Assembly: GCA_902785855.1 (NCBI GenBank)
Contig: CADAAJ010000019.1
Span: 1-42,689, forward strand
From: an uncultured Methanobrevibacter sp.
GTDB taxonomy: Archaea; Methanobacteriota; Methanobacteria; Methanobacteriales; Methanobacteriaceae
DNA length: 42,689 bases
Reading direction: 5' to 3'
This document shows positions 1-42,689 of the stretch, in pieces (within the stretch, counting starts at the first letter, position 1; every line of letters starts with the position of its first letter). Position numbers and translations under genes: made by a program. The notes beneath the pieces were generated by a model. It saw only the letters and a list, made by a program, of their open reading frames with translations. It did no database searches and had not been told where the DNA came from.

Positions 1-25
1 TTTTTTTCTAATTTTAAGTGTTAAT

Positions 26-853
26 ATGGTTAAAATTAAACTTGCTCTTTGTCAGATGAATGTAGTTGACAATAAAGATGAAAATATTAAAAAAGCCAGT
101 TTAATGATTAAAAAAAGTGTAGGTCAAAAAGCTGATTTTATTATCCTACCTGAAATGTTTAACTGCCCATATTCAAATGATAAATTTATTGAATATAGGG
201 AAAATGAAAAAAATAGCCCTACACTATCTAAAATTTCATCACTTGCTTATGAAAACAATGTTTATATTTTAGCCGGATCAATACCTGAATGTGAAAATGA
301 TAAATTATACAATACCAGTTATCTTTTCAACAGAACAGGAAAAATAATAGCTAAACACAGAAAAATGCATCTTTTCGATATTGATGTTAAAGATAAGATT
401 ACTTTTAAAGAATCAGATGTTTTAACTGCAGGTAATGAGTTTACTGTTGCAGAAACTGAATTTGGAAAAATTGGTATTGGAATATGTTATGATATTCGTT
501 TTCCAGAACTTGCAAGAATAATGGTAGAAAAAGGAGCTGAAATATTATTTTATCCAGGTGCATTTAACATGACAACCGGCCCTGCTCACTGGGAAGGATT
601 ATTTAAATCAAGAGCTCTTGATAATCAAGTATTCTGTGTTGGAGTTGCACCAGCATTAAATAAAACTGCAAGTTATAATAGTTATGGGCATTCAATTATT
701 ACAAATCCCTGGGGAGAAGTAATAACACAATTAGATGAAAAAGAATCTTTAATCATAACCGAAATTGATTTGAATGAAATAAAAAAAATAAGAGAAGAAC
801 TTCCTTTATTAAAAAATAAAAGAAATGATCTCTACGAAATTATAGAAAAATAA
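26..853 (+). CDS. Carbon-nitrogen (nitrilase superfamily) hydrolase, omega-amidase-like
   Basis: A 275-residue protein covering a complete nitrilase-superfamily domain. The catalytic Glu-Lys-Cys triad is visible: E43 in LPEMFNC, K113 in KHRKMHLFD and C154 in GICYDIRFPE. The CYDIRFPE signature and the HLFDID segment are most like the omega-amidase/Nit2 branch, which hydrolyses omega-amides of 2-oxo acids such as alpha-ketoglutaramate in the cytoplasm. The length is normal for the family. The ATG at 26 follows an AAGTGTT Shine-Dalgarno-like stretch, so this start is favoured. The gene converges on the next gene with no spacer: its TAA ends at 853 and the opposing stop begins at 854. The superfamily is certain; the exact substrate is inference. 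Confidence 0.9.
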   Translation: MVKIKLALCQMNVVDNKDENIKKASLMIKKSVGQKADFIILPEMFNCPYSNDKFIEYRENEKNSPTLSKISSLAYENNVYILAGSIPECENDKLYNTSYLFNRTGKIIAKHRKMHLFDIDVKDKITFKESDVLTAGNEFTVAETEFGKIGIGICYDIRFPELARIMVEKGAEILFYPGAFNMTTGPAHWEGLFKSRALDNQVFCVGVAPALNKTASYNSYGHSIITNPWGEVITQLDEKESLIITEIDLNEIKKIREELPLLKNKRNDLYEIIEK

Positions 854-1702
854 TTATTCAAGTTTAGCCAGTCTTTTTTCAAAGTATCCTAATTTTTTGG
901 CATTATCAGCAAAAACTTCACAAGCTGTTTTAATAACCCTAACTTCATTATCATAATCATTAGATTTTCTATATAAAACACATAATCTTTTATATGGAGC
1001 ATCTTTAGCTTGTTTTGCATCTACATAACGTTCATATTCTTTAATAGCTTTTTGAACATTAGTTTTTTCCATTTCCTTAATAGTACTCATTGGAATTAAT
1101 TTAACAATAGATTCACCAGAATCTTTAGCTTTTTGTCTTTTTTCAGCTTTTTTAATAGCTTTATTACAAGATTTTTTAAAGTCTTTATCACTTTCAGCTT
1201 TTCTAGCATCTTTAATTAATTTAATTGATTCATCAGTAGCAAGGTCACCCAATGCCTGAATAGCAGCAAGTTTTACTCCCCAATCTTCATCTTCAAGACA
1301 TTTTGCAATAGAATCAATTTCATCTTCAACCTGAAGTTCTCCCAAAGCACGCACTGCAACTTTTCTCACACCAAAATCATCATCTTCAAGTGATTTGACA
1401 AAATATGGAATAACTTTTTTATTTTCAGTTTCTTTTAGTGCAAAAGCCAAAAATCTTTTATCTTTACCTTCAGCATTTTCAAATTCATCAATTAATTTAT
1501 CAACAGCTACATCACCCATATTACCTAAAATTTCAGCTGCTTTAAATCTTACTTGAGCATTATCATCAGTTGTAGCTTTAATTAATGAATCAATTGCATT
1601 TTCATCAGTAATTCCAACTAATGATTCGATAGCTTCTTTTCTGATGCTGACATCATCACTTGATAACTTATCAATGGCATCATTAACATTTAAATTAGAC
1701 AT
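854..1702 (-). CDS. HEAT-repeat (PBS lyase HEAT-like) protein
   Basis: 282 residues. The first ~190 are consecutive HEAT-like repeats of about 31 residues, each with a recurring VRxxAxxALG core (for example around DDNAQVRFKAAEILGNM and EDDDFGVRKVAVRALGEL). The last ~90 residues are a charged helical tail. There is no signal peptide or membrane segment, so it is a cytoplasmic scaffold-type protein. Related methanogen proteins are annotated only as HEAT-repeat proteins, and no enzymatic residues are evident. It is a single gene, transcribed opposite to both neighbours. A TATA-like box about 25 nt upstream of the ATG suggests a very short or absent leader. The partner or function is unknown. Confidence 0.85.
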   Translation of the reverse strand: MSNLNVNDAIDKLSSDDVSIRKEAIESLVGITDENAIDSLIKATTDDNAQVRFKAAEILGNMGDVAVDKLIDEFENAEGKDKRFLAFALKETENKKVIPYFVKSLEDDDFGVRKVAVRALGELQVEDEIDSIAKCLEDEDWGVKLAAIQALGDLATDESIKLIKDARKAESDKDFKKSCNKAIKKAEKRQKAKDSGESIVKLIPMSTIKEMEKTNVQKAIKEYERYVDAKQAKDAPYKRLCVLYRKSNDYDNEVRVIKTACEVFADNAKKLGYFEKRLAKLE

Positions 1703-1720
1703 AATTATAATTAGATTTTA

Positions 1721-1733
1721 AAAATATATAAAA
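1721..1733 (-). promoter_or_regulatory. TATA box of the HEAT-repeat gene (probably leaderless mRNA)
   Basis: On the minus strand an A/T box (TTTATATATTTTT) is centred about 25 nt before the ATG at 1702. Archaeal TATA boxes sit about 25-27 nt before the transcription start, so the transcript should begin at or next to the start codon. No Shine-Dalgarno sequence lies before the ATG, which fits a leaderless message. Confidence 0.5.
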
Positions 1734-1812
1734 TTAAAGCTCAGTTTAATATTAAAAACATAGAAATAATTAAATAGTTATTAATTAAAAAAAAATTAAA
1801 ATAAGTGATTAA

Positions 1813-4410
1813 ATGATTGAAGAGCAAACAAAAAGTTATTCAAAAAAAGATATTTATAAAACATTGCATCCCTGGGTAAGACAATGGTTTGAATCAAGGT
1901 TTGATGACTTTACTCCTGCTCAAAAAAAATCAATAGTCGACATACACAAAAAAAATAATATATTAATATCATCACCAACAGGATCTGGAAAAACATTAAC
2001 TGCATTTTTATCTGTGTTAAGTGAACTAACTGCATTAAGTGAAAATGATAAACTTGAAGATAAAGTTTACTGCATTTATATTTCCCCTCTTAAAGCTTTA
2101 GATAATGATATTGAAAAAAATCTGGATGAACCATTAGAAGGAATTGAAAAAATTGCAAGTAAAAAATTAGGAATTAGAAAAGCAGTTAGAACGGGTGATA
2201 CGACACAATATCAAAGACAGAAAATGCTTAAAAAACCACCACACATCCTGATAACAACACCTGAAACATTATCAATTTTATTGGTTGCTCCAAAATTCAG
2301 AGAAAAATTAAGCAATGTAAAATATGTTATTATAGATGAAATCCACTCCCTTGCAGAAAATAAAAGAGGAGTTCATTTAAGTTTATCTCTTGAACGATTA
2401 CAGCATTTAATCGGACATTATACAAGAATTGGATTATCAGCTACCGTTAGTCCTCTTAAAGAAGTTGCAAAATTTTTAGTTGGTTATGAATATGGTGTTG
2501 AGCGAAACTGTAAGATTGTTAATATAAATTATTTAAAAGAGTTGGACATGGAAGTAATGTGTCCTGTAAGCGATATCGTACTTGCAGATGAAGAAGATAC
2601 AAGACTGGGAATGTATGATTTACTTGATGATTTAATATGGGAAAATAAAACAACATTAATCTTTACAAATACCCGAAGTGGTACAGAACGCTTTGTTTAT
2701 AATTTAAAAAAAATGTACCCAATGCATTATAATAACGAAAATATAATGGCACACCATTCATCTCTTTCTAAAGAAGTACGGCTTAAAACAGAAAATAAAT
2801 TAAAAAATGGTGAATTAAAAGCAGTTATATCATCAACATCATTAGAACTTGGAATTGATATTGGATATATTGATTTAGTAATATTAATCAACTCTCCAAA
2901 ATCTGTTGCAAGAGCACTGCAGAGAATTGGGCGAAGCGGACACAGATTACATGAAAAATCACGTGGAAAAATTATTGTAACAGACCGTGATGATTTAGTT
3001 GAATGTTCTGTTTTGCTTAAAAATGCAAAAGAAGGAAAAATTGATGAAATAAACATTCCAAAAAATTGTTTGGATGTACTAGCACAACATATTTATGGAA
3101 TGAGTATTGAAAATCCATGGGACATCAATTATGCATATGACGTTATCCGAAAAAGTTATTGTTATAAAGACCTTACAAGAGATGATTATGAAGATGTTTT
3201 AAGTTATATGGCCGGAGAATATCCTGAACTTGAAGAGAGATATGTATATGCAAAAATATGGATTGATTATAAAGAAAACACATTTGGTAAAAGAGGAAAA
3301 CTGGCACGAATGCTTTATTCAACAAATATTGGTACGATACCAGATTCATCAGGAGTACTTGTTAAATATGATGGAGAAACTGTAGGAAAAATAGAAGAAT
3401 CATTTATGGAAAGATTAAAAAAAGGAGATACATTTGTATTGGGAGGGCGCACTTATAGATTCAATTATGGAAAAGGAATGACAATCAATGTAACACCTTC
3501 AAGCGGACCTCCAACAATTCCTTCATGGTTTTCACAACAACTACCACTATCCTTTGATTTGGCAATGGACATTCAACGATTCAGGTCACATATGGAATCC
3601 AGATTTGAATACAGACGAAGTAAAGAAGAAATTATGGAATTTATTTATGATTATCTTTATGTTGATGATTTTGCAGCCAATTCAATATACGAATACTTTG
3701 TTGAACAGTACAAATATGCGAAAATTCCATCAAATCGTTGTTTGCTCATCGAATATTATAAAGGATTCGGAGGAAGAAAATTCGTAATATTCCATTCATT
3801 ATTTGGAAGAAAAGTTAATGATGCTTTATCAAGAGCTGTTGCATATGTTGTTGCTCAAAAATACAATACAAATGTTACAATATCAATTTCAGACAATGGA
3901 TTTTATTTAAGTTCAGACGGTACAGTTGGAGGATTAGAATCTTTAAAAGAATTGAACAGTGAAAATTTTGAACAAATATTAACTAATTCCTTAAATAAAA
4001 CTGAAACATTAGCTTCCAGATTTAGACACTGTGCCGGAAGGTCATTAATGACACTTAGACGATATAAAGGCCAATCAAAATCTGCAGGACGCCAACAGGT
4101 GCGAGGTAAAATATTGCTTAAATTTGTGCAGGATATGGATGATAATTTTTCAATTCTAAAAGAAGCCAGAAGAGAGGCTATGGAAGATTATATGGATATT
4201 AAAAATGCACTTAAAGTAATAAACATGATTGATAGTGGTGAAATGGAAATAAAAACAATTAATACTGTAATTCCTAGTCCTTTTGCATTTAATTTAATTT
4301 CGCAGGGATACCTTGATGTTTTAAATCAGAATGATAAAAAAGAATTTAGCAAAAGAATGCACCAGGCAATCATAGAACAAATTAAAGATAAACTTAAAGA
4401 TATTTATTAA
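1813..4410 (+). CDS. Lhr-type superfamily 2 DNA/RNA helicase
   Basis: An 865-residue SF2 helicase with a near-complete motif set: FTPAQ Q-motif (~33-37), Walker A PTGSGKT (55-61), DEIH box (175-178), SAT (209-211) and the RecA2 motif QRIGRSGHR (370-378). The QRIGRSGHR form and the long C-terminal part (winged-helix and beta-barrel region, ~430-865) are typical of the Lhr/large-helicase-related family, and the length matches the Lhr-core architecture. Such helicases unwind forked DNA and RNA:DNA hybrids and are linked to repair. The ATG at 1813 is preceded by AGTGATTAA, a short-spaced Shine-Dalgarno. Two small membrane-protein genes follow on the same strand after 33 nt. The family is certain; the in vivo role is inferred from relatives. 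Confidence 0.93.
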
Positions 4411-4443
4411 ATGACAAACAAAATTACATAAAGGTGATTTAAA

Positions 4444-4812
4444 ATGACTAAATGGTCTGCTGTAATAATAGGATTCTTATTAACTGTACTTTTAAAAGCA
4501 TTTATACCACAACATAGTTTTATTGGTTTATTAATTATTGGATTTTTAGTAGGATACATGGCAAAAGATGGAGCACTGGGAGGATTATGGCATGCCGCTC
4601 TTGCAGGAGCATTGGGAACTATAATTGGATCAATATTATTTATAATAACTGCAACATTCGGAGGAGGCTTCTTTGGACTAACTGGAGGTCTAACCGGATT
4701 TACATTATCTGGATTTACAAGTATTATAGCTATAATTGGAGATTTAATCTATTATGCAGTTGTAATGGGAATTACCGGAGCAGTTGGCGGTGCAATCGCT
4801 TCTAAAAATTAA
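4444..4812 (+). CDS. Small integral membrane protein, DUF5518-like
   Basis: 122 residues made almost entirely of hydrophobic stretches, about four membrane segments (roughly 5-22, 26-44, 55-80 and 85-118). They are rich in Gly/Ala with a GALGGLWHAALAGALGTIIGS segment typical of the DUF5518 family, common in Methanobacteriales. No catalytic motif is visible. Start supported by AAAGGTGAT 6 nt upstream. It lies 33 nt after the Lhr gene and 12 nt before a second small membrane protein gene, so the three are probably cotranscribed. Function unknown; the family call is from sequence character only. Confidence 0.7.
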   Translation: MTKWSAVIIGFLLTVLLKAFIPQHSFIGLLIIGFLVGYMAKDGALGGLWHAALAGALGTIIGSILFIITATFGGGFFGLTGGLTGFTLSGFTSIIAIIGDLIYYAVVMGITGAVGGAIASKN

Positions 4813-4824
4813 ATTAATGATAAA

Positions 4825-5235
4825 ATGAAATTTAATGAAATTGATATAAAATCACTAATAATTGGAATTGTTATTTCAGTAGCTTGTATAATAATCGGAC
4901 ATTTATTTACTGAATGGGCTTACCCATTTACAGCAATAGGATTTTTATACATCGGATTTAAAGCTAAAAACATTAAATATGCAATGATATTTGGTGCAAT
5001 AACATCTATTCCACTAATAGTATTGGCATTTTATGGTTATTTAGGCGAATTTACTGGATTTTTTGAAAGTATTGGTGGAAAAATCGTCTTAATAATTATA
5101 ATTATATTTGTTGGTGCATTTCTTGGTTTTATTGGCGGATTAGCAAAAAGAGATCGTGTGAAAGCTATTGAAGAATATGAAAAAAAACAGAATATTGGTA
5201 AAAACAAAAAAAAGAAAAAGAAAAATAATAACTAA
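4825..5235 (+). CDS. Small membrane protein with basic C-terminal tail
   Basis: 136 residues with about four hydrophobic helices (roughly 12-30, 33-48, 52-72 and 85-107) and an unusually Lys-rich tail (last ~25 residues, ending in runs of K and N). I do not recognise a named family. It resembles the preceding small membrane protein in size and composition and lies 12 nt after it, suggesting a cotranscribed pair. The basic tail would face the cytoplasm by the positive-inside rule. The stop codon is inside a hairpin shared with the convergent purP gene. Confidence 0.65.
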   Translation: MKFNEIDIKSLIIGIVISVACIIIGHLFTEWAYPFTAIGFLYIGFKAKNIKYAMIFGAITSIPLIVLAFYGYLGEFTGFFESIGGKIVLIIIIIFVGAFLGFIGGLAKRDRVKAIEEYEKKQNIGKNKKKKKKNNN

Positions 5236-5250
5236 AATTATGTTATTATT
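5224..5250. terminator. Bidirectional hairpin terminator between convergent genes
   Basis: A perfect 9-bp stem, AATAATAAC at 5224-5232 and GTTATTATT at 5242-5250, with a 9-nt loop. The hairpin contains the stop codons of both convergent genes. T-rich tracts follow on the plus strand (5249-5254) and on the minus strand. The arrangement fits a shared terminator; no transcript data are available. Confidence 0.55.
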
Positions 5251-6329
5251 TTTTCTAATTCATTTCTTTCAATCGCATTTTTAATTTCTAAAGCAATTCT
5301 TCTACCCATACTCATTGGCTTACCATAAGTTAAGTATGAATAAGGAGAACCATCCATAAATGTATTTGTTCCACCATCAGTTCTTGCACTGATTTCAAAA
5401 CAAATTACTTCCAAGTTATCATTGACTAAAGTTTGCATACAGAAAGGACCATTTAAACCAGGAGCAACTAATTTTTTAGCACTTTCAGTTAATTTATCAG
5501 CCATATCAAATACTTGAGGAAGTAAAGATTCACGAATAACAGCAGGGTGGTTACCAGTAACCACATAAGACGGACTTAAATCAATATCTAATTGATCTTT
5601 TGCAGGCATTCTTACAAAACCATCAATACTTGATTCATATCTTGTATCCATACCCATTAATTCAACTTTATCATCAAGAGCTGAATAAAAATAATGTATA
5701 CAATAATTACAACCTGAAACGTATTCTTCAATGTGTGCTGCTTCAACATCACTGTCTTCTAACCAGCCACGTGCTTTCATTGCATCAATTTTTGCATCAA
5801 ATTCTTCAGTTGATGAAGCTACAAAATAACCTCTTCCACCTCTAGCACCAGGGAATTTAACCATAACTGGTCTGTCGATATCAGCAGGACTGTCATATTT
5901 AAATGGTATTCTCACACCACCTTCAACTAATAAAGCCCTTTCTTTATCTCTTTCTGCTTCCCATCTAAGAACATCCCTGTTACCAAACATTGGAACATTA
6001 AACTTATCTTCCACATTATCCAAACCAGCATAAGCAACAAAAGACCCATGAGGAACAACAATAGCATTCATGTCCCTAAGTTGTTGTTGAACATCTTCAT
6101 TGACAATATCTTTAAATTTATCAACAATGATATACTCATCAGCAACACCAAAACGTTGATATGGAATTTCTCTTCCTTTTTCACATACAATAGCAGTTCT
6201 AAATCCTTCTTCTTTTGCACCTTGTAAAATATGTAAAGAAGTATGGCTTCCCAAAGTAGCTATTGTAATTTCGCTTTTATCATATTTAGCCAAAATATCC
6301 AAAATGTCTTGCTTTTTAACTTCACCCAT
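5238..6329 (-). CDS. purP: 5-formaminoimidazole-4-carboxamide ribonucleotide synthetase PurP
   Basis: A 363-residue ATP-grasp enzyme matching archaeal PurP over its whole length. PurP makes FAICAR from AICAR, formate and ATP in purine synthesis and replaces the folate-dependent PurH step in methanogens. Seen in sequence: an N-terminal segment (ITIATLGSHTSLHILQGAKEEG) and ATP-grasp segments (KFPGARGGRGYFVA; ICFEISARTDGGTN). A TTG codon at 6344 could extend the frame by five residues, but that stretch contains the Shine-Dalgarno GGGAGA 7-9 nt before the ATG at 6329, so the ATG is the start. It is convergent with the small membrane genes and divergent from the phosphodiesterase gene. PurP/PurO-type paralogues exist, but length and motifs favour true PurP. 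Confidence 0.93.
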   Translation of the reverse strand: MGEVKKQDILDILAKYDKSEITIATLGSHTSLHILQGAKEEGFRTAIVCEKGREIPYQRFGVADEYIIVDKFKDIVNEDVQQQLRDMNAIVVPHGSFVAYAGLDNVEDKFNVPMFGNRDVLRWEAERDKERALLVEGGVRIPFKYDSPADIDRPVMVKFPGARGGRGYFVASSTEEFDAKIDAMKARGWLEDSDVEAAHIEEYVSGCNYCIHYFYSALDDKVELMGMDTRYESSIDGFVRMPAKDQLDIDLSPSYVVTGNHPAVIRESLLPQVFDMADKLTESAKKLVAPGLNGPFCMQTLVNDNLEVICFEISARTDGGTNTFMDGSPYSYLTYGKPMSMGRRIALEIKNAIERNELEKIIT

Positions 6330-6453
6330 TATATCTTCTCCCAAATGAATGATATATATAATTATATTTTTAACAATTTATAATAGTTGTTATTATATAA
6401 TTATAAAAACAATAAATAACAAATAAATTAATACATTAAAAGGATTAGATAAA
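6330..6453. promoter_or_regulatory. Divergent promoter region purP / phosphodiesterase
   Basis: 124 bp of more than 85% A+T between divergently transcribed genes. TATA-like stretches occur on both strands (for example TATATAATTATA around 6355-6368 and 6394-6406). AAAGGATTAG before 6454 is the Shine-Dalgarno of the rightward gene. Exact start sites cannot be assigned from sequence. Confidence 0.4.
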
Positions 6454-6984
6454 ATGTTAATTGGATTAATCTCTGATACCCATATCCCCGATAGAGCAAA
6501 AGAAATACCTGAAAATGTATACAGTGCATTTAAGAATGTTGATTTAATATTGCATGCTGGAGATTTAACTTCATTGAAAGTGATTGAAGAATTAGAAAAT
6601 ATTGCTCCAGTTATTGCAATACAGGGAAATATGGATAGGGCAAATGGCATCAATCTACCTACAGCAAAAGTTTTAGAAGCTGAAGGATTAAGAATTGGGA
6701 TAGTACATGGAGAAGTATATCCAAGAGCAGATACACAACAGTTATTATATCTTGCAAGAGAATTAAATGTGGACATTTTAGTTTCAGGACATTCACATCA
6801 ACCAAAAATTGAACAAACAGAAGGAATTCTACTTTTAAATCCTGGAAGTCCCGTTGTTCCAAGACTTGCTGATAGGACTGTAATATTACTTGAAATTAAT
6901 AATAAAGAAGTTGACGTTGAAATCGTTAAAATCGGTTCACCAGTGTGTAGTGCTCTTGATTTTGACAAATATAAGAGGGATTAA
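6454..6984 (+). CDS. YfcE/MJ0936-type metallophosphodiesterase
   Basis: A 176-residue calcineurin-like phosphoesterase with every metal-binding motif: D8-x-H10 (SDTHIPD), GD at 36-37 (HAGDL), N59 (GNMD), H85 (HGE) and H113-x-H115 (GHSH), plus a LNPGSP C-terminal motif. This set and length define the YfcE/MJ0936 family of small dinuclear-metal phosphodiesterases; the natural substrate is not settled. One base separates its stop codon from the next start, so it is cotranscribed with the rRNA methyltransferase gene. That pairing hints at an RNA- or nucleotide-related housekeeping role, which is inference. Confidence 0.9.
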
Positions 6985-6985
6985 A

Positions 6986-7615
6986 ATGGGAAGCAGATGG
7001 CAAGTTGAAAAACATAAAGATCCATATTATAAAAAAGCTAAACAGGAAGAATATCGTTCAAGAGCATCTTATAAACTTAAACAACTAGATAAAAAATTTA
7101 AACTTATAAAAGAAGGAAATACAGTTGTTGACCTTGGTGCTGCACCAGGTGGATGGTCACAAGTTGCACTGGAAAAAGTAGGTGAAGAAGGAATCGTAGT
7201 TGGAGTTGATCTAAATAGATTTAAAAAATTCCATGAAGAAAATTACTATGGAATAAGAGGAGATTTTACAACACCAGAAGTTCAAGAAAAGATTATGAAA
7301 ATAATCGGAGGAAAAGCGAAAGTAGTAATGTCTGATGCATCACCTTCACTGTGCGGAATCAAAAATATAGACCAGTTAAGATCTATTGATTTAATTAATG
7401 TAGTAATTGAAATTGCAGAAAATATTCTTGAAGAAAAAGGAAATTTAATTATGAAAGTTTTCCAAGGCCCAGAATACAAAGCAATGTTAGACTCTCTAAA
7501 AGGTAAATTCAGACAAGTAAAAACAACAAAACCACCATCTTCACGTAAAAAAAGTTCTGAAATGTATGTAGTCGGTTTAGGTTACAGACCTCAAAAAAAT
7601 AGAAAAAGAAAATAA
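6986..7615 (+). CDS. rlmE: 23S rRNA 2'-O-ribose methyltransferase RlmE (FtsJ/RrmJ)
   Basis: A 209-residue class I methyltransferase of the FtsJ/RrmJ family. It has the SAM motif [13 protein letters not shown] (48-60) and the KDKE catalytic tetrad: K30 (RASYKL), D117 (SDASP), K157 (MKVF) and E192 (SSEMYVV). It methylates a ribose in the A-loop of 23S rRNA during large-subunit assembly. The frame stays open upstream into the phosphodiesterase gene, but the conserved family N-terminus ([19 protein letters not shown]) and GAGGGATT before the ATG at 6986 fix this start. Tight coupling (1-nt gap) to the preceding gene indicates one operon. Confidence 0.94.
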
Positions 7616-7617
7616 AA

Positions 7618-8037
7618 TTAAAGTTCTTTAAATGCATTATTTGCATCATCAAGTTTCTTTTTAGCAAAATCAATTCTACTGTCTACCTCATTTGATGGTT
7701 TACCTGCATCCAAAGCACTTTGAACATTTTCAATAGCCGAATTTGCTCTTGACAATTCCAATTTTGCATCATTATATACTTTAACATCATTAGTATCGCC
7801 AGAGTAATATGTAGCTTTAACACTTTCAAATTTAGTAGCTAAATCTTGATAAGATGATTTAAGCTGAGCAAGCTCATCATATTGAGTTCCAGATGAAATT
7901 TCATTTGTAATACCAGATGAAACCATACTATAACCCACATAAGCAACAACAATGATTGTTGATACAATCATGATAATTCCCACAACAGAAATCAACATAG
8001 AAGTAGATTTAAATAAGCTTAGTCTAGATTTTCTCAT
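7618..8037 (-). CDS. Single-pass membrane protein with extracytoplasmic coiled coil
   Basis: 139 residues. A short basic N-terminus (RKSRLSLFKS) is followed by one hydrophobic helix (about 12-38). The remaining ~100 residues are polar and helical, with heptad-like Leu/Ala spacing (ELAQLKSSYQDLATKFESV and ELSRANSAIENVQSAL), suggesting a coiled coil outside the membrane. GAGGTTATT precedes the ATG. I do not recognise a named family. It is convergent with rlmE and divergent from mcm with a ~125-bp promoter region between. Confidence 0.65.
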   Translation of the reverse strand: MRKSRLSLFKSTSMLISVVGIIMIVSTIIVVAYVGYSMVSSGITNEISSGTQYDELAQLKSSYQDLATKFESVKATYYSGDTNDVKVYNDAKLELSRANSAIENVQSALDAGKPSNEVDSRIDFAKKKLDDANNAFKEL

Positions 8038-8163
8038 AATAACCTCAATTAATAAAATGATTTTCTATTTAAATAATAATATATCAATTTTAATATAAAT
8101 GTTTTACTTATCAAATGCTCTATCAAAATTTTTTTTAAGTATGAAAAAAATAATAATAAGATA

Positions 8164-10167
8164 ATGAATTCTACAAATAAAATACAAACTTCAACTGCAA
8201 AATTTGAGGAATTTTTTGCAACATCATACAAAGATGATGTATTCGAAATACTTGAAAAATATCCTGATGAGAGATCACTTACTGTAAATTATCAATCATT
8301 AGAAATATTTGACCCAGAACTTGCAGATTTATTAATTGAGAAACCTGAAGAAGTTATTGAAGCTGCACAAATTGCAATAAAAAACATAGATCCTCTTGTA
8401 AAAGATGCAGATATCAACATCAGATTTGAAAATCTAACCAATATAATCGCTTTAAAGGATTTACTAAGTAAATATATTGGAACATTCGTAGCTGCTGATG
8501 GAATTGTTAGAAAAACAGATGAAATAAGACCACGAATTGAAACAGGTGTTTTTGAATGTAGAGGATGTATGAGATTGCATGAAGTGGAACAAACTTCAGG
8601 AAATCATATTGTAGAACCATCATTATGTAGTGAATGTGGAGGAAGATCTTTTAGATTACTTCAGGAAGAATCTAAATATATTGACACACAAACTGCAAGA
8701 ATGCAGGAACCTTTGGAAAATTTATCTGGAGGAACTGAACCTAAGCAAATGTTAATGATTTTAGAAGATGATTTAGTGGATGAACTAAATCCCGGAGATA
8801 AAGTAAGGATAACAGGTACTCTAAAAACATTCAGAGAAGAAAGAAGCGGAAAATTCAAAAATTACATTTATGTTAATCATATAGAACCTTTAGAACAGGA
8901 ATTCGAAGAACTTCAGCTTTCTGAAGAAGATGAAGAAAAAATCATTGAATTATCCCAGGACCCACATATTTATGATAAAATCATTAAATCAACTGCACCA
9001 TCAATTAGAGGATATAGAGATGTAAAAGAAGCTATTGCTCTTCAATTATTTGGAGGAGCTGCTAAACAACTTGAAGATGAAACAAAATTAAGAGGAGACA
9101 TTCACATTTTAATTGTTGGGGACCCTGGTATCGGTAAATCCCAAATATTAAAATATGTTTCTAGGCTTGCTCCAAGAAGTATATATACAAGTGGTAAAGG
9201 AACAAGTGGTGCTGGTTTAACAGCTGCAGCAGTTAGAGATGAACTTGGAGGATGGTCTTTAGAAGCTGGTGCATTGGTACTTGGGGACCAAGGTAATGTA
9301 TGTGTTGACGAATTGGATAAAATGAGGTCAGAAGACCGTTCAGCACTTCACGAAGCACTGGAACAACAGACTGTAAGTATTGCTAAAGCAGGAATTATGG
9401 CAACATTAAACTCAAGATGTTCTGTTCTTGCAGCTGCAAACCCTAAATTCGGAAGATTTGATAAATTCAAAGTACTTGCAGAACAGATTGATTTACCTGC
9501 ACCAATTATTTCTCGTTTTGATTTGATTTTTGTTATTGAAGATAAACCAAGTAAAGAAGGAGATTCAAAATTAGCAGAGCATATTTTAAAAATACATAAA
9601 GAAAACACTGTTGATTATGAAATCGAACCAGAGTTACTTAGAAAATACATTGCTTATGCTCGTAAAAATGTTAATCCTCAATTAACTGATGAAGCAAACA
9701 ATATTTTAAAAGAGTTTTATGTAAGTACCAGAAACAGTAATCCTGAAGAACAAGGTGCTGTTCCAATTACAGCAAGGCAACTGGAAGCTATCATTCGTTT
9801 AGCTGAAGCCAGTGCTAAAATAAAACTTAAAGAACATGTTGAAAAAGAAGATGCTGATAAAGCTGTAAGATTAACAATGGCCTGTCTTAAAGAAGTTGGT
9901 GTTGATCCTGAGACTGGTGAAATGGATGCAGACATTGTTGGTGGTGGAACACCAAAATCCGACAGAGATAAAATCCAAAGAGTTACAGATGAAATAAAAC
10001 ATCTTGAAGAGGAATATGCTGGACAAGCTCCATTAAATGTATTACTCTCAAATATGAGTGAAAAATACGGCGTAAGTGAAGATAAAACAGAACAAATTAT
10101 TAAAAACTTAGTCCAAAAAGGAGTTATCTACCAGCCAACAAATGGATACTTTAAAAGAGTAAGTTAA
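8164..10167 (+). CDS. mcm: Replicative MCM helicase
   Basis: A 667-residue minichromosome maintenance helicase, which unwinds DNA at archaeal replication forks as a hexamer. Domains in order: an N-terminal domain with a CX2C...CX2C zinc module (C132, C135, C155, C158) and OB fold (~95-245); an AAA+ domain with Walker A GDPGIGKS (319-326), Walker [11 protein letters not shown] (379-388), sensor 1 AAANP and Arg finger SRFD (R451); and a C-terminal winged helix (~600-667). The length is standard and the gene appears intact. The start lies after a long AT-rich spacer with only a weak Shine-Dalgarno (AATAAGATA). A polyferredoxin-like gene follows after 31 nt and may be read through. Confidence 0.97.
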
Positions 10168-10198
10168 ATCCGTTAATTTTATTTTTTATGGAGATATA

Positions 10199-11032
10199 AT
10201 GAAAAAAATTATCCTATATTTTTTAATATTTGAAATAATAGCAATCGGATTATTTCTCCTAACCGATAATTTTTTCTACTATCTTAACTTTACCTACATC
10301 GGACTATGTATTACAATTGGACTTTATTTGTACAATGTAGAAACCAAATACTCCAAATATGCTAGAAATTTTATCCAAATAACAATTGGACTTTACCTGT
10401 TAATTTATCTTGGAATCCTGTCTAGCGAAAATATGATGCTTGAGGGTTTTTGGTATTATCTATTTTTAGGAGTATTTGAAGCTGCAGTTATTCATTATGC
10501 AATAGCTAAAATTTTTGGACCATTTCTATTTGGCCGAGGATGGTGTGGATATGCATGTTGGACAGCTATGATATTGGATTTACTCCCATATAAAACTCCA
10601 AATAAAAAATTAGACCATGAACGAGAGAAATATGGATACATCAGATATATATTATTTATTATTTCACCGATTCTTGTTTCAGCATTATTCATACTTAAAA
10701 TGGCAACAAATACAACAATGTTTTATCTATTCATAATAGTTAACATCTTATATTACATAATCGGAATAATATTGGCATATCATTTAAAAGACAATAGAGC
10801 ATTTTGTAAATATATCTGTCCTATAACTGTCTTTTTAAAAATAGGAAGCAAATATTCCCTTTTAAAAATCAAATATGATAAAAACAAATGTGATGACTGT
10901 AAAAAGTGTTACAGATCATGTCCTATGGATGTGGATATTTGTTCAAATGATAAAAATAAAACAAATGCTACTGAGTGCATATTATGTATGTCCTGTGCAA
11001 AATCCTGTAAGAAAAATGCACTTTATCTTTAA
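10199..11032 (+). CDS. NapH-like membrane 4Fe-4S protein
   Basis: 277 residues. About six hydrophobic helices occupy the first ~220 residues, with a conserved RGWCGYACW motif near 118, typical of the NapH/CcoG-like polyferredoxin family. A hydrophilic tail carries two ferredoxin-type Cys clusters (CDDCKKCYRSCP and CILCMSCAKSC). Such proteins sit in the membrane and pass electrons or maintain metal centres. GGAGATATA precedes the ATG. No nitrate reductase or partner redox enzyme lies nearby, so the electron partner is unknown. The family assignment is firm; the role is inference. Confidence 0.85.
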   Translation: MKKIILYFLIFEIIAIGLFLLTDNFFYYLNFTYIGLCITIGLYLYNVETKYSKYARNFIQITIGLYLLIYLGILSSENMMLEGFWYYLFLGVFEAAVIHYAIAKIFGPFLFGRGWCGYACWTAMILDLLPYKTPNKKLDHEREKYGYIRYILFIISPILVSALFILKMATNTTMFYLFIIVNILYYIIGIILAYHLKDNRAFCKYICPITVFLKIGSKYSLLKIKYDKNKCDDCKKCYRSCPMDVDICSNDKNKTNATECILCMSCAKSCKKNALYL

Positions 11033-11146
11033 AATAAATTAACTTTAAAAGTTATGTAATAAACACCTATTAACAAATACATTAATATAACATTAAAATA
11101 AAATTTAATATATTATACTTATACTAATTTTTATGGAGAGATAATT

Positions 11147-11554
11147 ATGGATAAATATGAAGATTTATTAGAAAGAGCAATTGACCAATTACCTCCTGAA
11201 GTATTTGAACACAAAAGATTCAAAATTCCTAAAGCTTATTCAGATATCCAAGGTAATAGAACATTTATTAAGAACTTTAAAGATGTTGCAGAAGGTTTAA
11301 ATAGAGACCCTCAACATTTATTAAAATTTTTAATGAGAGAATTAGGTACTGCAGGAAATATTGAAGGTCAAAGAGCAATTTTACAAGGTAAATTTACTCA
11401 TTATTTGATTAATGAAAGAATTGAAGATTATGTAGATAAATATGTAATCTGCCATGAATGTAACAGACCAGATACTAGAATTATCAGAGAAGGTAGAATA
11501 TTCTTACTTAAATGTGCTGCATGCGGTGCTACAGCACCTTTAAAATCATTATAA
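11147..11554 (+). CDS. eif2b: Translation initiation factor aIF2 subunit beta
   Basis: 135 residues, the usual archaeal aIF2 beta length. An N-terminal helix precedes the alpha-beta core ([20 protein letters not shown]) and a C-terminal zinc ribbon, C102-x2-C105 and C123-x2-C126. It is part of the aIF2 heterotrimer delivering initiator tRNA to the 30S subunit. The ATG is preceded by GGAGAGA, and a TATA-like box (TTTAATATATTATAC, about 11103-11117) lies upstream. It heads a translation and ribosome cluster with NMD3 and TyrRS following on the same strand. Confidence 0.96.
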
Positions 11555-11586
11555 TTTACCTTTTTACTTATTTTTTTTTGATAAAA

Positions 11587-12630
11587 ATGTTTTGTCCAGA
11601 GTGTGGAAGTACAGATAAAAAAATGGTTGGAGATATCTGTATAGACTGTTTTTTAAAGGAATTTCAGATGATTGAGCTTCCAAAACGTATTGAAGTTGAA
11701 ATCTGTAGCCATTGTAATAGTAAATTTGAAGAAGGAAAATGGAGCGAAGAAAATATTCCTGAAGAAGAAATAATATACCGAGCACTTGAGAGAAACATTA
11801 AAATTGCTGATGAAGTTGAAAATGAAATAATCAACCTTGAAATTGATCAAATCAAAGGCACAATATCAACTTGTTTTGTTGAAGTTGTAGGAGAAGTTCA
11901 CGGCACACAGATTGATGAAACTCACGAATGTGAAGTGAAAATTAAAAAAACTGTTTGTCCAAGCTGCAGTAAAATGCAATCAGGATATTATGAAACAGTT
12001 ATACAATTTAGAGCAGACAACAGAGAACTAAAAGCTGAAGAGTATGCTAAAGCTGATGAAATTGTTGAGAGAACTTTAATAAAGCAATCCAAAAAAGATA
12101 AATTAGCATATTGTCCTCAAATAGCTAAACTAAAAGAAGGTTATGATTATTATATCGGTTCTTTTAAATCTGGAAGAAAAGTGGCTGAAAGCTTAAAAGA
12201 AGAATTTGGAGGAACAATCAAAGAATCTCCAAGACTTATAAGTGAAGACAAATCTACAGGAAAAGGCCTTTATAGAATATGGATTTCAGTTAGAATACCT
12301 GAATTTGAAGTTGGAGATTTTATTAAATACAATGATAAAATAGTTCAGGTAAATAATATTGGAAAAAATAGTGTTTTAGGATTTGAAATTTCAACAAATA
12401 AAAAGCAAAACATTCCAATGAAAAATATAGACGAAATTAAACTGATTAAAAAATCAGATGAATGTGAAACTACTACAATTATCTCAAAATCACCATCAGT
12501 TATACAAATATTGGACCCTGTTGATTATTCAACACAGGACTTGGAAATGAGAGAAGACTTTGAATCATACAACATTGGTGATGAAATTAAATTCATAAGA
12601 ATTGATAATTATATTTATTTAGTTAATTAA
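11587..12630 (+). CDS. Archaeal NMD3-family ribosome-associated protein
   Basis: 347 residues. The N-terminus has treble-clef zinc motifs: C3/C6 (CPEC), C18/C21 (CIDC), C40/C43 (CSHC) and C124/C127 (CPSC), the arrangement of the NMD3 family. In eukaryotes NMD3 binds the 60S subunit; archaeal forms lack the export signals and probably bind 50S subunits. An upstream in-frame extension exists but overlaps aIF2 beta and is hydrophobic and unlike the family, so the ATG at 11587 (immediately MFCPEC) is the start. It lies 32 nt after aIF2 beta and 8 nt before tyrS, suggesting one translation operon. Confidence 0.88.
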
Positions 12631-12638
12631 GTGATAAC

Positions 12639-13601
12639 ATGAATATTGAAGAAAAAATTCAATTAATTGAAGATGGAACTTTAGAAGTTATAGATTCAGA
12701 AGAACTTAAAGAAGTACTCAAAAAAGACCAGCCTATAGCTTATACCGGTTACGAACCTTCAGGAAAAATTCATTTAGGTCATGCAGTAACCGTTCAGAAA
12801 TTAAAACAATTACAAAGTTTAGGTTTTAAAATTAAAATTTTATTAGCAGATTATCATGCATTTTTAAATGGAAAAGGTAGTATAGAAGAAATTGCAGAAA
12901 CTGCAGAGTATAATAAAAAATGTTTCCAGGCATTAGGTCTTGATGAAACAACAGAATATATTAACGGTTCATCATTTCAACTTAATCCAGATTACACAGA
13001 TAAAGTATACCAATTAGCTACAATGACCACACTAAAAAGAGCCAGAAGAAGTATGGATCAGGTAAGTCGTGCAGATGACAATCCTAAAGTAGCTAGTGTA
13101 ATTTATCCTATAATGCAAACAGTTGATATGGCAGCTTTAGATGTTGATGTTGCTCTTGGAGGAATGGAACAGAGAAAAATCCAAATGTTAGCACGTGAAA
13201 ATTTAGAAAAAATTGGTGAAAATGCACCTGTATGTATTCACACACCATTATTACACGGTCTTGACGGCGATGCTAAAATGAGTTCAAGTAAAGGCAATTA
13301 TATTGCTGTTGATGACAGTGTTGAAGTAATTTCTAAAAAAATCAACAAAAGTTATTGTCCTCAAGGAGAAATTGAAGGTAATCCAATGATTGAAATTGCT
13401 GAGACTTTTGTATATCCAAATCAGGAAAAATTATTAATTAAAAGACCTGAAAAATTCGGTGGAAATATTGAACTTACACATGACGAGTTAATTAAAGACT
13501 TTAGTGAAGGTAATTTACACCCAATGGATTTGAAAAATGGAATTAAAGATTTCTTAATTGAATTCTTTGCTCCAGTACGCGAATATATGGAGGAGAATTA
13601 A
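12639..13601 (+). CDS. tyrS: Tyrosyl-tRNA synthetase
   Basis: A 320-residue class I aminoacyl-tRNA synthetase of archaeal/eukaryotic type, without the bacterial S4-like tail. The HIGH motif appears as HLGH (45-48) after the tyrosine-binding [10 protein letters not shown], and the KMSKS loop as KMSSS (213-217). It charges tRNA-Tyr. AAGTGATAAC provides the Shine-Dalgarno before ATG 12639, which lies 8 nt after the NMD3 stop. The following small ORF starts immediately after its stop codon. TyrRS and TrpRS are similar, but the YTGYEPSG signature and short archaeal length favour TyrRS. Confidence 0.95.
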
Positions 13602-13811
13602 ATGGTTGAAGAAAAAGAAGAATTTGAAATGGGTTTACCTAATGGTGTTGGTGAACAAATGCTTGCTCATGCATTCGAAAAATATGACGTTAAATTAGAG
13701 CAAACCGAATTTGGTCCAAAATTAATTGGCGAGTACGATGAACTTGTAAAAGTAAAAGAATTTTTAGAAAATGCAATCCGTGAAAGATTGCAAGAGTTAG
13801 AAGGAGAATAA
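13602..13811 (+). CDS. Small acidic protein downstream of tyrS
   Basis: 69 residues, strongly acidic and predicted helix-rich (KVKEFLENAIRERLQELEGE at the end). There is no membrane segment or known motif. The ATG follows the tyrS stop without a spacer, and GGAGAA lies 7 nt upstream, so translational coupling with tyrS is likely. I do not recognise the family. The tight operon position and good ribosome binding site support it being real. Confidence 0.7.
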   Translation: MVEEKEEFEMGLPNGVGEQMLAHAFEKYDVKLEQTEFGPKLIGEYDELVKVKEFLENAIRERLQELEGE

Positions 13812-13832
13812 TTCTCCAAAATCTCTTTTTTT
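13803..13832 (+). terminator. Hairpin terminator of the aIF2 beta-tyrS cluster
   Basis: GGAGAAT (13803-13809) and ATTCTCC (13811-13817) form a perfect 7-bp stem around a single A. The stem includes the stop codon TAA of the small ORF. A T-rich run (CTCTTTTTTT) follows at 13823-13832. In archaea the T tract alone can end transcription, and it also separates the convergent tmk gene. Confidence 0.5.
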
Positions 13833-13834
13833 AA

Positions 13835-14413
13835 TTATAAAATACAATCAGGACAAATCCCCAAATATGGTGCAACAGCTTTTTTAATATCTGAAGAAAC
13901 TTTATTTACTCCATTGTTTGCATCAATAATTTCATGTGTATAATTTTCAACCAATTTTAAATAATTTGCCTTAACATTGGTTAAAAACTCTTCATTTTCA
14001 AAGGTATCTTGACCAGAAGTTCTAGAAACAGACTTTTTAACATCCAAATCCAACAATAATAATAAATCCGGTCGTTTAGCATATTTATTTAAAACTTCTA
14101 TCCATTCTGCAGGTTGCTGATAAGCCAATGATGAAATAAATGATCTGTCAGAAATAATAACTTTAGATTCATCATTTAATTTATCCATTATTAACATTCT
14201 ATCTGCAGCAAAAAGAAGTCCTAAAGTTTTCTGAACACTGTCTGTTGCTGCATCAGGACGCTGCAAAATACGTCTTATTAATTTTCCTACATCAGAATCG
14301 GTTGGTTCAACTAAAGTTTCAACTCTAAATCCGTTATCTTCCAGCCATTCTTTTAAAAGTTGAATTTGAGTTGATTTTCCAGCACCATCAATTCCTTCAA
14401 ATACAATATACAT
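13835..14413 (-). CDS. tmk: Thymidylate kinase
   Basis: A 192-residue P-loop kinase that phosphorylates dTMP to dTDP. Walker A GIDGAGKST lies at 7-15, the DRS motif (D89-R90-S91, followed by FISSLAYQ) is the thymidylate kinase signature, and LLLLDLDVKKSVSRT is the lid-proximal strand. The length is normal. It is divergent from the U32 gene, with a ~79-bp AT-rich promoter region between, and convergent with the tyrS cluster across a hairpin terminator. Confidence 0.94.
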   Translation of the reverse strand: MYIVFEGIDGAGKSTQIQLLKEWLEDNGFRVETLVEPTDSDVGKLIRRILQRPDAATDSVQKTLGLLFAADRMLIMDKLNDESKVIISDRSFISSLAYQQPAEWIEVLNKYAKRPDLLLLLDLDVKKSVSRTSGQDTFENEEFLTNVKANYLKLVENYTHEIIDANNGVNKVSSDIKKAVAPYLGICPDCIL

Positions 14414-14492
14414 AAGATAGAATATGTTTTAATTTAATATATAATTAATTCCAAAAATATAAATGATTAAAAACTTAAGGTGTAAAAATAAA

Positions 14493-16997
14493 ATGGTTTT
14501 AGAAGAATTATTAGCTCCTGCAGGATCTCCAGAAGTATTAACCATTGCAGTTAATGCAGGTGCTGATGCAGTTTATCTTGCTGGTGAAAAATATGGAGCC
14601 AGAGCTTATGCTAAAAATTTTACAATGGAAGAAATTGAAAAAGCTGTAAATTATGCTCATTTAAATGGTTCAAAAATCCATGTAACCGTGAATACATTGA
14701 TAAATAATTTTGAAATAGTTGATGCATTAAAATATTTATTTAAATTATATCAAATCGGAGTAGATGCAGTTATTGTACAGGATTTTGGATTAATCTGGTT
14801 GTTGAAAACATTTATACCAGAATTGGAAGTTCATGCATCAACACAAATGGGTTTGAATAATTATTCCTCCATTAAATGGGCTGCAGATAATAATATCAAA
14901 CGTGTTGTCCTTCCACGTGAAGTAAACATTTCACAAATAAAACAAACAACACAACAGCTTAAAAAAGATAAAATTAACATGGATATTGAAGTATTCGGTC
15001 ATGGAGCATTATGCTATTGTGTTAGTGGAAAATGTTACATGTCATCATACAACAGTGGAAGAAGTGGGAACAGAGGAGCCTGTGCACAACCATGCAGACG
15101 AGAATATCGTTTAAAATATAGAGGATACAATATTGGAAACGGATACCTTTTATCAACACATGACCTTGCAACATATAATAATTTAAAAGCAATTGAAGAT
15201 GCTGGAGTTAAATCCCTAAAATTAGAAGGGAGAATGAAATCCGGAGACTACATCGGAACCATTGTAAACAGTTATAGAAATCTTATTGATGGAAATGAAG
15301 GAGATTATGAAAAAGATTTACACCTTGTATTTAACAGACATTTCACTAATGGATATATGATGGGAGATAAACCAGGAGATGTTATGGGAAGAGAACACTC
15401 TGGCCACGAGGGTTTATATATTGGAGATATAACAAATATCGAAGACACTAAAGTTACAATTGAAATTAAAAACAAAGAAATTCCAATAATTTTAGAACCT
15501 GGAGATGGAATTGCATTTAAATACAACGGAAAAATAAAAGGTATATACCTGGAAAATATTATAAAACAAGACGAAAATGAAATCATAATAGATACAACAC
15601 GTCTTGTTAAAGTTGGAACACAAGTATTCATCAGTTATTCCAAATCAACACACGATTATCTAAAACAGTTTGAAAAAGAAAATATTAAAAACAATATCCC
15701 TATTAACCTATCATTAACATGGGACAGTGACTTGAATTTATTTACAAAAGTTGAATATTATATTGACGATGAGTTAATAAACTTCAGACATAAAACATTA
15801 GGTAAATTCGAAATTGCTAAAAATAAACCAATTACCGAAGAAAAAATTGAAAAACAGCTTAATAAAACTGGACAAACACCATTTTACATTGGAAATATTC
15901 AATTTAATAATATGCCAAATAATATGTTTATTCCAATAAGTGAAATAAACCAGATTAGACGTGAAATTCTTGATACCGCTGAAGAATTATTAATAAATCA
16001 TTATACCCCTACAAAAAAAGCCATTAAAAATGTTAGAAAGAATTTAACCAAATTCATTAATGATTATGAAAACAGTGAAGGTAAAATAAAAAAGAAAACA
16101 CCAAAATTGTCAATATTTATAGATGATATTGCTCAAATTAGAGCTGCATCAGGATTTGATTTGAAAAGAATTTACTTTGATGGAAACTGCCACTACAACA
16201 ATCCCGATGATTACTTTGAAAATATCAAAGAAACCCTAAAAAAAGGTAGTCTGATGGCATCTCCAACTGAATTCGTTTGGGTTTTATCTTCATTTATCAG
16301 TGAAGAAGATGCAGTTAAATGCAATCAGATTATTAAAGAACTTGAAAGCGAAGGCATAATAATTTCAGTAATGGGAGATTTTCCGGGAATGAGTGAAATA
16401 TTTGATTGCCCGATCTATGGAAATCATAATTTAAATGTATGGAATAGTTATTGTGTACGTGATTTAAATGAATCCGGATTTAAATCATTGATTTTATCAT
16501 CTGAATTATCCGGAAAGGAAATAAAAGAATTAATTTTAAAAAATCATGACAGGAACATTGATTTGGAAATGATTGTCAATGGTAATTTAGAAGTTATTGT
16601 TAGTAAAGATGATTTCACCAATTTAAATGACGGAAAAGATTTCATCATATCCAATGATGCTGATTATGCAACCCTGGAAGATAAAAAAAGAAAAAAATTC
16701 AAATATAAAATCTTTTTTGACTACAACAAACAAAGTCACATTATAAACAAAGATTGTTTGTGTTTAATTGAAGAAATGAATGAAATTAAAGAGTTTGGTC
16801 TTGATTCAATAATTTTGGATTGCAGATACTCAAATGAAAAGTATACATCACAGATTTTATCAATTTATAATGAAAGCCTTAGTAATAAAAATCAGGAAGA
16901 ATTAACCAAATTCAAATATCAAATAATGGACTTTTCACAGTCATACATCAACAAAGGAAATTATATTGAAGGCCGATTACATGAGGATAAAAAATGA
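14493..16997 (+). CDS. U32 family protein with DUF3656-type insert (RlhA-like), first copy
   Basis: 834 residues. The N-terminal U32 (collagenase-like) TIM-barrel region begins LLAPAGSPEVL and carries conserved cysteines C174, C176, C181, C197 and C201 in GALCYCVSGKCYMSS and GNRGACAQPC. In characterised U32 proteins (RlhA, TrhP, UbiU/UbiV) these ligate a 4Fe-4S cluster for RNA or quinone hydroxylation rather than proteolysis. A DUF3656-like region follows (~350-530), then a C-terminal extension. An in-frame ATG at 14463 lacks a Shine-Dalgarno; AAGGTGT precedes the ATG at 14493, which begins at the conserved motif, so this start is chosen. It overlaps the next U32 gene by 4 nt. rRNA or tRNA hydroxylation is inference; a peptidase label is probably misleading. 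Confidence 0.85.
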   Translation: MVLEELLAPAGSPEVLTIAVNAGADAVYLAGEKYGARAYAKNFTMEEIEKAVNYAHLNGSKIHVTVNTLINNFEIVDALKYLFKLYQIGVDAVIVQDFGLIWLLKTFIPELEVHASTQMGLNNYSSIKWAADNNIKRVVLPREVNISQIKQTTQQLKKDKINMDIEVFGHGALCYCVSGKCYMSSYNSGRSGNRGACAQPCRREYRLKYRGYNIGNGYLLSTHDLATYNNLKAIEDAGVKSLKLEGRMKSGDYIGTIVNSYRNLIDGNEGDYEKDLHLVFNRHFTNGYMMGDKPGDVMGREHSGHEGLYIGDITNIEDTKVTIEIKNKEIPIILEPGDGIAFKYNGKIKGIYLENIIKQDENEIIIDTTRLVKVGTQVFISYSKSTHDYLKQFEKENIKNNIPINLSLTWDSDLNLFTKVEYYIDDELINFRHKTLGKFEIAKNKPITEEKIEKQLNKTGQTPFYIGNIQFNNMPNNMFIPISEINQIRREILDTAEELLINHYTPTKKAIKNVRKNLTKFINDYENSEGKIKKKTPKLSIFIDDIAQIRAASGFDLKRIYFDGNCHYNNPDDYFENIKETLKKGSLMASPTEFVWVLSSFISEEDAVKCNQIIKELESEGIIISVMGDFPGMSEIFDCPIYGNHNLNVWNSYCVRDLNESGFKSLILSSELSGKEIKELILKNHDRNIDLEMIVNGNLEVIVSKDDFTNLNDGKDFIISNDADYATLEDKKRKKFKYKIFFDYNKQSHIINKDCLCLIEEMNEIKEFGLDSIILDCRYSNEKYTSQILSIYNESLSNKNQEELTKFKYQIMDFSQSYINKGNYIEGRLHEDKK

Positions 16998-19411
16998 AGA
17001 TTCCTGAATTACTTGCACCTGTTGGATCAATGGATCATTTAAAAGTAGCTATTAATTCCGGTGCCAGTTCTGTTTATTTATCTGGAAAAGATTACGGTGC
17101 AAGAAAGTATGCTGAAAACTTTACATTAGATGAAATAAATGAAGCGGTAGATATTGCACATATTCATAATGTTAAAGTTTACGTTACTGTCAACACATTA
17201 ATTAAAGAAGATGAACTTGAAGATGTTATAAATTATTTATCTAAGTTATATGCAATTGGAGTTGATGCAGTTTTAGTACAGGATTTAGGATTAATCGAAT
17301 TGATAAATACACATATTCCAAAACTGAAAATTCATGCATCAACACAGATGACACTGGAAAATCAAGTTAAATTAGATTATATTGAAAAAAAAGGAATTAA
17401 AAGAGTTGTACTTCCTCGCGAAATGACAAAAGAAGAAATTTCATCACTAAAAACAAATATGGAACTTGAAATATTTGCTCATGGAGCTTTATGTTATTCA
17501 TATTCAGGACAATGCCTTATGAGCAGTTTTAAAGGAGGACGTAGTGGGAACAGAGGAACATGCGCACAACCATGCAGGCAAAAATATAAAATTAAAGGAA
17601 TAAAAAAAGAAGATTATTATTTATCTCCCTGCGATTTAAGTTTATTTAATCAGTTAAAAGAAATAAGTGAATTAAATATTAGCTGTATTAAAATTGAAGG
17701 GCGAATGAGAAATAAAGAATATTTAGCCATTGTAATAAGTAATTACAGAAAAGCATTGAATAAATTAAAAAGCAATAAGAAAACAACAAGTGAAGAAATT
17801 AATTTAGTATTTAACAGAGGATTTTGTGAAGGTTTATTTAATAAAAAACCAAAAAGAAGCATAAAATCCGGACATATTGGATTAAAAATAGGAAAAGTAA
17901 TAAAAAATAGTAAAAATGAAATTGCAATAAAAATAAATGATTTTATAAATACAATTCCAGAAAAAGGAGATGGATTATTAATTATAAAAAATGATAAGGA
18001 ATACGGATTTGAAATATCACAAAGCCCGAAAATTACTAGCCTCAATCATTTTAATAAAGGAAAATATAAAGAATTAAAAGATTTAACTCGTAGAAATAAA
18101 GTACTGATAATTAAAAAAGTATGGCAAAATAAAAAAAGTGAATTTAATCTTAATGAATCCGATGTTTATCTTACAAAAAGAAATAATTTAACTAAGAAAG
18201 TTAAAGAAATTGAAAACAAAAAAGCAAGTTATAAAAAATCAAAATTAATACTAACATTCTCTGTTAAAAATAACTTTCCAAAATTAAAGGGCAGATTAAA
18301 TCTTGCAAATCATAAAACCATTGAATGTGAAGTAATTGGAAATGCTCCTTTTGAAAAACCGCTTAAGAAAAGTGTTTCTGCTGAAACTATAAAAAAACAA
18401 TTGTCAAAAGTAGATAATTACCCATATCAGATAACACAAATCAATATTAATTATGATGGAACGTTATTCATACCAATAAGTAAAATCAATGAACTTAGAA
18501 GAAATTTATTCGAAGAAATAAAAAATACAGTAACTAACTCATTCAAACACAAAAATAAAAAAATTAAATTAAATCATGATAAAAATAATTTAAAATCATT
18601 ACAGCACAATTTTTCATTTTATACAAATAATTTAAATCATTTAAGAAATATTGAGAATGTTAAAAGAGTTTATTTAGAAATTCCTAATGAAGATGATTCA
18701 TTATTGCTTAATAATGAAAAATACAATATTAATTACATGATTAATTTTATTAAAACCGCATTTGAAATATCTGAAAATAAAAATTATCAATTAATATGGA
18801 AATGGCCAGATATTGCTCATGATAAATTAATAAAAGCATTAAACAAAGTTAATGCAATTTTAAATAAAATGCATTATAATATCCCAATAATGAACAGTTG
18901 CTTTAATGGAGAATACGGACCATACATCCTGAATGTTACAAATACAGAAACCATTAATAGTCTTGAAAATTACAAAACTGTGACTTTATCCCCAGAGTTA
19001 ACAAAAAAAGATTATAAAAACATAATTTCAAAATGTAAAAATCCTGATAAAGTTGAAATACTAATACAAGGCTCAGTTGAATTAATGAAAACAAGATATC
19101 CATTATTATATGGAAATGAAATAAAAAATAATCCGGAAAATTACCTAATTGACCATAAAAATAATCACTACCCAATCCATAAAAGTCTTTCAAATGAAGA
19201 ACTGATTATTTTCAATGACAGTGAACTTTCACTTATTGATGAAATTGAAGATCTAAAAGAATTTGGATTTTGTAATTTTTCAATAGATGGAAGATACAAA
19301 AATGACAATTATTATAAAATAATTGATATTTACCTCCAAGCACTTGATGGAAGGATTGACAAAAAAGAACTTTTAAAATATAGTCCTAAAAATACAGTTG
19401 GAAATTATTAA
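16994..19411 (+). CDS. U32 family protein with DUF3656-type insert, second copy
   Basis: 805 residues, paralogous to the preceding protein across its length (IPELLAPVGSMDHL; GALCYSYSGQCLMSS; GNRGTCAQPC). The four conserved cluster cysteines are C167, C174, C190 and C194. Its start codon overlaps the previous stop (ATGA), so the two are translationally coupled and probably made in similar amounts. Compared with copy one, the C-terminal half is richer in Lys and Asn and more diverged. By analogy with UbiU-UbiV, which work as a pair, a heteromeric complex is possible; that is inference. The role is probably RNA modification. Confidence 0.83.
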   Translation: MKIPELLAPVGSMDHLKVAINSGASSVYLSGKDYGARKYAENFTLDEINEAVDIAHIHNVKVYVTVNTLIKEDELEDVINYLSKLYAIGVDAVLVQDLGLIELINTHIPKLKIHASTQMTLENQVKLDYIEKKGIKRVVLPREMTKEEISSLKTNMELEIFAHGALCYSYSGQCLMSSFKGGRSGNRGTCAQPCRQKYKIKGIKKEDYYLSPCDLSLFNQLKEISELNISCIKIEGRMRNKEYLAIVISNYRKALNKLKSNKKTTSEEINLVFNRGFCEGLFNKKPKRSIKSGHIGLKIGKVIKNSKNEIAIKINDFINTIPEKGDGLLIIKNDKEYGFEISQSPKITSLNHFNKGKYKELKDLTRRNKVLIIKKVWQNKKSEFNLNESDVYLTKRNNLTKKVKEIENKKASYKKSKLILTFSVKNNFPKLKGRLNLANHKTIECEVIGNAPFEKPLKKSVSAETIKKQLSKVDNYPYQITQININYDGTLFIPISKINELRRNLFEEIKNTVTNSFKHKNKKIKLNHDKNNLKSLQHNFSFYTNNLNHLRNIENVKRVYLEIPNEDDSLLLNNEKYNINYMINFIKTAFEISENKNYQLIWKWPDIAHDKLIKALNKVNAILNKMHYNIPIMNSCFNGEYGPYILNVTNTETINSLENYKTVTLSPELTKKDYKNIISKCKNPDKVEILIQGSVELMKTRYPLLYGNEIKNNPENYLIDHKNNHYPIHKSLSNEELIIFNDSELSLIDEIEDLKEFGFCNFSIDGRYKNDNYYKIIDIYLQALDGRIDKKELLKYSPKNTVGNY

Positions 19412-19495
19412 AAATATTACTTTTCACATGCTCTTGGCAACTTTAAATATATATTAAAATTAATATCATTAACTACACAAAGGGGTTTGGTAAAA

Positions 19496-21424
19496 ATGAA
19501 AGGAGAAAGAATTACATTGCAAGATATTAAAGGAATTGGAGATAAAATCTCCGAAAAGATTATTAACAGTGTTGGAGGAGAAGAAGAGCTCCAATTAATA
19601 GTTGATAATGTTGATGTGGAAAAAATAGCAAATATTGATGGCATAAGCAGAAGAAAAGCCATTGAAATTATGAATCAACTACTTAATAATCCAGAATATG
19701 AATTTATGAAAAGTGATAGAGCAATAGAACTTTATGACGACATCATAAATAAAATATTATCCTATTCAAACACATCATACTCAAAGAATAGAATTTTACT
19801 ACTTTCTCCATCAAAAGATACTAATCGTATTAATTCACAACTTGATTTTGTAATGAAAGCAAAAGAACATGTTTCCAAACTCCCAATTATTAAATTAAGA
19901 GGATTAATGAGAAATTTAAAAGAAGTTGAAGAAGTAAAAGCTGAATATGATCCAAGTAAAGTTATACTTGTTGAAACTGATGAAGACAATTCATATCTTA
20001 CAGATTTAGGATTGAATCAATATTATCCAATCCTAACCGCTAGTGATTCACCATTACTTCAAGAAGAACTAATGAATTATGATTTAGTATTCTATGTATA
20101 TTCACAAGGAGTCCTTGATTTTGAAGGAATGCCAAATCTTATAATGATCAACATAGAGGAAAACGACTATGAAATTGTTCCTGAAAAAATTATAGACTTT
20201 TTTATCCAAAACAAAGATTTATTTTCAAGAGTTCATGAAATACAAAAAATTAGAAATAAGGAAAGTATTTTGGGAGAAATAATTCCAATTATTGATGAAC
20301 TTAATATCATTGATAAAAGAGAAGTCAATATTGAAGAACTTGTTTATTCACTAAAGGATGATATGGATGAAGAGTTAGAAAAATCTATTAAAGATGTTGA
20401 CCTTGAAGGAGATGAAATACTCAACCTATTAAACAATAACTTCCCTCCAAAGATTAGTAAAATATTTGACGAAATTATCAGTAAACGTAAAGAAATTATT
20501 CGTGAAGAAACTGGATTAAGTTTTGATCCATTTCTTAGAACTTACCCAATTACAATCGATGAAGATGAAATTAAAAGAGTTAATTTAGAACAGTCAAGCA
20601 GAAAGGAAAATGATATTTTTGACATTAGAAAAAATGCTGCTATTGAATTAAATTCAATAAAAGAAAAAGCTATAGCAGAAGTTAACGATACAATACGCTT
20701 TGATTATGAATTTAGTTTAGGCAGTTTTGCATATGAATATGATTTATGCAGACCAGAATTCAGTGATGAAATAAAACTTAATGGAGCACTTCATTTAGAG
20801 TTAGCACTTAAAAAAGATAAAGAGCATGTTCAAAAAGTTGATTACCAATTAACCAAAAATGAAAATATTGCACTATTAACCGGAGCAAACAGCGGAGGTA
20901 AAACAACTCTACTTGAAACATTAACCCAAATATCAATAATGGCACAAATGGGACTTCCAGTAAGTGCAGATAAAGCTGAAATTAAATTATTTGATGAAAT
21001 TTATCACTTTTCAAAGAAAAGATCTTTAGATGCAGGAGCATTTGAATCCTTTTTAAATGTGTTCATTCCAATTGTCACCACCAATAGTGAAAAATTAGTA
21101 TTATTAGATGAACTTGAAGGTATAACTGAGCTGGATGCAGCAGTTAAAATTATATCCACATTCATAGATATGATTAAAGAGTCAAATTCATATGGAATAA
21201 TTGTAACCCACATGGCAAGGGAATTGATGAATTATACCAATATACGAGTTGATGGTATAGAAGCTAAAGGATTAGATGAAAATTATAATTTAATTGTTGA
21301 TAGAACTCCAAAAATGAATTTCCTTGCAAAAAGTACTCCAGAATTAATTTTAAAAAGAATTTATGAAAAATCTGAAGATGAAAACTTAAAAGAAGTATAT
21401 AGTAGAATACTTGAAAAATTCTAA
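19496..21424 (+). CDS. MutS-like ATPase with N-terminal helix-hairpin-helix region
   Basis: 642 residues. The N-terminus (about 12-60) contains helix-hairpin-helix-like sequence (LQDIKGIGDKISEKI, IANIDGISRRKAIEI). The C-terminal part is a MutS domain V ATPase with Walker A GANSGGKTT (463-471), Walker B LLDELEG (D538, E539) and a downstream VTHMARELM switch motif. No mismatch-recognition domain I or Smr nuclease domain is visible. It belongs to the archaeal MutS-related group nearest MutS2/COG1193 and probably binds branched DNA, by inference. A TTG codon at 19487 could start the frame three codons earlier, but AAAGGGGT ends just before it; the ATG at 19496 is preferred. Confidence 0.85.
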   Translation: MKGERITLQDIKGIGDKISEKIINSVGGEEELQLIVDNVDVEKIANIDGISRRKAIEIMNQLLNNPEYEFMKSDRAIELYDDIINKILSYSNTSYSKNRILLLSPSKDTNRINSQLDFVMKAKEHVSKLPIIKLRGLMRNLKEVEEVKAEYDPSKVILVETDEDNSYLTDLGLNQYYPILTASDSPLLQEELMNYDLVFYVYSQGVLDFEGMPNLIMINIEENDYEIVPEKIIDFFIQNKDLFSRVHEIQKIRNKESILGEIIPIIDELNIIDKREVNIEELVYSLKDDMDEELEKSIKDVDLEGDEILNLLNNNFPPKISKIFDEIISKRKEIIREETGLSFDPFLRTYPITIDEDEIKRVNLEQSSRKENDIFDIRKNAAIELNSIKEKAIAEVNDTIRFDYEFSLGSFAYEYDLCRPEFSDEIKLNGALHLELALKKDKEHVQKVDYQLTKNENIALLTGANSGGKTTLLETLTQISIMAQMGLPVSADKAEIKLFDEIYHFSKKRSLDAGAFESFLNVFIPIVTTNSEKLVLLDELEGITELDAAVKIISTFIDMIKESNSYGIIVTHMARELMNYTNIRVDGIEAKGLDENYNLIVDRTPKMNFLAKSTPELILKRIYEKSEDENLKEVYSRILEKF

Positions 21425-21605
21425 AAGATTGAGTAATACATTCAAACACTTGAAATTTTCTTTTTTCATGATGTTAATAGGAACAGAATTGCTGATTAAC
21501 TGCAAAAATTAAGAAACAATGCACCAGCAACACCATTTAGTGAAATTTAGGAATTAATAGAATTGTAATGGAAAAAATAATATATTCTTCAAAATCAAGA
21601 CAAAA

Positions 21606-21843
21606 TTAAAATCGTTTACCAATATTATAAGCTTCAGTTAGTTTATTTGGTTGATTTCTAACATCGCCCCAACTTCCAACATCCAAAACATCCAATATCT
21701 GATAATGCATATTCATTTGAAAGGGTTGTATTTTTGTAAGTTCAATATGGCCATTTTCTTCAGATCCCTTAATCATCTCATCCAATAATATGTCAGTATT
21801 TTGAATGTTTTCTTGGAGAACCCATTAATGCTACAATATCCAT
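21606..21843 (-). pseudogene. Remnant of NADPH-dependent FMN reductase / flavodoxin-family gene
   Basis: On the minus strand an ATG at 21843 opens MDIVALMGSPRKHS, the flavin-phosphate loop signature of the NADPH-dependent FMN reductase (iron-sulfur flavoprotein) family. One extra A shifts the frame, after which NTDILLDEMIKGSEENG continues as in intact relatives. The sequence then jumps to a typical C-terminal end (DVGSWGDVRNQ...AYNIGKRF, stop at 21606), so roughly 100 central residues are missing. A frameshift plus a large internal deletion make this a dead gene. The family call is from motif recognition. Confidence 0.75.
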
Positions 21844-22100
21844 TATAATCGTTCTAATAGTAAATCTGATAATCTTAAATGAAAAATATAATGGTTTTTA
21901 CTTAATATTCTTTATTCTTGTCAAACAATTGTTTCATATTAATTAATTAATGAGAATTATATTTAAACATTATCATTGCACTGAAAAAAGTACATAATAG
22001 TTTACAATAATAATATTACAGTTCCCAATTAACCATACTTATTAACATGAAATTTTAAAAAAATTTTGCAATAATAAAATAGGATTACCATAACGCCTTA

Positions 22101-22150
22101 TTTTATATAAAAGACATGACAAAATTAATCATGTTATTATATATCTACTT
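22101..22150 (+). promoter_or_regulatory. Promoter with inverted-repeat operator before the MFS transporter gene
   Basis: A TATA-like box (TTTATATAA, 22102-22110) is followed by an inverted repeat, ACATGA (22114-22119) and TCATGT (22129-22134), with a 9-nt spacer. The expected transcription start is near 22133, so a protein bound to the repeat would block the promoter. No regulator gene is adjacent. The repeat is seen; its operator function is inferred. Confidence 0.45.
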
Positions 22151-22182
22151 AAAAATAACAATAATGGGAGGATTAATTAAAT

Positions 22183-23709
22183 ATGAATGAATCTATTAAA
22201 GAACACTCATGGATTCCACTTATATTAGTGGCTTGCGCTTCCTTTATTATAGCTTTAGATGCTACATTCATGACTGTCAGTATTTCTCAGGTCGTTGTGG
22301 ATTTAAATACTGATGTGAGTACAATTCAAATAATCATGTCGTTTTATACCCTCATCACCGCTGCATTCATGCTAATGAGTACCAAACTTCAAGACATTGT
22401 TGGTAAAAAGAAACTGTTTTTAATCGGTGCTGCACTTTATGGCATAGGTACATTTATTGCAGCAATAAGTCAGAATTCAACAATGCTATTTATTGGATGG
22501 GCATTAATAGAAGGTATTGCAGGAGCATTAATGATGCCCGCTACCGTTTCTATAATAAGTGGGACCTATTCCGGCGAAAAACGTACCCTCGCTTTGGCAG
22601 TTGAAAGTATAATGGTTGCAATTGCAGCTGCTATCGGCCCACTTTTCGGTGGAATCATGACATCATTTTTCAGTTGGAGATATGGATTTGGATGTGAATT
22701 AATAATCGTCATCTTCATTTTTGTAATGCAAAAGAAAATACCTAATTTCAAACCTACCGAATCTAAAAATGACTTGGATATTACAGGATCAATAATTTCA
22801 GTCATAGGTCTTGTCTTGTTTGTTTTAGGTATCTTGATGATGCCTAATGATATCACTACAAGCATTGCTGTAATTATTTTAGGTATAATTGTATTGGTTA
22901 TATTTACATTATTTGAAATTAAAAGAAAAAGAAATGGCAAACCCCCATTAATTGATGTTGATTTATTTAGAGATAGAAACTTACGTTCAAGTACATGGAT
23001 TAAGTTATTATGTTGTCTTTCAATGGGAGGAGCATTATTTGCAATTTCTGTGTACCTTCAAAGTGTATTGCAGTTATCCGCATTTGATACCGGTTTAACA
23101 TCACTTCCAATGACCATTGGTTTGCTTATTTTTGCAATGGTAGCTCCAAAATTAACTGAAAAACTAAACCATAGGACACTTATGGCAATAGGATCTATAA
23201 TTTCCATCATTGGATGTATTCTTTTAAGTTATCAATTTAGATTAGATACAACAATGTTTGAATTAATGCCTGGACTATTTGTATTGGGAGCAGGGTTAGG
23301 ATTTGTTATGGCATTAAGTACAGATATTGCATTAATCAATATTCCTGAAAAAAGTCAAAATAATGCATCAGGCATAATTACAACCAGCCAAACATTAGGT
23401 GAATCAATGGGTACTGCAATTATTGGAATAATTCTAATTCTCGGAGTTATTGGAGGAATTAGTAATGCAGTCGATGTCTATGCACCACAATATTCAGCAG
23501 ACGAACAATTCCACCAAGATGTTTATGATGCCTTTCAAAAAGTAAATAATATAGACGAAATAAAAGCACAGGATAATACCGTTGTTGTAAATGTTGTAGA
23601 TATCATTATTCATAGCGCAATGGCATTCGTAATGCAAGTAACGGCCATAGTGATGGGAATTGTTTTTATTTTAACACTTCGGCTAACAAATAAAAAGATT
23701 AAAAATTAA
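22183..23709 (+). CDS. DHA2-family MFS drug:H+ antiporter (EmrB/QacA type)
   Basis: 508 residues with about 14 predicted membrane helices, the DHA2 (14-TMS) plan. Recognisable pieces are the N-terminal WIPLILVACASFIIALDATFMTVS segment with the conserved intramembrane Asp, the motif-A-like loop KLQDIVGKKKLF, and the C-terminal QNNASGIITTSQTLGESMGTAI typical of EmrB/QacA transporters. It should export hydrophobic compounds using the proton gradient. GGGAGGATT precedes the ATG. It stands alone with its own promoter, inverted repeat and terminator. The substrate cannot be predicted. Related transporters are scattered in gut methanogens and bacteria, so horizontal acquisition is plausible. Confidence 0.92.
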   Translation: MNESIKEHSWIPLILVACASFIIALDATFMTVSISQVVVDLNTDVSTIQIIMSFYTLITAAFMLMSTKLQDIVGKKKLFLIGAALYGIGTFIAAISQNSTMLFIGWALIEGIAGALMMPATVSIISGTYSGEKRTLALAVESIMVAIAAAIGPLFGGIMTSFFSWRYGFGCELIIVIFIFVMQKKIPNFKPTESKNDLDITGSIISVIGLVLFVLGILMMPNDITTSIAVIILGIIVLVIFTLFEIKRKRNGKPPLIDVDLFRDRNLRSSTWIKLLCCLSMGGALFAISVYLQSVLQLSAFDTGLTSLPMTIGLLIFAMVAPKLTEKLNHRTLMAIGSIISIIGCILLSYQFRLDTTMFELMPGLFVLGAGLGFVMALSTDIALINIPEKSQNNASGIITTSQTLGESMGTAIIGIILILGVIGGISNAVDVYAPQYSADEQFHQDVYDAFQKVNNIDEIKAQDNTVVVNVVDIIIHSAMAFVMQVTAIVMGIVFILTLRLTNKKIKN

Positions 23710-23737
23710 TGGGAGTTAATCTCTCATTACCTTTTTT
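23708..23737 (+). terminator. Hairpin terminator of the MFS gene
   Basis: AATGGGAG (23708-23715) pairs with CTCTCATT (23721-23728) through one G-T wobble across a 5-nt loop, followed by ACCTTTTTTT. It begins at the stop codon. Confidence 0.5.
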
Positions 23738-23873
23738 TAAAAAATTAAAAGTATTACTATTTTTTCTAAGCAGACTTGATAGAACACCAGTTCAATAAAA
23801 TATGAATCTTAAAATAAGGTTTTGAAATTATTTGATTATATATAAAAAGAAAAAAAGAAAAAAAGTAGTTTAA

Positions 23874-24590
23874 TTATACATCAGAGTATAATAAACCAAT
23901 AGCTCTATTGTAGAAGAATACAAAGTATACTGCAAAGAGACCTAATAAAACACTACCAACAATGTTGTTCATTTGACCGATCCAAGCAATAATAATTGCA
24001 GCAATAATTAAAATAATTGCAATAATAATAACAGTTGCGATTATTTTAAGGAAACCTACTTTGGATATATCTCCGATAGCTTCTCCGATAGCTAAAGCAT
24101 CACCCATACTATCAGTTTTTGCTAATCTACATTTAGCCATAAAATTAGCTAAAGCAAATAGAATAAATAAGATTAAACTAATTATAGTCATTATCCAATC
24201 CCTAAGGAACAAACCTAAAACAAAAGTAATAATAGCAGGGACAATATAGTAAACAATATCAACAACTATTAATTTAATAGCATTTGAGATTTGTCTTCCA
24301 ACATCAATTCCAGGTCCATCATCTCTTCTTTCAATACCAAATTTTATAATATCTAATGCATATCCTTCAATTAAAAATAGTATAAGAATAAAAACAATGA
24401 TTCCTACGATACCTACACCAGAGAAAGCAAAGCTGCTCCAACCAGTTGAACCTACAGCGCCTAACATACCTAATAATGATGCTCCACCAATAATTGCTCC
24501 AATTATTCCTAAAACAACATATAATACTAGCGCTTTAATATTATGAAATGGGTATGCTAATGCATCTCCTATAATTCCGCCAATATCCAT
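23874..24590 (-). CDS. DUF4013-type multi-pass membrane protein
   Basis: 238 residues with about five to six hydrophobic helices. The N-terminus IGGIIGDALAYPFHNIKALVLY matches the archaeal DUF4013 family, whose members begin with a short amphipathic stretch before the first helix and have no known activity. A GTG three codons earlier lies inside the Shine-Dalgarno AAAGGTGAAAATT, so the ATG at 24590 is the start. It has its own AT-rich promoter (TATA-like sequence around 24650-24670) and a poly-T stretch after its stop. Family assignment is probable; function unknown. Confidence 0.8.
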   Translation of the reverse strand: MDIGGIIGDALAYPFHNIKALVLYVVLGIIGAIIGGASLLGMLGAVGSTGWSSFAFSGVGIVGIIVFILILFLIEGYALDIIKFGIERRDDGPGIDVGRQISNAIKLIVVDIVYYIVPAIITFVLGLFLRDWIMTIISLILFILFALANFMAKCRLAKTDSMGDALAIGEAIGDISKVGFLKIIATVIIIAIILIIAAIIIAWIGQMNNIVGSVLLGLFAVYFVFFYNRAIGLLYSDV

Positions 24591-24599
24591 AATTTTCAC

Positions 24600-24985
24600 C
24601 TTTTATTTAATTTTAAACTCAATATGAGTTAATAAATAGTATATTAATAGTAATATATAAATATTTATATATTTCTTGGATTGTTTTAAAAAACTTGCAA
24701 ACTAGTTTTTATTTATTAATTTCCAAGGATTTTATTTTAATTGGTTGTATTATATATTTTACATACAGATTTTAGTTGATTTATGAAATATATAGAATCC
24801 CCACATGTAAAAATCCGTTTATCTTTCTTTACAATTATTGAAAAATTCTTTAATAAAACCCTAACAATACACCATATTTAAAAAAATAAAAAAATAATTA
24901 AGATACGTCAAATATCCGCAACTAAAGACCATATTTTAAAAAAAATGGTAATCTAATCTAGAAGAATTAAAATTTATCTAATGAT
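24600..24985. other. Non-coding AT-rich intergenic stretch
   Basis: Contains the DUF4013 promoter on its left side. The rest is AT-rich with no gene supported. A 46-codon open stretch without a start codon exists on the minus strand (about 24737-24880) but matches nothing I recognise. Confidence 0.4.
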
Positions 24986-25203
24986 GCAAGAATACCATGA
25001 CCTCTTCAAGGTCGTGTATGAATTGCATAAATGAGATTGAAAATACTTTTCAAATGCTCTCACTTTAAATTTAAATATTATTGTAATTAAATTACTATAT
25101 AACAATCGCATAATGAGGGATTGCCTAGAAAAGACTCAATTAACCCATTGAGCAAAAAACAAAATCTAGGAATCCTCACCTTCTACAAGGTGAGGTTGTT
25201 CAA
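24986..25203 (+). mobile_element. Miniature IS200/IS605-type element (MITE), non-coding
   Basis: A 218-bp segment whose two ends match those of the complete IS element at 36314-37964. The left end starts GCAAGAA and has a hairpin around GACCT/AGGTC (24996-25016), then ATGAATTGCA. The right end has GAATCC, stem CCTCACCT (25174-25181), loop TCTACA, stem AGGTGAGG (25188-25195) and GTTCAA (ends 25203). The intact element has the same layout and the same TCTACA loop with a different, still pairing stem. No ORF is inside, so it would need a transposase in trans. It sits 20 bp beyond the terminator of the first papain-type adhesin. Confidence 0.7.
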
Positions 25204-25223
25204 GAAAATTAAAATAAAAAAAG

Positions 25224-25246
25224 AAGTAGATAAATATTATCTACTT
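25224..25246 (-). terminator. Stop-codon-spanning hairpin terminator, adhesin copy A
   Basis: On the minus strand AAGTAGATA pairs perfectly with TATCTACTT across a 5-nt loop, and C plus a T6 run follows. The TAG stop codon lies inside the first stem arm. An identical hairpin ends the paralogous gene (28554-28576). Confidence 0.6.
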
Positions 25247-28200
25247 AACTTTAACAATTGTTTTTACTAAATTTTTAAGGTATGACACTTTTACAGCATA
25301 TTTTTTACCTTTTTTGAGTTTTTTAATAACATTCTTTTTGATGGTTACTTGTGCAATTCCATTTTTAGAAGTTTTTGCCTTGTAAGTTTTTCCTTTGAAT
25401 TTGAATGTTATTTTTTTGCCTTTAACAGCCTTACCGTTGATTTTAAGAGAAGCTTTTAACTTAAATTTCTTAGCAGTCTTTTTAACAGTTACTTTTTTAG
25501 TCTTCAAGACGATTTTATCAGCAACAGCATTTACTGTAACTGTATTATTGTATGTCTTACCATTATAAATAGTTGTTATTACATAAGTTCCTGCTTTTTG
25601 AGTTATTTGAATTTTAGCTACTCCATCAGCATCAGTTACAGCAGATATTGTTTTACCATTAATAGTAAAGTTAACAACCGCACCCGCACCAACAGCATGA
25701 CCATCATCAGTTACAACCTGAACAGTAAAGTAAGAACCACTACCATAATCAACAATGATATCCTTATTGTTAATGATTTTACTGTTATCAGCAACAGTGT
25801 ATACTTTTAAAACAGAGATTACTCCTTCATTATAAGAATCCATAAAAGGTGACCCATCAATAGAAACAAATGAAATATTATGTGTATAATGTGTTCTCAT
25901 ATCGTTAAGCTTCATGAACGGTATATTTTTTGTGGTTATTACTGCTTTGAATACATCACCTTCTTTAATTGGGACGTATTCGTTTAATTTGATAGTATGG
26001 TAACCAATATATGGAGTCACTCCATTTTGAGTTAGTTTTAATTCATCATTTACATAGATCTCAACAGTGTATTTATCACCACTTTCCTTGAAGAATGTTC
26101 CAACAGCAGCAATTAAATCATCATCCAATGCTTCAAACACATTCATATAGCTTACAGTTTCTCCACCAGATAAGAAACTGCCATCCCATCCAATAACATA
26201 TTGATAATTTTTATTGTATGGAACGGTATTTTCAAGAATTACTGTAGTAGCATATCCAGTAAAATCACCTGGTTCACCTTGTAGGAATGATTTGTCATAA
26301 TATGAAACATATAAATATCCATTTTGCCCCCAATTAGGACCCCAACTGTTTTTCACAATCCATGCACCATCACCTGGAGGTCGGGTTAAGAAATTTTCTT
26401 TTGAGAAATTGTCATCCCATCCCACAACTATTACACCATGATTTTGCTGTTTAGGCACATCAACATACTGTGCATATGTTTCAGGATTATAATACAAACT
26501 TACTTCATCATATTGGGATTGTCCATAATAAGACACAAATATAGAACCATATTTCATGATTGCTTCTTTAAGTTTTGTGCCATTAGGTATTTCATCATTA
26601 GCTATAAATATCACATCTTGAACATGAATGTTTTTAGTAGTTGTGATTACTGGTGAAATTTTCCCCATTTCATCATATGAATCCATATTTTCTGTAAACG
26701 CTCCAAGCCAACTCAATAAGTAACTTGCTGCAGCAGTGTTTAATCCACCTTCCTCTTGAAAAGTAAGACCATAAATTGAATATTTTAACATGGAATCTTG
26801 CATGTTATTTTCTGAAAGGTCTGTTCTTATTCCTGTAACTCTTAATAATGCGGATTCTAATGCTCCTATCATTCCAAAAGTCCAGCAGGAACCCATCCAT
26901 CCTTGTTCTTTAATTGAGGAAACCCATCCCCAGTCATATGAATTGTATCTGTATGGGAGATTATTGACATTAATTGTGTTATTAATCAATGTTAATTCCA
27001 GACCTTCCCCAACAATTATTGTTGCATAAAATGTATTATTGGTTGATATATTGTTGTCATTAATGAAAATATTTGTTTCATCTATATTTGATTGTTTATC
27101 GAAAACAGAGTAAATAGGATTTGTATTGTTTTCAAAAATTGAATTACTAATGGCGTATGCTGAATCACATGCATAAATTGCAGCACCCGCACTTGCATCG
27201 TTATTGAAGAATTTAGAACCAACAATATTATATGTACCTAAATCCAACAATATTGCACCCCCATAAGTTAAATCCGCTTCAATAATGCCCGCACCGTTTG
27301 AATCAAAAGTACAATTATTGATTACTCCATTTACATATGAAAGATAAACTGATCCTCCATTGTAATTTGCACGGCCGTTTATAAACTCTGTATTATTTAG
27401 GAATAAATCTCCACCTAATTGAAGGAATGCTCCACCAAAAGCAGAATAGGTATCCTTAAATATTGAATCCAATATAGTCACATTACCTCCATTTCCATCT
27501 CCAGCAATATCTGCATAAACTGCACCGGCATTTTTAGAGGAAGTAGTATTTATGAATTCACAATTTTTGATATATACCTCACCGCCGAACCTAATACCTA
27601 TAGCACCTGCAGTAATATTCGCTTTCAAATTATTGAATTTAGAATTGATTATTGAAGTTTTAGAACCTCTAACATATAATGCAGGAGAATATGAAGAACT
27701 GGTGTTTGCAAAAGTTGAGTTTTCTATGTAAAGTGTTGAGTTTTTAAGAGCAGCAATTTGAGAATACTTATTGAAGATTTTTGAACTTAACTCTGCATTG
27801 TAAAGATATAATTCACCTTTCTTTATGTATATTGCTGAACCCGCTTCTGCATAATTGTCTATAAATTTGGAATTGCTGCAGGTAATAGTTACATCACTAT
27901 AAAGTCCCACAGCTCCCCCTTCCATTTTTGCATAGTTGTTTATGAATGTGACATTATTCAATGTTAATGAACCTGTAGAATATATTGCTCCACCTTTTTC
28001 AGCATTACCTCCAGTTAAAATCAGATTGCTTAATGTTACGTTGTTTGCAGTAATGTTGAATATTCTTGATTGATTGTTTCCATCAATTGTACGGCCATTA
28101 CCATTAAGTATAAAATTATCCTTAATAATAACAATTCCATTTTTATTATCAGTTTCGTTGTTGAATTTGTAGTCGTGAGTTAAATTAACGACATCTTTTC

Positions 28201-28435
28201 CATCTATTTCTTCAGTCAAGTTGGTGAATGAATATTCATTTTCTGAATATAAATTATTCTGAGTTGTTTTAAGAATATCTGTACTGTCATCAGTTGTGAT
28301 ATCCTCTTGAACTGTTTTTAATATTTCTTTACTGCCATCGCATATTGCATCATCGGAGATGTTTTCTGCTGCACACACAGCACCTACCGACATGATTAAA
28401 ATAAGCATGACAATCAAAATCTTTAATGCCTTCAT
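25241..28435 (-). CDS. Secreted adhesin-like protein: beta-helix + papain-like (C1) peptidase + Ig-like + Lys-rich module, copy A
   Basis: 1,064 residues. A signal peptide (1-~25, ending VCAAE) is followed by right-handed beta-helix repeats (~60-480; recurring NVTFINNYAKMEGGAV-like coils). A papain-family C1 domain (~495-790) has Q511, C517 (QGWMGSCWTF), H666 (NHGVIVVGWDD) and N696 (VKNSWGPNWG). An Ig-like domain (~880-970) and a ~90-residue Lys-rich C-terminal module, shared by many methanogen adhesin-like proteins, follow. All catalytic residues are present, so it is probably an active surface cysteine peptidase that acts on, or anchors at, the pseudomurein wall (inference). A GTG three codons upstream is part of the ribosome binding site; ATG 28435 is preferred. 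It is in tandem with a paralogue (copy B). Confidence 0.88.
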   Translation of the reverse strand: MKALKILIVMLILIMSVGAVCAAENISDDAICDGSKEILKTVQEDITTDDSTDILKTTQNNLYSENEYSFTNLTEEIDGKDVVNLTHDYKFNNETDNKNGIVIIKDNFILNGNGRTIDGNNQSRIFNITANNVTLSNLILTGGNAEKGGAIYSTGSLTLNNVTFINNYAKMEGGAVGLYSDVTITCSNSKFIDNYAEAGSAIYIKKGELYLYNAELSSKIFNKYSQIAALKNSTLYIENSTFANTSSSYSPALYVRGSKTSIINSKFNNLKANITAGAIGIRFGGEVYIKNCEFINTTSSKNAGAVYADIAGDGNGGNVTILDSIFKDTYSAFGGAFLQLGGDLFLNNTEFINGRANYNGGSVYLSYVNGVINNCTFDSNGAGIIEADLTYGGAILLDLGTYNIVGSKFFNNDASAGAAIYACDSAYAISNSIFENNTNPIYSVFDKQSNIDETNIFINDNNISTNNTFYATIIVGEGLELTLINNTINVNNLPYRYNSYDWGWVSSIKEQGWMGSCWTFGMIGALESALLRVTGIRTDLSENNMQDSMLKYSIYGLTFQEEGGLNTAAASYLLSWLGAFTENMDSYDEMGKISPVITTTKNIHVQDVIFIANDEIPNGTKLKEAIMKYGSIFVSYYGQSQYDEVSLYYNPETYAQYVDVPKQQNHGVIVVGWDDNFSKENFLTRPPGDGAWIVKNSWGPNWGQNGYLYVSYYDKSFLQGEPGDFTGYATTVILENTVPYNKNYQYVIGWDGSFLSGGETVSYMNVFEALDDDLIAAVGTFFKESGDKYTVEIYVNDELKLTQNGVTPYIGYHTIKLNEYVPIKEGDVFKAVITTKNIPFMKLNDMRTHYTHNISFVSIDGSPFMDSYNEGVISVLKVYTVADNSKIINNKDIIVDYGSGSYFTVQVVTDDGHAVGAGAVVNFTINGKTISAVTDADGVAKIQITQKAGTYVITTIYNGKTYNNTVTVNAVADKIVLKTKKVTVKKTAKKFKLKASLKINGKAVKGKKITFKFKGKTYKAKTSKNGIAQVTIKKNVIKKLKKGKKYAVKVSYLKNLVKTIVKVK

Positions 28436-28553
28436 AATTATCACATGATAAATTTATGTAAAAATTTAATATTTAAGCGTTTATATTTAGTTTTTGATTG
28501 TTTTAAAAAAAGATTATTGAGAACTGAGGCAAAATTATAAAATAAATAAAAAG

Positions 28554-28576
28554 AAGTAGATAAATATTATCTACTT
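28554..28576 (-). terminator. Stop-codon-spanning hairpin terminator, adhesin copy B
   Basis: Same 9-bp stem and 5-nt loop as at 25224-25246, with the TAG stop codon inside the first arm and a T-rich run after it. The identity with copy A extends into the 3' end of the gene, consistent with duplication or gene conversion. Confidence 0.6.
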
Positions 28577-31500
28577 GACTTTAACGATTGTTTTTACTGT
28601 GTTTTTAAGGTATGACACTTTTACAGCGTATTTTTTACCTTTTTTGAGCTTTTTGATAACATTCTTTTTGATGGTTACTTGTGCAATTCCTTTTTTAGAA
28701 GTTTTTGCCTTGTAAGTTTTTCCTTTGAATTTGAATGTTATTTTTTTGCCTTTAACAGCCTTACCGTTGATTTTAAGAGAAGCTTTTAGTTTGAACTTTT
28801 TAGCGGTACTTTTGACTGTTACTTTTTTAGTCTTCAAGACGATTTTATCTGCAACAGCTTTTACTGTAATGGTGTTGTTGTATGTCTTGCCATTATATGT
28901 GGTTGTTATCACATAGGTTCCTGCCTTTTGAGTTATTTGAATTTTAGCTGTTCCATTAGCGTCAGTTACAGCAGATACTGTTTTACCGTTGATTGTGAAA
29001 TTAACAACAGCACCCGAACCGACAGCATGACCGTCAGCAGTTACAACCTGAACAGAGAAGTATTTACCACTATTATAATCAACAGTAATGTTTTCATTGT
29101 TGATTATTTTACTGTCATCTGCAACAGTATAAACTTTTAAACAAGTGATATAACCTAAATCATATGCATCTTTCCATGTTTTTCCGTCAAATGAAACAAA
29201 TGAAATGTTTTGAGTATAATGCACCCTAGTATCCTCTAAAAGAAGGTAGGGTACCCAATTTGATGTTATTACTGCTTTGAAGACATCACCTTTTTTAACT
29301 GGTACATAATTACCTAATTTGATAGTGTGATAACCAACATATGGAGATACGCCCTCTTGAGTCAATTTTAATTCATCGTTTACAAAAATTTTGACTGTAT
29401 AACTTACACCACTCTCATTGAAGTATGTTCCAACACCCGCAATCAAATCATCATCCAATGCTTCAAAGACATTCATATAACTTATAGTTCCATTACTTTG
29501 TGCAAAATTAGAAAGCCATGTAATGTCATATTGATAGTTTTTATTGTATGGTACAGTATTTTCAATTATTGTAGCGACAGCATAATCAGTGACCTTACCT
29601 GGTTTATATTTCAGAAGTGCTTTGTCATAATATGAAACATATAAATATCCATTGTCTCCCCATTCAGAACCATAACTGTTTTTGATAATCCATGCCCCAT
29701 TACCTGGAGGAGTGATTAAGAATTTTTCTTTTGGAAAATTATCGTCCCATCCTATAATTGATACTTCATGGTTTGCAGTTTCAGGCAAATCAGTATATTG
29801 GGCATGGGTTTTCGGATTATAATACTCAGCTTCATCATCATATGAAGATTGTCCGAAAAAGGACACATCCAAAGACCCATATTTCAGAATTGCCAGTTTT
29901 ATTTGTGTACCATTAGGGATTTCATTATTAGGTATGAATATCACATCTTGAACATGAATATTTCTGCCTGTTATAATTGGTTCTGTAAGTTTTCCAACCT
30001 CATCATAAGTGTCTGCACCATAGGGGATTGCTCCAAACCAACTTAATAAATAACCTACAGAAGCAAGATTAGCTCCTCCTTCAAATACTTCTAAAGCACC
30101 ATAAGGAGAATATTTCATGACAGTTTTCATGTTATTCATAGAAATATTAAATCCAAAATCTGTAGCTTTTAATAATGCTGATTCTAATGCGGATGACATT
30201 CCGAATGTCCAACAGGCTCCCATCCAACCCTGATTTCTAACTGGTGATACCCATCCCCAGTCACGTAAATCAAATTTGCTTGGAATAGCATCAACATTAA
30301 TAGTATTATTACCCAGAGTCAACTGCATACCTTCTCCAACCATTATTGTTGCATAGAATGTGTTATTAGTTGAAACAGTGTCATTATTGAAAACATTGTT
30401 TGCATCTATATTGAATTTTTTAGTAAAGACGCTGAAAATAGCATTTGTATTGTTTTTAAATGTTGAACCATTAATGCTAAATGAAGTATCATATGCATAA
30501 ATTGCATTTCCTGCACTTGCAACATTATTGAAAAACTTAGAGTCAGTTATATTTAATGTAGACATATCCGAAAATATTGCCCCACCATAATAGGAATAAT
30601 TTTCAATTATACCAACACCATTTGACTCAAAAGTACAATTGTTGATTTGACTTTCTGTAAATGAAAGGTAAATTGCACCTCCATTAAACATAGCATGACT
30701 GTTTATGAATTCTGTATTGTTAATCCAAAATTGTCCTCCCAATTGAATATATGCTCCACCAAATTCAGAATATGTGTTCTTAAATATACTATCAACAATT
30801 GTCACATTACCAACATTACCTGGAGAATATCCTGTAATATCCACATGAATAGAACCTGCATTTTTAGAAGATGTAGTATTTATAAATTCACAATTGCTAA
30901 TGTAAACTTCACCACCTTCTCTAAGGCTCATTGCCCCTGCAGTAATATTAGCTTTTAAATTAATGAATTTAGAATTAATTATTCTAATTTTAGAACCTAC
31001 CAGATATATTGCCGGAGAATATGCGGCAGTAGTATTGGCAAAGGTAATGTTTTCAAGATAAAATTGAGAATCTACAGAACCCATGATTTGCCCTGCTTTA
31101 GCAATAATTTTTGAAGTAATATAAGTATTATAAATATTTAGTTTTCCTTTCACAACTACAATTGATGATCCTCCTTCGCCAGCATAATTGTCAATAAATT
31201 GAGAATTGTTACAATTAGTAGTTACATTTTCATAGACTGCTACAGCACCACCATTTTTACTTGCATAGTTGCTAATAAAAGTTACATTGTTTAATGTTAA
31301 TGGTCCTGAAGAATATATTGCCCCTCCTTTTTCGGCATTACCTCCAGTTAAAATCAGATTGCTTAATGTTACATTTTTTGCAGTAATGTTGAATATTCTT
31401 GATTGATTTTTTCCATCAATTGTATTGCCATTACCATTAAGTACAAAATTATCCTTAGCAATAACAATTCCATTTTTGTTATCTGTTCCATTATTAAAAG

Positions 31501-31726
31501 CATAGTTCTGATTTAAATCTAAAGACTTACCAGTATTTTTTATTTCATCATCCAAGTTACTAAATGAATTTTCACCAGCCATATAAACATTATTATCCGT
31601 AATTTCTAAAGGAGTATCATCCTCATTTGAGACAACATCTTCAGAAATGGTGTCAGTTGCATTAACCGCACCAATCATAAGAATAGCCAGAATTAAACAT
31701 ACAATAAAGACATATTTAAACTTCAT
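28571..31726 (-). CDS. Secreted adhesin-like protein: beta-helix + papain-like (C1) peptidase + Ig-like + Lys-rich module, copy B
   Basis: 1,051 residues with the same domain order as copy A: signal peptide (1-~23, ending AVNA), beta-helix repeats (~60-470), a C1 peptidase domain with C505 (QGWMGACWTF), H653 (NHEVSIIGWDD) and N683 (IKNSYGSEWG), an Ig-like domain and a Lys-rich C-terminus. The active-site spacing (148 and 30 residues) is almost the same as in copy A (149 and 30). The final 91 residues differ at only three positions, whereas the peptidase and beta-helix parts are clearly diverged. It has its own promoter (TATA-like sequence around 31745-31760), so the two genes need not be one operon. 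A surface role in adhesion or peptide processing is inferred. Confidence 0.88.
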   Translation of the reverse strand: MKFKYVFIVCLILAILMIGAVNATDTISEDVVSNEDDTPLEITDNNVYMAGENSFSNLDDEIKNTGKSLDLNQNYAFNNGTDNKNGIVIAKDNFVLNGNGNTIDGKNQSRIFNITAKNVTLSNLILTGGNAEKGGAIYSSGPLTLNNVTFISNYASKNGGAVAVYENVTTNCNNSQFIDNYAGEGGSSIVVVKGKLNIYNTYITSKIIAKAGQIMGSVDSQFYLENITFANTTAAYSPAIYLVGSKIRIINSKFINLKANITAGAMSLREGGEVYISNCEFINTTSSKNAGSIHVDITGYSPGNVGNVTIVDSIFKNTYSEFGGAYIQLGGQFWINNTEFINSHAMFNGGAIYLSFTESQINNCTFESNGVGIIENYSYYGGAIFSDMSTLNITDSKFFNNVASAGNAIYAYDTSFSINGSTFKNNTNAIFSVFTKKFNIDANNVFNNDTVSTNNTFYATIMVGEGMQLTLGNNTINVDAIPSKFDLRDWGWVSPVRNQGWMGACWTFGMSSALESALLKATDFGFNISMNNMKTVMKYSPYGALEVFEGGANLASVGYLLSWFGAIPYGADTYDEVGKLTEPIITGRNIHVQDVIFIPNNEIPNGTQIKLAILKYGSLDVSFFGQSSYDDEAEYYNPKTHAQYTDLPETANHEVSIIGWDDNFPKEKFLITPPGNGAWIIKNSYGSEWGDNGYLYVSYYDKALLKYKPGKVTDYAVATIIENTVPYNKNYQYDITWLSNFAQSNGTISYMNVFEALDDDLIAGVGTYFNESGVSYTVKIFVNDELKLTQEGVSPYVGYHTIKLGNYVPVKKGDVFKAVITSNWVPYLLLEDTRVHYTQNISFVSFDGKTWKDAYDLGYITCLKVYTVADDSKIINNENITVDYNSGKYFSVQVVTADGHAVGSGAVVNFTINGKTVSAVTDANGTAKIQITQKAGTYVITTTYNGKTYNNTITVKAVADKIVLKTKKVTVKSTAKKFKLKASLKINGKAVKGKKITFKFKGKTYKAKTSKKGIAQVTIKKNVIKKLKKGKKYAVKVSYLKNTVKTIVKVK

Positions 31727-31843
31727 ATTAAAACATTAATATAAATACATATATAAAATTTAAGATTCAATATAATCGTTTTAAAATTCCATTTAGCATT
31801 GCGATTATGATTAAAAGAAAATAGAAAAACATCTGTTAATAAA

Positions 31844-31859
31844 TTTAGGTATACCTAAA
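31844..31859. promoter_or_regulatory. Perfect 16-bp palindrome, probable operator
   Basis: TTTAGGTATACCTAAA is a perfect palindrome. It abuts a TATA-like box (AAATATATATAA, about 31858-31869), so a bound dimer would block the basal promoter. The TTAGG...CCTAA form resembles binding sites of metal-responsive DtxR-family repressors; that link is from general family knowledge and untested here. It controls the small ORF and two methyltransferase genes. Confidence 0.55.
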
Positions 31860-31892
31860 AATATATATAATATTTGAATATAATATAAAATC

Positions 31893-32039
31893 ATGACTAA
31901 AAAACATTACCCTCATACTGAAATATATCATCATTTATTCTCCTACTTATCTTTTAGACATATTAACACTAATAATGAAAAAAGGTCAATAGATTTACTG
32001 GATAATTATTTCAACTACTCAAAAAAAGTTAATATATAA
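31893..32039 (+). CDS. 48-residue small ORF leading the methyltransferase operon
   Basis: MTKKHYPHTEIYHHLFSYLS starts the 48-residue product, which is rich in His, Tyr and Asn with no membrane segment and no family I recognise. The ATG lies about 25-30 nt after the TATA box, so the message would be leaderless or nearly so, consistent with the lack of a Shine-Dalgarno. It ends 11 nt before the methyltransferase start, whose AAAGGTGATT follows the stop codon. It could be a small protein or a translated leader; several His residues next to a possible metal-type operator are suggestive only. Confidence 0.45.
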   Translation: MTKKHYPHTEIYHHLFSYLSFRHINTNNEKRSIDLLDNYFNYSKKVNI

Positions 32040-32050
32040 AAGGTGATTAA

Positions 32051-32743
32051 ATGGGATTTTTTGACAATGTGCGCAAACCACAAGGAAAATTAGGAAACAT
32101 GCAACTAAAGTCCATGAATAAAGAGCACACCCCAGTTTCATTATGGGGATTAAATCATTTAAACATCAAATCTGATGATATTATACTTGATGTTGGTTGT
32201 GGCGGAGGAATTAATATAAATAGAATGGCTAAAACTGCCAAAAAGGTTTATGGTATCGATTACAGCACAGAAAGTGTAAAACTATCTAGAAAAGTTAATG
32301 AAATATTAATTGATAATGGACAAGTTGAAATTCAGGAAGGTAATGTTAAAAACTTGCCATTTGAAGACAATACATTTGATATTGTCACAGCATTTGAAAC
32401 AGTATATTTCTGGCCAGATATTGAAAAATGCTTTGGCGAAGTTAAAAGAGTCCTAAAATCAGGAGGAACCTTTTTAATTGGTATGGAATCAAACGGAGCA
32501 AATAATTTTATCATGAAATATTGGAAGCACTTTATAGACAGGGAATTATACACTGACGAAGAAATTACCTCATTTTTACAAGATAATAATTTTAGTGAAA
32601 TCACAGCTTATATAAGAAATGGGAGAAAAAAACAAGAAATTATTAAAGTAAATGGAAAAGAAACTCAAATAAAGGATAATTTTAATAAAGGATCATTTTC
32701 AGATAAGTTTGTCGACTGGGTAACTGTTGTTGCAAGGAAATGA
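32051..32743 (+). CDS. Class I SAM-dependent methyltransferase
   Basis: 230 residues with a Methyltransf_11/UbiE-like core: motif I LDVGCGGGI (46-54), acidic loop YGIDYS (67-72) and motif II DIVTAFETVYFWPD followed by LKSGGTFLIGME. The N-terminal ~35 residues (LWGLNHLNI) form a substrate cap typical of small-molecule methyltransferases. AAAGGTGATT precedes the ATG. The gene lies between a 48-residue ORF and a second, unrelated methyltransferase gene (4-nt gap), forming an operon behind the 16-bp palindrome. The substrate is unknown. The paired methyltransferases suggest stepwise modification of one compound, which is inference. Confidence 0.88.
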   Translation: MGFFDNVRKPQGKLGNMQLKSMNKEHTPVSLWGLNHLNIKSDDIILDVGCGGGININRMAKTAKKVYGIDYSTESVKLSRKVNEILIDNGQVEIQEGNVKNLPFEDNTFDIVTAFETVYFWPDIEKCFGEVKRVLKSGGTFLIGMESNGANNFIMKYWKHFIDRELYTDEEITSFLQDNNFSEITAYIRNGRKKQEIIKVNGKETQIKDNFNKGSFSDKFVDWVTVVARK

Positions 32744-32747
32744 TAAT

Positions 32748-33545
32748 ATGAGTGATTACGAAGGTATTGAAGATACATTGTTCATTCCTCTTACTGCAAG
32801 AGTTAACATTTCTAAAATGTTTCCAGAGTATTTTCATGACAAAAAAGCATTGGAATTAGAAAATTTAATTAAAAATAAACAAATTGAGAAAAAATCATCC
32901 CAGTATACAATGATGGCTTCCGTTGCTAGATCTTATAATCTAGACCAAATGATACAAAATTACATTGACAAACACAAGAAATGCAATATTGTTAATTTAG
33001 GTGTTGGTCTTGAAACCACATATTTTCGAATAAATAGAAAAAATTCATATTATTTTGAAGTTGACCTACCTAAAGTAATTGAACTTAGGAAAAATTACAT
33101 CGGCATTGAAGAAAATGAAAAGCTTATCAAAGGAGATTTATTCCAACTTGATTGGTGCAACAAATTAGACACAACTCTTCCAACATTAATGATAGTATCT
33201 GGAGTCTTCCAATACTTCCATGAAAAAGAAATTCTTAAATTTATAAAGAATGTAAAAAACATCTTTGCAAATGCAGAATTGATATTTGATGCTACAAACA
33301 AATTTGGAATCAGATATTCAAATATTTATGTTAAACGGACAGGAAATAAATCCGCACAGATGTATTTTTATATTAAAGACCCAAAAGAATTTGCAAAAAA
33401 AGCAAATTGTCAATTAATCGAATGTAGAGGATTTTATAAAGATGCACTTGAAATATTATCAAAAAAATTAAGTTTGTATACAAAGATTTCAATGAAAATC
33501 GCCGATAAGCGAAATAATGCAATGATTTTGCATTTAAAATTATGA
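32748..33545 (+). CDS. LCM/TcmP-type O-methyltransferase-like protein
   Basis: 265 residues. CNIVNLGVGLETTYFRI followed by YFEVDLPKVIELRK matches the SAM-binding core of the leucine carboxyl methyltransferase (PPM1/LCM, TcmP-like) family, and MIVSGVFQYFHEKEILKF is the corresponding motif after it. Relatives methylate carboxyl or hydroxyl groups of small molecules or proteins; no target is evident here. An upstream in-frame start inside the preceding gene is rejected: AAGGAAATGATAAT just before the ATG at 32748 and the 4-nt gap to the previous stop favour the short form. Cotranscribed with the first methyltransferase. A decayed fragment follows on the opposite strand. Confidence 0.82.
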   Translation: MSDYEGIEDTLFIPLTARVNISKMFPEYFHDKKALELENLIKNKQIEKKSSQYTMMASVARSYNLDQMIQNYIDKHKKCNIVNLGVGLETTYFRINRKNSYYFEVDLPKVIELRKNYIGIEENEKLIKGDLFQLDWCNKLDTTLPTLMIVSGVFQYFHEKEILKFIKNVKNIFANAELIFDATNKFGIRYSNIYVKRTGNKSAQMYFYIKDPKEFAKKANCQLIECRGFYKDALEILSKKLSLYTKISMKIADKRNNAMILHLKL

Positions 33546-33559
33546 AAATTTATTTAATT

Positions 33560-33750
33560 TTAATCACGTGAAATTTTTGGTTTTGGAATTTTATCATTAA
33601 TTTTTCCTGTTGCATGTACTAGATATGGACAATATCACATAGTTCAACCAATTCTGGAATCAAATCTAATACCCAGTAATATCTTGATTTAATTTTCTCT
33701 TCAAAACAGAGTGCCCCCCCCATAGATTCTTTAATATCAACACGAATTTT
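33560..33750 (-). pseudogene. C-terminal remnant of an unidentified gene
   Basis: On the minus strand one frame reads DIKESMGGALCFEEKIKSRY then YWVLDLIPELVELCDIV, up to a stop. A second frame continues VHATGKINDKIPKPKISRD and ends at a TAA (33560). This is a frameshifted C-terminal fragment of a once longer protein. A run of eight G (C8 on the plus strand, near 33714-33721) lies in it and could also have slipped. I do not recognise the parent family. Confidence 0.5.
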
Positions 33751-33802
33751 TTATTTTTCCTATTGGATAAAAATTATTTTTTAGTTTAAAAAAAAAGAAA
33801 AT

Positions 33803-35146
33803 TTAAGATCTTCTTTTGTAGCATGAAACAAAAATTGAAAAGAAAACCAGAATCAGCACCGCAATAGGATTTCCAGTCGGATTGCTGATGAATTTGGATG
33901 AAGTCAATGTTTTTTCATAACTGCTTTTGGAAGATTCATTTCGTGAATAAGAATCAACAGGTTTGTCATTGGAAGATTCGTTTTCCGAAGAAGGATCAAC
34001 AGGTTTGTCTTTGGAACTTTCATTTTCAAGAAGCTCATATAAGACCCCATCAGTAATTTGGCCACTGCAGAAATGGAGATATTTAACATTATAATACTCA
34101 AGAATTGTTTTTAAAATTATGATTCCCGGAATTAAGGTATAAAGCCTGCCAGGCGCAACATTAATTATCTTTTGACGATTTTCTTCAGTATCATCCTTGA
34201 TATTATCCAAAAGTTCATCTAATTTTGAAACAGGAACAAACTTTTCATTCGCATCAATAAAACCTAAGGATATCAGCATCAACTTTATGGTGTAAACCGT
34301 ACCTCCGTTACCGAACAAATCATCATATGAAGAGTGTTTAATTGCTAATTTTTTTAGCTCGTTCAATGTCCGGTTTTTGATTTCAAGTCTTTCAGTTTCA
34401 TTGGGAAAAGTTCCACTGACATATTGCTTATAGGCGGAATTTGACCCAAAAGGCATAACATCATTGATTATAGGAGTTTTGTTTATAAAATAAGTAAATT
34501 CACAACTTCCCCCACCCAAATCAATAAGCAAACCATTATCAGTAGTCAAATCCATTTCCCGAACCGCCTTAAATCCAAATTCCGCTTCCTTTTCCGCACT
34601 GATGACATCGATATAAATGCCCAATCTATCTTTTACAGCAGTTACAACATCATAACGATTGTCCAGATTCCTTAAACTGGATGTTGCAAAAAAATATTCA
34701 TTTGTTACTCCATTTGACCGCATTATCTTAGAGTAATTTTTTAATTGAGATATTAATTTTTCAATTCCTTGAGGAGTTAACTTGTTGTCTTGAGTGTAGT
34801 TAGAAATTACAGACGTTTCAGATATATCCAAAATCTTTGTTATTTTATTATTATTTACATCATATATATTCAATGTAAGCACATTGGTGCCGAAATCCAC
34901 AATACCATATATCCCTTTTGGTTTATCATTTTGCAGTGAATGAGAGCTTGAAAAAGCTTCATTTACATTTGCATTCGAAGAGGAAATGGACTGATTAACA
35001 TGTGAACTGTCCAATTTCACATTTTGATTTGAATCCCGGTTTAACATCCCTGAATCAGTAGTGTTTAAATCTTTGGCACTTACACTAGAAATTGTTAAAA
35101 TGGAAAGCAAAAAAATAAATAAAATGATAAATTTTTTTGATTGCAT
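33803..35146 (-). CDS. Exported, membrane-anchored Ppx/GppA phosphatase-family protein
   Basis: 447 residues. A clear signal peptide (1-24, hydrophobic core then SVSA) and a Ser/Asn-rich linker (25-75) precede a complete Ppx/GppA domain (~78-372): VDFGTNVLTL (83-92), ISAEKEAEFGF with the expected catalytic Glu (E187), LIDLGGGSCEF (207-217) and GNGGTVYTI (279-287). Repeats of ENESS...DKPVD type (374-405) follow, then a C-terminal membrane helix (~427-442) ending CYKRRS. Known Ppx/GppA enzymes cut polyphosphate or pppGpp in the cytoplasm. This one is built to sit outside the membrane, facing the pseudomurein wall. A longer frame starting at 35203 is rejected because the ATG at 35146 opens the signal peptide. 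Substrate unknown. Confidence 0.85.
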   Translation of the reverse strand: MQSKKFIILFIFLLSILTISSVSAKDLNTTDSGMLNRDSNQNVKLDSSHVNQSISSSNANVNEAFSSSHSLQNDKPKGIYGIVDFGTNVLTLNIYDVNNNKITKILDISETSVISNYTQDNKLTPQGIEKLISQLKNYSKIMRSNGVTNEYFFATSSLRNLDNRYDVVTAVKDRLGIYIDVISAEKEAEFGFKAVREMDLTTDNGLLIDLGGGSCEFTYFINKTPIINDVMPFGSNSAYKQYVSGTFPNETERLEIKNRTLNELKKLAIKHSSYDDLFGNGGTVYTIKLMLISLGFIDANEKFVPVSKLDELLDNIKDDTEENRQKIINVAPGRLYTLIPGIIILKTILEYYNVKYLHFCSGQITDGVLYELLENESSKDKPVDPSSENESSNDKPVDSYSRNESSKSSYEKTLTSSKFISNPTGNPIAVLILVFFSIFVSCYKRRS

Positions 35147-35206
35147 AATAATATTAATATAATAATACAACATATATAAATATTTTAATATTAAAATAAC
35201 CATTAA

Positions 35207-35362
35207 TCAGATGAAATCACTTTTTGACCTTGCCTCAATCCTTAGTTTATTATACCATCTTCTTAGTGTATGATTCAATTCATGACAAGGTATTTTGATG
35301 AACAAACACCATGACGGGAAATAACCTCTTAAACCACCCAATACCATTTTAAAATAGGAGGC
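35207..35362 (-). pseudogene. Coding fragment of unidentified (possibly transposase) origin
   Basis: A 51-codon open stretch on the minus strand ends at a stop at 35207. It reads YFKMVLGGLRGYFPSWC, then ...HELNHTLRRWYNKLRIEARSK. It runs in frame out of the decayed adhesin fragment (KAA/SYF junction near 35362), so a recombination or insertion event joined them. The basic, Trp/Tyr-rich character resembles transposase termini, but no family is assigned. No start codon, so it is not an intact gene. Confidence 0.35.
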
Positions 35363-35814
35363 TGCCTTGTTGAAGTATTTGATTCAAGCAAATGTAATTG
35401 TTACTTGGCGTTTACCTTTTTAATGTTACAACAACCAGATTGTAAATGGATGCCTTGTAGGTATCATCATGAAGTTGATTGTAATTCTCTGATTACAACA
35501 TCAAAAGAGATTATCAATACATCAGGACTTGTGGTATTAACTATTTATCTAAATGAGAATAATTATCCATGTATACTGGTGTAAAGATAAATTCGAACAT
35601 TAAAATTTTCCTTTTTTCTTTTTAATAACTACTTTTAACAAATAATTAATCAATGACAGTCAATAATTATTTCATAACAATAAATACAAACAAAAATTTG
35701 ATATCTCATCTAAAATCAATGAAGTAAATGATATTGAAAATGAAATAATCTCAATTTTTCAAAGCATTCCACATCCCTCATTGTTTTCAATGAAAACAAA
35801 TCATGTCTATTGAA
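35361..35814. repeat. Long dispersed repeat, copy 1 (internally deleted)
   Basis: 454 bp closely matching 41842-42592 in the same orientation, with ~295 bp missing relative to that copy (after GTTTACC and before AATGTTACAAC). Most positions agree over long stretches, for example 35480-35560 against 42258-42340. The left part derives from a minus-strand adhesin C-terminus; the right ~370 bp is non-coding now. Confidence 0.75.
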
Positions 35815-36313
35815 CTATTTGGAATTCACATTAGACAATTTGATAACTAATAATTTTGCCCGTATACTATACAAAATATAATGTACTTTTAGCTCTACGC
35901 ATTAATATTAGACTCCAAATTATATAAATTTTTAACTAAAATTTTACTTATAAAAAGTAATGAATAGAAAAATCGCATACTTGCTATTTTGTCTGACTTG
36001 ATTAATAAAAAATTTCACATTTGAAGTAAGTAACTTATTAAAATTTCATTTACAAATAGCAATTACAAGAATAATTGTATACTTACCACATTCTTAACAA
36101 ATAACGACAAAATTTTTTACAAAACATTAATCATCAACCTTAATCATCAACCAACTTGCTTTTTTTATTTTTAATTAAACTCGTTTAAATGATGAAATAA
36201 TTAATTTAAAGAACTTTAAAAAATTAATCATCAACCAAAAAACATGTTAATCAACAACTAGCCAATAATAATTTTAAATTATGTGTGATATTATAATGTT
36301 TTATCATATTTTT
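35815..36313. other. AT-rich intergenic region with short TTAATCATCAACC repeats
   Basis: About 500 bp with no gene. TTAATCATCAACC occurs at 36127-36139, again directly at 36140-36152 and at 36224-36236, with a partial copy near 36247. These lie just upstream of the left end of the IS element. No other structure is evident. Confidence 0.5.
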
Positions 36314-36654
36314 GCAAGAACACCCCGACCTCTTAGGTCAGGGATGAATTGCACTGTAAGGGAAGGGTATACTATATTATAATGGGTATTGGTTTCTTTT
36401 TTTTATTTTTTTATGCTTGTTTTGAATGTTAAGTGGTATTTTTTTAACTTGGTATACTTTTTTTCTCGAATGAATTATTTTTTTCTATATATGTTTTTTT
36501 GGGATATTGGATCATCATTTGTTTTTTTATGTTTTGTTGGGTATTACTCGTCAAATGCTCTTGGTATTTCTTTATATATGGTGTATGGTTAATATTTTAT
36601 TGTAACTCTACTTTGAGTTAATATAAAATGGTTCAATTGGTGATTTATTTTATT

Positions 36655-37890
36655 ATGAATGTTGTTAATAAGAATTTAGAAGTTAGGATTTATCCATCTA
36701 AAGTGGATAAGAATGATAAAGGTGAAAAGATTGCTAGTTTGGATAGTATTTTGTCTAATATTGGTATTTCTAGATTTATCTTTAACCAGGAACTGGCTTT
36801 TATTAATAATTTCAGACGTTTATTAGTTGAAAATGGCTATGAAGACAGAGTAATTGTTAATAATTCATCTTGTAACTGTATTTTAAAGATGTTAAAAAAC
36901 GATTATTCTTTTATGGAAAAAGCCGAGTCCAGCAGCCGCCAACAATCACAAAGAGACATTATTACAGCATTCAAACGATACCATAATCCAAATTTAAAGT
37001 CCAATTATCCAAGATTTAAAAAAAAGAAAGACAATAAAGGATCATTTAGAATAATAAATAATAACAATAATATTCGCATTCAAAAGAATAAATATGGACA
37101 TGATAAAATAAAATTAGCCAAATTAGGATTAGTAAAATTTAAAACCAGCAAAAAATACAAAGAACTACTACACAAAGCAACAAACAAAAATGACCAAACA
37201 GCAAAAATCAACCACATAACCATTAAAAAAGAAAACAACAAATATTACGCTGTTTTTAACATAGAATGCATACACACACCACATAAAATAATAGGCCCAA
37301 AACAACAAATAGGAATAGATATCGGATGCGGAAAACTAGCTGTTCTTTCCAACAAACAAGAAATACCCAATCTTAATTTAACCAAAGAAACAGAAAAAAT
37401 CATCCACTATACTAAAATAATGAGCCACACCAGAAAAAACTCAAACAGATACCAAAAAGCAAAAAAACTCTACCAAAAATGGATGAAAAAACTAGTAAAC
37501 AAAAGAAACGACTACTATAACAAAATAACAAGTTATATTGTTCAAAATTCCTCTTTTATAGCAGTACAAAACGAAAACATCATCGTATGGAAAAAAAATA
37601 AACATCTATCACACAACTTACAATTAAACGCCCCACGAACATTCATGGACAAAATAGAATACAAATGCAAATGGAATAATGTTCCATTCATTAAAGTACC
37701 TAAAAAATTCCCATCAACACAAATATGCAGCAACTGCAAAAAACAAAACACCAATATAAAAGGAATACAAAACATAGGAATAAGAACATGGAAATGTCAA
37801 AAATGCAATACCATACATGATAGAGATATAAATGCAAGTATTAATATCTTAAATGAAGGATTAAAAATCGTTGGGACAACGATGCAGTAA
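36655..37890 (+). CDS. tnpB: TnpB RNA-guided nuclease (IS605 accessory protein)
   Basis: 411 residues. The N-terminal wedge/REC-like part begins NLEVRIYPSK. The RuvC-I Asp is D222 (IGIDIGCGKL), a zinc ribbon has C358/C361 (CSNC) and C381/C384 (CQKC), and the RuvC-III Asp is D391 (DRDINASINIL). The RuvC-II segment reads FIAVQNENIIVW: the usual E-D-L position holds Gln, with the only nearby Glu two residues later (E307). TnpB proteins with displaced catalytic Glu are known, so it may still be active. The frame opens at 36628, but GGTGAT at ~36638 and the conserved N-terminus favour the ATG at 36655. No frameshift or stop is seen; the gene looks intact. Confidence 0.88.
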   Translation: MNVVNKNLEVRIYPSKVDKNDKGEKIASLDSILSNIGISRFIFNQELAFINNFRRLLVENGYEDRVIVNNSSCNCILKMLKNDYSFMEKAESSSRQQSQRDIITAFKRYHNPNLKSNYPRFKKKKDNKGSFRIINNNNNIRIQKNKYGHDKIKLAKLGLVKFKTSKKYKELLHKATNKNDQTAKINHITIKKENNKYYAVFNIECIHTPHKIIGPKQQIGIDIGCGKLAVLSNKQEIPNLNLTKETEKIIHYTKIMSHTRKNSNRYQKAKKLYQKWMKKLVNKRNDYYNKITSYIVQNSSFIAVQNENIIVWKKNKHLSHNLQLNAPRTFMDKIEYKCKWNNVPFIKVPKKFPSTQICSNCKKQNTNIKGIQNIGIRTWKCQKCNTIHDRDINASINILNEGLKIVGTTMQ

Positions 37891-37964
37891 AAAATTCCAA
37901 GAAAACATACTATAATTTTTTTTGGTTTGCGAATCCCCGTCGTCTACACGGCGGGGAGGTTCAA
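37891..37964 (+). ncRNA. Putative omega-RNA (guide RNA scaffold) 3' part at the IS right end
   Basis: In characterised TnpB systems the guide RNA is transcribed through the 3' end of tnpB and the element's right end, and the guide is the first ~16-20 nt of flanking DNA. Here the 3' scaffold would end with the CCCCGTCG/TCTACA/CGGCGGGG hairpin and GTTCAA. The guide would then begin at 37965 with TGGACTGTTCGGAAAT. The 5' end is undetermined and probably lies inside tnpB. The hairpin is seen; its role is inferred from the family. Confidence 0.5.
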
Positions 37965-38133
37965 TGGACTGTTCGGAAATATCGAACCGTTAAAAAATGT
38001 TTTTTGTTTGAAATGAATCTTTCCTAATGAAGTATTCAAAAATATATTCCATAATTATATATCAAATAAAAATCAAAACATAATCATACTGAAAGTTGGG
38101 AAAAATATACTATTATTTTATAGGATTTAAAAA

Positions 38134-39207
38134 ATGAATTTTCTAGCAGATAAAAAAGTTAATACTGGAAGACAAAAGGAGTTAGATATTGCAAAAGCAT
38201 TGGCAATCATTTTCATGATTTTTTGTCATGTAATAGTTTTTGCATCTTTTTCTAACATTTCAATTAGTCCAGGATTTGAAATGATTTTAAATCAGACTGC
38301 AGCAATCATTGCTGCACCTGTTTTCATGTTTTGTATGGGAATAGGCATTGTTTTCTCAAGACATAATCAATATAACATTCTCATTAAAAAAGGCGTGAAA
38401 TTATTGTTGCTTGGATATTTTGTAAATATTGGAGCACAAATACTCCCAAATGTTTTAGACAATATGTTAAACATGTCCAATACTCCAATTACAATATTGT
38501 CATTGTTTAAGGTCGATATTTTAATATTTGCTGGAATTGCATTCATACTTATTGGAATTCTTAAACTATTTAATATTTCTAATAAAAAAATGTTGATTCT
38601 GGCAATTGTATTTTCTATAATCGGAAGTTTTGTATGCTTTGTTGATTTTAATAATATCTTCTTAAATTATTTCTTCGGATATTTTATAGGAACCATTCTT
38701 CACCAATGTACCGCATTTCCATTATTCAATTGGTTTATCTTTCCAGTAGCAGGTATGGTTTATGGAAGTTATTTCATTAGAGTCAAAGACAAATCCCAGT
38801 TCTTTAAATTATGGCCTGTATTTTTAATTATTCCATTAATATTTATTCTTTGTAATTTATCCCCCTCACCCGCAGGATCTATCTCCGATAATGCACATGC
38901 ATATTTTATCACAACCCTTGATGCAATAGTACGTATAATTTTAATTCACGGTTTATTAGGTTTTTGTTGGAATATATCTAAATTTCTACCAGACCTACTC
39001 ATTAATGGATTTACAATGTTAAGTAAACACGTAACTGGAATTTATGTTGCTCAATGGTATTTTATCCCATTATTCATGACTTTTATCGAGTACTTTTATA
39101 AAGGCTTTGTATTCACTGATTTATCCATTACATTAATTAGCATATTTATATTAGGGATATCGACTCTTGCTGCACTTTTATATAGTAAATATAAACCAAC
39201 AAAATAG
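38134..39207 (+). CDS. Acyltransferase-3 / DUF1624-like multi-pass membrane acyltransferase
   Basis: 357 residues with about ten hydrophobic helices. The N-terminus RQKELDIAKALAIIFMIFCHVIVF carries the conserved (R/K)xxxLDxxKxxAIxxMxxxH signature of membrane acyltransferases (acyltransferase-3 and the related DUF1624/HGSNAT group), the His probably being catalytic. Such enzymes transfer acetyl or other acyl groups to surface glycans across the membrane. AGGATTT precedes the ATG. The gene is flanked on both sides by inverted copies of an IS605-type right end (37906-37964 and 39271-39326), which suggests a mobile history. The acceptor is unknown; cell-wall or surface polysaccharide modification is inferred. 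Confidence 0.83.
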   Translation: MNFLADKKVNTGRQKELDIAKALAIIFMIFCHVIVFASFSNISISPGFEMILNQTAAIIAAPVFMFCMGIGIVFSRHNQYNILIKKGVKLLLLGYFVNIGAQILPNVLDNMLNMSNTPITILSLFKVDILIFAGIAFILIGILKLFNISNKKMLILAIVFSIIGSFVCFVDFNNIFLNYFFGYFIGTILHQCTAFPLFNWFIFPVAGMVYGSYFIRVKDKSQFFKLWPVFLIIPLIFILCNLSPSPAGSISDNAHAYFITTLDAIVRIILIHGLLGFCWNISKFLPDLLINGFTMLSKHVTGIYVAQWYFIPLFMTFIEYFYKGFVFTDLSITLISIFILGISTLAALLYSKYKPTK

Positions 39208-39270
39208 AAAATGCCACAGGATGAAATTTACGAGAAATTTTGAATTATCCCTTTTGATAGTTTCCATTAA

Positions 39271-39326
39271 TTGAACCTTTCGCCGTGTAGACGAAGGGGA
39301 TTCGCAAACCAAAAAATTATAGTATG
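39271..39326 (-). repeat. Decayed IS605-type right-end copy, inverted
   Basis: Read on the minus strand this matches the right end at 37906-37964 almost base for base: CATACTATAATT, a T-run, GGTTTGCGAATCCCC, TCGTCTACACGGCG and GGTTCAA. The TCTACA loop is kept, but the stem no longer pairs fully (CCCCTTCG against CGGCGAAA). No left end or tnpB accompanies it, so it is a solitary relic. Confidence 0.75.
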
Positions 39327-39335
39327 ATTAGATGA

Positions 39336-39658
39336 CCTGCCAAAAAAATCAAAGCATTAATAAAAAACTTGTCCAAATACTTGGATAAATCAATACAACA
39401 CACAATAAACCATAAAATTTCAAATACAAATAATTTAATTGAAGGATTTTTAAAATAACTCCTCCTGAAAAATTAAAAGGATATTCAAAACATAGAGATG
39501 TTTATTTATCAGAATACACTCAACAACATCAGGTGAATAAATCGATACGTAATCATCAGCAAAAACTAAGCATCAGTATCAAATCGTACACAGCATTATA
39601 TACAATAGAACACAACCTAAAAAGAATATACAATGAAATAAATAGAAAAAGCAACTAA
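39336..39658 (+). pseudogene. Frameshifted C-terminal fragment of a DDE-type transposase
   Basis: The first frame reads PAKKIKALIKNLSKYLDKSI...SNTNNLIEGFLK and meets a stop at 39456. The adjacent frame continues ITPPEKLKGYSKHRDVYLSEY...LYTIEHNLKRIYNEINRKSN to a TAA at 39656. The NNLIEGFLK...PPEKLK pattern and basic tail resemble C-termini of methanogen DDE transposases; the exact IS family is not assigned. There is no start, an internal frameshift and a missing N-terminus, so it is dead. A C7 run follows near 39669. Confidence 0.6.
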
Positions 39659-39762
39659 AATTTGAGTCCCTTCCCCCCCTTTTAAAAAAAAAACATTAAA
39701 TCGTTTTCAAAAATATAATTTTATCAAAAAATATTTTATGATATTTTCACTAAAATAATAAT

Positions 39763-41760
39763 ATGAAGAAATTCTTGAAGTATGTGTTAAGACCACATTG
39801 GAAACTTATTATCATTATAATTATATTGTCAGGATTTCAAACTTATTTTCAACTAGAAATCATTGATTTGTTTAATTCTGCTCTAAATTGTGTTAAACAA
39901 GAAAATATGGATTTGATTTTAAACATTGGGGAGGCAATGTTAGTTTACACAATGCTGTCAATGATTTGTATGCTGATTATTTCAGTAATTGCAACCAATG
40001 TATCTGCAAATTGTGCTTATGAAACCCGTAGAAATATTTTTCATATTCTGATGAATTTACCTTCTGAGGAGGTAGGCAAGTTTAAAATTACTGGCCTGAT
40101 GTCTAGAACTGCACGAGGTGTTTATACAGAACAGGGATTCATTGAAATGCTTTTAAAGAATGTTTTATTAATTCCTTTTGTAATAACTGGAATTACTATT
40201 TTGATTTTATTCATTCATATTCATTTTGCATTGATATTTGTTGCAGCCAATGCATTAATTTTTATAATTCTATTCTTTAAGATGAAAAAAGTTGTTGAAC
40301 TATATTTCAAAGCTAAAAAAACATATGGAAGAATAAATTCATTGTTTTTGGAAAGAATAACCGAAGTGAAAAATAATATTAAACATTCAAATAAAGAAGA
40401 TTTCAAGGACGCATGTGATGATTCCTATGACAAGAACATCAAATACCAATTAAACCAATATTATATTGCTCCAATCTTGTTTCTGATTTTGGATGGAATC
40501 ATACTAATTTTAATGGCAATGATTAGTTTAGGATATTCAATATGCATTGACACTGTGAATATTGTTGATTCAGTAGTTATTATCCAATATCTTGTGTATT
40601 TTGTAACAACATTGGCCTTCGTTCCAAAACTAATTTATAAATTTCCAAAGGCCTATGCTACTTCAGTACGTATTGAAGAAGTATTGGTTTTGGAAGATAA
40701 GATAGACACCAAAATTAAGAATAAAAAAATCAATTTTAAGAAATTTGAATTTAAAAATAGAAAATCCAGAAATTCTAGAAAAATCAGCAATATAGATAGA
40801 AGAGAAACCCGAAAAAAATTTGGGCTTTTATTATCAAACTACCGCTTTAAATTTATCTTTTCATTTATATTACTTACGATTTCAACATTATGTATAGTTT
40901 ATGCCCCAAAGGTTGTCGGAAACATTGTTAACCTATTTACCAATGGAAATACTGTTGTTGAACATGAAGTTATATTTACAAACATTCTCTTATTGGCCAT
41001 TTTGTATATTGTAGGTTATCTATTGCAGGCATATTCTAATAGGATTATGATATTTATCGCTGAAAAGATAACTTATAACCTAAGAATTCAAATGTATGAT
41101 AAGTTAAAAAACTCAAAGATAATTAATGAAAAGTCTGAAGGTAATATTTTAAGCAGAATAAATAATGATTTGGTAAATGTTAGGGATTTCATTATGGTTC
41201 ATGCTTCAGAAATTTTCGCACAACTTTTAAGCATTACTCTAGTACTTATATTAATCTGGACAACTGACTGGAGATTGAGCATAATTTATTTCATCGCAGT
41301 CCCAATATATGCTATCTGCTTTTATCATTTTGATGCCAACTCAAAGAAATCTTATGAAGTTCATCAAGAGCTCCTAGGAAATCTAATGGGATTTAAAAGA
41401 GATTGCCTTGAAAATCATGAATTGATTAGATTAAAAAATCAACAGGAAAATGTTGAAAGTGACTTTAAAACTATTAATTTTGAAATTAAAAACAAATATA
41501 CCTCATCACGATATCATTCCGGATTAATGTCACCACTTGCAACTTTCTTAACAAATTTGCGTAATATCATAGTGTACATCTGCGGCATCTATCTTTTGAT
41601 GAATGGTGAAATTCAGTTAGGTACCTTATTGACGATTATCATTTATGGAAAATTATTGACAACACCTATTAAAAAATTGACTGCATCATTAACTTCTGTT
41701 CAAACATCATATTCAAGTGTTAAACGTGTTTTTGAAGTTATTGAAAACTATGATGAATAA
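39763..41760 (+). CDS. Tandem ABC-exporter transmembrane domains without nucleotide-binding domains
   Basis: 665 residues. Residues ~1-310 form one type IV ABC exporter membrane domain (YETRRNIFHILMNLP, then a cytoplasmic coupling region) ending SVRIEEVLVLED. Residues ~354-662 form a second (EKITYNLRIQMYDKLKNSKI; RINNDLVNVRDF; SYSSVKRVFEVIENYDE), each with about six helices. ATPase domains normally follow each of these ends, but there is no Walker A, signature motif or Walker B. The first is replaced by a 40-residue basic linker (312-351) that begins like an ATPase domain (FEFKN) and breaks off; the second ends at the domain boundary with a stop. No ATPase gene is nearby. It may be a remnant of two fused half-transporters or a repurposed membrane protein; 665 open codons favour selection. 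Confidence 0.85.
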   Translation: MKKFLKYVLRPHWKLIIIIIILSGFQTYFQLEIIDLFNSALNCVKQENMDLILNIGEAMLVYTMLSMICMLIISVIATNVSANCAYETRRNIFHILMNLPSEEVGKFKITGLMSRTARGVYTEQGFIEMLLKNVLLIPFVITGITILILFIHIHFALIFVAANALIFIILFFKMKKVVELYFKAKKTYGRINSLFLERITEVKNNIKHSNKEDFKDACDDSYDKNIKYQLNQYYIAPILFLILDGIILILMAMISLGYSICIDTVNIVDSVVIIQYLVYFVTTLAFVPKLIYKFPKAYATSVRIEEVLVLEDKIDTKIKNKKINFKKFEFKNRKSRNSRKISNIDRRETRKKFGLLLSNYRFKFIFSFILLTISTLCIVYAPKVVGNIVNLFTNGNTVVEHEVIFTNILLLAILYIVGYLLQAYSNRIMIFIAEKITYNLRIQMYDKLKNSKIINEKSEGNILSRINNDLVNVRDFIMVHASEIFAQLLSITLVLILIWTTDWRLSIIYFIAVPIYAICFYHFDANSKKSYEVHQELLGNLMGFKRDCLENHELIRLKNQQENVESDFKTINFEIKNKYTSSRYHSGLMSPLATFLTNLRNIIVYICGIYLLMNGEIQLGTLLTIIIYGKLLTTPIKKLTASLTSVQTSYSSVKRVFEVIENYDE

Positions 41761-41791
41761 TAATATTCAAAAACCAAAAAAAGAAAATTAA

Positions 41792-41811
41792 AAGAGATTA
41801 TATAATCTCTT
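41792..41811. terminator. Palindromic terminator shared by the ABC-TMD gene and the adhesin remnant
   Basis: AAGAGATTATATAATCTCTT is a perfect 20-bp palindrome with T-rich sequence on both sides (TTTTAATTTTCTTTTTTT on the minus strand; TCTATTTTT on the plus strand). It sits where the minus-strand adhesin stop codon would have been, like the hairpins of the intact adhesins. Confidence 0.5.
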
Positions 41812-41814
41812 CTA

Positions 41815-42271
41815 TTTTTAACTGTTAATTTTACATTAACTGCTGCCTTGTTGAAGAATTTGTTTCCAGCAAATGTAATTGTTGCTTGATGTTTACCCTT
41901 TTGGTTAATTTTTTAAAGGTTGAATTTAGCTTTACAATTTTTAGTGTTTGAGGCATATTTTTTACCTTTAACATTTAAGGTAACTTTAACTTTGTTGATT
42001 ACCTTTTCAGATTTTGATTTAATGGTTACAGTGTATTTTTTAGATTTTTTGACTTTGAATACTTTCTTTTTAGCAGCAAATTTACTTGTTTCCTTGATGA
42101 TTTTGATGGTTGCAGTTGCACCGGATGCCTTGTATGCATCATCGCCTGCAAAAATGACTGTAACTTTTAAAGATTCTGTTTTTGTTGCTTTCAATGTAAT
42201 GTTACAACAACCTGATCGTTGATGGATGCCTTGTAGGTAGCACCATTGAAGTTGATTGTAATTCTCTGGTT
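41815..42271 (-). pseudogene. C-terminal remnant of an adhesin-like protein
   Basis: On the minus strand the fragments read, in order, NQRITINFNGATYKASINDQ; then, after a 5-nt duplication that shifts the frame, ATKTESLKVTVIFAGDDAYK, SGATATIKIIKE and the Lys-rich FAAKKKVFKVKKSKKYTVTI stretch. After another frameshift they continue KGKHQATITFAGNKFFNKAAVNVKLTVK, the usual end of methanogen adhesin-like proteins. The longest uninterrupted piece is 93 codons (41913-42194). Several frameshifts, no N-terminus and a lost stop make it a relic of a third adhesin gene, of a different subtype from copies A and B. Confidence 0.75.
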
Positions 42272-42592
42272 ACAACATCAAAAGAGCTTATCAATACATC
42301 AGGGCTTGCAGTATTAACTATTTATCTAAATGGGAATGATTATCCATGTATACTGGTGTAAAGATGAATTCAAACATTAAAATTTTCCTTTTTTCTTTTT
42401 AATAACTACTTTTAACAAATAATTAATCAATGACAGTCAATAATTATCCCATAACAATTAATACAAACAAAACTCGATATTACATCTAAAATCAGTGAAG
42501 TAATTGATGTTGAAAATGGAATAATCTCCATTTTTTCAAAGCATTCCACATCTACCATTGTTTTCAATGAAAACGAATCATGCCTATTGAAA
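41842..42592. repeat. Long dispersed repeat, copy 2 (fuller copy)
   Basis: 751 bp matching 35361-35814 in direct orientation, with an extra ~295 bp (41903-42197) holding most of the adhesin remnant. Shared landmarks in order include CTGCCTTGTTGAAG, AATGTTACAACAACC, GATGCCTTGTAGGTA, ATCCATGTATACTGGTGTAA and AAAGCATTCCACATC. Beyond the shared part, copy 2 continues into a transposase fragment and copy 1 into unrelated AT-rich DNA. Confidence 0.75.
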
Positions 42593-42689
42593 GATACATA
42601 TATGCAATGTCAGTACGTGTTTTTCTTTCAATTTCTCTTGAAGATAATCCACCATCGAAAACACTCATTAAAATGAGCCTGAGCAATAA
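42593..42689 (-). pseudogene. N-terminal fragment of an IS1182/IS5-like transposase (window edge)
   Basis: On the minus strand LLLRLILMSVFDGGLSSREI continues ERKTRTDIAYMYLS, the signature of the DUF772 N-terminal domain of IS1182-type transposases (two helices before the DDE core). Downstream of YMYLS the frame degenerates within the dispersed repeat, so the C-terminal catalytic part is absent here. The true N-terminus lies beyond the window. Confidence 0.65.

Follow-up and report, generated by a model that had tools for sequence, protein, structure and literature searches.

What does an exporter do when no ATPase domain is left to drive it? The question is raised by an open reading frame at 39763-41760 (+) in a stretch of DNA of 42.7 kb from an uncultured Methanobrevibacter sp. 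(the window). The frame has an ATG start, is open throughout and comprises 665 codons, coding for 665 aa.

Architecture and surroundings of the window gene

Two ABC_membrane (PF00664) stretches are recognized by Pfam in the window protein (E 5.4e-37). ABC_tran (PF00005) is absent from all 665 residues at E<=0.1. The absence is no detection failure, because the degenerate ABC_tran domains of relatives are detected with the same library (38.8-83.5 bits; canonical domain, 98.5 bits). The initial annotation had described two exporter membrane domains without an ATPase domain, the second half stopping at RVFEVIENYDE and a stop codon. Both statements are confirmed by Pfam and translation; the stop codon is TAA.

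First exporter membrane domain a TM287-like half, residues 1-312 (39763..40698, +; translation, ABC_membrane stretches), ending at SVRIEEVLVLED (residues 301-312); its helices lie within residues 2-307 of the AF2 model. A basic linker, residues 313-345 (40699..40797, +), stands by alignment in place of ATPase domain 1 and is modelled with low confidence (pLDDT <50 at residues 305-344). The linker contains the scar FEFKN, residues 328-332 (40744..40758, +), which corresponds to the first strand of ATPase domain 1 in a 32-row junction table. Second exporter membrane domain a TM288-like half, residues 346-665 (40798..41757, +; translation, Pfam, profile match). It ends with RVFEVIENYDE at the expected start of ATPase domain 2, and the TAA (41758..41760, +; translation) follows at this membrane/ATPase domain boundary.

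The AF2 model, built on a 32-row alignment, reaches pLDDT 77.9 and pTM 0.78, and its linker lacks order; the model of the paralogue from the same genome is poorer (pLDDT 69.4, pTM 0.67). Among the matches listed, whole exporters are matched over residues 1-665 (Z 24.9-28.6, rmsd 3.3-8.8 A). A six-helix exporter membrane domain is thus present twice, as seen in the PF00664 stretches, the model and the structural matches. SbmA is not among the best 50 rows of Foldseek or VIA-align, which carries no evidential weight.

Upstream of the gene is a 555-base gap, then a gene at 38134-39207 (+) for an Acyltransferase-3/HGSNAT-like membrane protein. Another member of its cluster occurs near the ATPase-less gene in L061, and L109 contains frames whose start resembles this protein. 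A TnpB/IS605 OrfB-like gene of 420 aa is found at 36628-37890 (+), and two ORFs of >1000 residues each at 25241-28444 and 28571-31726 (-). The downstream sequence is AT-rich, and its opposite strand carries an adhesin-like repeat frame; the repeat sequence at 41790-42400 (-) is apparently a remnant. Within the window, no ATPase frame is present in the 0.9 kb 3' of the gene.

Descent from a half-transporter gene pair

ATPase-less proteins of at least 640 residues number 34, in 29 of the 138 genomes of the window's family (Methanobacteriaceae), the two of the window genome included. Matches were obtained in 103 of the 138 genomes, many of them to ATPase-bearing exporters. An ORF from the fetched loci was counted as a member if it had at least 640 residues, with >600 of them aligned. 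With lengths of 643-687 residues and alignment to the window protein from one end to the other, all 34 lack the space for an ATPase domain; Pfam was run on two of them, and the remaining members were judged by length and alignment. Three members (L053, L054, L066) reach a contig end. The second ATPase-less protein of the window genome is 47% identical to the window protein. No full-length ATPase-less match outside the window's family is among the matches listed in E-value-sorted profile searches of 150 (order) and 151 (phylum) genomes, two sets that overlap almost wholly and say little of other phyla. A contig search gave four loci, all of them from Methanobrevibacter MAGs or uncultured isolates.

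The nearest relatives of these proteins are adjacent gene pairs in which each gene codes for a membrane domain and an ATPase domain. In alignments, the upstream gene of a pair corresponds to half 1 and the downstream gene to half 2; the reversed order is found in none of the pairs listed, 21 pairs having been retained for analysis by selection on this very order. Against solved structures, the family profile matches the TM288 chain over residues 354-661 (E 8e-36), the best solved match for half 2, and the TM287 chain over residues 3-322 (E 1e-14). Half 1 scores slightly better on the chains of another heterodimer, 9kwi/8wcw (E 4e-16, best stretch 16-205). By sequence, heterodimeric exporters, not SbmA/BacA, supply the nearest solved chains.

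In a quick tree of both membrane domains (61 rows), all 34 members form one clade (SH-aLRT 96). A more careful tree has 49 rows and includes 22 of the 34 members, 12 near-duplicates having been left out; its support for the ATPase-less clade is 99/98. The following branches are each supported at 100/99: gene pair L075 as sister of the ATPase-less clade, the larger clade of both with 15 further pairs, and the branch that separates 11 canonical pairs from this larger clade. The program warned of long branches in this tree, L075 among them. Grouping of the 15 further pairs as one group has a support of just 71/29.

The scar is common to all ATPase-less members among the 32 rows of the junction alignment. 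The window lineage has it as FEFKN or FEFNN, other members as IEI; IEFRN/IEFNN is the counterpart in the gene pairs. In the ATPase-less members a short stretch follows, then sequence resembling the N-terminus of the second gene. The simplest reading of a common scar would be a single deletion-fusion event. Gene order and trees agree on the descent of both halves from a TM287/288-type pair; that the ancestor was a heterodimeric exporter gene pair, with both ATPase domains since gone, is very probable from these comparisons. The initial annotation had proposed loss of the first ATPase domain from two adjacent half-transporter genes, with a linker beginning like an ATPase domain (FEFKN). Gene pairs and trees bear out the former, the alignment with IEFRN/IEFNN the latter.

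ATPase domains of the pairs differ between the two branches. The 11 canonical pairs retain Walker A, DEA and the H-loop histidine (AHR) in the second domain and carry the customary degenerate site (DD, Q) in the first. Exporters with the catalytic glutamate replaced in one site are known, with TM287/288, TmrAB, ABCB2/B3, ABCC7 and others named in the excerpted source (PMC7756269). The canonical pairs of the window's family have the same replacement in one site. Unlike these, all 15 intact pairs in the branch with the ATPase-less clade lack the catalytic glutamate and the H-loop histidine in either domain (dead pairs: L061, L069, L079-L086, L089, L092, L093; two pairs in tandem in each of L079 and L085). 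Their second domain has DN, DY, NY or EN where canonical pairs have DEA, and Walker A is missing in 9 of the 15; the first domain has DN, no histidine, and the signature is gone. Further pairs, in G018, G110, G111, G112 and others, were left out of this set. A frameshift, possibly an assembly error, interrupts the first ATPase domain of L075 (G063), and Walker A, signature and Walker B of the second are all altered. ABC_tran bit scores of the second gene are 98.5 in L078 (canonical), 70.1 in L075, 65.9 in L085, 54.0 in L080 and 38.8 in L083. Decay of the ATPase is graded, yet without strict order along the tree, because the nearest pair, L075, outscores the second genes of more distant dead pairs. 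The initial annotation did not predict that some relatives would retain their ATPase domains in a dead state.

Dead ATPase domains have dN/dS of 0.10-0.33 (20 domain comparisons), about the same level as the membrane domains of these pairs (0.10-0.46). Canonical ATPase domains give 0.03-0.04 or no value, dS being saturated, and the dead domains may be less constrained than the living ones. By this measure the dead domains are under purifying selection, hence no junk. A non-hydrolytic function probably preceded deletion of the ATPase domains, because values of 0.10-0.33 are found in domains already dead. By sequence, the ancestral half-transporter pair lacked a catalytic site in both ATPase domains. 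In one descendant line, a deletion that began immediately behind the first strand of ATPase domain 1 and reached the next gene fused both genes; ATPase domain 2 was deleted at its boundary, and purifying selection has retained the fused ATPase-less product.

Function and energy source

The protein is considered, with moderate confidence and by analogy, to be an ATP-independent, ion-coupled or facilitative exporter; we infer its energy source and substrate. The 12-helix body would still form an alternating-access cavity. The fused protein would need no ATP: it would be either a secondary exporter, coupled to protons or sodium, or a facilitative one, and its substrates may be small amphipathic or toxic compounds. 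Methanogens also maintain a sodium gradient. Acidic, largely clade-specific residues are E32 (31 of 34 members), D35 (33 of 34) and D524 (33 of 34), candidate protonatable residues whose position and depth in the membrane are a guess from hydropathy.

Precedents exist. In the excerpted text of PMC13316013, SbmA is proton driven, has neither ATPase nor coupling helices and is proposed to descend from an ABC exporter, the derivation of SbmA/BacA being worded as speculation; SLiPTs are described there as having lost the coupling helices along with the ATPase. Experimentally stripped of its ATPase domain, MsbA effluxes ethidium along with a pH gradient and without ATP (PMC4979069).

SbmA/BacA (SLiPT) and the window family have in common an exporter-fold membrane domain without ATPase and a proposed descent from ABC exporters. 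Unlike SbmA/BacA, a dimer of separate chains, the window protein is one fused chain; it has no SbmA/BacA Pfam match at E<=0.1. The ancestor of its family is a heterodimer pair, not YddA; the family is archaeal, has no evident glutamate ladder, and its dead-ATPase relatives are extant. TM287/288-type heterodimers are alike in the membrane domains, which are matched by the family profile, and in that canonical relatives in the same archaea show one degenerate site. They are unlike in that the window protein lacks both ATPase domains and has its halves fused within 665 residues. MsbA-MD and LmrA-MD are likewise ABC-exporter membrane domains acting without ATPase, but are laboratory truncations, whereas the window family is natural, fused and selected. 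No prior description of the ATPase-less family was found in open-licence literature; the SbmA and MsbA/LmrA precedents are among the matches listed.

Some observations stand against an ATP-independent exporter. No convincing glutamate ladder like that of SbmA was found, clade-specific acidic membrane residues being few and their depth taken from hydropathy; and the intracellular loops, though shortened, are as conserved as the helices. Intracellular loops dock the ATPase domains in exporters. ICL1 of TMD1, residues 91-122 (40033..40128, +; entropy, model), is kept and strongly conserved; its entropy of 0.44 bits is the lowest of 16 regions, and the model has a short coupling-type helix at 101-104. 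ICL2 of TMD1, residues 204-214 (40372..40404, +; gap columns, DSSP), is 4 residues shorter than in the gene pairs, one of the four columns being missing in 34 of 34 members and three in the window lineage only; no coupling helix is assigned by DSSP in the model. ICL1 of TMD2, residues 449-461 (41107..41145, +; gap columns, model), has lost 2 residues, a shortening confined to the window lineage, and is poorly ordered in the model. ICL2 of TMD2, residues 538-565 (41374..41457, +; gap columns), has its full length in the window protein, with a short helix retained at 552-557 of the model; 8 of its columns are present in the window lineage and missing in 32 of the 34 members (filled in 6% of rows). 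An outer loop of TMD2 has 3 further missing columns. Columns were counted as missing when filled in >=80% of gene pairs and lacking in ATPase-less members. Linker and C-terminus aside, they lie mostly in intracellular loops; three of the four such loops have deletions across the clade, never all three in one protein. Relaxed constraint was expected in the coupling loops and is not found within the clade, where their entropy is as low as elsewhere; there are deletions only. This conservation speaks against a simple loss-of-constraint reading and could be the sign of a bound partner.

A bound partner belongs to the main rival explanation, by which the protein is a non-transporting receptor, sensor or scaffold whose membrane body binds a ligand or partner, much as SUR regulates a channel. 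It is rather unlikely. Strong conservation of intracellular loops that have no ATPase to contact agrees with it. SUR is among the best structural matches; a common fold proves no function. TetR-type genes occur in 8 of 41 ATPase-less loci vs 0 of 22 loci of ATPase-bearing relatives, and one lies divergently beside the paralogue of the window genome; genes of one MFS cluster occur in 18 of 41 vs 1 of 22, and fit export rather than sensing. Both contrasts are inflated, the MFS and TetR queries having been drawn from the ATPase-less loci. The 41 loci include broken copies and the window itself; the 22 exclude L094, itself ATPase-less. A regulatory or scaffolding role is further disfavoured by the neighbourhood, in which no gene family recurs beside most copies. 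MFS and TetR neighbours together fit a role in export or stress. Sigma-70 promoter-like sites are at background (23 vs 20.2 in shuffles), archaeal promoters lying outside the model. In the part seen of a lauric-acid transcriptome of M. ruminantium, no gene is linkable to the ATPase-less gene.

The initial annotation had also raised the option of a transporter driven in trans, in which a separate subunit would supply the ATPase. The window genome gives this no support, deletions in the coupling loops disfavour it, and it is judged quite improbable. Separately encoded ATPase and membrane parts do occur in some ABC families, with YddA examples in the excerpted text of PMC13316013. The window genome has 24 ABC_tran matches, of which 19, in 14 loci, were inspected; these have a permease next to them or belong to double-ATPase proteins that lack membrane helices, with exceptions on contigs C9 and C14. 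On C9 (L121:2849-4412) are two importer-type ABC ATPase genes without an adjoining permease, a possible source of trans drive; the gene on C14 is SufC-like. The remaining five matches are in frames of 599, 964 and 919 residues. No exporter half-transporter with an ATPase was found in this assembly, which is 95% complete, nor among the inspected matches. ATP is therefore unlikely as the direct energy source, if the protein transports.

Neighbouring ATPases were sought by blastp with 18 ABC-ATPase queries against the 41 ATPase-less loci. ABC-ATPase-like neighbours are confined to five loci: L032 has a single such gene, L047 has two fragments, and there are pairs in L055 (canonical), L061 and L069 (both dead); the L032 gene (L032:1944-2696), ~5 kb upstream of the 93% identical relative of the window gene, would suit a subunit acting in trans. 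No ABC ATPase recurs as a neighbour across these loci, and a partner ATPase next door is accordingly improbable. ATPase genes directly upstream of three copies (L047, L050, L057) could also be cited for trans drive; they are of AAA_14/DUF4143 type, not ABC (Pfam on the L047 gene).

If an ATP-independent exporter is the correct reading, the family may be a second natural conversion of an ABC exporter to an ATP-independent transporter: archaeal, from a heterodimer, possibly sodium- or proton-driven and with its steps visible. This is put forward tentatively. The visible steps would begin with a one-site exporter, pass through ATPase domains that are dead yet selected, and end in a fused protein without ATPase. 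SbmA/BacA have supposedly crossed the line between primary (ATP-driven) and secondary (ion-driven) transporters, with intermediates inferred (PMC13316013). The window family is set apart by a different ancestor, by fusion and by surviving relatives with dead ATPase domains. Extant, selected relatives in apparent intermediate states make the abandonment of ATP directly testable, a single archaeal family providing canonical, dead-ATPase and ATPase-less proteins for comparison. For annotators, the gene name 'ABC transporter' in rumen methanogens may hide an ATP-independent protein.

Selection, broken copies and a shared block

Selection on the ATPase-less gene was estimated with an NG86 script. 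The 45 least diverged of 496 comparisons were taken, from 32 members, and three with almost no synonymous change were dropped. The remaining 42 close comparisons, not independent of each other, give dN/dS of 0.085-0.43. Window gene and 93% relative give 0.24 over the whole gene and 0.47 in ICL2 of TMD2; linker and ICL2 of TMD1 have replacement changes and zero synonymous changes between the two, so that no ratio results. The earlier argument from the open frame against simple decay is upheld by values well below 1.

A decaying relic of a transporter, open by chance, is highly improbable. Broken copies (G048:C7, G048:C44, G049:C11, G049:C76, G053:C54, G070:C17, G075:C24) and fragments (G007, G040) are what a pseudogene would leave, and they mark the function as dispensable, because several genomes have them. 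The dN/dS near 1 across orthologues named beforehand as the sign of a pseudogene is not seen (0.085-0.43), nor is an ATPase domain downstream in a relative with a recent nonsense mutation here, the members aligning end to end at 643-687 residues. Retention of 34 members in 29 genomes at dN/dS well below 1, the 0.24 of the window gene included, also opposes decay. An assembly artefact, or an ATPase domain missed through a frameshift, has a negligible probability: the window assembly is fragmented (137 contigs), but many assemblies, the single-contig genomes G019 and G039 among them, share this architecture and scar, and no ATPase frame follows in the 0.9 kb 3' of the gene. Pseudogene and assembly error are both ruled out by recurrence in 29 genomes, two of them single-contig, together with dN/dS.

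A block of ~6.2 kb with the ATPase-less gene is shared at 99.8-99.98% identity by three genomes of two genus codes, with different flanks (L059:6193-12490, L058:6367-12564, L056:6030-12227). Between L058 and L056, the block and a neighbouring 6.4-kb segment are in swapped order. The identity of the block points to recent transfer or recombination. Degenerate repeats of a small ORF are present at one end of the block and inside it in L056 (6031-6184, 8323-8474, 10894-10960) and at both block ends in L059. An 87-aa ORF related to these repeats adjoins the paralogue (L049:10587-10850). The degenerate repeats may be recombination sites.
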